From positions 62,001 through 126,000 of the forward strand of contig NAJO01000054.1 of assembly GCA_002077065.1 (NCBI GenBank): a stretch of DNA of 64,000 nt, in the 5' to 3' direction. Shown here piece by piece: positions 1 through 64,000 of the stretch (position 1 is the first letter of the stretch; every line of letters starts with the position of its first letter). A model generated the notes under the pieces. The model was given only the letters and a program-made list of their open reading frames with translations, made no database searches and was not told the origin of the DNA. The DNA is from Cryoendolithus antarcticus. Taxonomy: Eukaryota > Ascomycota > Dothideomycetes > Cladosporiales > Cladosporiaceae. The position numbers and the translations under genes are program-made.

Positions 1-617
1 CCTCACCCCAGAGAGTTCGCACGTTTAGTGGCGTGCAGAAGGTTCAATGTCGGAGCGGACACGTGCGCTGTTATGCATCCTTGTCAATCTCAAAGCCAAT
101 CTTCTGCGGATACACTCATGACTGCATGGAGGTCTGAAAGGCATCAATCATATCACATAACATGAGCAATATTCCCTCACTCACACCTTGGGCGATCGTC
201 CTGATGTCTCGCATGCACTTTTGTTCATTTGGTTTCACCGGAGTCAAGGCCGCACTATCGCAGACAAAAATGCCTCGAAGTGATGAGTCGCAAGGGTCAG
301 TCTCTCGGGTGACGATGAGAAAACTTCAGCACTGTACCACTAGAGATAGAGCGATGGTTTTGAAAGATGTTCGCAGCGTGAGCGTATTCCTTCGGATGTA
401 CGCATGAAGTAGAGTAGAATGCAAAGATAGTATTGAATCCAGCCTCGATTCCCATCCTGGCGCCAAACCCCTGCACCCGTGCATTTGATATACGCAAGAA
501 GCGGAGAAAGATCCAGACAGCACCGCAGGGAGCATCCCGGAAAAAGAAACATTGATTTGGGTAGAAGATTAATGAGGGGTTTAGATGCAACTCTTCAAGC
601 AAACTTTCGCAGTCGGC
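1..617. other. gene-free left edge
   Basis: No reading frame here shows a recognisable domain, and the overlapping short frames on both strands lack family motifs. The right part is presumably the 3' flank of the LITAF-like gene that ends at 618. Confidence 0.5.
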
Positions 618-1224
618 TCAGGTAGCCTGCGCATACTGCGATGCGACCAGGCCTTGATCGGCCTGAGGCTTTGCCATCACCTGCACAGGCCCGCCTTTGC
701 TACCCTGATGGGTCAACATACGCCGGCAGACACTGCAGTGATGATTGAGATCTTTGTCGCTCTCATAGCAGAACAGTAAAGGCCAGCAGACTAAGCAGAT
801 AAGACATTGAGTCATTCTATCGAGTAGTCAGCGAGGAGAACTACCGAGAGCAAAATACTGGGATCAGCTTACCCATCGTCTCCAGACGAGGGCGTCTGGA
901 TCTCCGTCATGACTGGCTTCTTGCAGTAGGGGCAGTCGACTCGAGCGGGGGTATTCCGGACTTGTTCGAGAGGGACTACCATGACAGGCCCACGCTCTTG
1001 GACCGGCTTGGGAGGCTCGTAGGCCATGTTTCTGCATCATGTTGATCAGTGACAGGTTCCTTGATGTGGTACACAAGGAGATCATACGGCTCATGCTGCA
1101 CAAAGTCCAGTCCCGGCTTCTCGCTAGATGAGTTCTCGGGCATCTGCACTGTTGGCTGTGGGTATGTTGGCGCAATGTGATCTGTCTGTGGAGCGTAGGC
1201 GGGCGGAGCTGAGTTGGTGGTCAT
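618..1224 (-). CDS. LITAF-like zinc ribbon protein
   Basis: Exons 1224-1088, 1031-873 and 816-618 join in frame (donors GTATGA and GTAAGC, both introns with a CTGA-type branch site) to give about 164 residues. The N-terminal half is proline- and polar-rich. The C-terminal half is a LITAF zinc ribbon: a CPYC knuckle in exon 2, a hydrophobic cysteine-rich stretch (CLICLVCWPLLFCY) and a closing HHCSVC knuckle in exon 3. In this family the two knuckles bind one zinc and the hydrophobic stretch inserts into the cytosolic face of endosomal or lysosomal membranes. The knuckles lie on different exons, so splicing is required to make the domain. The family is well supported; cargo and partners cannot be read from sequence. 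Confidence 0.85.
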
Positions 1225-1840
1225 CGTGAGCTTGCGGTTGGTCCTTGTGCTGTAGATGCGTGGGTGTGATTGCGCTTAGAATGGCAGGGGACGTGCTAAA
1301 GGAAATCTTCTGGATATGATGGGCTGGGAGGTCGTTTCTATACTGTACGATTGCCAGCGTGCACAGCCAAGGACTGCGCCGTCTAGTAGAGAGTGCTGCG
1401 GTCTACACCGTGTCCATCACAATAGGCGCACGGCCATTGCTCTTCTCCTGTTCACAGGCCAACATTGAGCTTGTATCAGCCTCCCTCATTCGAAGGAATG
1501 ATCTGCGAAATGCGTTACGTTGATTGGCAGAGATGCTGCGCCGGTCAAGAAGATCGTTGTTGGAAGGTGGCCGTGCACGAAGCTAATTTGAGCCATCCGA
1601 GGAATTGGAAGTTCGCCATCAGCAGCACGCCTCGACTCTGTCCCAATGGTGAGGTATGATTGTACTGTAGTACCTACAGTATGGAAGTCTGAACATCACC
1701 ATGCGGCCTGAGCGCGAGGATACTGTAGCAGATGTGTCAAACGCTATCGAGCACGCGCTGGCCGCAAGACGCCGGCGATACAATGTCGCTTGAATCTCAG
1801 GCATCAATTCGACCCGCCAAACATAGCCAGTACTGTAACA
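1225..1840. other. divergent intergenic region
   Basis: Shared upstream region of the LITAF-like gene (-) and the HET-domain gene (+). No gene is recognised. The HET frame is open about 50 bp further upstream (from 1790), but without family similarity. Confidence 0.5.
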
Positions 1841-3625
1841 ATGCGCCTCCTCAAGACCGGCCCATACGTACCTGGCGCCGAGAAGCTCGAATTGATTGAG
1901 AAATGGGGAGTAGACATTCCTCATTATGCAATACTGTCGCACACCTGGTCGAGCAACCCCGACGACGAGGTGCTCTTCGCCGATGTCCTCAACGGCATCA
2001 GCACAACCAAGCCAGCGTATTCAAAGCTCGAGCAGGCTATGAAACGGGCGATGCTTGATGGCTATGGCTGGCTGTGGATCGACACGTGCTGCATCAATAA
2101 GTCTAGCTCCGTTGAGCTGAGCGAGGCCATCAACTCAATGTACAGCTACTACAAGAACGCACAGAAGTGCTACGCCTACTTGGTCGATGTCGATGCGTCC
2201 GATCATCAGGTAGTCAACTCCAGCTTTGCAAAGTCCCGCTGGTGGAAAAGGGGCTGGACACTACAAGAGCTGCTTGCACCTTCAACTCTGGAGTTCTTCG
2301 CATCAAATTGGCAGTCGCTGGGCTACAAGTACGAACTTCGGCCAATCATTAGTAGTATCACCGGTATTGATGATGACTATCTGCGTCCCCCACCCGCGAC
2401 CAGTCCTTTCGATACTGTTGAGAACCCCGGTTTACCCGTTGAGCACGCCAGCATAGCGAAGCGAATGTCCTGGGCATCAACTCGAGAGACAACTCGCGAA
2501 GAGGACCTGGCATACTGCCTGATCGGTCTGTTCGAAGTCAACATGCCAATGCTATACGGTGAAGGTGGCCAGCGAGCCTTCTACCGTCTTCAGGAAGAGA
2601 TCATGGGCGCGAACGAGGACCAATCACTTTTCGCATGGATCAAGCTGGAAGACGACAAGACTACTGTCAATGGCTTGCACGGCTTACTCGCAGACAGCCC
2701 GAGAGACTTCCGCCATACAGGCTCTGTGATTCCATACAGTGCGCTCGCAGATTATAGCGTCACGACTGTGACAGCAAGAGGGTTGAGCGTAACTTTACCA
2801 CTCACCCAGAAGGCAGACGGCAAGATGATCGCTGCTCTGCAGTGTCCCGTACAGGGTCGTTACAATGACTGGCTCGCTGTGTATCTGCAGAAGCTGAACA
2901 TTGGCTCGAACGTATATGCCCGCGCAGACTGCAATAAGCTCGCATCCGTGTCAGAACGGGGAAAACCGCAAGGACTGTACGTGCGTCAGCCGCCTAACTT
3001 TGTGCCACGAACGGTGTACCCTGATCACTTCTTCCAACTTCGTAGCCTGAGCGCGCATTGGGAGGACTCTGAGCTGGCAGAGTACGAGGTCATCAACGTC
3101 ATTTGTGACAAAAGCCGATATGCGCTGAAAGGAACGTCGCAATACCGTGCAATACCGCTCGCAGAGCCGCAACCTTGGAGTCTGGCGCCAATGATCTACC
3201 GAGTTGACAAGACCGAAGGAGCACTGACAGCTACCCTGGTTATGAGACGCAAGACAGACGGCGAGTCTTTACTGCTATTGCTAGGTGCAGGTCGAGATCT
3301 CAGCGCCGCATTTGGCATCTGTGAGTTTGGTGACGTCTTTCCGACCAACATCGAGCTCCAGCAGGTGTTCCGACCGCGGCCTGCTGGACAGTACATGGAG
3401 CTCGACTATCATACTGTCCGCGTGCAGGTGGAAGAAATCGTGCGCCTCGAGCAGAAGATCTACTTCTTGGACATTGAAATTACTGCTCGACCTGTAGCTC
3501 CCACGGCGAGCGAAATGATCGAGGATGCAATAGACGCTTTTGATGTGTTCCACAAGCCTGGCGTCGAGCGCAAGGCCGCCAAAGGCGCGTTGCTGGGTAA
3601 GATGAAGCGCTTCCGTCTGACATGA
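1841..3625 (+). CDS. HET-domain (heterokaryon incompatibility) protein
   Basis: Single exon, 594 residues. The first 260 residues carry the HET domain in canonical order: YAILSHTW near residue 25, WIDTCCINKSSSVELSEAIN near 80, a KCYAYL block, RGWTLQELLAP near 140, and TREEDLAYCLIGLFEVNMPMLYGEG near 230. The start at 1841 is chosen because fungal HET proteins commonly begin with MRLL a few residues before the first HET block; 17 in-frame codons upstream show no family resemblance. HET domains trigger death or growth arrest when a partner detects non-self. The C-terminal 330 residues show no domain I recognise. Many members have CIDK where this one has CINK. A specific incompatibility role is inference, since HET genes are numerous in filamentous ascomycetes. 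Confidence 0.92.
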   Translation: MRLLKTGPYVPGAEKLELIEKWGVDIPHYAILSHTWSSNPDDEVLFADVLNGISTTKPAYSKLEQAMKRAMLDGYGWLWIDTCCINKSSSVELSEAINSMYSYYKNAQKCYAYLVDVDASDHQVVNSSFAKSRWWKRGWTLQELLAPSTLEFFASNWQSLGYKYELRPIISSITGIDDDYLRPPPATSPFDTVENPGLPVEHASIAKRMSWASTRETTREEDLAYCLIGLFEVNMPMLYGEGGQRAFYRLQEEIMGANEDQSLFAWIKLEDDKTTVNGLHGLLADSPRDFRHTGSVIPYSALADYSVTTVTARGLSVTLPLTQKADGKMIAALQCPVQGRYNDWLAVYLQKLNIGSNVYARADCNKLASVSERGKPQGLYVRQPPNFVPRTVYPDHFFQLRSLSAHWEDSELAEYEVINVICDKSRYALKGTSQYRAIPLAEPQPWSLAPMIYRVDKTEGALTATLVMRRKTDGESLLLLLGAGRDLSAAFGICEFGDVFPTNIELQQVFRPRPAGQYMELDYHTVRVQVEEIVRLEQKIYFLDIEITARPVAPTASEMIEDAIDAFDVFHKPGVERKAAKGALLGKMKRFRLT

Positions 3626-4174
3626 ACGAAAGCGGGTACCGTCGTCCACACACGATGTTGAAAGGAATAATCATGGATCCACAATGACATTGGGGCCGCC
3701 AACTCATATATGATCACATACGAAGAGTGATCTCGATACGCTTGCATCGAGACATCAAGGTGTGGTGTTCGAGTCACGATGAAACGCCGCGCCCAAAGCG
3801 TGCCCAGCTCCGCCGGAAAGTGAGCGTCCGCGTCTGCCGCGCCGACGCAATATACATCAGACGACATGCACCGTACAACAGCTACTTTCATGCGATTAGA
3901 CGACTGCGATACACGAAATGGGTCATGCAAGGCCACAAGACGAGGTTTACCAGCCGTCATCATCGCCCAAAACCGACATGGGCTCAAACCTCCCGGCCAC
4001 TAGGAGCCATGTGCCGCCTTCCATACTTCCTGTAATGTCGCATGACTTGCAGAGGCGCTGCCATTTCATGCTGCAGTAATTCTGGTATAAGATCTGGCTG
4101 GACTAGCTTTACCCGCTCAAACGCACTCATCGTTCAGTTCTCACACGTTCACTACATTTCTTGGCGGTGCAAGT
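3626..4174. other. intergenic region upstream of LPMO
   Basis: No supported gene. An open frame at 3727-4035 (+) has no recognisable motif. The 3' part is the LPMO promoter. Confidence 0.5.
4083..4090 (+). promoter_or_regulatory. TATA-like element of LPMO gene
   Basis: A GTATAAGA box lies about 90 bp upstream of the LPMO start codon, a plausible TATA position for an inducible secreted enzyme. Position is the only evidence. Confidence 0.35.
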
Positions 4175-5391
4175 ATGAAGGCTACATTCTTCACTCTCGC
4201 CGCGGCGCTGGCCGTCCGCGAAGTCGCCGCCCATGCTACTTTCCAAGACCTCTGGGTCAATGGTGTTGACCAAGGCCAGCAGTGTGTCCGTCTGCCACAG
4301 TCGAACAGCCCTCTGCAAGATGTGACATCGAACAATATCCGTTGTAATGCCAACATCGGTGCTGTATGTACAGATCTTTCTCCTGATCATACATCGATCT
4401 TCCACTGACCTCTCATAGGTCTCCGGCCGTTGCGCTGTAGCAGCTGGCGATACCGTCTCGATTGAGATGCACCAACAAGGTGGCGATCGCGGCTGTGGTA
4501 GCGAAGCCATCGGCGGCGCCCACTACGGCCCGGTGCACGCCTACCTGTCCAAAGTCTCCGATGCTCGCACCGCAGACGGCTCATCAGGCTTCTTCAAGAT
4601 CTTCGCCAACACCTGGGCGCCCGCTAAGAACGGCGCAGCCGACAACGACTACTGGGGAACCAAGGAGTTGAACAACTGCTGCGGCAAGATGGACGTGACG
4701 ATACCCTCCGACATCCCTGCCGGTGACTACCTCCTCCGTGCGGAGGTCATCGCGCTGCACGTCGCGAGCGGCCTGAACGGCGCGCAGTTCTACGTCTCTT
4801 GCTACCAGATCACCGTCTCCGGTGGCGGCAGCGCCAGCCCGGCGACTGTCACCTTCCCAGGAGCGTACAAGAACACCGACCCAGGCATCTACATCGACAT
4901 CCACAACAGCATCTCGACTTACATCGACCCCGGCCCAACTGTCTACGCCGGCGGTGTTTCCCGTGCCCCTCTCGCCACAGGCTGCACTGGCTACGCTGCA
5001 AAGGAGACGCCCACGAAGTCTGTCGTGCAGCCTACGGTCTACACGCCCGGTCAAGGCGGCGCGTCGACGACCTCGGCTGCTGCTACTACGTCAGCTGCGG
5101 GACCGACGACGACTGGGAAGACATCCACGACGACGACGGGGAGGACATCCACGCCCCCGCCGACGACGCTGAAGACTACGACGACGACGTCCAAGGCTGC
5201 TACGAGCAGCGCTGGTGGTGGATCATGCTCCGTGGCGAAGTACGCTCAGTGTGGCGGGACTGGCTGGACCGGTTGCACGACTTGCGCCGTAAGTAAAACA
5301 CGTCGCAATTGGTGACTGATGCACATACTGACCTCATTTCCAGTCTGGCTCCACCTGCACAGGCAGCGGGTACTACTACCAGTGTTTGTAA
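4175..5391 (+). CDS. AA9 lytic polysaccharide monooxygenase with CBM1
   Basis: Exons 4175-4363, 4419-5288 and 5344-5391 join in phase 0 to give about 368 residues. A short signal peptide ends in VAA, and cleavage exposes HATF, so the mature protein starts with the His of the AA9 copper brace. The second brace His lies in GGAHYGPVHAYLSKV and the axial Tyr in AQFYVSCYQ. A long Thr/Ser/Pro linker follows, then a C-terminal CBM1 with the CGGTGWTGCTTCA core. The final exon supplies the last cysteines and aromatics (SGSTCTGSGYYYQCL), confirming intron 2. AA9 enzymes oxidatively cleave cellulose or xyloglucan; the CBM1 anchors the enzyme to crystalline cellulose. Secreted, plant cell-wall degrading. 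Confidence 0.95.
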
Positions 5392-5941
5392 GCCATTGGC
5401 GAATGTCCGTCTGGACCGTACTTGGCATCGTACTGCAGCGCAGACGCTTTCGGTCGAGAGTCTGGCACCAGTGGTCAACTTCAAGTAGCTTCTTCATACC
5501 CGGCATTGAATGCATTAGACAACACATCACCACATGCACGGCGTCAGTGACTGTCTGTTGTGTGATGCCTTTCACTGCTCGTATGCCCCAAGCACTCTGA
5601 TCTCCTCCATGCTCTGCTGCCGTCGTACCGGGCATCACTAGTGATATGTTGTCAATCTCATTGCACTATGGAGTGATCATGTGGACGGGCAGACAAGGGA
5701 ATCAGCTCTTCTAGACTTCTACATGCTCATTGACTACCTCGAAACGCCAAGCATCTCCACACGTTTCAGACCTCACCCCTGGCGGCGATCTGACATCCCA
5801 CTCCGCCGCATCACGCGCTCACGTTTCACACCGCACCACAGTCGCATAAGATATCTCACTGCAAGTCCCTTACGCAATGCCACTCACCCTCTTCTCTCCA
5901 TAGCTTCACCCCACCTCGCATCACCACCCCCAACCCTGACA
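5392..5941. other. intergenic region
   Basis: LPMO 3' flank and upstream region of the Sec2-domain gene. The frame of the latter stays open back to 5681 but looks noncoding (many pyrimidine-rich runs). Confidence 0.5.
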
Positions 5942-6745
5942 ATGGCCACAAATCCCTACCCCTCCTCCCCTCCCAAACCCCACCCCGCTCATCAACCCCA
6001 CGACTCCGGCCTCTCCCTCACAGCCTCCACAGACCTCTCCCCAGAAGCGCAGAAACGCATTGCAGACCTCGAAGCCGAGTTACAACTCCTCACCGAGAAA
6101 GTCGCTTCAGCTTCGCAGCGTTTCGCAGACTACGAGAATGAGATACGCGTCCTGAACGCTCAGGTGCGGCAGGAGAAACGAAAGAATGCGAGTCTAGACA
6201 GTACTGCGTCGGTCGTCGATGGGAGCGGGGAGGCAGGGAAGGCCGTGGGCGTCGCGGAGCGGGCTCTGAATGGCGCCGCGGCGCAGAAGCCAGGGATCAG
6301 CAGATTTGGGAGCTTCATGCATGCGCGGAAAGCTATTGGCGGATTAGGCGCGACGCCGGAGGCTGAAGCCACCAATCCTCTCGCCTCCGCTGGCGCGGCA
6401 GCCGCCCGCGAACGCGATCTCGAGGCCCAGCTCTCGCAAGAGCGCGACCTGCGTCTCGCAGCTGAGGCGAAGATGGGAGATACGGCTGGCGAGGTGGAAG
6501 AACTGACTGCGACTTTGTTCGGGCAGGCTAATGAGATGGTGGCGGTTGAGCGGAAGGAGAACGCGAGGTTGAAGGAGAGGATTCAGTTTCTGGAACGCAG
6601 GGATGCGAAGTTTGGGATGAGGGTGCAGGCGCTGGAGGAGAGGGATCGGGAGAGGCAGAGGAGGTTGGAGAATTTGGAGCGGGCTGTGGGGAGGGCGGAA
6701 CGGGTGAGAGGTGTGCTTGGTGGTGGGGCTGGGGAGAAGGGGTGA
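5942..6745 (+). CDS. short Sec2-domain (Rab GEF-like) coiled-coil protein
   Basis: Single exon, 267 residues. After about 30 proline-rich residues, residues 35-80 form a heptad-rich coil (EAQKRIADLEAELQLLTEKV). Residues 150-250 carry the Sec2 signature, EVEELTATLFGQANEMVAVE followed by ENARLKERIQFLERRD. In yeast Sec2p and Rabin8 this coil is the GDP/GTP exchange surface for Sec4/Rab8, which drives exocytic vesicle delivery. The protein ends soon after the coil, so the long regulatory tail of Sec2p is absent. The start at 5942 is the ATG before the coil; upstream codons resemble a 5' UTR. Exchange activity is inferred from the family. Confidence 0.75.
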   Translation: MATNPYPSSPPKPHPAHQPHDSGLSLTASTDLSPEAQKRIADLEAELQLLTEKVASASQRFADYENEIRVLNAQVRQEKRKNASLDSTASVVDGSGEAGKAVGVAERALNGAAAQKPGISRFGSFMHARKAIGGLGATPEAEATNPLASAGAAAARERDLEAQLSQERDLRLAAEAKMGDTAGEVEELTATLFGQANEMVAVERKENARLKERIQFLERRDAKFGMRVQALEERDRERQRRLENLERAVGRAERVRGVLGGGAGEKG

Positions 6746-6899
6746 AGTGACATGCGGAGCTAAGTGCACTCTACGCGGTTTCCATCCGGACCATCCATTC
6801 GAGAACGGCGACACGGTCGCTACACGCATGCCAGCCGGCTCAGCGTAAGACGAACCCACACATCCTACATGACAGGAATGCGGCGCTCATGCGCAGAGA

Positions 6900-8822
6900 C
6901 TACCAAGGTCTCTTCTTCCCATGATCCGGCTTCGCCAAATCCGCCCTGATAAAGTCCGCAGCTCTCTCCGCCAACGCATACACAAGCGTCTGCAAATTCC
7001 CTCTCGGCAGCATCGGGATCACACTGGCATCCACGACTCTCAGACCCCTGACGCCATGAACGCGGAATCTCTCATCTACGACCCCACCAGCCCTTCTCGG
7101 GAGCATGGCACAAGTACCGACAGGGTGGTACTCACTTTGCATCAACCGCCTGATCTCGCTCTCCACGTTATCTGCCGTAAGATGGCTGTAGACGGGCTGC
7201 AGCACCGTGCCGTTACCGACCAGATGGTCCGACAACGGCGGCGTGACAGCCAGAGCATTCTGTACATGCAGCGCGATTTTGGACAGAATCGCTATGTCGG
7301 CTGGGTGCTCGAGGTAGTGTGGGTCGATCTCTGGATGCACCGCAGGATCCGACGAGGTGATATGTACGGTCCCGCGCGAGAAAGGGTGTTCCAGCACGCC
7401 GAGGATGGTGAAGTAGTTCCCCGGCGTCGGAGCGAAGAACAGCTGTGTCGTGTCGTTTGCGAGCTCGGGGTTCATGCCGCTGGCGGTGTTCATATGCTGA
7501 ATCGCGGCTTCGGATGGATTGAGCAGGTTGCTGAGCGTGAGGCGGTATTGCGCTGCCAGGCCTGGATGTGAGGTCTTGGCGTTGAGCTTGGAGAGGTCGC
7601 TGGTCAGAGAAGCGTATTCGGTGGCATTTGGCAGGATTTGCGCGAGCGACAGCAGCGCGCCGCCGAGAGCCACGGTTGCCAGAGGCCCAGTAGCGTTTGC
7701 GAGATATTCGTCAAAAGCGGCGTTGAAGATCGTCTCGTTGGCGAGATCGTCCAGTGTTGGGATCCCGGGGTTCACTTCGAAGCCGAGAGGCATGTAAGGG
7801 TGATCTTGCAGATTCTCGCCTACGTTCGGGTTCTCATGGACTAGAGGGACACTAGCAGTTGAGAGAACTTGCTTCGACCCGATGCCGGAGAGCTCGAGGA
7901 TCTGGGGCGAGCCGAAGGAGCCAGCGCAGAGGATCACTTCGTGCTTGGCTTGGACTCTGTGTGCGGTGCCGTTGATGCTGAAGCGCACTCCGGTAGCTAC
8001 AGGGACTCGGCCATGCGTATTAATCTCGATCTTTGCAACGAGAGCATCTGTGAAGACTTTGAGGTTGTTCCTTCCAGTCGCGGCTTTGAGGTAGGTATTC
8101 GCAGCGTAGCTTCGAGTATTACTCCCTTCATTAGCGTTAGTCAAGATCGTATACCCTCCCAATGCCACTCCGTCCCTCGGATCCTCTTCGACGCCGATGC
8201 CTAGTCCCTCATAGCTCCGTGGCCACGCTTCGTCGAGGACAGTGTACTGTCCCTCCCTTGGGAAGCCGTTTGCGACTGGCCCGTGGGTGCCATGCAGATC
8301 AAGGTCGAGAAATCCCAGGTCCAGATCCTGCACCACGGCCTCTGCCGGCGCGGTAAAGTTCTCCACCTTGGCAAAATACGGTTCTAATGCATCCCAGCTC
8401 CAGCCTTCATTTGCCAACCTGCCCCAGTCATCCACATTTCGCCTGCTCGCGTGCGTCCAGGCTAGATAATTAATCGCGCTTGAGCCGCCTAGCTGCTTTC
8501 CCCGCGGATGGCCAATCACGCGGTCGTTAAGATGCGTCTGCGGAACGGTCGTATATATCCAGTCGTAGTCCGGGTTGCCGTAGAGTGAGGTTAAGAGGCC
8601 AGGGGCGAGCACATTGAGATCCGATGAGCGGTCTTGGCCAGCTTCCAGCACCGCGACGGAGATCGACGGTATCTCAGTGAGACGCGATGCGAGGACAAGA
8701 CCGGCTGTGCCACCACCGACGATGACCTTGAAGCCTGACTTAGTTGTCTGCTTGAATAGCTGCATTGCGGGTTGTAGCAGGCTTACATAGTCATAGCTTC
8801 CCACCGACACGCCAGTCAACAT
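6900..8822 (-). CDS. GMC-family FAD oxidoreductase
   Basis: Exons 8822-8787 and 8726-6900 give 620 residues. Removing a 60-nt intron (GTAAGC donor, ACTAAG branch-like site, AAG acceptor) restores the Rossmann/FAD motif as YDYVIVGGGTAG; the unspliced frame is also open and would split it. Other GMC features are the LEAGQD ADP-ribose acidic motif, GGSSAINYLAW (GMC signature 1), LCAGSFGSPQILELSGIG (signature 2), HPVGTCAM with the catalytic His, and a C-terminal VDASVIPMLPRGN block with the second catalytic position as Asn. GMC enzymes oxidise alcohols, sugars, choline or secondary-metabolite intermediates; substrate cannot be told. No signal peptide is evident. The start at 8822 is favoured because it sits just before the FAD motif; codons back to 8930 show no family match. 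Confidence 0.9.
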   Translation of the reverse strand: MLTGVSVGSYDYVSLLQPAMQLFKQTTKSGFKVIVGGGTAGLVLASRLTEIPSISVAVLEAGQDRSSDLNVLAPGLLTSLYGNPDYDWIYTTVPQTHLNDRVIGHPRGKQLGGSSAINYLAWTHASRRNVDDWGRLANEGWSWDALEPYFAKVENFTAPAEAVVQDLDLGFLDLDLHGTHGPVANGFPREGQYTVLDEAWPRSYEGLGIGVEEDPRDGVALGGYTILTNANEGSNTRSYAANTYLKAATGRNNLKVFTDALVAKIEINTHGRVPVATGVRFSINGTAHRVQAKHEVILCAGSFGSPQILELSGIGSKQVLSTASVPLVHENPNVGENLQDHPYMPLGFEVNPGIPTLDDLANETIFNAAFDEYLANATGPLATVALGGALLSLAQILPNATEYASLTSDLSKLNAKTSHPGLAAQYRLTLSNLLNPSEAAIQHMNTASGMNPELANDTTQLFFAPTPGNYFTILGVLEHPFSRGTVHITSSDPAVHPEIDPHYLEHPADIAILSKIALHVQNALAVTPPLSDHLVGNGTVLQPVYSHLTADNVESEIRRLMQSEYHPVGTCAMLPRRAGGVVDERFRVHGVRGLRVVDASVIPMLPRGNLQTLVYALAERAADFIRADLAKPDHGKKRPW

Positions 8823-9663
8823 ATTTCCACTTCGCTGTATTGAAACGCTACGTTCCCACTTAGCTCTACACTCCGGTACACTGGCAAAAGTGATGACGGG
8901 ATGAGGGGGGAGAGAGGAGTTGCATCGCAAGCTACCTACTTGTTACCTTAGTAGCAGAACAGACGGACGTGCTGAGCCGTCGAGTCATGTCACGCATTTG
9001 TGGCTGCTATCAAGGTTCAATCCTGCCAATGCAACATTGGCGATCGTGATGGCGAGACCGAGGATTAGGCGATGCTAAGCATGGTTGTGCAGCGAACCGC
9101 AGCCTGCGTGAGTAGCGTTGCGAGAGTCGCCATGGCATCGATGTCGTCGGCATGATGATCTCTGGAGGATGTGAGAGACTCGCGTGAAGTCAATTGTGTG
9201 AGGTGAGGTGCTGAAGGTTGTGCATGACTAAGCAGGACGTGCCTGCAGCGCGAAGCTCGAAGTGGGCTATATCGATGTTTTTGGTTCATTAGTATTACGA
9301 TTGCGTTCTCGTTGTGAAGAGCTTGATGATCGAGACGCGAAGCGAGCACACTCCTGAGATAAGAGACATGACTGGTGACAGATGAGCTCTATTCAGTACG
9401 GCAGCACCGTAGGACTCATGAACCACGTTCTCCGGTCCATCTCGTATCTTGGACTTCCAGCCTGATCTTGATGCGGCAGGTTTGCAGCTACGTCCCTTAT
9501 TCTCGTCAAAATCCGTCGCATGGTTTGTCTCCAACCTCGAGCAGCGTCCCAATCACGCTGGTGATCATCACGGTCGTAGATTTATTGGCGCTGTGATGCG
9601 TGCCAACGACTCGGATCATCACTTGCATAGCTCTTCCCTTTGACAGCAACCTTGTGCTCCGCC
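8823..9663. other. intergenic region
   Basis: GMC upstream region and 3' flank of the eIF4E-like gene. Only short overlapping frames with no motifs are present. Confidence 0.5.
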
Positions 9664-10458
9664 TCAAGGAGCTGGATTTGAGCTTGCCGCGCCCGTCATC
9701 GGAGTACTTCCCTCCACAGTCTTCGCAAACGAAGCATGCTCAGCATGCCGTTTGTAGTAGAAGCTACCTTCCCTCATCCCCAGCCCAGCCGACAACCCCG
9801 CCGTGATACTCTCCAACACCCTCTGAATCCCCTCGCTGTGCTCCCCGTCCCGATTCCAGACCTGCAGCAAACAGCTGTTGAACCGTACTCCCAAGCTGAT
9901 CCCACATATATCGTCCTTCGCTCCCCTCCCTTCACCCTCATCATTGCCCGCTACAGCAGCTTGCAACTGCTCCCCTACTGCCATCATGCAGACTTCCTTC
10001 CACCATTCCGGGGCTTGAGACTTTGGTACGCGGAAAGTCCAGGCACCGCCTTTGGCATTGCGAGGATCTTCCCACAGTGGCTTGACGCCGCGCTTGAAGA
10101 GGTGGATGCTGTCGCGGAGGGGCAGCAGCGAGATGTCGAAGTTGTTCAGCACGCCCCAGAATGCCGCCACATCCGCGATCGAGGCCAGAGGGACGAGGCG
10201 ATCTTCGTAGTCTGAGGGATGATCGGGGGTTGCGTTCGAAGTTGATTGAGGGGCTGAGCGGTCTTGCCGATCGTGCCAGAAGGTCCAGGCGTGGACCAGA
10301 GGCGGAGCGGAGGGTTGTTGGGGAGCTGCGGGCTGGGCTTGGGGCGATATGCGACTTGTGCGGAGGCGAGAAGTGAGAAACTCACGCATTTCTGCGCCGC
10401 GAGCTGGGGAGGTAGTAGGGGGCGAGGAGGGGAGATTGAGGTGGGGTGGGGCAGCCAT
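9664..10458 (-). CDS. eIF4E-family cap-binding protein, 4EHP (class II) type
   Basis: Single exon, 264 residues. The eIF4E fold appears in order: HAWTFWHDR, then SDYEDRLVPL, VAAFWGVLNNFD, KPLWEDPRNAKGGAWTFRVP, WWKEVCMMAVGEQL and DDICGISLGVRFNSCLLQVWNRDG. Canonical eIF4E stacks the m7G cap between two tryptophans. Here the second cap Trp is kept (KPLWEDP), but the position of the first appears to be Tyr (SDYED), the substitution typical of class II 4EHP proteins, which usually bind caps to repress or fine-tune translation. Residues 1-50 and the last 30 are low-complexity Pro/Ser-rich. An essential class I eIF4E is therefore expected elsewhere in the genome. Class assignment rests on my manual alignment. 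Confidence 0.88.
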   Translation of the reverse strand: MAAPPHLNLPSSPPTTSPARGAEMREFLTSRLRTSRISPQAQPAAPQQPSAPPLVHAWTFWHDRQDRSAPQSTSNATPDHPSDYEDRLVPLASIADVAAFWGVLNNFDISLLPLRDSIHLFKRGVKPLWEDPRNAKGGAWTFRVPKSQAPEWWKEVCMMAVGEQLQAAVAGNDEGEGRGAKDDICGISLGVRFNSCLLQVWNRDGEHSEGIQRVLESITAGLSAGLGMREGSFYYKRHAEHASFAKTVEGSTPMTGAASSNPAP

Positions 10459-11173
10459 GATGTGTAGTGAATGATCTAGTCGACTGTGAGGCGTGAGAGT
10501 AATAATCGTGAAGCGCGAGCAAGAATTATAGGCTTATTCGATGCCAGTAATGAAGTGAGGTTGCGTCCGTTTGCACTTCGTTATCCAGATCGTGGATAAG
10601 ATCCTTGAACTGCTTACTCAGGGTGTCCCGCACTGTGCCTTATGGTCCAGCCATTTCGTTTGCGACGGAGATTGGATTGGCGCGTCGTGAGACATGCTTC
10701 CGGTCACATCTTTCTGTCGCGTGTTGGCTCGCGTGGGCGTTGTCAAGGTGAAACGCGAGGCTGAGCTCCACCCCCACATTCCAACATCGCCATCAGAATT
10801 GTGTTCGTAGTGGAATACGGCGGGACACCGTCCCAGGAAGCACGTAAATCTTAATCAATGTACATGTAGTCAGAACGAGACAGACACAGCTACTCTGTCT
10901 ACGGCCCCAGGGAGTGCTCAGCTCTTGTCCTTGTGCGAGGTACCGAGGCATCATCATCAACAGACTTTCGTACCTGCCTCTGAGCTGTCGATCTTATCAG
11001 ATCATGAATTTTTGACCGCCCCCACTACGCGGTGACGCCACAGCCCAATGGCCAGATACCATTGACGAGACGAGAAAGTGTAAGTCCATTCCAAAAGAAC
11101 ATCACTGTACCTTTGCTCCTTTCGCTACATCCAGTCACCATTCCCCCTACCTCTGGAGTACTCGCCACCCACC
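10459..11173. other. divergent promoter region of eIF4E-like and HEM3 genes
   Basis: The two genes are transcribed away from each other across this 715-bp gap. I see no coding signal. A pyrimidine-rich tract directly precedes the HEM3 start codon. Confidence 0.5.
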
Positions 11174-12343
11174 ATGGCCGCTCCACCCCCCACCGCTCCC
11201 TCCACCTCCACCTCCCCCCAAACCACCATCCACGTTGGCACCCGGCAATCCCTCCTCGCTCGCCTGCAAGCCGACGAAGTAGTCGCCGCCCTGCGCCCCC
11301 ACCACCCCAATACGCACTTCGTGATCCACGCCATGGCCACCACAGGCGACAACAACCAATCCACCGCGCTGCACAAATTTAACGAAAAAGCCCTCTGGAC
11401 GCAGGAACTCGAGGTGAAACTGGAGAACCGCGAGGTGGATTTCGTGGTACATAGTTTGAAGGATATGCCGACGCAGCTGCCGAAAGGGTTGGTGTTGGGT
11501 GGTGTTTCGAGACGGGGGGATAAGAGGGATGCGCTTGTGTTGAAGAAGGGGAGGGAGGGAAAGGGTTTGGCGGATCTAGCGGAGGGAGAGGTGGTGGGGA
11601 CCAGTAGCTTAAGACGGACGGCGCAATTGAAGAGATTTCATCCAGGACTAAGATTCAAAGACGTGCGAGGGAATATCGGCACCAGATTAGCGAAGCTTGA
11701 CGCCGAAGACGGAGAATATGCTGCCATAGTCATCGCAGTCGCTGGGCTAGTCCGTCTCGGCCTCACAGATCGCATAACGTCCTACCTCTCGAAAGACAAC
11801 GGCGGCATGCTGCATGCTGTCGGGCAGGGCGGGCTAGGGATCGAGATAAGAGAGGGAGATACGAGGATCGACGAGGTGCTGAAGCCCATCATCTGCGAAC
11901 GCAGCATGCGCGCTGCACTCGTGGAGAGAAGTCTGATGCGCACACTGGAAGGCGGCTGCTCCGTTCCCATCGGTATAGAAACGAAATGGGTTTCGAAGAA
12001 ACACAGCTTGATCGAAACGTCCACGACAGGCGTAGGTGTCGGCATCAAACCCGCTGAGCCCTTCGCGCCTGCCGAAACCCCGCCTTCCCAGACTGCCCCT
12101 CCGACCACTACCGAGGAGAGTGATGACGACGTCACGGATGAGCTGGCCGTGAGCGCTATTGTAGTCAGTCTCGATGGGCAAGACGCAGCGGAAGTCGAGA
12201 CGTCACTTACTATCACCACATTCGAGGAGGCGGAGGAATTCGGCATCGAGATCGCGCGCTTGTTAGTCGAGCAAGGTGCGGCGAGGATACTGAAGGCCAT
12301 CACGCTGAACAGGGACATTATACATAAGCAGGGAGATGCTTAA
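11174..12343 (+). CDS. HEM3: hydroxymethylbilane synthase (porphobilinogen deaminase)
   Basis: Single exon, 389 residues. It polymerises four porphobilinogens into hydroxymethylbilane, the third step of haem synthesis, in the cytosol. Visible motifs are VGTRQSLLARLQAD at the N terminus, TTGDN, VHSLKDMPT, GTSSLRRTAQLKR, DVRGNIGTRLAKLD with substrate-binding arginines, and GGCSVPIG whose Cys carries the dipyrromethane cofactor. Between the cofactor loop and the C-terminal domain (about residues 285-325) is an acidic, Pro/Thr-rich insertion (EESDDDVTDE) that I take to be a disordered loop. The ATG at 11174 is in good context, with the first beta strand 14 residues later. Confidence 0.96.
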   Translation: MAAPPPTAPSTSTSPQTTIHVGTRQSLLARLQADEVVAALRPHHPNTHFVIHAMATTGDNNQSTALHKFNEKALWTQELEVKLENREVDFVVHSLKDMPTQLPKGLVLGGVSRRGDKRDALVLKKGREGKGLADLAEGEVVGTSSLRRTAQLKRFHPGLRFKDVRGNIGTRLAKLDAEDGEYAAIVIAVAGLVRLGLTDRITSYLSKDNGGMLHAVGQGGLGIEIREGDTRIDEVLKPIICERSMRAALVERSLMRTLEGGCSVPIGIETKWVSKKHSLIETSTTGVGVGIKPAEPFAPAETPPSQTAPPTTTEESDDDVTDELAVSAIVVSLDGQDAAEVETSLTITTFEEAEEFGIEIARLLVEQGAARILKAITLNRDIIHKQGDA

Positions 12344-12632
12344 GGAATTGCGTTCTCGAGGATACGAGTACTTCGCTTTTGTGAGACATCCGCAACGAGC
12401 AAGACCCGAGTACACTTCTCTCCACTGTCAATCGCCAATTCCGCCGAGTCGGGATACTCCCGATCAAAAGGCTACATCCACGACGAAAGTCTAGAGGATG
12501 TTCTTCGTACCAGCAGAAGGGTATACGCAAATCTACATGTCCATACAATCATCACACTCCTCACATTTTCAAGCATCTTTCATCCCCCATGTATCTCTCC
12601 TTCATCCCCTCCGTCCCCATCACGCTAGACGC

Positions 12633-13986
12633 TCAATGCTTAATCTTCTCCTTCAACTTATGCAGCTTCGCCTTCAACTTATCCTTGCCATGCAGCTCCT
12701 CCTCCCCGGTGCTCGTCTCCTTCTCCCCACTGCCAGTCCCACCAACGATCGGCACCGCGCTCTTGACTGCCGGACTGCTAGTCCCCGCCGCCTTACTCTC
12801 GCTGCCAACGGCCGTGGAGCTGGAAGTGCCCGTGAATGACGTCTTGGGCGAGACTTGCGTGGAGTCCATAGGCGGCGCTGCGGCAGCTGCTGAAGAGGTG
12901 GAAGTAGCGGGAGCAGTTGCGGACTCAGCAGTCGCAGGCGTAGCGGAAGAAGACGACGGCGCGTCTACACCTGCCACTGAGCCGATCCTCTGTCCTCCTG
13001 CTGTGGGTAAAGCGTCGGGGTTCTTCCCAGGCATAGCATCGGTGTCGGATTCCACGAATCGGGAGCTGTGTGGCGCGGCGGTTGAAGAGGTCGCGCTTGG
13101 CTCGGAGTTTGGAGCGTCGGCGGTCAGCGTACTGGACGCTGCGGCGGCTGCGGCTGTGGCATTTTCGGTGCCGCTTTGATTTGGGAGGAGATCTGTGCTG
13201 GCACCTACGGGGACGCTGACAGGAAGGTGGTTGGGAGGCAGGGAGCTGGCTTCGCTGGAGGTCTGGGCGGCCGAGGGCGAAGCTTCCGTAGCAGTCGGCG
13301 GTGTGGTACCTGTGACAGCTGGTGGCGTAGACTCCGAGACTACGGAAGTGTCCTTCTCGGCTACCGCGGGCGTCGTCTGCTCATTGATAGCAGGCTCCTC
13401 AGCAGTCTTACTCTTCCCGCCCACAAACGGCAGCGAAGGCAGCGCAGTCGCGAACCAGCTGCTGCTCCCCACACCGCCTGCTTTCGGTGCTTCAGTCGTC
13501 GTCTCAGTCAAAGGCTCCAGCGCCTTTGCACCCAGACTGGTCTCGGGTTGCACGTTCTCGGCTATAGGTTCGCTGCTAAATGAGGCTGCTGCCTTTTCGT
13601 CTTGTCGTTCCGCCGTCGTCGGTCTCGTGGGGTACTGTTCTGATGGCCGAGGGGTGTGAGCGCGCCAGGGCTCCTTCTCGGTTGTTGCGTCGTCTTTCGC
13701 GGGTTCGTGGATTTCGGGGTTTGTTGCTCCTGCTGTCGAGTCTGTGGTGGATGTGGTCGTGGTTGCGCCAGCGAGTGGAGCAGCCTTGCCACCTAGCTCA
13801 TCGTCTGGCGAGCGGTCAGATGTGAAAGCGTCGGCTTGGAATAAGATGCAGCTTACCCTCAACATTACCCTTATCGAATGGCTCTCCCGCCTTTCCAGTA
13901 CCTTGCTGGGCATTGACAGGTTCATGCCCCTCGGCGGGCTTCGCGCCGCCATATACATAGCCTACGACGTTCTTGATTGTCTCCAT
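12633..13986 (-). CDS. low-complexity protein with Grg1-like N terminus
   Basis: Exons 13986-13857 and 13804-12633 (GTAAGC donor, CTGAC branch site) join to about 433 residues. The first residues (METIKNVVGYVYGG) resemble the start of small glucose-repressible Grg1/conidiation-type stress proteins, but those are about 70 residues long. The rest is Ala/Ser/Thr/Pro-rich with little predicted order, except a short WFATALPSLPFVGGK patch and a lysine-rich end (DKLKAKLHKLKEKIKH) that could form an amphipathic helix. No catalytic domain is visible. The Grg1 resemblance is weak and function is unknown. Confidence 0.7.
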
Positions 13987-14584
13987 GATTGATCTTTGTT
14001 TGGTGCTTCTCAAGAATATCCCTTGAGAAAAGTGCTGAAAGAAAGTGCTTGAGGAACAAACCTTATGCAGCTGTTAGCAATTCGTGGCGCAGTTTGAAAC
14101 CTGGTATTAGCCTAGCTTGCCTGGGTGTTGGTAGATTGCAATGATGAGGTCGATTGACCGACGTCACTTTGCTGACTGCAGGGGTTCGGACACGTGGGGG
14201 CGAAGATGGAGAGCACGCGACTCGACTTCATCCTCCCAGTCCCCAATCTATCCTTGATTGACGACGTGTCGCCAGGCGAGGAAGACATTGCGACAGCATT
14301 AAGACAAAGGCGCTTACCCATGAGGCTCTCTTGGACGTTCCGTTCGATGTCTTCGATCTATCGTACCGTACGGAGCGCGTAGGATGCATCGACCTTCGCT
14401 AGCGTCCGCTGCCTGGAAGCGACAGCGGTTGATATTGCGCCAAGTCGACTGCTGTGCCACCAGACGGGCGAGAGTGTCTTCGTGTATATCCCGTGAAGAG
14501 CCCCATGGAGAAAGCGCCTGAGCAACATCACGGTAGGTTTGTGCAATCTTTCGAGCAGCATAACATCTCATCTTCCCCATTTCA
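13987..14584. other. divergent intergenic region
   Basis: Upstream of both the low-complexity gene (-) and the tandem-pair gene (+). Short frames on both strands carry no motifs. Confidence 0.5.
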
Positions 14585-15660
14585 ATGTCCGAATCTCAAG
14601 TTCACAAACGCGTGGCGGAAGAGCATGTCGATCTTATACACGGCTGTACAGAGTACCACCGCCTTCTCATCAAGATGGCATACTTCGACGACGATGAAAT
14701 ACAGTTCTCACCCCATACTGGACCTGGCAAGCACCCTCTGGCAACAGCGCAATTGGTCGAAGCAGGACTGCATGACGACTTTATTGCATTGGTCCATCTA
14801 CTCCCATTTGCCGCCCCGTCACGGAGCAGCGACACCGCGATCTCGCCCGGCAGTAACACGTTGACGTACTACGAGGAGGACAGCCAGTCAGGGCTCAACC
14901 CTGAAGTACGTATGTTTGGCTATGACGATCATGGAGAGGTGACCCTACCGAGCTGGGCGATGCGTTTGACAGCTGCCAACAACCGCAACGACAGCCAAGT
15001 CATCTACGACATGCGCAACAGTAAGCCTTGCGTTGAGTCGGGACTTGGTCACGTGTAGCAGCTGACGCATGCCTTAGAAACCTTATCTGAGATCTCGCTG
15101 TACGAGACCACAATGACCGAATTTGAGAAAGCTGCCAGACCGGCTGGGGAGCTGCTGCAGCAATGGTTGCAGAACTTGCGTTCCCTCGAGTGGATACCCT
15201 GGCGACCTAGTGATGGTAACTTATGGTTCCATGTTCGAACACGCGTCTATGAAGACGAGCTCCGCTTTGAGCGTTCAGGCCAGGTGGTAGATCCGCCGAA
15301 AATACCATCTTGGGTGTAAAGACTGTTCCACCTGCTCACGGTCGGCCACTGGCTGACTTGATCTGTAGTACCGCAGAGCAAGCCGCGCGCTTGAGCCAGG
15401 TCCCGGATATATTGACGGAGATCAACAAGGCGCAGCACAACGAGTACTGGTCGCGCCGACTGATCTTCGAAATGGCAGGCTGGCCCGAAGCTTTCGATCG
15501 ACAAGAATGCCGGGACGGTATCGACGAGTGGGAGTGGGAGTCTACCGCTATATATCATGAGTCAATGCGCGCGCGACGACCGCTAATGATAGGCGATGCG
15601 GAGTTTGGCAAGGTGATGAGGGAGTATTATCAGAGAGCTGCTGGGCACTATGCTGTGTGA
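14585..15660 (+). CDS. uncharacterised protein, intact copy of a tandem pair
   Basis: Exons 14585-15020, 15078-15315 and 15369-15660 (donors GTAAGC and GTAAAG, acceptors TTAG and GTAG) give 321 residues. I do not recognise the family. Visible blocks are EIQFSPHTGPGKHPLATAQL in exon 1, TLTYYEEDSQSGLNPEVRMF, a middle block around LRSLEWIPWRPSDG, and a C-terminal block (KAQHNEYWSRRLIFEMAGWP, then DDAEFGK-like GDAEFGKVMREYYQRAAGHY). There is no signal peptide or membrane segment. The next gene shares all these blocks in the same order with introns at the same sites, so the pair arose by tandem duplication; conservation of the blocks supports the splice model. Confidence 0.8.
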
Positions 15661-15958
15661 AGTACACGCCACCCCCTGGCTTCACTACGGTCGGTTTTGG
15701 ATCGCGACTGAGCTGACTCATACCAACCACACGTCAAGTAGGTAAAGGAACGCCGCACCGCTGCAGCGATGATCATCGGCCAAGACTGAGAACCACGCCT
15801 TCTGCTAGCGTTGCATGAGCTACACCGCTATTTGTTCTTGATGGCTATCGCCTGCATTGACGAATATGTAACGCTTCTCGCGGCCTAACACGCATGCTCA
15901 ATCAGATTCTGCCCTGATCACTACATCGTTAACACAGGGCGCCTCTAGACCTACCGCC

Positions 15959-17060
15959 ATGGGTTCTATCAGTACGTCCTCTGCGCACCAAGCCCTCATC
16001 ACCAGTGTACTCAAGTACTTCACGACACTGATCGACCTGGCGTACCTGGATACAACAGAGGTGCAGTTTCCGCCCCATACTGGCCCCGGTAAACTAGCCT
16101 TAGCGACAGCTCAGCTTCTAGCTGGTGGAGTTCGATCAGATGTGGTAGAGCTTCTGCAATTACTGCCATGGGTCACATTGTCCGCGAGGCACAAAGCGCA
16201 TGACTAAGGGCTCCCTATCACGCGAATGAGTACAGCCGTGACGTACTACGAGGATGAGGTGAACTCGGTGTTCTTCTCTGAGGTACGTAGGTACGGCTTC
16301 GATGAGGCAGGCGAGGAGGTTCTGTTGCCAGAGTGGGCATTGTTGATCACTGTCGCTCGTATGCGCGACGACACCTCTCTCATATATGACACACGGCACA
16401 GTAAGACTACTCCTGGCTTATGCACGACCATCGCGAGCTAACGGTAATGTTAGAGACGATCTCCGAACTGTCGAGAGGTGAAGCAAGCGTCGCAGAGATC
16501 GAGCAATCGCCTAAGCCGGCAGCCGAAGTATTCGCCAGATTGACCCAGGACCTACACTCGCTGGAAGTGGTATCCTGGCGGACTAGTGAGACTCCAAAAG
16601 GATTCTTCAAGCAAACGCGCGTCTACGAACAAGAACGTTCCGACCCAAATTCTCTGGCGCGTGCGGCTCAGCTAGACTTTCTTTCGACTCCGCCTTATGG
16701 AGGGTATGATCTAGATCGGTGTAATCTCCATTCCTACTCGCTGACGTTTTGCGCAGTGGACCGAATGATGTAATAGCGGGCTCTAGGGCCGAAGCCGAGC
16801 AACTCGCCACTGCGGTGAACAAGTCTAGCCACAACGAATTCTGGTCGCGCAGGATCATCTTCGAGTCATCAGGCTGACCGAGCAGCTTCGACCGACAGAC
16901 TTGCCGACAGAAGATCGATGAATGGGAAGCGGGAGTGCATGCGATCAGAATGCAATCTATGGTGACACGCAAGTCCGGCATGATGATGGTAGGCGACATG
17001 GAGAACGGAGCAGTTCTGCGCGACTTCTATAAGCGTGGAGCTGGCCATCACGCAGTGTGA
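15959..17060 (+). pseudogene. tandem paralogue with two in-frame stop codons
   Basis: Exons 15959-16400, 16454-16703 and 16757-17060 align with the preceding gene over its whole length, with both introns at the same positions and phases. Shared blocks include EVQFPPHTGPGKLALATAQL, AVTYYEDEVNSVFFSEVRRYG, TISELSRGE, SSHNEFWSRRIIFESSG and FYKRGAGHHAV. The frame is kept throughout, but TAA interrupts exon 1 at 16205-16207 and TGA replaces the Trp of the intact copy's EMAGWP at 16875-16877. Both splice sites look intact and there are no frameshifts, so inactivation appears recent. Without readthrough it would encode only an 82-residue fragment, or an internal product starting at 16226. Confidence 0.8.
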
Positions 17061-17140
17061 ACATCATCGAGCGGCTTACGACGCTGCTTTGCCACGAGAC
17101 CATGGCCCAAGACTTTGTCGGAGGCATGGGCCGGCAGCAA

Positions 17141-18693
17141 TCAAGGATTGTTGGCATGCCGACCGTAATCTTTCACGAAGTCCCGCTTCGCATGGGAGTG
17201 TCGTAGTGTAATCTCCGGGTTGGCGAAGCAGGCTACGCAGAGATCGAAGCTCTCACGGCCTTGCGGGCACTGCGAGCATCGCATGCACGCCTCGCTGGCA
17301 TCAATCTAGCGTAAGTACGAATTAGCGTCGGCAAGTAGAGATTATCATAGAGGCGTGAGTGGCGAGAACTCACCTTCTTGTCACATCCGTCGCAAGTCAC
17401 CCGCCTCGAAGTCCGCATAGGAGGCTCGGCACCAATGTGTGTATGCGTCCCCGACGAAGTCGAATCTGGGTGATGACGAAGACTCGAATCGACTCCTGGC
17501 AGATCAGATGCAAAACTATACCGTCCATTAGCGCTCGGTGCAGGCTGGACTGATGATTGTGGCTGGGGCCGATACGGAGATTCTTCGATCCCATATCCGG
17601 ATGCGCGTCCAGTCGTTGAGCCTGGTGGATCGAATGTGAGGCCCTCCGACTCCGGATCATCCTGGTCGTCTGGGCCAAACCACTGCCAGCTAGTCAGCTT
17701 TGCGCATCATGTCAAGCTACAAGTCGACGAGGCCTACCCTTCTCTTCAAATCCTCCACTTCCAGCTCCGCATCCTGGGTTCCAGATCCGTGGTCAACATC
17801 AAGGCCATCTGTTCGATGAGATTTGTGGTCGGCCTCCACAGCCGTCTTTTTCATCCTGGTTTCGATGATCTCGATGCGATCGTCACCTTGGTGACTGTGC
17901 AATCCAGCACTCGCCTTCGCCTGCGCAGTCCCTCTCAGGAACTTGGCGTCAAACAGTGGACTCTGCGCCAGCCCCTTCAGCCTCTGCTCCTCAACCCTCG
18001 TGACCTTCATTTCACTTTTCCTCTCTCTGCTCCCACCCATCGCCTCGCCGACCCTCGATCTCGACATTGGCATCAATTCCGGTAGCGCTGCTACACTCAT
18101 CTTGACTTCATATCTTCTACCATGAGCATCGAAACCACTCAACTCCAACGGTCCCTGCAAACCCCCAAATCCCTGCCCCACCTTTCCCGCAGTCGCTGAA
18201 GTGCTAGGGGTAGAAGCACGATACATACTGTCCATAAACATGAACATGTGCTGTTTCCGCCTCAACCTCTCCTGTGCAGCAATCAACTTCTTCTCGTTGA
18301 GCACGAATTTCCATTTGCCACGACTGAACGTATTGCCAAGGTCTCGCTCCTCAGGTATCAGAGCCTGGATCTCGTCGAAGATCTTACCAGTCTTGAAAAT
18401 ACCAGTCAGCCCACCATCGAACCTGTTAGCTAGCTGCGAGGTTTTGATACCTCTCGCACAAGCTTGCTCGCATCCTGCGCGAACTTGACACTATATCCGC
18501 CGTTATCTCTTTCCTCGAGACGGTTTCCCAGCACACCCACCCAACCCACGCAGAAGTCTACCTCCTGCGCAAGGTCTTGTAGCAACTTGGGAGCGTTAGT
18601 GTAGGATTTGTATTTCGTAGTGAGGAATGATGCTAGAGATGTGCCGGCATCGGCTATGCCGACTATGCCAGCGGTCAGAGAGAATGGGTCCAT
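17141..18693 (-). CDS. Fungal-N (STAND-type N-terminal) protein with C-terminal ZZ zinc finger
   Basis: Exons 18693-18451, 18433-17738, 17682-17374 and 17305-17141. The start (MDPFSLTAGIVGIADAGTSL) is the hallmark helix of the fungal N-terminal domain found on NLR/STAND and related proteins; helices continue to about residue 150. The middle is charged and probably disordered. The last two exons encode a ZZ-type zinc finger: VTCDGCDKK at the end of exon 3, then CMRCSQC and FDLCVACF in exon 4, then a histidine-containing tail (RHSHAKRDF). Exons 2-4 splice normally. The join between the first two blocks spans only 17 nt (18450-18434, GTATCA...CGCAG), too short for a normal intron although it restores frame exactly; a one-base deletion is the alternative. 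Role, possibly in signalling or non-self response, is inference. Confidence 0.75.
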
Positions 18694-19227
18694 CGTGAAG
18701 GTGTGAAATCGACATAAGATGAGCTGAAGGGGCTTGTCGACTTACCCGAGTAGTCAACGTGGAGGTTGAGTGCGATTTGAGGTGCGTGACTGTGCATATG
18801 CGTGTGACGCTGGCGTGCGGAGTGCTACTGCAGGGTCGGATCGAAGGAGTGCAGTAGTGTGCGAGGGATCATTGCTTGGCATACATCCCAATTAACAGAT
18901 ATGGAGCAGATAAATTGAGGAACAGGAGACAGAGGCAATGTAAAGTGAGTAAAGTATGTATACAACCTCACCTCCCCCACGAATACGCTCTCCCCACAAC
19001 GCCATCGCGGCAAAGGTCGATAGTTCTACTTTCCGCATTCGCTGCAAAGCGCATCAGTCTACACCTTCACTTACGCTCTACGAAGACCAGTCGTCCCTAG
19101 CTTTTGCCCACCGCCTGTAAGAAATGCAGACAACGCCTACCATGCCATGACGCACGTGTAGCGTGCCATCTCATTGTCCCTTCTCACCGTCGTAAACGAG
19201 GGTCCACTCGCGTCGACAAGCAACACC
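18694..19227. other. intergenic region
   Basis: Upstream of the Fungal-N/ZZ gene and 3' flank of the eIF4B gene. No coding signal. Confidence 0.5.
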
Positions 19228-21265
19228 CTACGAAGCCAGCGCACGAGCACCGCCCCTGCGAGCAGTGTTCTTAGGCACGTTCTTGGGCTTGGCAGAGACG
19301 GTGCTCCAACCGTCCTCCTCCATAGCCTCTGCTGTAGGCTCCGCGCCCTCCGCGGTGTCGCCAGCTGAGACGACCTTGACGACGTCCTGCGGCTTGGTCT
19401 CTTTGTCGCCGACGATCGTGCCATTCGCCGAGGAGTCAGGCATATCGCTCACGCCATCCTCATCGTCGCCATTCTCGTCGTCGTGCTTGAGCAGACTGAA
19501 GCTAGGGCGCTGTTGCTCGCGAGGTGCGTCGCTGTCGCCGTTCTGCTGCTTAGTCCAGGGGTTCTTTGCGGGAGGTGCGTTAGTAGGCTTCGATGCCCTG
19601 CGGGGGGCGCCGGGTGCGGCTTCGGTCGTAGGAGATGTGACTTTGTCATCTTGCTGCGTCTGACCGCGGTCTGCACGCTCGGCGCGGGCTTGACGGGCTG
19701 CGGCTTCCTTTGCGACCTTCTCGTCGCGAGCCTTGTCATCGGCTTCCTTCTTCTCGCGAATGGCGATCTCACGCTTCTCGGCAACTTCGCGGTCGCGTTG
19801 AGCGGTGTCGATCGGCTTCGCAGCACCAAAGGGAGAGGCCTTTGAGTCTGATGCAGCGCCTGCGGAGTCTGGAGCAGAGCTTGACACAGTACGCTTAGCA
19901 AGCTGGATTCGCGGTCGCTCCGTTGGCGCTTTGACGACCGGCGAAGTCGGCGCTGATGCCTCTGGTGTGGCAGCGGGCGACGGGGCGTCAGGACGCATCT
20001 TCGAGCGCCACTGACTGTCTTGCTCTGCTGCGGTGGGTGCACGGTCGGCAGGTGGTCTGCCCTCCTGGAACTCACGCCTGGGTGGGCGTGATCCTGCCTC
20101 GGATCGGCCAGTTCCCTCACCCCATGCTGGACTCGAGCGACGCTCCTGTGGTGCGCCGTACTCACGAGGTCCAGCACCATCACGAGCTGGTGGAGCTGCA
20201 CCTGCTGCTGGTGAAAGTGGACCCTTGCGCTCCCAGTTGCTGAAGTCGCGCACCTTGCCGTCATCTTGGAAGAAGGCCGGTCGTCTACCACCATCACGGT
20301 CGCTACCAGCGTCTGACCTCTCGTCAAAATTTCCCCTGCTGAAGCCTCGCGAGGGCTGACGGCCTTGTGTAGCGAGGTCTGGCAGCGGTCCCTTGCGAGA
20401 CCAGTCGGAGAAGTCGCGCGTCGATTCTGCGCGTTCTTTCGCTGAGCATTGTCAGTATCATGATCATTATGTTGAATATTGTCGGCAACTTACATGGCTC
20501 AGCCACGCTGATCCGCACGTTACGTCCCATGAACGATGTCTCCGATAGCGTGAGCGCCTTCTTCAAGCCCTCAACTGTCCCAAATTCCACGTATCCGAAG
20601 CCCTTGGGCTTGCGATCGACCTTATCCTCGATCAATCGGACTGATGTGACATCGCACCCTGCCAGAAAGCCCTCTACGTCTGTTTGCGTGACGTCGAAAG
20701 CGAGGTTGCCGAGATGCACTGTGTAAGGTGGTTTATCTGGGAGAGGAAGCTCTTCGCGGACAGCGTACTGAGGACGGTCTGGGTGTTGCGTTAGTACAGA
20801 ACCAGGTTTCCACTAAGATCCTGAACTCACCACCGCCACCACCATATGCTGAATCGCCACCACGTGCACCCATGTTACTTCCGGAGCGCTCCCACGTCGG
20901 CTGGCTGAACGAGCGGTCCCCTCCTTCCCTGTCGCGCGCCGAATACTTCGAGGAGGCAGATGGCAGAGGCTGCGAGTCCATCTCGTCGGCCCATGATCCG
21001 AGCGCTGTGTTGTGTGAGTATCTGCCCACTCTACCTTGTTCGATATGGGGTATACGCACTCTGATTCTGCAGAAAATCGCCCAGCGCCATCTTCTCCGCC
21101 TTCTTTTTGGGAGCTACACATGTTGCTGTCAGTATGAGGAAACATCGACACTATCGTTGGAAGTATGCTCTCTGCTGCATTGGTCGCCCCCGTCGCTGGT
21201 GCTGCCGCTGTCGCTTGCTGCAATCCCCTCCACCACCCCGCGCGCAAAGTGTAACACGTACCCAT
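19228..21265 (-). CDS. TIF3: translation initiation factor eIF4B (Tif3-like)
   Basis: Exons 21265-21262, 21113-21060, 21004-20831, 20778-20494 and 20441-19228 sum to 576 residues in frame. The first coding exon is only ATGG; splicing yields MAPKKKAEKMALGDFLQNQ, a typical eIF4B start. An RRM follows at about residues 90-165, with RNP2 as VHLGNLAFD and RNP1 as KGFGYVEF. After it come two RDFSxWxRKGPLxP repeats, then a long charged, Ala/Glu/Lys-rich region (EKREIAIREKKEADDKARDE), and a tail with EEDGWSTV. eIF4B stimulates eIF4A helicase and mRNA recruitment to the 40S subunit. The domain order and the repeats make the assignment firm. Confidence 0.92.
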
Positions 21266-21584
21266 GATTGCGGTTGATCTCGACCCGGCGCTGTGTGCGC
21301 TGGCCGATAGAACAGGAAGTAAGTGCTTCCTGTATTGTTGTCGAGTGTGTAGTAAGAGCGGTGGTGGTGCTCTCGTTGGTGGTGGTAGTCGAGTCGTGTG
21401 CTGGCTGTCGACTTTATGAGGTGGAGCGGAATTTCCTCAAATGTCGGGGTGGCCCGAGCGCCTCTACAAATGATCGCATTGCCCGAGGGTCCGATCTCGA
21501 CTTCACTACTCGCAGTCTAGGGGTCATAAAGTGAAGATATGGGCGATGCACGACGCAGTACACGCTTCGGAGATGCGGTGGTGA
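21266..21584. other. divergent promoter of eIF4B and Tim17-like genes
   Basis: About 320 bp between two divergent starts. No gene or clear element seen. Confidence 0.45.
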
Positions 21585-22302
21585 ATGGCGACGATGTCAC
21601 AAGCCCGCAAAGATGCCAGGACGCCATACCAGGACCCTTTGATGGCCGTCCTTGAGCCGGCCTTGAAAGTAGGGGCTTTCTCCGGTACATCGAGATTCAC
21701 CACTTTTTTATCGAGACCATCAGCTAAGAACAATCATAGGCGCAGCAGGCTTCTTGGTCGGTGGGACAGCAGGCATAGTCCGCAGTGCGACTCCGTCTCT
21801 ATTCGCCACGGCTTCGGCAATTCAATGCACTTTCCTTGGCACAACCTACTGGGCATCTCGGGGTTTCGTTCTGCAAGCTTGGTCCACCCCTGGTCTCCAG
21901 TCGTCCAATGATTGCATCAAAGCTAGCGCGCTCGCCGGAGGGTTGTCTGGTGGCCTCACTGGTCTCCTCTTTCGTGGACGATCAAATGCGATCCCTGGAA
22001 CCCTGGTGATGGCTCTGTTGGCTGGTGCTGGACAGGGAACCGCGAATTGGTGGCAATCGCCGAAAGCTGTCGTGGCCGAGACAGAAAAGCCGAAACCGTC
22101 TTGGACTTGGGCAAGCCTTCTGCCAATGAAGCACATGACCAATGAAGAGTACGCTGAGATTCTCCGCGAGAAGCTCCTGAAGGTTGATGTCGAGATTTCG
22201 ATCCTGGATGACAAGATGGCCGCGCTCAAGACTCAGCAGGCGTATGGGTCGGCTGAGTCAGAAACTCCGCATAATGCAGCTGTGCTATTGCCGAAGGAGT
22301 GA
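21585..22302 (+). CDS. Tim17/Tim22-like small membrane protein
   Basis: Exons 21585-21684 and 21740-22302 (GTACAT donor, CATAG acceptor) give 220 residues. The intron boundary rebuilds a glycine-rich first membrane segment (KVGAFSGAAGFLVGGTAGIV). Three further hydrophobic, small-residue-rich segments follow, including ASALAGGLSGGLTGLLF and TLVMALLAGAGQGTANWW, then a polar tail with a coiled helix (EEYAEILREKLLKVDVEISILDDK). This GxxxG-rich four-segment pattern is that of the Tim17/Tim22/Tim23/NDUFA11 group of inner mitochondrial membrane proteins. I cannot say which member it is. An alternative start at 21594 would remove three residues. Confidence 0.7.
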
Positions 22303-22970
22303 GTGAGGCATCGCCTGTCATGTGAATGGTCACTGAACATCCGGTAACGACCGTAACGTCTTGACGATCGCATCGATTGTGCGCGAGCAGGATGATCCAA
22401 GGACAATGGCTGTGCCTGTCAACGACTACCTGCGATCAATGAACACCCTATGAGTAAGGTTCAAACCTCAGCCCTGAACCGGGACGATGCTCAAAGAAGC
22501 AGTGCCATCGTTCACACTTGGAACACCTGGCTCGATTGCAGGATCATAGTCACAGACGACACTAGCACGCTGAACGCTAAGTGTACGAGGCTGTTCAATG
22601 GACTCGACTGGGCGTCAGACTTCGCCGCCCGTAGCTGGGAGGATCTCGATACGGGGCACGCTCAGTCGTTCGCCCACCATGCGAGTGTGCACAGTCACGG
22701 ATGGGAATAACGCACCTCGCGCGGCGACACAGCTTAAACGCGTAGATGCTGGGCTGAGTGAGGGAGAACGCAGCAGGCAATCGAGCAGTGCAGGAGGCAG
22801 GGTGCGAGTTCTCAGCATCGCGCGACTGGTGGCCAGTCGGCAATGCAGAGAGTGTGACGATGGAAGGGTCAAAGAGAGCCGAAGTGAGACAGGCGGAGGT
22901 CACGAAATGAGGGACACTTCCTATCGATGATGAGGTAGCGAAGGAACCAGGATTTCTGATCTCTACAATG
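22303..22970. other. convergent intergenic region
   Basis: Between the 3' ends of the Tim17-like and CYP8 genes. Frames on both strands here lack any recognisable domain. Confidence 0.5.
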
Positions 22971-24687
22971 CTACCAGCCGCTGAAATCCCCAAACCCGCC
23001 ACCCTTCTTCGCCTTCTTCCCAGGTGGCGCCGTGTCCCCTCCCTCCCACTCCTCACTCACAATCCTTGCCGCACCACCCGCATTTGCAGCCTTGAGATAC
23101 TTCCCCACGCCTGCCCCATCCTCCTCAGCCTTGCCATCACCCCTAATCCTCTTCCCCGTCCAGGTAGTCCGCTCATCCTCCGCTCCACCTTCCTTTCTGA
23201 GCACCTCTCTCCTCAGATCCTCGACCTCCTTGCCCTCTCGCTCTTTGAGGAACTCCTCAAACGGGTCAACAAAGATAACAACCTCCTCGATTGCACAGCG
23301 TTCTGTAGGCCTGTCTTTCTCATCCACAGGCACCTTCTCCAGCCGATCCAGCGTGTCCAGTCCCTCAACCACGCGGCCAAAGATCGTGTGCTTCCGATCG
23401 AGATGAGGCGCTGCGCGGTATGTGAAGAAGAATTGTGAGGTGTTTGTCCCTTTGCCCTTGTTCGCCATACTCACCACGCCCCTCGCATCGTGCTTCTGTG
23501 GGCCCTCGAATTCATCCGCAAAAGCCTTCTCCTTCCCCCAACAACTCTCGCCTCCCCTTCCCGTCCCAGTCGGGTCACCACCCTGCAGCATGAAATTCGG
23601 GATGTTGCGATGGAAGCTCACGCCATTGTAGTACCCTCGTTTCGCTAGCGTGACGAAATTCCAGACTGCTTTTGGGGCGTTCTCGGGGTATAGGGCGAGG
23701 TTTAGGGTTCCGTGGGTGGTGAGGAGGCGGGCGTAGCCGGTATTTTTGACTAGACGAGGGCGGGAGAGGAGGTATTGTTCGGTTGTCAGAAGGGTTGGGG
23801 CGGTGGAGGTGTTTGGTGTTAGGCCGGTGGAGGTGAAGGACGCGGCCGCTAGGCCGTTGGAGTGTCGGGCTGCGTTGTAAGGTAGTGGTGCGGTCGTTCG
23901 ACTCGAAGCAGCGGAAGCGGCTGGCCGAGTCGCTGCAGACGCACTCGTAGCCACAGCGGTGCTGCTGCCGTTCTCCCTCTCCGCTCGTTTCTTGGCCACA
24001 GCGTCCTTAGCCTTCTGCACCTTCGCGCTCTCCTCTTCCTTCCCAACACCACCCGTTACCCTCCCCTCACCCTCCTGCAACACAATAACATCACCCCTCT
24101 CAAATTCAATATCACTAACCAAATCCCTCCAATTCTTCGCCTTGATGTTCAACCGCTCCACAGTCTCCCACGCAAAGACGTTCCCCGTCCCCCTGATCGC
24201 GACCAACCGCGTAGAAGCAGTAAAACTCTTATCCGTCACGGGGTCCACGAATCCCCCTTCCTTTCCTTCACTCTTCGTGAAGTTTAACTTCACCAGCTCG
24301 GACGTCTTCAGCGGGCTGTTGTCCACGGGATCTGTGCCATGTTTCCTCACGTGCGGCAGTATAGCCGTCAGCTCGAAGATCCTACCTCCAGGCGTGCAGA
24401 CTGGGTGCGACCAGGGAGTGAGGGTCAGGGCGCAGTGGGTGAAGGGGAGGTTATTGCGATTCGAAGGGTCGGCTTTGCGAGCGTTTGCTCCAGCTGAGGC
24501 ACCGAAGGCATCGGCGGAGGACCATTCGCTGTGGGTGATCTGAAGAAATTCGTGTTAGGGGGGAGGTCCACAGGGAAGGAATGTTGTAGGGAGACGAACG
24601 TACAACTTATCAGTGCCTGGGAGGAGGGTGTGAGTCTAGGCGAGATGCCTGCGGGATGGGGTTCGGGACTTGCTTACCTTTGCCCAT
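22971..24687 (-). CDS. cyp8: U-box cyclophilin, PPIL2/CYP8 type
   Basis: Exons 24687-24678 (10 nt), 24616-24600 (17 nt) and 24539-22971 give 531 residues starting MGKGTDKLYITHSEW, the usual start of this family. A U-box covers about residues 40-110 (LPFTHCALTLTPWSHPVCTP, then RKHGTDPV). A variable linker follows, then a cyclophilin domain at about 315-475 with FHRNIPNFMLQGGDPTGTGRG and the catalytic Arg, MANKGKGTNTSQFFFTY and HLDRKHTIFG. The position that is Trp in cyclosporin-sensitive cyclophilins is His (HLDRKH), suggesting weak cyclosporin binding. PPIL2 orthologues are nuclear, spliceosome-associated and have ubiquitin-ligase activity. The tail is basic and glycine-rich. Confidence 0.94.
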
Positions 24688-24952
24688 GGTGGCGGTGGAG
24701 TCGGCACAGTGATACACGAATGATCTGTAGAGCAGCCTTACAAATATGGTCAAGGAGGCAGATGTTGGTGACAGCGAGTACCGACAGTGTATGGCAGTCG
24801 CAAAAGTATCAATGAGGTTTAGCGTCGGATGAACATTCACGTGTCAGAATCCGTCAAGACCCACGTAATATTGCGGCACCGTAGCCATGTGCAGCGTCAA
24901 CAGATTCATGGTTTTGCTATGCAAGGCTATGCTACTCTATCATCCTCGGTAA

Positions 24953-27579
24953 TCATCGCCGCGTCCTCCCTTTCGCCCTTCCAGCAGCTGCACTAACCCG
25001 CGAACCGAGTCCACTGTCTTTCACAGTCCCTAGACTGGCTACTCTGGTCCCCGTCGGCGCGTCCGAGAAGCTCGGCCCCATTCGCTTCTCCATGTGGAGC
25101 TTCGCAGCAGCAGCCTCAGGTGTGTCGTACCCGAGCTGCGTGCTAGGCGGCGCAGGAGCAGAAGGAGTGGGTGCATCGTGATCAGCGTCGTCTGCAAATC
25201 CACCAACACCATCGGCGAATTTATGGCGAGTGGCGATAGCCTGGTCGATACTGGTCCCGGACAGGGAGCGAGGATTGAGACTACTGCCACTTGTGGCACG
25301 ACCAAGACGTCGTGACTTGAGTCTCTGCAGAGGAGGTTGTATGCTCGATGATGATGTTCCTGGCCGCGAGGCAGCGCGACGCTGCTCCATTAGTGCTTGT
25401 AGGTCTGCTGTATATTCTGGTTCCTTAGCTATGGCGGGCGAAGGCGGATGTTCACTAGCGTTTAATGTGGGTGGTGATGCTGGCGTCTTCCTCGGTTGAT
25501 TGGTAGTAGACTCATCGTCACCATCGACATGCACAACCTCTCGGTCTCTATCCGGCTTTCGTGGTGAAGCATTGGGAGGGATATCTTGCAATGGCTGCGA
25601 GCGACATTGTGAACTGTGATGCATCGGCGTGGGAGCCTCCACTGGAGGAGGTCGTATGATGACGGGCGAATCGTCGTCATCCTCGTGAATGAATGGCCCT
25701 GCTTGTTTGTTCGAAGTTGTTGACGTCGGCCGTGAAGCATACAACTGCAAAGATGGTGTTGCATGTCGCTTCCTCGTGTTAGACAGCCGCGCCGGCGGGT
25801 CTTTGCTGGCAAATTGTCAGCAGAGGTCTACATGACGGTGATCGAATGTGCTTACTTCGCCTTCGATCGCTCTGCCCGGGTTGTCGAGGCTGTTGGTGAA
25901 GCTGCAGCAGAGCTAGTACCTGTCTCCTGCGGGTCGAGAGCAGGTGGCGCAATCCTGTAAGCTTCCATGTCCAGCATACGCCTCTGATCAAAGGAGTCCC
26001 AAAGCCATGCCGCAGTGACGACAGGTACTTTCTTCCAAGCGGCGTATCTTGCCTTCTCCGCGTGTAGCGCTCCAGAGCCACTGACGAGTACTGCGGGTCC
26101 AGCGTCGAGGCGTTCAACATACGCAGCGTCATTGGCCTGCAGAGACTTAGCAACATGCCTGAGATCGACGCTGTCGAACCCACTGCTACAGATTGACATG
26201 CCTGCCATGCCATCCACCAGCAAGTCCCAGCGTGGTCGACTAAACACGTCACTTTCGGGGTTCAGAAGGTTTTTCGAGCGCATGCAGCGTTCGACCCACC
26301 ACTGCGTGGCGATGATCGTGTCTTCCGAGACGTTATCTAGGAAGCCTGGTCGGTCGGCCAGGTCGTGAGGAACAAGCACGAAAGTGGCTCTGTAGTGAGG
26401 TCTACTCTTGACATTGTGAAGTTCGTCCTTGTCGGCCAGGACTACAGCTCCGTTCCCCGTAAGGAAACCCACAACGCGTTGATATTGCGCGCTTCCAAAG
26501 CCGTGAAGAAGAATGTGCAGACCTGCAAAGAAGCCTTGCGGTCGCTGGACTACTTGTGTAGGGTATGGTGCCGTGAAGCTGGCAGGTCTTGATTCGGCCG
26601 GTGTAGGTGCTTCATGGCCCATAGTGTGCTGCGAGTCCTCATCTCCGAGACTGAAGCCACTTTGATCCAAGGCCTGTAGCTCAGAGTCTTCAACCGAGAT
26701 TCCCTGCCATACGTTTTGACTGTGACTTTGCAGCCGACTGCTAGCAGAATGCCGTAGCTTGCGTGGTCCTGTGTCACCATCCTCTTGAGACTCTCTATCT
26801 CTGGCGCGCTTGAGAGCACTCACACGCGGCCTGACTTCGGTAATGAATGCACCTATGCCTTGCTCTGCCTCCGGTATTGTTGGGTCGTATAGTCCTGGAT
26901 CCAGTGCCATCCCTCGTGTCAGACTGTCGCTCAGCCATTTGACCGATACCGTTGCCACACCCCAAGCTTTTGCCGCAGCATATTTTGCTCCCTCAGGTTT
27001 TGCAACAATCAAGTGTGTCACTTGCTTCGTCATGTCGCCGTGATACTCCGCGCCGTTGTTCTTGACCATTTCTGCGATGGCCAATCGCTCATCGGTGTCA
27101 ATAAAACCAGTGACGGAGATCTTCAAACCAGAAAGAGCAGGCAGCTGATACTCCTTGTCCAATGCGGCAACGTCTGCATCCGTCCCAGCTGTCCATATCT
27201 GCTGTATTGCCACTACCCAGTCAGGGTGGAGGACCTTGATATCCGGTCGCTGCTTGGCGACATACTTGTATTTGCTCGTGTTAATATCGCCTACAAGCAG
27301 ATGGGTCACGTCGCCGGTGAGGTCCAGTCTGTGTGCTGCACCCATCTCGGTGGCAAGCTTCGCCAGGCGTGTCTAGTAGACAATTAGTATGATGCCCCAA
27401 GCTGTTTCTGGTGATCAGTGAGTGATCAACTTACGCGATCATCTTGGCTTAGGGAGGTGCTACACAGCACGACGTGCTGAAGAGGCAGCTGTTCGTCCCC
27501 TATACATGTTGTTAGCACGAAGGTCTAGCTACCACTCGAGGCCAGTATACTCACGTATCACAGCGCTGTGCGCCGCCAT
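24953..27579 (-). CDS. dpb11: multi-BRCT checkpoint/replication protein Dpb11/Rad4 (TopBP1)
   Basis: Exons 27579-27555, 27499-27435, 27372-25856 and 25805-24953 give 819 residues. BRCT1 spans exons 2-3 (LPLQHVVLCSTSLSQDDR, then VTHLLVGD and VLHPDWV). BRCT2 follows (LSGLKISVTGFIDTDERLAI, VTHLIVAK, VSVKWLSDSL), then a linker and a second pair: GLHILLHGFGSAQYQRVVGF with TQWWVERC, and CSSGFDSVDLRHVAKSL with AAWLWDSF. Paired BRCTs bind phosphorylated Sld3/Rad9-type partners to load replication factors and activate the ATR-type kinase. The last 280 residues are disordered, with acidic and Ser/Pro-rich stretches, as expected for the kinase-activating tail. Exon 1 is 25 nt of coding sequence. Confidence 0.93.
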
Positions 27580-29409
27580 TATTGATCTTCCCAAGCCATG
27601 GTGTCCGGAGACGCGAGCTGGAAAGTCCCAATGTCAACGCGTAGTCACGTGCAGATAAGATAAGTGCCCGGACTCAATGATGACCTCACACACGACGTAT
27701 TGGGTCAAAGCACAAGCATGATGAGGAACGCCATGAGACTCGCACGTCGACGCTACCAAAGCCGAAGATGCCTTATCGAATGAGCTTTACACACCGAAGA
27801 GGAATATGCGACGGACACAGCTCCGCTGCATGCAAGTTGCTTTGCAGCAACCATTGAGAGATTCATACCGGGCCTGACGAGGGAAATTCTTTGGAAGTGC
27901 AGCTCGATGGTTCCGCCGATCTGGAATCTCGATCACCATTACACTGGCGCCAGTCGAATACGGTCCCGCGTAATATCCGCTTCGCTCTACAATATTGCAT
28001 CCCCCCTGAATGCGCGCTCATAATTCGCACGATGATCAGGGCGCGCGAGCGTGTGCTGACCGAACTTTCGCTTCTCCTGGTGACTCTGAAGAGCCATGTG
28101 CTATTACAATGCACACCACGGGTGTATTTTTGCCTCAAGACAGCCGACCAGAGAGCATCATTTGGACGATGTGTTGTCTTTATCTTCGGTAGAACATCGA
28201 CCAATTTTTCAAGTTTGCGGCCAAGCCTACAGCTGCTCAAGCAACGACTGCCTGCCACGGAGAGTATGTTCAGATTGACAAAAGGGTGGAGGTAGATGGA
28301 ACACCTTCCAGATGCGCTATGATGGCAGCAGACACAGAATTTCACACGCGCGACACCGTAGTCGCGTGACGTGTACCGGTATCGTGCGGAAACAGCTCCA
28401 ACCCTTGCAGCACATCACGCCGCCGAATGCCGATCCTCGCGGGAGCAGCGGCAATGTACGCGAATCCCTCATGACATATCATGTAATTCTAGATGTCCTC
28501 GGCAGTCAGGCCATCATTGCACATGTATGGAGAATTCTGACCTGCCTGTCTCGCGGTAATACGGCGGCAGTAGTCAGCGGCGTGTCCAGCCTAGTCGCAA
28601 CTCTCAAAGCGCACGCCCGTTCCGCTGCTCCCGATTGACGCGATTCCATGCGATGACGGAGAGCGAGTAGCTCGTGAACGAAAACTGTAGAGCGAACTTA
28701 CACCACGTCAGCAAGCTGTCAACGTAAGACGAGCCTCGCGTCCTTCCACTCTTGATATTTGCATTGCTGTATATGCTGCGGCCATAAGCCAAGTGCTGCC
28801 ACAACCCCACGTTCACTTAAGTACCTACTCGGCTGCAGGCCCGACCGCATCTGCAGCTATCCTTGGACCTTGGAAGCGTCGAAACAGCAACGTCAGGACT
28901 CGACGACACCCTAGCTCTATGTCGTACGCGCTCTGGGAGCAAATGCAGCAACATCCAACTTCCCGCACAAGCAACCCCCGGCCCTGACATATACCTCCAA
29001 TTACCGATCTGCGACCGATTGCCCGCATGTTTGGAAGCAACTCTAAGTCGTCCTCGCATGCAACTTCGACACCGACTCTCATACCAGTACATCTGAAACA
29101 TCTTTTGCGCCTGTCTCATCCGCTTGGACGCTTCGTACGCCCTGAACCCTTGTCATCAAATGTAAGTTGCACAAGCATTTCCTTACAACAATGGAGCTCG
29201 TGCGCCGTGTGCTGGCGCTGTATGACGAAGTTGTGCAACCGAGCACTGCTCTTGCCATGGCAGAGCGCGTCTGCTCGGACGCTCTTGCGTGCGCGCATAT
29301 TTCTATGTGTGACAGCAACAGAGAAGGCAATTGAGTAGAAAACCTTCCGTTACAAACATCACGATCTCCTCCACATTCTCTCGGACAGGTAGCTGACGAG
29401 GCATTCGTA
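27580..29409. other. 1.8-kb gene-poor stretch
   Basis: Between the divergent BRCT and arrestin genes. Medium frames exist on both strands over the same bases (for example 27863-28345 minus and 27891-28295 plus), with no motif, signal peptide or convincing splice partner. It may hold long UTRs, noncoding transcripts or an unrecognised small gene. Confidence 0.45.
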
Positions 29410-31973
29410 ATGGCAGCTGCAGTCGAATTACGAAGTCGCACAGGCGGCACACTAGCATATTATCCTCCGACCGAAGAATCCGCATCATCCGAGCGAGCGA
29501 CTGCCCGAAGAAGCTTCGATTTCTTCCTCCCGCGACGCACACCCACTGGGCGCATACGGGTACAGGCACTCAACGCATTCCGTCCGGAGCCTCCGATCTA
29601 CACCACATCACCAACCCCGCAACGCCTCGCGTGGTTCAATCTGGCGGTCTCGCGGGAGTCAGCGAAGAGGTTCTTGAGATCGGTTATACAACCGCCCACG
29701 AACGACACCCAACAGAAGAAAGCAAACAGGCGATCTTGGTCGCCTGGGAAGAGAAAGGGGTCTGTGCCGAGTGTTGCTGGAGGTGACGCGGCGGCCATGC
29801 GGGCAGGGATCCGAAGCTCGATCAATGGGCCCCCGAGCACGATACAGCGGCCGAGGCTGAACAGTGACAATCGGAGTACCGCATCGGGTGTCAATGGGAG
29901 AAGTGCCAGAAGCGATCGGAATGGCGCGGTGTCACCACATAGTGGCAGCACAAATGGCATACCCGGCAACGACACGATACCAGGCATGAGTCTGGACGAG
30001 GAGAAGCCAATTGCATCAGGGAATGGCGTTTCCGTGGGCATCACACTCGCTGAGCCCGTGCTGTTCCTTCAAGGTTTCGACAACAATGAATCCGCTCCTG
30101 GCAACACTGCACTGCTTCGAGGAAGTCTACACGTGCGAGTAGCGAAGGCAGCAAAGATCAAGGCCATCACGCTGAGATTCAAGGGGAAATCGACCACGAA
30201 ATGGCCAGAAGGCATCCCACCACGAAAGATCGACTTTGACGAGACCAACACCATCATGAGCCACACTTGGCCATTCTTCAACGCGCAATTCGAAAGCGCC
30301 GAGCGAGGCACATGCGCTGATCAAGTGCAACTCTTCAAATCAGATGGCGCATCGGCCACCATAACGAGACTGGACCCAATTGGCCGATTGTCGCCCAATA
30401 GCTCTTCTGTGAATCTCACATCGAGGGAAGCGAAGCGATTGTCATTGCAAGTGAACTCGTCTCGAAGCTTCGGTAAAGGCGACACGCCTCCAAATGCCGC
30501 TTCTGTAGCTGCTAAGGGCTACCGAACTTTTCTGCCTGGAGACTATCTGTACAATTTCGAGCTGCCAATCGACAGTCGAATGCCGGAGACCATTGGTGTG
30601 GATCTTGGAAGTGTCACATATGAGCTTGAGGCATCGGTCGAAAGATCTGGAGCTTTCCGAGCGAACCTCGCGGGGACGAAGGAAGTCATCTTGATTCGAG
30701 CACCTTCGGAAGGGTCGTTGGAAACAGTAGAACCCATTGCCATCAGTCGGAACTGGGAAGATCAATTACACTACGATATCGTGATATCGGGCAAAAGCTT
30801 TCCACTGGGATCCCAAGTGCCGATAGCGTTCAAGTTGACACCGCTGGCGAAGGTCCAATGTCATAGGATCAAGGTGTTGGTAACAGAAAATGTCGAGTAC
30901 TTCTGCGCGAACAAGCACGTGCACCGAATGGAGCCGACGCGGAAGGTGCAGCTATTCGAGAAGCGGTCCGATAGTGATCCAACGAGTACATTCCCTGGCA
31001 GCACAATGAGGATCACATCCGGTGGTGGCATACCATACGATGCTCGAGCGCGAGCTGCTAGAGGCGAGAACGTTACTCCATCTGACACCACGAATCTGCT
31101 TGGCAATCTCGAAGGCGACTCGAACATCGGCCCGACAGAAATGGAATTCAATGTGCAATTACCTAGCTGCCACACGATGAAGGAGCGCGATCGAAGTCAA
31201 CGGCTGCACTTTGACACTACGTATCAGAACATACAGGTGCATCACTGGATCAAGGTATGCCACTGAACATGCATGTAGAAGCCTACAGATATACACTAAC
31301 TCGCAAATAGATCGTGATGCGCCTCTCGAAACCCGACGCAGTCGACCCTGCCAAACGCCGCCACTTCGAGATCTCAATCGACTCTCCCTTCCACATCCTC
31401 TCTTGCCGCGCAACCCAGGCAAACACCTCCCTACCCGCTTACACTTCCCCAGAAAGCGGCACCAACGGCGCGCATCTATACGACTGCGGCTGTCCCGGAG
31501 CAACGCGGCGGCGAAATTCTCCCGCGGTCATCCCAGGCATCAACAACGTCACAAACATCACGCCCGACTCGACTGGTAGCGATGTATCAACTCCCCGGCC
31601 GTCGATCGCCCGGCCACCGACGGTCCACCTGCACGGGGCTGGAAGTAACCCGAATGCTCGATCGCAGCCCGCGAGGCCGATGCACATGCTCCGCGCGCCG
31701 TCCTTCAATCCGCCTGCTTTCGAGGACGAGGAGCCGCCGCCACCACTCATTACGCCGCCACCGCAATATGATACCATTGCTTCGCCGACATCTGGATTAT
31801 CAGATTATTTTGCACGGCTAAGCGATGCGTATGATGATGAAGATAGTGGGGATGAGGCCCATAGAGGTGGGAGGGTCAACATACCGCTTACCCCCGGCGC
31901 GAGGCTGAATCGAAGCATGGACTTGGGAAGACGAGGAGTGGCTGTTGGATCGGCAGGGATGATTCGGATGTAA
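29410..31973 (+). CDS. arrestin-related trafficking adaptor (Rod1/CreD-like)
   Basis: Exons 29410-31254 and 31311-31973 (GTATGC donor, ACTAAC branch site, AATAG acceptor) give 835 residues. After a polar N-terminal 200 residues comes the arrestin N domain (VSVGITLAEPVLFLQGFD, LLRGSLHVRVAKAAKIKAIT, LRFKGKSTTKWPEG, HTWPFFNA). The GDYLYNFELPIDSRMPETI and LGSVTYELEASVER blocks follow, then the arrestin C domain (LHYDIVISGKSFPLGSQVPI, KVQCHRIKVLVTENVEY). The tail carries a PPQY motif (about residue 765) of the PPxY class that recruits Rsp5/Nedd4 ubiquitin ligases. ARTs direct ubiquitin-dependent endocytosis of plasma-membrane transporters; CreD acts in carbon catabolite regulation. Which family member this is remains open. 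Confidence 0.9.
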
Positions 31974-32749
31974 TGGATGCAATGTGCAGAGTATCGTTCG
32001 AAAAAGCGCACGGGATATGAGGATCGGAATGGCGTTCTGTTGCAGATTACGGGGTATTTATGATGGGAGGCGAGCGGCTGGCACAAGTGGGTGCCAATGA
32101 TGGGGTAATGTAAAGGCTCGAGGTACATCGCCAGCTGATACATGTACATAGAGCGGAATGATCTGAACGTTACCACATACAAGCTCGAGATCCATATTCC
32201 CCTTCACTTCCTCACGTGCTCTCACGTGCGCGAGCTAACCTGGAGGCGGTTGTGGCACTCATTCACTACTTGTTATCCATATGATGTGTCTGGCGGTCTT
32301 CACGGATTGTCGCGCAATGCGACTACGAAGCATCTTGGTCTATGGTTCCCAGCATGTGGAGCTCGAGACAGTCATGCGGCAGCACACCCACGTCAGGATG
32401 TGAGGACGGCCCTAGGCCAGGTGTTGACCACTGGGACAGAGCGCAATTCTGCTGACCGAAGTCTAATACTCTCTAGCGTCGTGAGGACACATTCACGCTG
32501 GTCGCTCGTTGGCACATATCATGCCATCTCGCCTGTCGTTCTCCCAGAGACCAGACACTCGACTCGACAAAGTGTTGATAGATCGACATCCAAGGGACCC
32601 ACCGAGCATACCGATACTGGACAACATCCATACGAGGCATCTGCTTTCCGACATTGAGACACATATCAAGCATACCAACAATCGACACCAACAACACGAG
32701 GCGTCTACTCTTGTACACATATATCTCGATCCTCTCCTTCACCGTAGCG
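31974..32749. other. intergenic region
   Basis: No motif-bearing frame. The frame of the next gene extends upstream to 32654 but those codons include a hydrophobic run with no family match, so I treat them as leader. Confidence 0.45.
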
Positions 32750-33697
32750 ATGGCACATCACATCCCATCCTTTGCTACGCACGATACGCTGGCTTTCGAC
32801 ACGTCCGGCGAGGACGTCCATTGCGTCAAGAGATCTAGACTCGACACGAGTAGTCTCGGGACGTCTGACGACTACACGGCGACCTCTTCGACTTACATAA
32901 CCACGAAGCAACGCAACTATCTCATGGGCATCCTCCCAGCCGAATTACGCAACCGGATTGTCGACGATGTCATCTCCTCGCAGCCACTCCTTCTCCAGAT
33001 CAACAACGACAAAGGCTTCCTACGCGAAGGACTGAACAACCTCGCTGTCACGCAAGCCTGCCGTCTGGCCCGTGAGCATCGCCATCAAGCTCGCACCTCC
33101 ACTCGTCTCCGCATCGTAACCTGCAAATCGAGCCTGATTCACGAGACCCGCCGAGCCGGCGACAGCGTGCTGCTCTTGGATCAGGTCAAGGATAACCTCA
33201 AGCCTGAGGGGCTACTGATCCTAGTGGGTCAGAAGATCACCGATGTTGAGATCTCAATCGGGAGCTTAGCGGTTGAACCCGTCGAGGGGACGCATAATGA
33301 TGGGTCTCCGGAGTTGTGCTTCTATCTAAGGGGTCTCCGAACTGCGAGACAAGTGCTGATACTCATGCGCCAAACTATTAAGAAACTCATACCAGGCGTG
33401 GAGTGCAGCGTTTCGTTATGCCCAATCGATCTTGAGCAGCAGAAGGACTTAGAGGCCTATCGCGTGATGGCCGGCTTGGAGCCTTTTGGAACATTGATCT
33501 TTAGAGGCTGCTATCATGGAAGTGCTGCAGCGCGAAGCGATCTCGAGGCTTACTTCCTGGCGCTTCGGAGGGGCTTTGCTGACGCACGAACGAATCGTAG
33601 GATTGATAATGTTACCTGGGCGAAAGCGAGCGGGGAGTTGCGGCACGTGGAGAGGCGAACAAAGAGTATTCTGGCAGAGCTCTTCAAGACTCCGTAA
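32750..33697 (+). CDS. F-box-like protein
   Basis: Single exon, 315 residues. At residues 55-75 is an F-box-like core, MGILPAELRNRIVDDVISSQP, of the LPAELRNRI type common in fungal genomes. It is followed by a basic helical stretch (ACRLAREHRHQARTSTRLRI). The rest is a mixed alpha/beta region without a domain I recognise. F-box proteins couple substrates to SCF ubiquitin ligases, but many fungal proteins with this short motif are untested. A related gene lies at 34656-35900 on the other strand. The ATG at 32750 is preferred; an in-frame upstream ATG at 32654 would add 32 residues. Confidence 0.7.
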   Translation: MAHHIPSFATHDTLAFDTSGEDVHCVKRSRLDTSSLGTSDDYTATSSTYITTKQRNYLMGILPAELRNRIVDDVISSQPLLLQINNDKGFLREGLNNLAVTQACRLAREHRHQARTSTRLRIVTCKSSLIHETRRAGDSVLLLDQVKDNLKPEGLLILVGQKITDVEISIGSLAVEPVEGTHNDGSPELCFYLRGLRTARQVLILMRQTIKKLIPGVECSVSLCPIDLEQQKDLEAYRVMAGLEPFGTLIFRGCYHGSAAARSDLEAYFLALRRGFADARTNRRIDNVTWAKASGELRHVERRTKSILAELFKTP

Positions 33698-34655
33698 TGG
33701 TGAGGTGATTGGTGAAGCTCTAGCATAGAAGTCGACTGGTGGACTCTCGTTGTGACTGCAAGAAGGCACGTACACGAGCGGGAGGGGAAGGTGTCAACGT
33801 GGGGAACAGAGATCCTTTGTAGAACTCGCAAATGCATTCGTGAGCATTGTTCGATTCATCGATCGAGATCTTCTCCCTGTTCCGTCGTTGAGTCAAGCCT
33901 CCGGAAGGCTTTGCTGACCAAGAGTCAAGGCCAGTGTCGGCTACACCCATACGTGCTGCGTCGGCAAGTGATGACATGCCCAGTCAGAATGTCAACCGTG
34001 CCTTTCTCAAGAGTAACATCTTCTCTGGTCCGCTATGCCGATCACGATTGTGAACGCATATGAGGGTTGGTAGATCCAGTGACAGACGAGAAGTTTGATC
34101 GGGAAACAGATGGGCTGGTGCAGCGTATCGTCCGTACCTCGGATTTGCATACATGCGTTATTGACACCGGCATCTGATTTCTTACTATGATCAGTAAATG
34201 CGTCAATCAAAACTTTAGTGGCTAACGAATAAGGGCGAACAAGGGCGAGACTGTAAATGTCTAGAATCACCTTAAGACCGAGTGGAGTCTGTGGAGAAGA
34301 GTTCTGTTCGAATGAGATACTTTACATATTCCTTGTCGCAATGCTCAATCTATCAGCCGTATCCGTCTGCGTGTCCCCGAGCAAATGATTGTCAACGCGC
34401 ATCATTAAGGTACCTATCTATTCGTACATTGGCCTTCTTGGAAATCATACTCAACCCATCGCTCCATCCCAATATCAGAATCAACTACACAAGCCTTGCA
34501 TCGTCCCAAAAGATCGGCACCGTGCTGTCGAGGGGATGCAGAATCTACACCGTTCTCCTGCTGCTGGAGATGTAGCCGTGATAGCTGTACATTCAGCATG
34601 TATGCCGCCCAGACGTGAAGATATATCTCTCCGTGCAGACTAGAAGCCGGAGCAG
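33698..34655. other. convergent intergenic region between F-box-like genes
   Basis: No supported gene. Only short overlapping frames are present. Confidence 0.45.
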
Positions 34656-35900
34656 TCAGGGTGGTGCAAATGGCGGCGTCCTGAGAAGACACCTGAGCAT
34701 CCATGATATTTGCCATTCGAGCATGAGTGTACGCGCTTGAAGCACACCCCAAAGAGGATTGTCGATCATACCCTGGTTGTACGCCCACCAAAAGATGTTC
34801 CCTAAATCGTCAAAATAAGCGCGGAAGCTTGACGACTCGACATTTACTAGCAATGGCAGCAGCGGACCTAAGCGGCAGGCTTCTAACCAGGACGACATGA
34901 ACTGGCCAGACATGTCTATGGAGAGTGTCATCTGCGCAGCAGGAGCTATTGTGTAAAGCGCCTTGCGTATTTCCAGAAGGCATTGATACGATGCCAGTAT
35001 ACCTTCTGCAAGTTCAGCCTGGCGGTCGGCTTCTTCGTCCAACTTCAGTCCTAGGAAGGGCATACGACCGATGTCGACTTCGAGGCCATTTCGCTGAAGG
35101 CTCTCAACACCGGCCATGTCCAAGCCTGCGTAGATATTGCGCTGTACCTCCTCGAGACCGCGAGCTCGATCGCTGCAGGTATTAGCCTCCGCTATCAAGC
35201 TATCCTGGCAGAGTCGAAGGCGAACGCGGACTTGATTTCTAGCTTGGAGAGCATGAACGCGGGCTCCACGACACGTTTGCGCTATAGCAAATAGATGGCG
35301 CGGAAATTTCAGTTGCGGTCCACATCCTATGGCTAGCTCGATAGGCTGTTGCGAGACCACTTCCTCAACGATCCTGTTGCGTAGCTCAGCGGGGAGTCGC
35401 ATCATATATGATCTTCTCTCGTTCTCCAGGTCAGCATCGTGTGCTGCTGTCCACTGCCTCGCGACCATCGCATCAGATCGTAACTGATGGTCGAGATCGC
35501 CATCGAAGCCTCCGGATTGTTGATCATAGTCTGACGCTGCTGTATATCCGGCCGCGATAGACAGTGCGTTCTCCACTCGACCTGCGAGAGGGCTCTTTCC
35601 GTCATCGTAGTCTTGTGCACTGTCGTCAGACGGTCCAGACGTGCCAGGGAGTAAGACTTTCGAAGACATGCCATGGTGCTCTGCATGCGCCGCGAGCTGC
35701 TCCACGCTCTCCACGGATCTGCGCCCTCTCTCATGCTTTGGCAGGGCTTCCCACAGAGCAGCTGATTCCGTCCGTGGTACAGGAGGGCCAACCTGGTCAG
35801 AAACTTTTGTGCAAAGATAGCGAAGACACTGTAGTACAGGTAATTTAGGAAATTTGCTTTGACAGGGTCGCCTCTTCGAATCTTGTGGTCCATTTGACAT
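34656..35900 (-). CDS. F-box-like protein, inverted relative of 32750-33697
   Basis: Open frame of 414 residues. At about residue 165 is MRLPAELRNRIVEEVVSQQP, closely matching the motif of the neighbouring plus-strand gene (LPAELRNRIVDDVISSQP). A similar helical block follows (CRGARVHALQARNQVRVRLR, against CRLAREHRHQARTSTRLR). The two proteins then diverge, but both contain an LxxIRKALY/LMRQTIKKL-like segment. The first 77 residues lack a counterpart; a start at 35669 (MSSKVLLPG) or an unseen intron is possible. The pair probably derives from an old inverted duplication. Function unknown beyond the F-box-like motif. Confidence 0.65.
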   Translation of the reverse strand: MSNGPQDSKRRPCQSKFPKLPVLQCLRYLCTKVSDQVGPPVPRTESAALWEALPKHERGRRSVESVEQLAAHAEHHGMSSKVLLPGTSGPSDDSAQDYDDGKSPLAGRVENALSIAAGYTAASDYDQQSGGFDGDLDHQLRSDAMVARQWTAAHDADLENERRSYMMRLPAELRNRIVEEVVSQQPIELAIGCGPQLKFPRHLFAIAQTCRGARVHALQARNQVRVRLRLCQDSLIAEANTCSDRARGLEEVQRNIYAGLDMAGVESLQRNGLEVDIGRMPFLGLKLDEEADRQAELAEGILASYQCLLEIRKALYTIAPAAQMTLSIDMSGQFMSSWLEACRLGPLLPLLVNVESSSFRAYFDDLGNIFWWAYNQGMIDNPLWGVLQARTLMLEWQISWMLRCLLRTPPFAPP

Positions 35901-36892
35901 GACATTCCGACAAAATCCGTGGGTTTCCAGTACAGTTTGAGATTATGGCGAGTACGGGCGGTCCAGGTAGACTGTAGGAGATCCAAATATTCGTAGGGAG
36001 CTAGAGAGCGTTCGTGAAGATGATAGTGTGTATAGCAAGGCGATCAGGTATCTTAGTCCGCACATTGCAACCGTTGCATGTCACTTCTATTGATTGCCTT
36101 GCGTGAGCCAGCGCGATCTTATTACCAGGAAGCTTATGGTCAGCATTTCTGATTACTTCAATTCTGCGACCTCCCTATTGATTGATTCGCCTGGTGTCCC
36201 GCACTGAACGGCCCTGGACGAAATTCGACGTCGTAATGTGCATGCCCAGGAATCTGCCTAAAAGGAAAATAGTGGGTACTCGTGCTCGCGGTTTGAGGAC
36301 GTGTGATTGTCCTCAACATCCACTCACGCGGACGTCAAGAGAGATAGAGTACTTGGCAAAAGTCTGGCCCTGAGCCTACTGTGACTTCATAAGCGGGATC
36401 CTATGGCTCTTGCTTGGGGCACGTCCGCCTTCGAGAAGGCAGCAACAGGGTCAGCCTCATATCGCCTCAAAGATACGATGCAGTACGTGGCAGGTATGTC
36501 CAGCCAGTGAAAGGAAGCCGGCTGGCTGGAATTCGGCCCGAAGAGCAATGCTCGTTGCTCAGCCTATTTGACATCGAATCGAAGTAAGCTGCCGTTTCGC
36601 GTTCCTATACGTATGTGTACATTGTGGCCGTGGTGTGCTCGTCGAAGTAAAAATGGTCGCCCGGTGCCTCCTGCACAGCGACGTACACCCGTACCCTGTG
36701 CCCACTGGAGCAGGGATCTCGACCGCTTGTGGTCCGGAGTCGCAGTGTTCTGTAGACTTGAGGTCATGATCGTGTGGTCTGAAGGGATTGACGGATGGAA
36801 GTGGAGTGGGAGAAGCTCTCTCATCGAAGTACTTGATGTCTGTCCTCAAAGTTAGAACGCCACGTACTTCCGCCAAAGCCGTCCTCAGTCGC
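35901..36892. other. intergenic region
   Basis: About 1 kb without a supported gene. Overlapping frames near 36560-36900 on both strands have no motifs. Confidence 0.45.
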
Positions 36893-37806
36893 TCAGTCAT
36901 ACCTCTGCAACACCGCTTCCAGTGTCAATGCACTCAGCTCGGCGTCCTCAGGTATCTCTCCCACAATCGGCACAAGACCCGCGAACTTCTCGCCCGCTCT
37001 ATAGGCGATAAGCGCAGGCACGCCAGCAGGCTCCATCTCTGCATCCTGATAGTGTAGCTTCACAAATCGCACGTCTTGGTGCTTCTGTGCCAATGTCTGT
37101 AGGCAGTCTTCGATCGCTTGGCTGACTTGTGACTGCCTCAATGTCAGCTCCGGTTTCTCAATTTCTGCTAGATGAGGAGGCATACGATGTCGTCGTAGAT
37201 ATACACCACCACGACAGTCTCCCCTCCACTCCCTTCCACAGCCTCTAGATAGCCATCCCCATCCACCGTCACCATAGCGCCGTATAATCGCCTCTGCCGT
37301 GGGCGACTGTGCATCTTACTCTCGAACCCACCACCCTGTAGCTCCTTTAATCGGCCTTCTCGCCACTTTGACATGAACTCTCCATCACCATCTTCCAGCC
37401 CGAACTCGTCATCCTCATTATCCTCCTCCCCTCGCTTCTCTTCTAGTATCTGCTCCCTTCTCGACAACTTCTGCCCGATATGCTGCGGCAGCGTACTTGT
37501 GCTCCTCAGGCTCGTCCGGTGCACTCTCTGCGAATCTCTGTAGTTCTGAGCATCCGAGATGACGCCTTTGGGTCCTGTGTTGGCGCCATAGCGGGTTCGG
37601 GGGATGGTGGGACGACCACTGCTCACGCTTGCGCGGGGAACATATTCGTCCGCATCATGGATCGAAGCAGGAGGTGTGCGGTCCTCATCATCATCCGAGA
37701 GGTTCAGGAAGGAGCGAGCGTCGTCGTTGTCGTCTTCGGGATGATTCGAGCGATGTGACTTGTCGCGCATGAGATCGTTGAACTCGGCTTGTGCAGGGGT
37801 GGCCAT
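36893..37806 (-). CDS. phosducin-like protein (PhLP1/BDM-1/PhnA class)
   Basis: Exons 37806-37186 and 37132-36893 (GTATGC donor, CTGAC branch site, GGCAG acceptor) give 286 residues. The N terminus (MATPAQAEFNDLMRD, then NHPEDDNDD) matches fungal phosducin-like proteins. A charged, glutamate-rich middle (SRREQILEEKRGEEDNEDDE) leads to a thioredoxin-like domain from about residue 190 (TVVVVYIYDDI, FVKLHY, VPALIAYRAGEKFAGLVPIV). No CxxC redox pair is present, as expected. PhLP1 proteins work with the CCT chaperonin to fold G-beta and assemble Gbeta-gamma. The G-beta gene lies 1.3 kb away on the same strand, its own likely client. Confidence 0.88.
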
Positions 37807-39129
37807 GTCGGCGGAACGCTCGAGGGGTATGAGGTGGATTATGAGCTGTCTTGTGAGGTAGTTAGATACAGCGCTGATAGCTGATCTCTAGTCGGTACGC
37901 AAAGGTAGCAAACAGTCAAGCCCAGACACTGCAAGCCCAACGGTCAATACCAATCCTCGCTATCCCGACACAATATCCCCTCTCCCCGGCAAACGCCCAC
38001 AAGATACCAAGCATGCACCCTCCAGGAGTCTCACAAGCCAGTCACCGCAAGATTGCCGTGCTAGCAATACCGAGCACGCACAAGAGGCTGAAAGTTTAGA
38101 TGACCTCGCATCTCCCAGACCGCCTCAAGAAGTGGAGACTGCGGTCACGCCTCGTCGGTTACAATCAACAAAAGTTCGGCTCATGCTGCTGACTCCCTAC
38201 TTCTGCAGACAAGGGTATGGCATGAGATCTCAAGAAGCGTGACGATGAAACATGCCGGCCCATGGGTCAATCTGCTCGTGCATCGTTAGTCACTGCGGGC
38301 CGTGGGTGACATATGCAAGGTACCCGAGCAGCACCGAGCTTACATCGAGAGCGATGCTGGAGATCACGCGAGTAGCGAGCATGGATCACAATCGATCGCC
38401 CGGGCATAGGAGTGGTCTATTGCGAAGGAACGCTTGGCCCGTGGACGATAGTCCATACGTGCAGTCAGAAAAAAGAACATCAATTTCAGAAGAGGATCCT
38501 GGATATAAACCCTTCCCTCGCCTCTCCATCCTGCTATCGTAGCCCACCCATCGCAGCACAAAAGTCCCGCCCATGCACAGCTGCGTGCAGAAGTCCTCCT
38601 AGCTAGATGTAACATACAACCGCAGTACAATTCAAAACAGCACAATTGACCATTCCTGCCTGCCTCCCTTCTAGTATGGAAAGTTTCGGGGATTCTGACG
38701 CCTGGTAGGTTCTGCCGTGGTGTCTTTGACTTGACGCTGACAGTAAGTGAATCGAGGGAGAGGCCTGCGCCTGAGGTGGTCCAAAGTCAGGCGGTTTGAG
38801 GTGATCGAAAAAGGAGATTAGTATTGGTGGCACATGAGCGCTTTTCGTTCCGTAGAAGCTCAATGATGAGCGTTCTGTCTATCGCCCGATGAGGTCCAGG
38901 AAAGTCGTGCGCCGAAGTAGTCAAGGGAGGTCAATTTCTGGTATCGACTTGCGTCGCGTGCTCATCCGCCGCATCGTACATGTAGAGGTAGGAGGTTCAT
39001 GTGAGTCGTCTGTGTGCAACGAACAGCAACAACAGCAAGCGCCAGAGTGTTGCGAATACTGCCTCCTTGCACGACGTGAGGTCTGCCTCAACAGTCGTTG
39101 GGCATACCTGCTTAGCTTGGCGATGAAGA
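37807..39129. other. 1.3-kb gene-free stretch between phosducin-like and G-beta genes
   Basis: It holds the phosducin-like promoter and the G-beta 3' UTR. Frames at 38252-38863 on both strands show no motif. Confidence 0.45.
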
Positions 39130-40401
39130 TCATGCCCAGATTCGGAGCTGCAAAAGGCAGGAGTAAGCGAAATTGGTCTGTGCAACCGTATTGGGAAGGA
39201 GCTTACCATCGAATCCCATGAACCTGTGCACAACGACATCGCATCGTTCGACACGCCCAGACAGCTTACGCGGTTGTCATGGCCTTGCAGTGTGCCTACG
39301 CGCTCGCCGCGAAGGACGTCCCAGACCTGCAGAGTGTTAAAATGACCGAGCATGTGCGATATGCGTGGGGCAACATACCTTGCACTCGAAGTCGTCGTAG
39401 CCTGCAAAAAGCAGTCGTCCTGACACGGAGAAAGCCACAGAGGTGATGCCGCACACGGGCTCGCCGATCTGCGGACTTGTCAGTGATTGCGCATTCCAGG
39501 CCCTCGCGCATGCAGCTTACTGTGTAATTTTGCAGCTCGCGATCTGCCCGTATGTCGAATAGTCTGCATGAAGCATCGTCCGAGCCAGTCCCGAACGCAT
39601 TGCCATTGGGGAAGAATTGGATCGCGTTGATGTCCGAATCGTGCGCAGCAAACGTCTGACTGCACTTCTGCTGGCGAATATCCCACAGCTTTGCAAAAGC
39701 ATCGCAAGCACCCGAGACAAATTGGTTGTTATCCAGCGGATTGATGCTCAAGCTCATCACATCACCCAAGTGATCCGCGAATTCTGTGATCTTCTGACCA
39801 GTCTCAATATCCCACAACACGCAGGTCATGTCGCCTGACGAGGTGAGGATGCGGCGGTCGTTGATGAAGCGACAGCATGAAAGGTACCCGGAGTGCCCGC
39901 TGAGCTCCCGTGCTACTCGCGTAGGTCCATCTCTCGCACTGAGGTTGTAGATCGAGCAGATATTGTCGAGACCACCGCAAGCCACGTAGTTCCCACTAGG
40001 CGAGTACGCGCAAGTCATCACCCACGATGATCTGAGAGGAATGGCGTGGACCTTATTTGTCGTGTATGCATCCCAGATGATTAGCTTGCCATCTTGTGAT
40101 GCGGATACGAGATGCCGGCGGTCGGTCGACCAGTGCATGGCGTAGATCTTCGCGAGATGACCTTTGAGCGTCCGTTTCGTCCGCATCGACAGGCGTGGTA
40201 GCTGTTCTGTACGTTGTCGCGCAACATCGCGCACTGTGGTAGTGTTTGTCAGCTCGGCGTGGTGCACTCGGGAAAGCAACACCATCACTCACGCGTGGTA
40301 TCGGCCAGCTCATCCTTCTTGCGCTTTATTCTATCTTTCAACGCCTCTGCATCCCGCCTCGCAAACTGTATCTTCTGCTGAATGCCTTCCGCGTCCGCCA
40401 T
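39130..40401 (-). CDS. sfaD: heterotrimeric G-protein beta subunit
   Basis: Exons 40401-40293, 40233-39521, 39468-39379, 39326-39207 and 39147-39130 give 349 residues, the usual fungal G-beta length. The N-terminal coil that binds G-gamma is [20 protein letters not shown]. Seven WD repeats follow, starting [15 protein letters not shown], with [20 protein letters not shown] in the centre and the last repeat split over the final two exons. That last 18-nt exon encodes LRIWA and the stop, restoring GSWDSMLRIWA. G-beta signals from pheromone and nutrient receptors to growth, development and virulence pathways. Every splice site is GT-AG and every intron is 51-59 bp. Confidence 0.97.
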
Positions 40402-42322
40402 GCCGAGATGCGCTTTGCGGAGAAAGCTTCAATGGGTTGTCGCGGGCCCAGAAAGCCGGAGTTGCAAAGCACGCAGAGCTGACGTGAAGTTACCGGTGAT
40501 ATTGCGTGCTGCAGTCGAGCAAACGAGTGACAGCTGGAGCAGCAGTGAAATCGACGTCCGGCAGCGGAACGCCCAGGCCGACTTGTCAGTGTTGGTGCGG
40601 CGGCGCCGGCTGGCGTGCGCGCGCAGAGAACACGGTGAGGCGCGGCAGCACGGGGTAGCTGTGTTGACTGGCGGTGACGGCGGTGCAGTCTGCTGCTGAC
40701 AGTAAGCAGGGCGGAGCGGAGCGGGAAAGAGAGGCAGGTATGGGGGTGTGGTGGGTGGCAGTCGTTGGTCAACGGTTACTCTGTACCGCGTGCTGAGGGA
40801 GGAGCGATCACAGACCAAGGGACAGGGTTCATTGGCGCTTTTCGAGCTCGGTCCAGCTGGTCCAGTCCGCCCGCGAAATTGACATAATACCAGGGTCGCA
40901 CACTTCACCGTGACAATTGCATCTTGATTGCTGTAAAAGCACGTGTCTTCACTTTAATGCGCATCATTGTCGTGCAGCGTCGTTTTGCTGTACACTGGTG
41001 TATATCCGATGATCTGCGGTGTTCACTGCTACAGCTATGCTCTGGCTACAACCTCCAAGTCCACACGGCCCATCTCCACCATTTCCTCGACAGCGAGTCA
41101 GAGCCATTGCCATTTCTTGGTGGCTGTGGAGATCGCAAAGGCAAAATGTCATCAACATTCCGGATCGCAGCATCCGGTGGCTGTCAGGGCAGGATTTCAA
41201 AAGTGTAACTTTCAAAGTGCATCACCAGCATACTGGATGTCAACAGCGGCACGGCCTATCCCAGACATAATGTTACCAGCGCTGCGGAATTTGACACACT
41301 GGATTGCGTGCGTGTTGCAGGAGTCGGGTCCGACGCAAGGAGGTTCGCAGGATTAGCAAGACCTGCATGCGCTTGCATAGAATGGCTTTGAACTACTGAC
41401 TCTTGCAGACGCTCACAATTCGTGGCTAAAATCGCGTTACCTCTTCGAAATCTCGGCCACAAAATGAGAATTGCCCGCGAGTGAAGCAAGAAGCAGCCCT
41501 CTCATCGACCTCTTGTCGTGGGTAGTGCTCTGATATGCAGCGCCGCGATAGTATATCAGTACATACGCTGTCGGCGAGAGTGCTTTATCTTCTAGGAGCT
41601 CTCTTAGGTAGCACTGACCGCGGTTCATTGTTGCAATGTAATATACAATACCAGTGTCAATAACGTCGATTGCTCGAGTGGTCAGCCATTGTTGCCATCC
41701 CCCTGACAGCGTTGAAAATCTCGGTCGACTTTTGGAAGCAGTCGCAGTAGTAATGCAGCATTTTCGACTTGAAGTGGGCTACTCGCTCGTGGTGGCATTG
41801 CGCACATGGTACCTGGATTGTACTCGAGATCCACGACTTCTCACCCATGGAAGACCGCGTATTCGCAATTTCTGCGATCGTCACTCCGAATGAACGGGAG
41901 CATCGCTATAGGTTGCTGCGAGTCGATGGGACCCCGCGCCGTGTATCAGGTTCATATCTAAGGACGCGCTTTGGCAGTTCTGTGAGAGGTCAATCTGGCC
42001 TAGAAAGCACACCGTGATCCCATGTCATTGGGTGGAGTGAACGGGTTTGAGTGACCAGAGCTTTTGCACTTCTAGGTCGAGGAAGATGGGCCATGTGGCA
42101 ACCGTAGAAGTTTGTGAAGAGACAGGTTTGGGTGTCGTAGTGTTGTTTGGATGTATCTGGGTAGGACTTCGCGCAGCAGCATCGGTTTCGCATCGAGTAC
42201 CTTGCCCATTGCCCGAGATGTCTGCAGCTGATGCTCTGCCTTCAGCTATTGCGCTCCCACAACCCTCGCGAACACTTCAACTCCCCCTCTGCCATCGCTC
42301 ATTCCATCGCTTCCATCATCGC
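40402..42322. other. 1.9-kb gene-poor stretch upstream of G-beta
   Basis: No supported gene. Several frames of 60-160 codons overlap each other on both strands and none has a motif or splice partner. A long G-beta 5' UTR/promoter is the simplest reading of the left part. Confidence 0.45.
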
Positions 42323-42661
42323 TCAACGGTGCTGCATCCTGCGTTAGTGCCCAGTCTCCCTACAACTGCTGTGGAGTCCCATCACTCACCTTGACGAAAC
42401 CGATATCAGCAGACTTCTCACGGAAGCACTGGCGGCAGATGTTGAGGCCGTATTTGCGAATGAGACCAGCCTTGTGTGTGCAGACGCGGCTGTGAATCAC
42501 TCAATCAGTCCATATTCTCTTCGACCAGCCTTCTCGCTATTCCTCGTGCCCTCTCGTGATTCCAGCTCTTCCTGTCATAATTTTGGCAATGTTACGCACC
42601 ATTCGCGGGAGCCCTTGCCGTAGGTGCGCGGGCGCGAGTACCAGACGGATTCGTGAGACAT
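42323..42661 (-). CDS. RPS29: 40S ribosomal protein S29 (uS14)
   Basis: Exons 42661-42600, 42489-42390 and 42331-42323 give 56 residues, the exact family length. Exon 1 encodes [20 protein letters not shown] and the first two bases of a Cys codon that exon 2 completes. Exon 2 holds the zinc-binding CRVC and CRQC pairs ([15 protein letters not shown], then NICRQCF). The last exon is nine bases (His, Arg, stop), reached through an intron with a perfect ACTAAC branch site; it gives GFVKHR, the expected end. Structural protein of the small subunit near the mRNA path. Confidence 0.95.
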
Positions 42662-42950
42662 GATTGCGGTGTTCGAGTTGGGGTGTTTGTGTGGTGCTCG
42701 GTATCGCTGGTGCAAGATGTGCGCGGTAGAATCGTCGGTATCGTGGTGGTGGTCTTGAGCCCTCGTTGGGCTTGGCAATAATTTCGTGAAGCCGCGATCT
42801 CGAAGTGGGGGCTCGGAACGGGTGGTGGGATCAGCCGGTGCTAGTATCTATCGCGAGTGCGATAACATTGAATGTGATGGTCGGGCAACTTGAACACATA
42901 CTGGTGTCGTAGTCGGATTGATACAAGACGAGAAGAAGCAGCCGGTCACA

Positions 42951-43300
42951 ATGGTACGTCTCTAGCAGCTCAACGCTCGGAAGTCTCACTGACGATCTCA
43001 CAGTCCCGCGACTCAGCCTTCACCTCGCTTCACCTCCATCAAGCCCACCATGCCGATTTGCTAGAAGAGTTCAGTCGCATCAAGCTACCTGCCGAGGAGA
43101 TCATGGTTCCGATTCAGCATCAGCCCATCAATCCGGACGACGAGGACGACGTTGTGCCGGACCAGCATGCAGCGTTTGGCATCCAACGCGCCACGCAGAA
43201 AGTGCGTGAGCCTGCCTGGAAGGACCTGGGTCTCGATCGTCTCATGACAGGAGCGCCGCCGAAGACGAATGGCGAGAGCAGCCGAAAGCCGTTACGATGA
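42951..43300 (+). CDS. small hypothetical protein
   Basis: Exon 1 is the ATG alone (42951-42953); an intron (GTACGT donor, CTGAC branch site, ACAG acceptor) leads to exon 2 at 43004-43300, giving 99 residues. The protein is hydrophilic, with an N-terminal helix (SLHLHQAHHADLLEEFSRI), an acidic patch (NPDDEDDVVPD) and a basic end. I do not recognise the family. It lies 289 bp from RPS29 in divergent orientation and may share its promoter. A continuous frame from 42890 also exists but lacks an ATG in a better setting and would include the intron. Confidence 0.6.
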
Positions 43301-43469
43301 GCAGTGTCTCCGCTTCATCACTTCAGCATTCTTGTGCAACGGAATCAACGACGACTTCGCTACGTGGCACATCGATACATGACAATGTCTCAATCCGGCA
43401 ACGCTTTTGATATCCACTATCAATCCCTTTTGACTGCCGCAACCATGGGTACACCGACGCATTCATTGG

Positions 43470-44270
43470 TCAAATTCCAGCCCTGCTTCTCACGAATGCC
43501 GCCGCCGCATCCGCATCGGTCGCGTATGTCAAGTGAGGGGGTAGGATCACGTTTCCACCCAGGCAGATGTCGTCACCTACATTACAGTAGGTCTTGACTT
43601 TACTTGCGGGAATGCGACCTACCGGCTGGCCATCGTCTGGGTCGCCAAAGACCTGACACGTATCTTCGTCAGCATCACTTCATATCCAACACTTGGAAAT
43701 TCAGACTTACGACCACGGAACTGACGAACTTCGTCGTACTGTTGCTGAGCATAGCGGCCGCGTTATGCACTAGCTGGGCACCTTGCGAGTACCCTGACAG
43801 GTTGAGCTTCGTCTTAGGGCACTGCTTTTGCGCCTGAGCGGCAAGAGCTGCCATCAAGCGGCTTCCACCAGCATCCCCGCCCGCGTTAAATCCTGGCACG
43901 TCTGCCGGATAGTCAACCTGGGCTGGCTGTCAGTATCCATTTAGCACGTAATGATGCGGGGACCACAAGACTCACGCCTTGAACGGCTATTTTACCAGCA
44001 CCAACGGAATTCGCCAGTGCTTGGAAGAATGGCGGTCCGACGATCGTGCCAACATTGCCGCTCTCAGTTGTGCCACGAGCCTGGCATCATGTTAGCCGCT
44101 GGGTCGCTGTCAGGGTGTATGTCACGTACGAAGATGACGGTGATCGCGCGACAGGGCGTGCCATCTTTCAGCTGGTTCTGGGTGTTGCTAGCGATGTACT
44201 GTCTCTTCTCCAGATCGGCGGGCAGGGCTAATGCCAGAGCCACAGATGACAAGAGGGCAAGTAGCTTCAT
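43470..44270 (-). CDS. cutinase
   Basis: Exons 44270-44130, 44080-43976, 43917-43711 and 43652-43470, all phase 0, give 211 residues. Signal peptide MKLLALLSSVALALALPA is followed by DLEKR, a probable propeptide cut site. Exon 1 ends at TVIF and exon 2 continues ARGTTESGNVG, rebuilding the oxyanion-loop region. The nucleophile elbow is GYSQG; the catalytic Asp lies in CNVGDDICLGG and the His in PPHLTYA, completing the Ser-Asp-His triad with the conserved cysteines. Cutinases hydrolyse the plant cuticle polyester. An in-frame upstream ATG at 44288 would add six residues before the signal peptide. Fits a plant-associated lifestyle together with the AA9 LPMO. Confidence 0.95.
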
Positions 44271-45262
44271 GGTGGAATAGCACTTCAATAAATCGAATTA
44301 CATGCAGCGTCGCAACCGCAGTACCAATAGAACAACATAAGGTTATATCAACTACATTTGAGCTTCTACATATCACAGTATCGTCATAGCCCAGACACCG
44401 AGGCTCTCACGTCCTTAAGTTACATGATAGGTCAGGTCGCAAGTAGATCACATCGGCAGCGGACCAGCTGCCGCAATATATTCGACTTGCCGTCCGGTGA
44501 CATCTTGAATGCATCGAGGACTCGGTACAAAGTTACATCGGACACGCTGAAGACGAGTGAAGAGTACGGCAGTGAGGCTGATTCTATGAACTCGATTACC
44601 CGACCGAGGGACACATCGGGTAGCGAGTTGCGCCATTGGTCTACTTCGCAGTAACTTAGATCCGGATGATGTTGTACTTCAGTGCTGTCAATTGCGGGGA
44701 GTGGCCGGGGTAGTTCGCCTGGCTAATAAGCGATGCTGGAAAAGTACATGCAGAGCGACCACGATGTACTCTTGTACTCCTTGTGGAAGGGAGCAGGTCT
44801 CCAGAAAACCGAAGGCAACTTGCACCGGTGTGACCCAGTACAATATTAATGCAACGAGTGATTCGCAGTAGCCGCATGCTATGCACACCAATCTCGTAGA
44901 CGTGATATCGTAATACATTCACGTGAGGCAAGTCTTTGTAGCATGGACTCAGGGAAAGAGCACTAGCACTTGAGGCCGCTCCTTCCACTTTGTCGACACA
45001 AACGCAGCAACATTACTGGCTCCGCTCTTCTCCTTCCACTAACAAACTTTTAGCGCCGGTAATGACCGCACCAATCGCTGATATTTGCACTCAAACAGAG
45101 TTTAGTGAGTAGATTCTGGGCGCGAGTCATGCGTCTTCACATGTCTCCAAAAGTTCGAGGACTCGAATATAAGACCACGATTCTTTGCCGGCGTCGCATA
45201 CACTTCTGCCTCTCCATGTCTCGTCACTTCGCAAATCGTCCCGGCCATAGCGAGTGACGAAA
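44271..45262. other. divergent intergenic region
   Basis: Between the cutinase and helicase starts. No coding signal. Confidence 0.5.
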
Positions 45263-48200
45263 ATGGTGAACAAATCGCATGCACCGCGCAGCAGCAAGAA
45301 GCCTGCTAGCAGCGCAGCAAATCTCAATGGAGAGGATACGAGCTTCATAGTCTTCGGCAACGAGAAGCCCAAGAAAGCCAGACCAGCACCGGCCGAGGAT
45401 GCTACTCTGAAGCCTAAGACCGCTGGCCCGTCCACGGATCCCACCGCCCCGGAAGTCCCCAAACCGCCCGACACACGCACCCTCATTGGCGGCCCATCGT
45501 GGACGGGCAAACTCCCCATGACGCTCTTCAACGAGCACTGCCAAAAGCAGCGCTGGGAGAAGCCCGAGTACACCAACCGCCGTACACCGAAAGGCTTCAC
45601 CGGCGGCGTGATCATCAAGTCAAAGAACGCTAAGACCCAGGAAGTCGTTGTGCTGCCGCCCATAACGCCGCCGAGGGAGTATAATGTCGAGCAGGGCGCT
45701 CAGCCTACTGCGCTGGAGGCGCGGCATTTCGCGGCGACATTCGCGCTCCATCGAGTGGGGAGTATGAAGAATATTCACATGATGCTCCCACCTCGATATC
45801 GAGATTTGTGGAAGGGCGACTTTGCGGATCTGAAGAGCGAAGCTGTGGCGCAGGGCCTGGGGTATCTCTATGAGGCTGATCCGTTTGTGGCGAAGAAGGC
45901 GCACGAGGAGGCCAAGGTCAAGAGGGAGAAGGCAAGGGCTGAGAGGGTCAAGACTGTAGAGGAGGAGAAGAAGAATGCTGTTGTGGGGTTAGATGGCGCG
46001 GTGCAGGGAAAGCATGTGTTGAGGGGATGGCAGAAGGTACCGAAGGTTGAGATGGGGGCTAGGACGAGACGGGAGGTTGAGAGATTGGTCAGGGAGGAGG
46101 GGGTGTGGAATGTACATGGTGTGCGGATTGACAAGGCTGAGGCGAAGCGGATTGTGGACGATCTTGAAGCAATCGGCTTTCGGAGAAGTCATGTTGAGGA
46201 GGCGGTGGAGATCTGCAAGGACAAGGAGGAGTGCCTCGAATGGCTTGCTATTCACTGTCCTGAGGATGACTTACCGAAGTGGATGCTGCCCGAGAACTAC
46301 TCTGCTGGTGTTAGTCTCGCTAGTGGAGACTTGAAGAGGGAGGGCAAGATCACGCGGCTGGTCACCGGGGGCTGTGCGAGGGAGGTCTGCACAGAAGTGC
46401 TGGACGCATGTCAAGGCAACGAGGCCAAGGCTGCGGAAGCGCTACAGTGGCGGCTAATGGGTTCGGATGAGGATGTCGTCGATATCGACACCCTGAGTAT
46501 GGACTCGGATGCATGGGACGAGGAGCAGGCGACACTGGCCGGTATCTATGGCAACAGATGTACAAATCACGACAGAATATGCACAATACAACTAGAGCTG
46601 CAAACGCCATCCAAGAAGCCTATCGCTTTACGTGCACGTCCACCCAGTCATGGCTACCCAAAATCAGTACCTGTGCTGTCCATCGAAGCCGATCTACCAG
46701 CATACATCAGACTCAGCATTCTCAAGCGGTGCCTCGCGCATAGTCAGGACCACTTCCTCGGCGAGCAGATGCTTTTCAGCATCGTCGACTGGCTTGAGAA
46801 CAACATTCCCTCTATCATCGAGCGACCTGGCCGCCTCAGCGAAATCGCCAGCGCGGCTTCAACCTCCGCTGAAGCTCCATCCCGGCATCCAAGACCCACG
46901 AAACTCCCGCGAAGGCATCCTCGCCCCCTCACCTGGACGCCCGACACGCTTGTCTCCCAGCGCCTCCTCCGGGACTGGACGAGCAAACAGTCGACGTCCG
47001 CCCAGCAATCTATGCTCCGCGCCCGTCAAGCCCTCCCAGCCTGGTCTCTGCAATCCGCAATCGTGGACTCAATCACAAAGAACCAAGTCACCATCATCTC
47101 CGGAGAGACTGGCTCTGGTAAATCCACGCAATCAGTGCAGTTCCTGCTCGATGACTTACTACAGCGTGGGTTCGGCGAGCAGGCGAATATCATCTGCACG
47201 CAGCCTCGTAGGATCTCCGCTTTAGGGTTGGCGGACCGTGTGGCGGATGAGAGGTGTGGCAGGGTGGGAGAGGAAATCGGTTACGCTATCCGTGGTGAGA
47301 GTAAGCAACGGCCAGGCGTGACGAAGATCTGCTTTGTGACCACTGGTGTACTGCTTCGACGACTGCAGACTTCTGGCGGCGGAGAAGACGATGTGCTCAG
47401 GAGTCTGGGGGATGTGAGTCATGTCGTGATCGATGAGGTGCACGAGCGAAGTCTGGACACGGACTTCCTACTTGTGCTGCTGAGGGATGTGCTGAAGAAG
47501 AGGAAGGATTTGAGGGTCATTCTCATGAGTGCTACGCTGGACTCGAACACGTTCGAGAAGTATTTTGCGAGTGCCAAGCTGAGTGTGGGGATGGTCGAGA
47601 TACAAGGGCGGACGCATCCAGTCACCGATGTGTATCTTGATGATATTGTCAGGGCGACTGGATTTAGTGGTGTGGCCGCGGAGGAGGACCCCGAACTCAT
47701 GGTCGATGAGGACCCTAGGAATGGCCCAAGACCTGGTCCGCAGTCTATGGGCAGTGCATTGCGAGCAGTCGGAATGCGCATCAACTATGACCTGATCGCC
47801 GCAACTGTGCAGATGATCGACAGTGAGCTGGGCAATGCAGACGGAGGCATCCTCATTTTCCTGCCAGGCGTAGCGGAGATCGACCAGACGATCCGAGCAC
47901 TCCGCCACATTCCAAACCTGCACGCTCTCCCATTACATGCTTCCCTGCAGAGCGTCGAGCAACGCCGGGTATTTCAAAAGGCGCCTCACGGCATGCGCAA
48001 AGTTGTAGCTGCGACCAACGTCGCCGAGACTTCGATCACCATCGAGGACATCGTCGCTGTGATTGACACCGGCCGAGTCAAGGAGACGAGCTTCGACCCC
48101 ACGAACAACATGATCAAGCTGGCTGAAGTGTGGGCCTCGCGCGCAGCGTGCAAGCAGCGTCGTGGACGAGCTGGTCGTGTAAGGGCCGGGAAGTGCTATA

Positions 48201-49384
48201 AGCTGTACACACGCAGCGCTGAGGCGAAGATGCAAGAACGGCCAGAACCAGAGATCAGACGAGTACCGCTCGAGCAGCTTTGTCTGTCAGTCAAAGCTAT
48301 GGGTGTTGCCGACGTGCCCGCGTTCATTGCATCGGCCCTGACACCACCAGAGAACATGGCTGTTGAGGGAGCCTTACATCTCCTGCGTCGCATGGGTGCC
48401 TTGGACGGCGTCGAGCTCACAGCCCTCGGTCGTCATCTTTCCACGATCCCCGCTGACCTCCGCTGCGGCAAGCTAATGGTGTACGGTGCCATCTTCGGCT
48501 GCCTCGAAGCAACACTTGTCATAGCCTCGATACTTACCGCACGCTCTCCCTTCGTCAGTCCGCAAGCAAAGCGTGACGAAAGCAAAGCTGCGCGAGCATC
48601 TTTCAGCCCCGGTGGCCCACAAGGCGATCTCCTCTGCGACTTGAACGCCTACACAGCCTGGTCATCCCGCCGCGCCTCAGGCGAGCCAACCAATCAGCTA
48701 CGCCGCTGGTGCGACGAGAACTTCCTCTCCCACCAGACTTTGCAAGACATCTCCACGAACCGCACTCAGTACCTCTCCTCGCTCAAAGAAGCCGGCTTCC
48801 TCTCCGCATCCTACAATCCTTTCTCCCCAACTGACAAAGCGAACGCCCAGTCAACAAACTACGCACTCCTCCGCGCTCTCATAGCCGCCTCTTTCTCCCC
48901 CCAAATTCTACGGATAGACTTCCCCAACACGAAATACGCCGCCTCGTCCTCCGGATCCGTGGCCCTAGACCCAGAGTCAAGAACGCTGAAATTCTTCTCC
49001 GAGGAGAGTGGACGAGTCTTCATCCACCCCTCCTCCACGCTCTTCACGACGCAAACCTTCCCCAACAACGCCGCGTACCTAGCGTACTTCACCAAACTCT
49101 CCACATCTAAGATCTTCGTCCGCGAGCTCACGCCAGTTGGCGTGTACGCACTGCTGATGTTCGGCGGGCCGGTGGAGATTGATGCCTTGGGTAGGGGATT
49201 GGTGGTTGATGGATGGGTAAGATTGAGGGGTTGGGCGAGGATTGGGGTGTTGGTTGGAAGACTGAGGGGGATGTTGGATGCGGTTTTGGCGAGGCGGGTG
49301 GAGAATTCGGAGGGGGATGAGAGTGGGGAGGGGGTTGTGGGGGTTGTGAGGAAACTGGTTGAGTTGGATGGGCTGGATATCTAA
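45263..49384 (+). CDS. DEVH-box (DEAH family) RNA helicase, DHX29/DHX57-like
   Basis: Single exon, 1373 residues. The N-terminal half is accessory: a basic leader, a UBA-like helical bundle near residues 293-330 (RIVDDLEAIGFRRSHVEEAV), and an RWD-like domain at about 405-520 (DEEQATLAGIYG, SILKRCLAHSQDHFLGEQML). The helicase core has motif I SGETGSGKSTQ (about 612), Ia TQPRRISA, II as DEVHERSLDTDF (about 723), III SATLD, V TNVAETSITI and VI QRRGRAGR. HA2 and OB-fold regions follow. DEVH in place of DEAH is seen in some members. DHX29-type proteins help 40S scanning on structured mRNA; DHX57 and yeast YLR419W are related. The start at 45263 is the first ATG; the frame continues upstream only as a non-ATG codon. 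Confidence 0.93.
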   Translation: MVNKSHAPRSSKKPASSAANLNGEDTSFIVFGNEKPKKARPAPAEDATLKPKTAGPSTDPTAPEVPKPPDTRTLIGGPSWTGKLPMTLFNEHCQKQRWEKPEYTNRRTPKGFTGGVIIKSKNAKTQEVVVLPPITPPREYNVEQGAQPTALEARHFAATFALHRVGSMKNIHMMLPPRYRDLWKGDFADLKSEAVAQGLGYLYEADPFVAKKAHEEAKVKREKARAERVKTVEEEKKNAVVGLDGAVQGKHVLRGWQKVPKVEMGARTRREVERLVREEGVWNVHGVRIDKAEAKRIVDDLEAIGFRRSHVEEAVEICKDKEECLEWLAIHCPEDDLPKWMLPENYSAGVSLASGDLKREGKITRLVTGGCAREVCTEVLDACQGNEAKAAEALQWRLMGSDEDVVDIDTLSMDSDAWDEEQATLAGIYGNRCTNHDRICTIQLELQTPSKKPIALRARPPSHGYPKSVPVLSIEADLPAYIRLSILKRCLAHSQDHFLGEQMLFSIVDWLENNIPSIIERPGRLSEIASAASTSAEAPSRHPRPTKLPRRHPRPLTWTPDTLVSQRLLRDWTSKQSTSAQQSMLRARQALPAWSLQSAIVDSITKNQVTIISGETGSGKSTQSVQFLLDDLLQRGFGEQANIICTQPRRISALGLADRVADERCGRVGEEIGYAIRGESKQRPGVTKICFVTTGVLLRRLQTSGGGEDDVLRSLGDVSHVVIDEVHERSLDTDFLLVLLRDVLKKRKDLRVILMSATLDSNTFEKYFASAKLSVGMVEIQGRTHPVTDVYLDDIVRATGFSGVAAEEDPELMVDEDPRNGPRPGPQSMGSALRAVGMRINYDLIAATVQMIDSELGNADGGILIFLPGVAEIDQTIRALRHIPNLHALPLHASLQSVEQRRVFQKAPHGMRKVVAATNVAETSITIEDIVAVIDTGRVKETSFDPTNNMIKLAEVWASRAACKQRRGRAGRVRAGKCYKLYTRSAEAKMQERPEPEIRRVPLEQLCLSVKAMGVADVPAFIASALTPPENMAVEGALHLLRRMGALDGVELTALGRHLSTIPADLRCGKLMVYGAIFGCLEATLVIASILTARSPFVSPQAKRDESKAARASFSPGGPQGDLLCDLNAYTAWSSRRASGEPTNQLRRWCDENFLSHQTLQDISTNRTQYLSSLKEAGFLSASYNPFSPTDKANAQSTNYALLRALIAASFSPQILRIDFPNTKYAASSSGSVALDPESRTLKFFSEESGRVFIHPSSTLFTTQTFPNNAAYLAYFTKLSTSKIFVRELTPVGVYALLMFGGPVEIDALGRGLVVDGWVRLRGWARIGVLVGRLRGMLDAVLARRVENSEGDESGEGVVGVVRKLVELDGLDI

Positions 49385-49504
49385 GACCTTAGGAAGATTC
49401 ACTAGGTCATGCAAATGTGCTATACCGTGATTGCTCGCCTCACATGTATTAGATGATGTAATGTATCGCTGCTGACACACTGTAGCTATATTGTTTAAGG
49501 AACG

Positions 49505-52500
49505 TCAATCCCAACCAGTTGGCGATGCTACTCTGAATTGTTCCCCGAAGTACCACACTGGCACATCCATAGCGGAGGGCGGACTAGATGGACCCAGCTC
49601 TTTGCGACGGCGACCTCGGAAGATCGGTGACTCCTCATCTGTGTATGCTTGTGCGTGATCGCGCAACTCATGCTGTAGATCTTCCCGCCTGTGTCCTTTC
49701 CCAAGTTCCGGAGCACCATGCACTCGTCTGAATTGGCAAGTCAAACAGTCGCACGGAGTCTCTCTCCCGAGTGTCTCTTCATCGTGCTCTCTAACCTGCT
49801 GTGACACTGTGGCATCGAGAAGTCGACGGCTTTCTTCCGTTTGAACTTCTGGCAAGAGTGAGGCTGGTGCGCCAGATACAAGGCTGGCACGCGCACGACG
49901 TCGCGTGCCTTCTGAATTCGCGCGAAAGGTAGGTTTAGCGGGGCCATAATGCTTGTTAGTGTGTTCTTTGAGGTCATAGAGTCGCCCAAACCGTTCGTTG
50001 CAGGTCTGGCACGCATATGGCTTCTCCGACGCATATGGCTTCTCTGGGCCATGTGCGTCAGAGAGGCCATATGCGTGCGAATGCCTCATAGGCGTGTATG
50101 GAAGTGACCTGGCACGCCATCTTCGCGCAAACATAATTGCCATCGCAATTACAGCGAATGATGGAGTCGGACGAGAGAGCCGGACGTTCAGCTTGCCATA
50201 TGCGTGCGAATGCCTCATGGGGGTGTATGGAAGTGACTTGGCACGCCATCTTCGCGCAAACATAATTGCCATTGCAATTACAGCGAATGATGGAGTCGGA
50301 CGCGAGAGCCGGACCTTCGGCTTGCCACTGTCATGATTGAATCTGTTCTCCACGCCATGTATGCTGTACTTGTTGCTTGAGAGGCGTTCATCTTCATCTG
50401 AACTGAGCCGTCGCCCTGCACAGCCTGCCGGCCCTTTGCGATGACGTGCCAGCGCATCACTGCGAGCAAAGCGTCTGCCGCAGTTATCACATGTATGTGG
50501 CCTTTCGCCTGTATGTAGCTTAGTATGTTTCTTCAAATCATGAAGTCGTCTAAACCGCGCATTACAAGTCTGACAGACATACGGCTTTACTTTAGCATGT
50601 GTCGATAGATGGCGATCTAGGTCGTGGTATCGCATGAAGTCTGTTGAGCAGTAAGGGCATTTGTGCCGTTCGTCTTCCACACTAGGCAATGATTGGCTGT
50701 CTCGGCTGTGTCCAGGCAGACTGGTCAGTTGCGAAGGTCCTGATTGGAATGGCGATGGCGGAGGAAGGCCAGGGTGCGTGATCGCTTCGTCGGCATGTTC
50801 AAAAGTGCCAATTTCAGTATGCTCCTCTACGAGAGGATCCAAAGGCATCACACTCTTTTTCCAGTCGTCGATGAGACTACCTGGCGGCTTGTTGAAATGC
50901 GTGAGACCCATTACGGATCTCAAGCTGTCCGATGTCAAGGTGACCACGGAAACCGACGCAAGCTCATTCGGCATTGTTGCCGTCGTTTCGGACTCTGACC
51001 CGTAGCTGGACCTCGTTGCTATGCTGTTCACGTCGTGCTCCGTGGATAAGCTGCCTCCTGCGACAGAACTATCGTCACCAAAGTCCCATGGAATGGACAT
51101 TAGTGCAAACCCCTTCTGATGGTCCTGTCCGATGTGCTCGCACACAGAGGCAAGGCGTTGGTCGAGTTCCGCTTCGGCAGGTTCATAGCGACAGAAGGGG
51201 CAGCAATCAAGCCTGAGTGGTAGTCTATGAAAGCTCATTCGGGCGATGAGTGCCGCTGCACTGTCTTCGATCAAGGGATCATGAAGATCTCGAGTGTGCT
51301 GGACGATGTCAATCTCACTGGCGGATTCATGCTTGCATACCTGGCAGACCCAAGCTATAGATGCATGTTCCGACTCAAGATGTTCAATCCACTTCGCTGA
51401 TGTCGGGTAGCTGGTCAGCGGAGTTTTGCAATGCTCCACAAAGCAAAAGTACGGGCGCAGGTCATGCATGACATGTGTTCTATAGTCTAATCAGTTTGTG
51501 CGTACAAACCTGCTCATCGAAATCTACAGACCGCCATCTGCGCACATTCTCCGCTTCTTTCAGATCTTTCACTCGCCAGCAGTAGGAGCACTCGAACACG
51601 TCCACCCCTTTGGAGACAATCGGGGTTGGCGGAAAGCTCAATCTCCCTCCAGTGATCTTGGTCGCACTGCTTCCAGCTTGTGAGATTGCAGACGGTCGAT
51701 CGGCCTGAAGTCTTACGCTACCAGCCAGGGTCGTAGCAGCGTGTACGGATGGCAAGCTCACGGGTCCGGAGCTCTCCTTAGTCGGAAGTGCGACAGCGGA
51801 GCTGCTGTCGTCGACTTGTCTAGACACTGATCTGGAGTCCAATTGCAGCTGTATCGCAGGGCGAGTCGGTAGAGCCATAACACGCTGACCATCTACTGCC
51901 CGAGCTTTGGCTCGTCGTTGGCCATACATCAATCTTCTCCAGCGTTGCTTAGTCACATCTATTACTCGACGACGAAGCCACGCGGGCGTTCCCAGTGATT
52001 CAGCTTCAGCCGTCGGCAGCAAATGATCTACCATGAAGCACACGTGATCACTGAAGCTCAAGATCATCGGGTTGCCGTCGAGATCTTTGGGATCGTAGCT
52101 GACAGATCTATCGTCGGCGCTTCGGTCACTGTGTTGGCGAATTTGCGCCGCATAGCGAAGGAGTCGACCGATGTCAGAACTGATGCGAGCCTGCAGGACT
52201 TCCTCCGTGTCTTCTTCGTCAGACGACGGAGACCTTCTCACACCGCGGCGAACGACACGCCTCGGCTCGTTCAATCGTGCTCGCTTAGTAGGTGGTTGGC
52301 TAGTACGATGTCCCCGTGTATTCGGCATAGAGTACACTGAACGCTATTAGCAGCGTTGATTCCAACGACACGCTGCTGTGACTCTTACATTGCCGCAGAT
52401 CCGCCCTCAATGCGTTCAACAACTCGGTCAGCATTTCGCGCACGTCAGGATTCTTCCTCAGGCGATAGTCAACCGACATATCACCTTCCGCAAAAATTCC

Positions 52501-52653
52501 AAGCATAGCTGCCCACACACCCATCCGCGCGGCTTCGGTCTCTGCCCATTCGACCAGCTCCGAGTTGGGCCCATCTCGTGAATATCGCAACAGACGTCTG
52601 CAGTCAGTTGCTAGCAGTGTGATCACGTCCCTGCGGTCTCCGCCCAATTCCAT
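49505..52653 (-). CDS. AcuF-like C2H2 zinc finger protein
   Basis: Exons 52653-52389, 52336-51532 and 51479-49505 give 1014 residues. The N-terminal region has the pattern of the fungal AcuF-like C2H2 family: LGIFAEGDMSVDYRLRKNPD, then YDPKDLDGNPMILSFSDHV. The third exon joins to make RRWRTHVMHDLRPYFCFVEHC, restoring the family's degenerate fingers. Central C2H2 fingers are clear at KCPYCSTDFMRYHDLDRHLS, YVCQTCNARFRRLHDLKKH and HTCDNCGRRFARSDALARH, and a fourth appears later (YACQTCNERFGRLYDLKEH). Between the third and fourth finger is a 43-residue unit in two near-identical copies. Probably a nuclear DNA-binding protein; targets unknown. The second donor (GTCTGT) is non-consensus but strongly supported by the family motif. 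Confidence 0.82.
50088..50345. repeat. 129-nt tandem duplication inside the C2H2 gene
   Basis: Two head-to-tail copies with a 129-nt period (for example GTGTATGGAAGTGAC at 50094 and 50223) differ at only a few positions. On the coding strand each encodes a 43-residue unit containing VRLSRPTPSFAVIAMAIMF and RSLPYTPMRHSHAYG. Because 129 is a multiple of three the duplication is in frame. A shorter ACGCATATGGCTTCTC repeat lies just outside, near 50020-50045. Exact outer edges are approximate. Confidence 0.85.
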
Positions 52654-52987
52654 TGTCGTCCCTTTCGCCTAGAATACATACGCTTCGACGCCGATCGCGA
52701 TCCGTTCGATACATTGACAATCCAAAGACATTTTGCTGAGTGAAGTAGTTCTAAGACGACTGTAGCACACGCCTATGTGGTATGCTACCTTATGAGCGGG
52801 TGATGACCGAGATCATTCGAAGGTCCTTTTCGTGAAGTCAGCCACCCACGTCACGTGAGGGTGGGTGCGGCTGAGAGGCGGACGATCTAACGGCGCTTCA
52901 TGGCCGGCGCGTCTGGACGTCGCAGCAAGGCTACACAGATGTCTCCGCTCTTACATGAAGCATACCTATATTGCAATATGATGTGGC
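52654..52987. other. divergent promoter of C2H2 and subtilase genes
   Basis: About 330 bp. It contains the short upstream reading frames that precede the subtilase start (see 52955-52995). Confidence 0.5.
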
Positions 52988-52995
52988 ATGACTAA
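52955..52995 (+). promoter_or_regulatory. upstream ORFs before the subtilase start
   Basis: An ATG at 52955 opens an 8-codon frame ending at TGA 52979-52981. A second ATG pair at 52978 and 52981 opens a five-codon frame that ends at TAA 52993-52995, overlapping the main ATG at 52988 in another frame. If the transcript starts upstream of 52955, ribosomes would meet these first, which usually lowers translation of the main frame. The transcript start is unknown. Confidence 0.45.
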
Positions 52996-55799
52996 ACGGA
53001 AGTTCCAAGGAGACGGCGATGGCGATGGCGATGGTACGGACCGTTCGGGCCACGTGCCTGACTGGGTGAAGTCTGAACTGAAGTCTGATCTACTGGACAA
53101 TGCTTGTCGACTCCTTCGGGAAGCTGCAGGGTATTGTAGAGTGACAAGCGATGGCTCCGTGTCGCTTCCCACGGCATCTCAGTCCAAGGATCACGGCTTC
53201 AACGCGAAACTCCGCGCTGAGCTCGATATCATAGTCAAATCCAAGGACACCATGATTGGCGAGACTCTCACCACCCAGCAGATTGATAGCGGCACTGGGC
53301 TACTGGACACACTCGAGGAAGACTGGATAGATTTGAGCGCTGACGGCATTCAAGTGGACGAGACTACCTACGAAGACGCTGAGCCGTACTTCCTACTGTC
53401 CGAACTTGTCAGCACAGAGGCTCACATCGCAAGTCCACGAAGACGCACTTGGCTCCCGGCGAGGTTGAGGGTTGATCAGCCATCATGGAAGCTCCAGAAG
53501 CGGTTACTAAGAGATCTGGGCAAACATGCAGCAGCCATTGCTGCGCCTATCGAGATGGCGCCGACTACAGAATGGGGTGGGACCAAAGCCATCTTCGAAG
53601 CTATGACTGCCGCCCATGAAGCGCTTGTGAAGCATTGGATCAGCGTCTGTCAGTGTGGACTTTGCGATCATTACGATACGAAGATCTCGTTGGGTAAGGT
53701 GTCCAATGCCCGAAGTGCCAACGTGACATGCACTGTTTACTCATCTGTATCATTCGGACCTGCCGTGTACTGGAAATCAGTAAAACTACAATGGCGCGCT
53801 GGTGGCGTACTGGAGAATCCTGTACCACGAAAGCGCAAAGTCGTGTTTCACGACGAGCTGAGTCAGTGTCCGTCGAGTCCACCCGTGAAGGTTTGTGAGC
53901 TGCTCCAGGTCGAGGCCTCAAGTGCAGTTGTGGAGATCGTGTCTGGCACACTGGCAGTGAAGTCCGACTCGGATGTCGCTAAAGCTGAGACACCAAACAC
54001 CTGCAGCCCGGCGCTCTTCTCGCATTGGACTACAGACAAATTGCCCGAGAAAATTTTGGCGTTGAAGCTACGGCAACGACTGTCTTTGGCACTCATTTTG
54101 GCGTACGCCTACCTACATCTCAGTGGCAGTGCGCTATGGCCACGACACCAGACGTCAAACGAGGTGTGGCATTACATCGATTCCCAGCACACCCCAGAAG
54201 CGACACTGCAACCTCTATTCAGTCTTACGCCTCATGCATCGGATACGAAACAGAAAGCCTTGGCTTCATTTATCAATAAGTCATCACCAAGCCTGCCTAT
54301 ACTGGGCACAATGCTGCTGGCATTGATAAGTGGGAAAAAAGTGTCTTGGGACACGTACGAAGAGCAGATCAAACTTGCCAAGGAAGAGCCATTTGCGAAG
54401 GCGTTGATTGGTGCTGTCGACGCCTGTCTCGACGCTCAAGAACTGAAACAGGATGGTGAGACCGACGCTCTCGGTGACAAAGCAAGGGAGGTGTTTCTAC
54501 AAAAGGTTGTGCTGCCTCTACAAAGCGCCCTCGAAGTTGGATTTGGCTTGACCTTCGACGCTTTGTTTGGCTTTCGTCATAATGAAGCAACAGGAGACAA
54601 GGTCAAAGCGGACTCAACGTCTCATACTCACACGAAGCATCAATATAGACACAATCCACAGCATGGCAAACCTATGCCCTCAGATATGGCACTGCACCCA
54701 AGCGATCAGTGGCTCGCAGCTGTCCAGATACAAACTCGGCCATACTTCTCTCAGCGCAATAGTCCATCGAGTCCTGTGCGAATTGCCGTTATCGACACGG
54801 GACTGAAGCTCTCTGCAGACTCGCACGCCTTGCACTACGAGCGGATCGCCGAATGTCGTAGCTGGGTGACCGCGGGAGCAACGGACCCCACATCTGCAGA
54901 CGGTCACATTTTCGCGGCCGACGAGGATGAAGATGGACACGGCACGCATATTACCTCCACCATACTTGACATCACCGCCGAAGCCGAGTCGTACATCTAT
55001 GTGGCAAGAGTGGTACGGCTTCGGGATCAAGCAGGGACTATGCAGCCGGAGACGGAGGAAGCCATCGCCAAAGTAAGTTTCTTGAATCTCTCATGCAGTG
55101 CGTAGTATTTCGGGTGGACTGACTATCCTACAGGCCATTGAGTATGCTGTCGAAACATGGGGTGTCTCGATCATCTCACTGTCGCTGGGCACGTCTCATG
55201 TAGTGTCGAGGATCGAGCGGGCAATCGAGAGCGCTCAAGCCAAGAAAGTACTGATATTCGCCTCAGCGTCGAACTTCGGCGGCAACCAAGGGCGCAGTTG
55301 GCCCGCTAAGCGTCGAGATGTCTTCTGCGTACACGGTACCGATGCCCTCGGGAATTCGTACGAGCGCAATCCGAGTGCTCTTCCCGGGGAGTCGAACTTT
55401 GCAGTGTTAGGAGTTGATGTACAGGCAGAGTGGCTACCGAACTCCAATGGCAATACGCAACTGATGCGACAGACGGGTACTTCATTTGCTACACCTATTG
55501 CAGCAGGCATCGCCGCGCTTGTCATCTCCCTAATGCGGAACTGGCAGGAGGCGTACGTGCACTGGCGAGTCGAACAAGCCCAACGACACGGTCAGCGCGG
55601 ATCCTACGAAAGCGAACGCCAATCTTACGCACATAAGTTGGCTCGACTACAGTCGGTCGGCGACATGATGCGCATCTTCATGCTCATGCACGAACCTCGC
55701 GGACTGTACCACTACATCGTGCCTGCAAAGCTCTTCGAGGCGGTACTTCCGCAAGACCGAGTCCTATTGATCAGGAAAATACTTCGCGAGCTAGACTGA
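52988..55799 (+). CDS. DUF7580-like/subtilisin (S8) fusion protease, HET-Q2-like context
   Basis: Exons 52988-55072 and 55134-55799 (GTAAGT donor, CTGAC branch site, ACAG acceptor) give 916 residues. Residues 600-850 form a subtilisin-like catalytic domain: catalytic Asp in VRIAVIDTG, His in DGHGTHITS, oxyanion Asn in FASASNFGGN and Ser in GTSFATPIAAG. No signal peptide or propeptide is seen, so the enzyme is probably intracellular. The first 560 residues resemble fungal proteins with a DUF7580-type C-terminal region (LRQRLSLALILAYAYLHLSG). Intracellular S8 domains recur in fungal NLR-like and incompatibility proteins. In Podospora the subtilase HET-Q2 cleaves and activates the gasdermin HET-Q1. 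Here a gasdermin-like gene lies tail-to-tail 16 bp away. The catalytic triad is certain; the N-terminal family name is my recognition. Confidence 0.88.
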
Positions 55800-55815
55800 A
55801 AGATGCGATTCGCGA

Positions 55816-56619
55816 CTATTCGCTGTCTTCAAAGTCTTCCACTCGAAGCACAGGCGCAAACGCCCACTCCCGCACGTCCGCCTCATCATTAAACCCGATG
55901 TTGCAATCCTCGTCGCCTGCCAGCGCCCACTTAGTCTCCATGCGTGTCTCGAACGCGCCCTCCTGCCTCTTGAAGCGGATCCGCAAAAGCTGGTAGGCCA
56001 ACAAGAACGGCTCGACCGGACTCGACCCTTGCCTCCGCTCGCATACTTGCGCCCCTTCCACGATTGGGCCAACCCTACCCGGCATTCCAACAGCCGCACC
56101 ATCAGCCGCGAGATCTACCCGCAAACCCTCGCTTCGATCCTTGACGTACTCGATAGTAGCGGCAGAAGCCGTCATGAGTCCAGTGACCAGGTACAAAGGC
56201 TTTCTGCGAAATGTGCCAGCGTACTTGCGCAGCGCCGTGCTTGCCGTGGCTTGCGCGATATAGCTTTCGTCTGGGCTAAACCATTCAACATCGAGATTCT
56301 CGGCAGTGATCTTGACCGAGTCTCTGATTGCGCGACTGCCGGAGATGCCACCATTGAGTATGGGGATGACGGAGAGATCCGCTAAAAGGCCGACACGGCC
56401 TGCGGTCTGCTCCGCAGTGTCAAGGTACCATGCCTTGTGAGCCTGCCGAGATATAGCCTCTTCTGCGACGGGGACACGGGAGGTGGAGTTCAAGGGACGT
56501 CGAGCATCGGGATACTTTGATGTCAATTCGGCTGGCAGAAGGGTACCGAGTTGAATTCCTCTACCGGGTAGGAAGCTCGTGTCCGGCAGGAGCATGAACG
56601 TAGGCTGGTATGTATTCAT
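55816..56619 (-). CDS. gasdermin-like protein (RCD-1/HET-Q1 type), candidate
   Basis: Single exon, 267 residues, close to the length of fungal gasdermin-like proteins (about 250-280). The N terminus (FMLLPDTSFLPGRGIQLGTL) and a central PLYLVTGLMTASAATIEYV strand pair fit the pore-forming domain's alternating beta pattern. The last 40 residues form an acidic tail (DEDCNIGF, VEDFEDSE) after a basic-to-polar boundary, as expected for a short inhibitory C terminus removed by proteolysis. There is no signal peptide. The gene converges on a subtilase with only 16 bp between stop codons, the arrangement known from het-Q1/het-Q2. The start at 56619 is chosen because the 42 codons upstream have no such pattern. 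Family membership rests on motif impression, length and context, not on an alignment. Confidence 0.7.
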   Translation of the reverse strand: MNTYQPTFMLLPDTSFLPGRGIQLGTLLPAELTSKYPDARRPLNSTSRVPVAEEAISRQAHKAWYLDTAEQTAGRVGLLADLSVIPILNGGISGSRAIRDSVKITAENLDVEWFSPDESYIAQATASTALRKYAGTFRRKPLYLVTGLMTASAATIEYVKDRSEGLRVDLAADGAAVGMPGRVGPIVEGAQVCERRQGSSPVEPFLLAYQLLRIRFKRQEGAFETRMETKWALAGDEDCNIGFNDEADVREWAFAPVLRVEDFEDSE

Positions 56620-57447
56620 GGCTGCTACATGTGGGCGAGGCTGCGATGGTCCACCAATTTCACATGATCGTCCTCGGCAGGCCTCATGTAGAAGCCATAG
56701 CTGCAGCCTAGCGAATGGGGCGCAGTGCTGCACAGCCACGATCAAAACCTGCCCACGCTGTTACACAAAGCACTACAATCTCTGGGATACTCCTCGTTCC
56801 AGTATCACCGCCGCGTCTAAATCCCATGGTCGCATCCTACACCGATCATCGATCTTTCGTAATGAGATCCCCACCCTGCCCAGGCCGCGAATGTAGTGAA
56901 GTCACCTTGCCTTGGCAGGGCTGCATTGCTTTACCTGCATGTGCATCACTCTAAGTCTACTACCCCACTCCCTCGTCCATCTTCAACGTCTGTGGTGACA
57001 ACAAGGTAGAAAGTTTTCTCATGATCATGTGTCCAACCGCGAAGTACCGGGCGCATGTATCACACACAACACCAAGATGACTCAACATAAGCAGGTATGG
57101 AGGTCCCACGAGGCCTCCCTTCCGTGACAAGCCGAGCTCACCGGCATGGCCTCGCTGCCCTCCGCGGCGGCCCTCGGGGCGACGGTGATGCAGTGAGGAT
57201 GTTGTGATGTGAAGGAAATAGGAGTGAGGCCAAGGTAAGGGTTTATAATCATTCATTTCATTGCCTGTGCTCTGCGCTTTACACCCCTTTTCGTCTCCCA
57301 ATCACTCTGAGAGAACAGCAGGAAGACCTACAGCACAGAAAGACTCAAGACGACTTCGCTTCAGACGTCCGAAGCTCATTTTCCGTACCAAATTGAGTTT
57401 AGAAGTCACGCGAAACCAAACGCTTACCATATCCAGCAATTCACATC
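56620..57447. other. divergent intergenic region
   Basis: Between the gasdermin-like and Pmp3-like starts. The gasdermin-like frame is open back to 56745 without similarity. A pyrimidine-rich tract lies close to the Pmp3-like gene. Confidence 0.5.
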
Positions 57448-57847
57448 ATGGTTCTCGTCCGTCACCCCTCTTCCCCACCCCCACCCCCTCCCCTCTCATC
57501 CCCAACCCCTAACCCACCCCCCTCAGGTCTCTCTCGCCGAAGGCATCCTCGCCATCTTCCTCCCTCCCCTCGCCGTGCTCCTACGCACCGGCTGTAGTCT
57601 GAACTTCCTCCTAAACATTCTCCTGACAGCCCTGGCCTGGGTCCCAGGTGTGATACACGCCTGGGTTATCATCTTGGCAGTCCCGGGGCTCAGGGAGAAG
57701 AGGAGAGAGCGCAGGAGAAGCGCTGAGAAGGAAGTGCGAGGTAGTGGGAGCTGGGAGGGGGGTAGGAGGAGTGGAAGTCGACATCGGCATCATCACCACC
57801 ACCATGATGAGTACCGCAGGAGCGTGAGCCGGCAGAGGGGCATTTAG
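57448..57847 (+). CDS. Pmp3/RCI2-type plasma membrane proteolipid with basic tail
   Basis: Exon 1 is nine bases (57448-57456, Met-Val-Leu); the intron (GTCCGT donor, CTCAG acceptor, C-rich) leads to exon 2 at 57527-57847, giving 109 residues. The Pmp3 core has two membrane helices: SLAEGILAIFLPPLAVLLRTGCS and LNFLLNILLTALAWVPGVIH. The canonical protein stops after about 55 residues; here a hydrophilic tail of about 45 residues follows, rich in Arg, Ser and Gly with a run of six histidines after a SRHRH stretch. Pmp3 proteins modulate membrane potential and salt tolerance. Long basic tails occur in some fungal members. Confidence 0.9.
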
Positions 57848-58010
57848 GAGAGAGAATGAAGGGAAGAGGGAAAGTGAGGCGGCGATGACTTTACGGCCGA
57901 TTGCATTTGCGATGGCGTTGGTAGATGGGAGAGCATGCAGATGCTTAGGGTTTAGCAGTTGGGTATGAAGGCTTGATTTACTCGATCTTTGTTGTGCTAT
58001 TGCCGTTCCA

Positions 58011-59531
58011 TCATACCCCTTCATTAGCCAGCCGATGCACAACCGGCACCGAACTCGGCGGCAAACTGCCGTACTCGCATATCACCATGCGGATGTACTC
58101 TGCGGGCGTAACATCGTACATCAGATTCAAGATCTGCAGTCCTGGTATATCTCTCCAGTCTGCCAGGGTCTTAACCTTGGCACCCTCTTCGTCGCCGTCC
58201 ATAGTGGTAGGCGAAGCCTCGGGAAGTAAGAGCTCTTCAGGCGGCGCAATCTCGTTCAGCACCACCGAGTCCAGCGCGACTTTGCCCGTGAACTTAACGC
58301 TCTCGCAGAGGACTATGACTGGGACGTCCGCGTGAGAGGCATGTAGCGCTATGCTCGCTGTGCCCACACGAGAGACGAGCCGGCCGTTGCTGAGCATTGA
58401 TCTTGCGCCTAGCAGGACCAGTGTAGCATCTTTCATCGCGTGCGCAATACCAGAGAGTGGTGTGTATTCGACTTCGATACCTCTTCGTCCAAGCGTGCGA
58501 GCAAGATTCTTGCCTTCGTAGAGCGGTCGCGAGTCCACGCATATGACCCTGAACTGCGTGCCTGCTTCATGCGCTTCGATCAGAGTCTTCTCGACAAGCG
58601 AAGACTTGGCATAAGTTAACACCACAGCACCTTGCTTGATCTGCTTCACAGCCGCAGTCGCAATAGCCCGGTCCGTCACCACGATTCGCTCCCGTAAGAA
58701 CATGTCGATACTGTCCTGCAAGTAAGCCTTCGCCTCGCCCTCATCAACACTCGGATCGATTTCCACAACAGCCTTCTTCAAAAATCGAATCCCATTCCCC
58801 ATGCCCTCGCTGATAGGCCTGCAAGCCTTGAGGAACTCGATCTGCGGACTGAGGAAATGCGTCGTCATGTGCCGTGCCAGACTCGTTCCAGTAGGCGTTG
58901 TGTAATCGGCTATGGCGGCCTTAAAGGCTAGCAGCATGGCTGCTGTGCGTGCTGTGGAGCCGCAGATGGCGTAAGTAGAGTATTGGAAGCCTAGGGCCTG
59001 GATTGCGGGGTGAATGTCTTTCGGGGTCGTAAGGAGCGTTGGGCGGGGGTGGGCCGCGTAGAGGTGGGAGAAGAGGGGAACGTCTTTGGACTCCTTTGGC
59101 TTAGATGGTCTGCTGGGTTTCGAAGCTGGTGGAAGGACGGATTGCGAAAGTCGACGGCGAGGTGGCGGGGGTTGTGTGGCTGCGGACGGGTTCCGTCGGT
59201 GCTGTGTAGGTGTGGCAGCTGGCGCTTGCTCGGGCTGTCGCTGTGGCTGTCCTCTGGATGTTTGCGCTGGCTGCTGCATCTGTGCTGCCTGTGAAGACGA
59301 CTCCACGGCAGGCTGTACTGCTCCATCGCTTGCTGTCATGCCGTTCGTGACTGGTGCAGCGGAAGGTCCAGCTCCAGCCTTCTCCGCCGCTCTCCTCGCC
59401 TGCTTCTCCTCCTTCGCCCTCTTCTTCTTCTCTGCCGGCGTCAATCCATCTTCACCTACACTCTTTGCAGGCGCCGGCTCAGCCTTCTTCTCCGGCGCCT
59501 TGCCTTTTGCTCCATTCGGTGTGTCGGCCAT
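58011..59531 (-). CDS. GCD2: translation initiation factor eIF2B subunit delta
   Basis: Single exon, 506 residues. The first 150 are low complexity and charged (PAEKKKRAKEEKQARRAAEK, then Pro/Gln/Ser-rich), as in Gcd2 proteins. The rest is the eIF2B alpha/beta/delta Rossmann-like domain: PLFSHLYAAHPRPTLLTTPK, DIHPAIQALGFQYSTYAICG, TTHFLSPQIEFLKACRPIS, VLTYAKSSLVEKTL, VICVDSRPLYEG, LLGARSMLSNGRLVSRVGTA and PVIVLCESVKF. The eIF2B complex recharges eIF2 with GTP; the delta subunit belongs to its regulatory core, which senses eIF2 phosphorylation in general amino acid control. Confidence 0.95.
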   Translation of the reverse strand: MADTPNGAKGKAPEKKAEPAPAKSVGEDGLTPAEKKKRAKEEKQARRAAEKAGAGPSAAPVTNGMTASDGAVQPAVESSSQAAQMQQPAQTSRGQPQRQPEQAPAATPTQHRRNPSAATQPPPPRRRLSQSVLPPASKPSRPSKPKESKDVPLFSHLYAAHPRPTLLTTPKDIHPAIQALGFQYSTYAICGSTARTAAMLLAFKAAIADYTTPTGTSLARHMTTHFLSPQIEFLKACRPISEGMGNGIRFLKKAVVEIDPSVDEGEAKAYLQDSIDMFLRERIVVTDRAIATAAVKQIKQGAVVLTYAKSSLVEKTLIEAHEAGTQFRVICVDSRPLYEGKNLARTLGRRGIEVEYTPLSGIAHAMKDATLVLLGARSMLSNGRLVSRVGTASIALHASHADVPVIVLCESVKFTGKVALDSVVLNEIAPPEELLLPEASPTTMDGDEEGAKVKTLADWRDIPGLQILNLMYDVTPAEYIRMVICEYGSLPPSSVPVVHRLANEGV

Positions 59532-60203
59532 GATTGCTCCTGAATTTAGAGCCCTTCCGGTTATCTATATCAAGTAGCTGCAGTTCGATCGATCACTCCC
59601 TAGACTATTCCCGAGGGCTTTCGTGTCGCTAGCGTCTCCGAACGCTGATCTCGTGCGAGAGTCCATCTTCACTTAGATCCGTCCATAATGGTTGTATTTA
59701 GTCCGGTGACTGGGGAACGTCCGATCGTGTGCGCTTGGAAGCTGTGAGACCCTGAGCTATTTCTGAGTATTTGGCAATTCCTGCAGTGAGTATGGCGATC
59801 TGATCGTAAGGAGCTGTTGTGTTTGGGCGAATATGGTATTGAATGTTGTTGCAGTTCACTGCGACTGTTGCACAAGAAATTCCGATGACTCAGTGAAGTC
59901 TGAGGCACAAACATGACTGCGAGAGCACGATATATCATTTCCCCTTAGTAGTTATATTGCACGAACTTAGACACTGTGATGACACACTACGATGAGTAAG
60001 GGTGCGTATCTGTAGGCCCAGCCATTCAGCCCTTCGTTCCGAAGATGTACAGGTAGCGTTGTCTTCGTAAGTGTTCTGTACAAGACTACATCCAAACGCT
60101 GCAGATGCTTCCCTGTCACCATGCCTGGCATGCACTCATCCCTCATAAGCCCTTGATATGCGCCCATAGCAATGCCCCTTTACGCCCATCCCCTCTCTCC
60201 TCA
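59532..60203. other. intergenic region upstream of GCD2 and 3' of GTPBP1-like gene
   Basis: No supported gene. A few frames of 60-90 codons lack motifs. Confidence 0.5.
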
Positions 60204-62219
60204 TCATACAGCTACCGGCGCACTCGGCGCCGCAACCTCAACCCCACCCTCCAGCGCAGCCCTCTCCTTCGCCGCGTCAGGATTCAGGGGCTTGTTCGGA
60301 TCATACCCCACCTCCTTCACAATACCCAGTCCCTTGGTCCTCCCCTCACGAAACAAAATTCGATCCCCAACCGCCAAATACTCCGGCCTCTGCACAAACC
60401 GAAAAGCAACCGTAGCCCGATCCCCAGTCCGGATGTACGCTCGATCAATATCGATGATAGCGCACGTCTGGCTCACAGGCCCGACATGAAGCATAGCCTG
60501 GTACTTTGTCCGGATGGTCGTAGCGTGGCTGAGGATCAGCACTTCAGCAACGAACTCGCGGTAGACTTTCGGTTGCGGGATCAGGATGTTGGGATTTGAG
60601 TCTGATTTGGCGAGCAGCATCACCATACCTTTGCGGACATCTTTCCGCCGTACACGACGCAAGGCGAAGCTAGCGGATTGGCCGGCGCTGCAGGCGGGGA
60701 CGGAGATGCGTTTTCGCTCAATGGAGCGGACTGTGGTTGTCGTGAACTGGCCCAAGGAATCAGGGCCGACCAGGACTGTATCGCCGGCATGCACGACCCC
60801 TGATTTGACGACACCGCTGACGACTGTGCCGACGAACGGGACGGAGAAGGTGTCGTTCACATGGAACTCGAATGGCGCGTCGATGTCGTATTTGCCGTGG
60901 TGCGGCAAGATGTTGAGGAACTCACGAACGAGGTCTAGCGACTCGCCGGTGACGTTCGAGACTTGGAAGACCGGGCAGATGCGCTGACTGACGAACTGTG
61001 TGGCGGTGTTGATGCAGTCTTCGCGCGACTTGATGAAGATGGGGATTTTGCGGGCGCCAGGGGATTTGAGGATTTTGGTGAGTTGCGTGACGGTCTGCGC
61101 GAGGATTTGCGGCGGACAGATGTCAATTTTCGTGATGCAGACCATGACTGGGACATTCAGGGCCAGAGCGATGCCAAGATGCTCCTTGGACATGCCGATG
61201 AGACCGTTATTGGCTGCGACCATGAGGAGACAGTAATTTGGCTCGGAGCTGAGGAGGCCGAAGACGGTGGTCCGCAAATACCGCTCGTGGCCGGCCAGAT
61301 CGGTGAAGCTGATAACTTTCGCACTTCGCTTGCCTGCGCGCTGTCAGTACTCGTTCAACATCCCCACAGCCCCTCCAGTCAACCCACCAATTTCCTCCCA
61401 GCTCAGTTTCCTCCCCGGCACTCCAGACACAACAACCTCGCCCTTAGTATCAAATCCCATGATCTCCATCCCCACCGAACTCGTCCGCCCACTCTCAACC
61501 TCATGCTTATGCCGAAACAGATTCACTCTTGCCTTCCCTCGCCCATCATCCAGGCCGCCCTTAACAAGCACCCCTAACAGCGTACTCTTCCCAGCGTCCA
61601 CATTCCCCACAACCGCTATCCGCGTCTCAATCGTGTCGTCCAGATCCTTCGGCCGCCGCCGTATCATCACCTTGCCCATGCAACCTTTCTCCCGCTTCGT
61701 CTCGTTGCCGACGTCTACTGTGCTGCCCGGGACATTCTTCGTCATGAGGATCTTCCAGTCGGCTTTCAGCACCTCGAGTAGGGTTCGTATCCGCGCGAGC
61801 GCAGCGTCCCACTCGGTCTCGCTGACGTTCTGGGAGTCGCCGCTGTCCTCGAGCCCAACGTCGAAGAGACACTCGCCATGCCCCTCGTCTAAACGTGCCT
61901 CGATCAGCGATCGTAGTTGTGCTATACTCTCGTCTTTTGTCTTTGCGTCGTCATTGAGTAGGAGATGCCGTATCCGGACCTTGGGCTTGTCGTCGCCTAG
62001 GTCGAGGGTATCGAGGATGTCTAGCTCGGCGTGCTCGTGTCTCGGCGCAGGAGCAGCGCCATTCGTGCCGTTCGAGCCATTCGACGTGGCGATACCAGGT
62101 TTTCGTAATGCTTGCTGTTGCTGCACGTAGTCGGCGAAGTCACTTAAGGCGGACTCGCCTGCCCGCCGCTCTTGCGCGGAAAGCTGGCCTTGCTTGAAGC
62201 GCTCCTGGCGGGTGGTCAT
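60204..62219 (-). CDS. GTPBP1/GTPBP2-like translational GTPase
   Basis: Exons 62219-61388 and 61333-60204 (GTGGGT donor, ACTGAC branch site, CGCAG acceptor) give 653 residues. The intron splits the G domain and its removal restores SWEEIGKRSAKVISFTDLAG. G motifs are G1 GNVDAGKS, a switch I region ending in TSSVGMEIMGFD, G3 DLAGHERYL, G4 TKID and a G5-like block near VSNVTGES. Two EF-Tu-like beta-barrel domains follow (FVGTVVSGVVKSGVV, then GDRATVAFRFV). The N-terminal 150 residues have a helical start and an acidic region. GTPBP1/2 proteins act on stalled or slow ribosomes and mRNA decay in animals; their fungal role is little studied. Confidence 0.93.
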
Positions 62220-62541
62220 ATTCAGTAGTGAGTGTCCGAGGTAGCGATGATAGTCAGAGAAGCCGCGATATTCGTAGTATCATTGTGGACGTGTGTGAGT
62301 AGGAAATGTAGATGGGCGACCGATGTTTGGGTCATGGAGATATATGAGCAAGTCACAGTAGGGGCCCCGCAATGTTACAGTCATCGATCAACCTCACAGT
62401 CATTGACAGCGGACTCATATGAAAAGTAGATCATTCTGAAACTCAGGATACTGTGTTCGGCGATTGGCGATGGATTGACATCGATCGGGACACCGCAAGA
62501 CGGTCATATGTAAAAATGGTCAACCTTCCGTGACTATTCTG
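62220..62541. other. intergenic region
   Basis: Upstream of the GTPBP1-like gene and 3' flank of the glyoxalase II gene. Nothing recognised. Confidence 0.5.
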
Positions 62542-63872
62542 CTACATCGAGTTCTTCGCCTCCCGGAGCGCAGCCATCACATCTACTCGTCCAGTCTTGC
62601 CGGTGAACTTTTGTACTGCTGGATCCTGCTCATGGTCAGTGATGCAACTCACACGATCTCCACACTTCGGATTCGTTCACTTACATCCAGTCGCATGAAC
62701 ACATTGTGCTTCTAAGCGAATTGTCAGCGAGTCTCGACATATCAGACGACCGTCCATCGTACCTTCTCGTCACCAATCGTGAACTTTCCCTGCGTCTGCT
62801 TGTTTGCGTCGGCGAACGCCTCAAGCTTCTTGATAGAATCTGACTGATCGACCTTAACGCCGAACTTAACGTTGCCTTTAGTGTACTCGTGTCCAGGCTG
62901 TGAGGCATGTCAGTCGTCTGCACTCAGCCATACGATAGAGGCGTGCCATACATAGACTTTCGTGTCATCGGGCAAAGTACCCAAAGTCTTGTTGAGCGCA
63001 GTGTCCATCTCCTCGGCTTTGCCTTCGAAGAACCGACCACAGCCTACATCGAGATCAGTACGAGCGCCTTACGTTGGGATTTACAATCCGACCTACCTCC
63101 AATGAACAGCGTATCGCCGGTGAACACAGCTTTGTCGTTACCATCCTCAAACAGGAAACATATGCTGTCTTGTGTGTGACAAGGTGTGTGCAAAGCCTTG
63201 ACCTTAATACCCTCACCAATTGTGAAGGTCTCGCCGTGTGCCGGGGTCTTGGTGACCTTGGTGCAGTCCTTACCGCCTATGATGGGGAGAGGGTAGGACT
63301 TGAGCTACACAGGATCAAGGTCAGAGAACGCCTCCAGAATGGAAGGTAGCGGGACGTACAATCTCGACATTGCCGCCAGCGTGATCGTGATGGCTAATTA
63401 CATAGAGTCAGACTCATTTTTAGCGTGAGACGTTCCTGTCGGCTTACTGGTGGGTGTTGATGATCTTCGTCAACTTGATACCGCGGTCTGTAGCCTTCTT
63501 GAGGTGTGGTAATACTCTGTACGAGTGTCAGATGGCTGCTGGATGTTGCAATTGACTTAGACGGACTCTGATGGGTTGGCAGGATCAATAATCACGGCCT
63601 CCTTGGTCTTCTCATCTGTAACGAGGTAGGCGTAGTTGTTGCCACTTCCCTCCCCTGGGATTGATCAGATGCTGTGACACAAATACGATCGGCAATCAGG
63701 GCATACACATGGGGATTGATTCGATATGCATCTTGCGAATTGACTTGGACTGAGCGAGCTCGGGATTAGTATGGAAGAGAACGAAGTAACCCAGGAGGGC
63801 AACGCCTACCGCGAATAGGGTTGGTGTGGCAGGACGGGACAGAACACTCTTAGCTGTACGAAGCAAGCTCAT
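62542..63872 (-). CDS. GLO2: hydroxyacylglutathione hydrolase (glyoxalase II)
   Basis: Nine exons: 63872-63707, 63654-63567, 63516-63448, 63393-63360, 63304-63097, 63043-62952, 62897-62763, 62711-62685 and 62625-62542, giving 300 residues in frame. The metallo-beta-lactamase core is clear after splicing: [18 protein letters not shown], the metal-binding [13 protein letters not shown] split by intron 3, [28 protein letters not shown] split by intron 5, and YPGHEYT. The C-terminal helical domain ends with [13 protein letters not shown]. The enzyme hydrolyses S-lactoylglutathione to lactate in methylglyoxal detoxification. The first 47 residues form an extra leader with a hydrophobic segment ([16 protein letters not shown]) that could be a mitochondrial signal-anchor; an internal ATG at 63731 would give the usual cytosolic form. 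Confidence 0.95.
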
Positions 63873-64000
63873 GAGTACTATGGTCACGGGCACTCAGAAG
63901 ACGATTGAGACTCTTCCACATAAGAGAGGCATTGAAGTCGCGGACTTGCGTCATGGCGGTTCCTGCTTACCTAACGGCTCATTCAAGGCACTATACCGAC

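Follow-up and report, generated by a model that had tools for sequence, protein, structure and literature searches.

Do two neighbouring genes of Cryoendolithus antarcticus, one for a subtilisin-like protease and the other for a gasdermin-like protein, act as one cell-death module, as the original prediction proposed by analogy with HET-Q1 and HET-Q2 of Podospora anserina? The locus was studied within a stretch of 64,000 nucleotides (hereafter the window; contig C100:62001-126000 of the 47-Mb genome). The pairing of a fungal gasdermin with an S8 protease is already well documented, and the pair in the window belongs to this known kind: according to PMC10197012, about 1900 fungal gasdermins occur in 400 genomes, with ~80% clustered with a protease gene and ~63% with S8. 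What is distinctive here is the DUF7580 front half of the protease and a hyperdivergent homeologous second copy.

The protease and its DUF7580 domain

The protease gene (52988..55799, plus strand) consists of exon 1 (52988-55072), a GT-AG intron (55073-55133) and exon 2 (55134-55799), and encodes 916 aa with 100% identity over 100% to the public C. antarcticus protein B0A48_16583 (P0024, 916 aa). The Peptidase S8 domain (residues 597-836; 54776..55556, plus strand, with the intron inside; Pfam PF00082, E 7.9e-23) retains the subtilase motifs D603-T-G, G-H651-G-T-H and G-T-S812, which bears out the predicted intact Asp-His-Ser triad (D603, H651, S812). The N-terminus (MTKRKFQGDGDG...), judged by eye, is hydrophilic with no apparent secretion signal, as had also been predicted. 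The claimed DUF7580-like part was recovered in a Pfam profile search (PF24476, residues 358-516; 54059..54535, plus strand; E 7.3e-7) as a partial match covering profile positions 143-317 out of 319 and scoring 29.6 bits, narrowly above the cut-off of 27. An NLR with an N-terminal protease was considered and rejected, since the Pfam scan of the protease up to E 1 returned S8, DUF7580 and two weak unrelated matches, with no nucleotide-binding domain. Its S8 domain with catalytic triad, encoded by a gene adjoining a gasdermin gene, classes the protein at the sequence level as a HET-Q2-like (Q2L) protease.

A database search with the protease, in which the best 7988 candidates were scored, found nine proteins at E <= 0.001, eight of which carry both DUF7580 and S8 in precomputed annotations. 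Among them, the proteins of Friedmanniomyces endolithicus, Lophiostoma macrostomum and Daldinia bambusicola are like the window protease in both domains and in length (919, 936 and 935 aa, respectively), but align with it at just 24-33% identity. The DUF7580 match reaches E 1.2e-42 in the Daldinia protein and falls under the cut-off in two close relatives (P0025, 25.0 bits; P0026, 26.7 bits). The ninth match, P0030 (LTR95_005846, Oleoguttula sp., 1186 aa), shares 65% over 22% of the query in the N-terminal part only, has neither a DUF7580 nor an S8 match, and is either a fusion or a gene-model error.

The best match of the DUF7580 profile in the PDB was a plant LRR kinase, at a weak E of 0.21, and the predicted model of the N-terminal half of the protease was too poor for fold comparison. 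Alignment of DUF7580 with 12 kinases of the C. antarcticus genome by hhalign gave 0.8%, rising to 9.4% after addition of the bridging sequence L016 (G000:C90:313710-314291). L016, with a DUF7580 match below the cut-off and a resemblance to the kinase catalytic loop (hhalign 94% over 27 columns), may bridge DUF7580 and kinases.

The gasdermin and its candidate cleavage site

The gene on the opposite strand (55816..56619, minus strand) encodes 267 aa. Pfam gave no match for this protein and the single sequence as query found nothing; it took a profile of 23 relatives to reach 8jyz_A (E 6.6e-10), 8jyz_B (2.1e-9) and 9uv9_A (7.7e-8). This search, suggested along with the original prediction, found RCD-1 as the best match and HET-Q1 as well. 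WD40 matches of the same profile were discarded as many stretches of no more than 34 residues, none significant singly, that had been summed over repeat proteins. The predicted structure shows a gasdermin fold for which Foldseek gives RCD-1 as the closest solved fold, in a model of moderate quality (pLDDT 57, pTM 0.60) and with alignments of high rmsd (8.7-16.8 A, rows 1-30). The predicted structure is thus gasdermin-like, as foreseen, rather than unrelated to the family, and sequence kinship to RCD-1 and HET-Q1 together with the modelled fold argues for membership of the fungal gasdermins (fGSDM).

The last core element of the gasdermin is conserved at residues 205-217, and the sequence beyond is variable save for an island at about 228-237. 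This island (E228-E237; 55909..55938, minus strand) contains W231-A232-L233-A234, in which A232 and L233 are invariant in all 23 aligned relatives; the residue at 231 is W in 22 of them and F in one, and at 234 there are 18 with F, four (the window clade) with A and one with W. It is followed by an acidic C-terminal tail (residues 235-267; 55819..55917, minus strand) of 33 aa with 12 D+E and 2 K+R, and in every one of the 23 aligned gasdermins the tail after the island, 28-46 residues long, is acidic. The search for a cleavage site before the acidic tail, as the prediction had proposed, thus yields the conserved W231-A234 island as a candidate. In HET-Q1, cleavage is believed to occur at F238 and to remove 40 residues (PMC10989679), and this F238 is matched to the W231-A234 island by position and composition, not by the HET-Q1 sequence around F238.

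Pairing of the two genes

The stop codons of the two genes are separated by 16 bp (55800..55815), as had been noted. A second tail-to-tail pair of this kind lies on contig C139 (about 1021327-1024945), its stops ~15 bp apart, at identities to the window of 72% for the gasdermin, 70% for protease exon 1 and 85% for exon 2. The same C139 gasdermin (72%), again tail to tail with a DUF7580-S8 gene, is the one other gasdermin match in the genome at E <= 0.001, and two distant gasdermins used as queries hit the same two places, an extra row with E 0.19 and an internal stop being left out. DUF7580 occurs in at least nine places of the genome and S8 in at least 24 match rows; among the matches listed, the two are combined at only the two gasdermin loci (3 of 24 S8 rows).

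Beyond this genome, Oleoguttula sp. CCFEE 5521 has two protease and gasdermin pairs with consecutive tags, LTR95_010022/010023 (longest contig 10978 bases for both) and LTR95_016980/016981 (longest contig 4113 for both). In Rachicladosporium sp. CCFEE 5018, the protease (B0A51_15971) and gasdermin (B0A51_07144) carry non-consecutive tags, and their adjacency is unsettled because the protein database was clustered at 90%. Conservation of the pair in relatives, on which the prediction depended, is therefore seen in the C139 copy and the Oleoguttula tags.

A divergent block between homeologous copies

The paired contigs suggest a duplicated or hybrid genome. Contig C139 runs collinear with window 44974-64000, and the two main flanking stretches are 85% identical; position 44974 is a breakpoint between the homeologous contigs, where collinearity stops and a further 40 kb of C139 is unmatched in window 1-44973. 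Alignment with C139 and dS delimit a hyperdivergent block (49386..57447) comprising a C2H2 zinc-finger gene, the protease and the gasdermin, in which identity over 500-base windows drops to 47-79% (about 49.4-57.4 kb). Noncoding stretches in the block are 38-56% identical, versus 73% and 81% for two flanking noncoding stretches, and the 16 bases between the stops are 62.5% identical. By the NG86 method, dS is 0.48-0.75 in five flanking ORFs versus 0.98-1.84 in five ORFs of the block, the dS values here and in the control below being near saturation and rough. The zinc-finger gene (49508-52668, minus strand; Pfam zf-C2H2; two ORFs with dS 0.98 and 1.6) carries two 129-base tandem copies at 50066-50327 with 94% matches.

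Between the window and C139, the gasdermin has a dN/dS of 0.09 and the protease one of 0.12. The DUF7580 and S8 regions of the protease are both ~85% identical, residues 185-350 are 63% and the linker 521-596 is 45% identical. The window gasdermin is an outlier, with 72-73% pairwise identity to four others that are themselves 86-93% alike.

Eleven reciprocal pairs of loci from other parts of the genome served as a small control (L029 and L037, which have no reciprocal partner, and several fragments were left out). Seven of the eight S8 pairs have dS 0.38-0.90, and the remaining one, L031/L032 (contigs C73/C94; dS 1.78), is a subtilase pair unrelated to the module and strongly diverged between homeologues. 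The DUF7580 pairs gave dS 0.49 (L008/L009), 1.51 (L012/L013, contigs C84/C24) and a saturated pS of 0.75 (L010/L015, C125/C128); the latter two are hyperdivergent DUF7580 genes without an S8 match whose neighbour ORFs stand at 0.61-0.62. With the window pair counted in, three of the four homeologous DUF7580 gene pairs studied show hyperdivergence. The block thus stands out in the genome without being unique, since some control pairs are hyperdivergent too.

Proposed mechanism and alternatives

The two genes probably form a regulated-cell-death module of the fungal gasdermin and HET-Q2-like protease kind; the gasdermin-like structure and the conserved gene pair support this part of the original prediction. 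The tail of ~33 residues would hold the gasdermin inactive by inhibiting it, while the protease would be held off by its large N-terminal half (DUF7580 and a helical region), which would also act as a sensor of the trigger, candidates for which are non-self after hyphal fusion, a mycovirus and damage. Cleavage of the gasdermin by the active protease would fall in the conserved W-A-L-A motif, near residue 233/234, and would release a core whose pores in the plasma membrane would kill the cell. Against this mechanism stands the P1-like residue, which is mostly F in the relatives and A in the window clade. Further points that weigh against the module are the moderate quality of the gasdermin model with its high-rmsd alignments, the empty Pfam result for the window gasdermin and the non-consecutive tags in Rachicladosporium CCFEE 5018.

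It is highly improbable that the genes are chance neighbours without a functional link. The link is drawn from sequence, not experiment, but the tail-to-tail pairing recurs in two genomes, pairs of this kind have been reported throughout the fungi, and recurrence on C139 in the same arrangement makes it more than chance, so this explanation was rejected. There is a slight chance that the gasdermin is activated without cleavage by its neighbour, with the two divergent gasdermins of the genome, or alleles of two strains, co-assembling and the protease having another substrate. RCD-1 of Neurospora crassa, which matches best in both structure and profile, relies on two alleles and no cleavage, and two gasdermins 72% alike coexist in this genome; the window gasdermin, however, is paired with a protease, and both the conservation of that pairing and the conserved motif ahead of the acidic tail point to proteolysis.

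What the divergent block means can be answered in more than one way, as balancing selection, introgression and replacement all fit it. The chances are roughly even that the module is as proposed but that the block stems from introgression, from one homeologue having been replaced, or from relaxed or fast neutral evolution, and plays no part in allorecognition; the low dN/dS values, the existence of further hyperdivergent loci, the unrelated S8 pair included, and data with one genome per lineage favour this, but the boundaries are sharp around just the block genes, and two of the remaining three DUF7580 pairs are likewise hyperdivergent next to ordinary neighbours. More tentatively, the ~8-kb block could be a het-type incompatibility locus whose haplotypes predate the subgenome split, so that this duplicated or hybrid Antarctic fungus carries both, and with each of them a separate gasdermin and DUF7580-gated protease. 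In that case DUF7580 would be a degenerate, kinase-like module for recognition and would represent a wider class of sensors of self and non-self in fungi, the latter being proposed because three of the four homeologous DUF7580 pairs are hyperdivergent.

Relation to known systems

The analogy with HET-Q1 and HET-Q2 holds in that HET-Q1 is found by profile and an S8 protease partner adjoins the gene, the shared features being a gasdermin with a short C-terminal tail and an S8 protease. In P. anserina, however, het-Q1 and het-Q2 are alternative genes (idiomorphs) at one locus, whereas gasdermin and protease lie side by side at both the window and the C139 loci. The large N-terminal region with DUF7580 also sets the protease apart, as predicted: HET-Q2 has 388 aa, against 916 aa here. 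Also similar are the fGSDM-Q2L two-gene clusters, in which, as outlined in reviews citing Clave et al. 2022, a gasdermin adjoins a multidomain S8 protease and the two are thought to be effector and sensor; the sensor parts described there are mostly ANK, TPR, WD40 or NLR, in contrast to DUF7580 in the window protease. DUF7580 is not named in the accessible portions of the searched literature on fungal gasdermin proteases, although the original survey may include the architecture unnamed, and searches by title returned nothing on the DUF7580-S8-gasdermin combination.

In a 2025 review (PMC12881547), 18 protease architectures cover about a third of ~1500 sequences, and how the proteases activating fungal gasdermins are regulated is described as still to be uncovered. 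The conserved DUF7580 protease architecture is a testable candidate for such a controller, and the candidate cleavage motif common to the 23 aligned relatives is likewise open to testing. Since one genome holds two versions of the module that have diverged strongly, specificity and cross-activation between them become directly testable.
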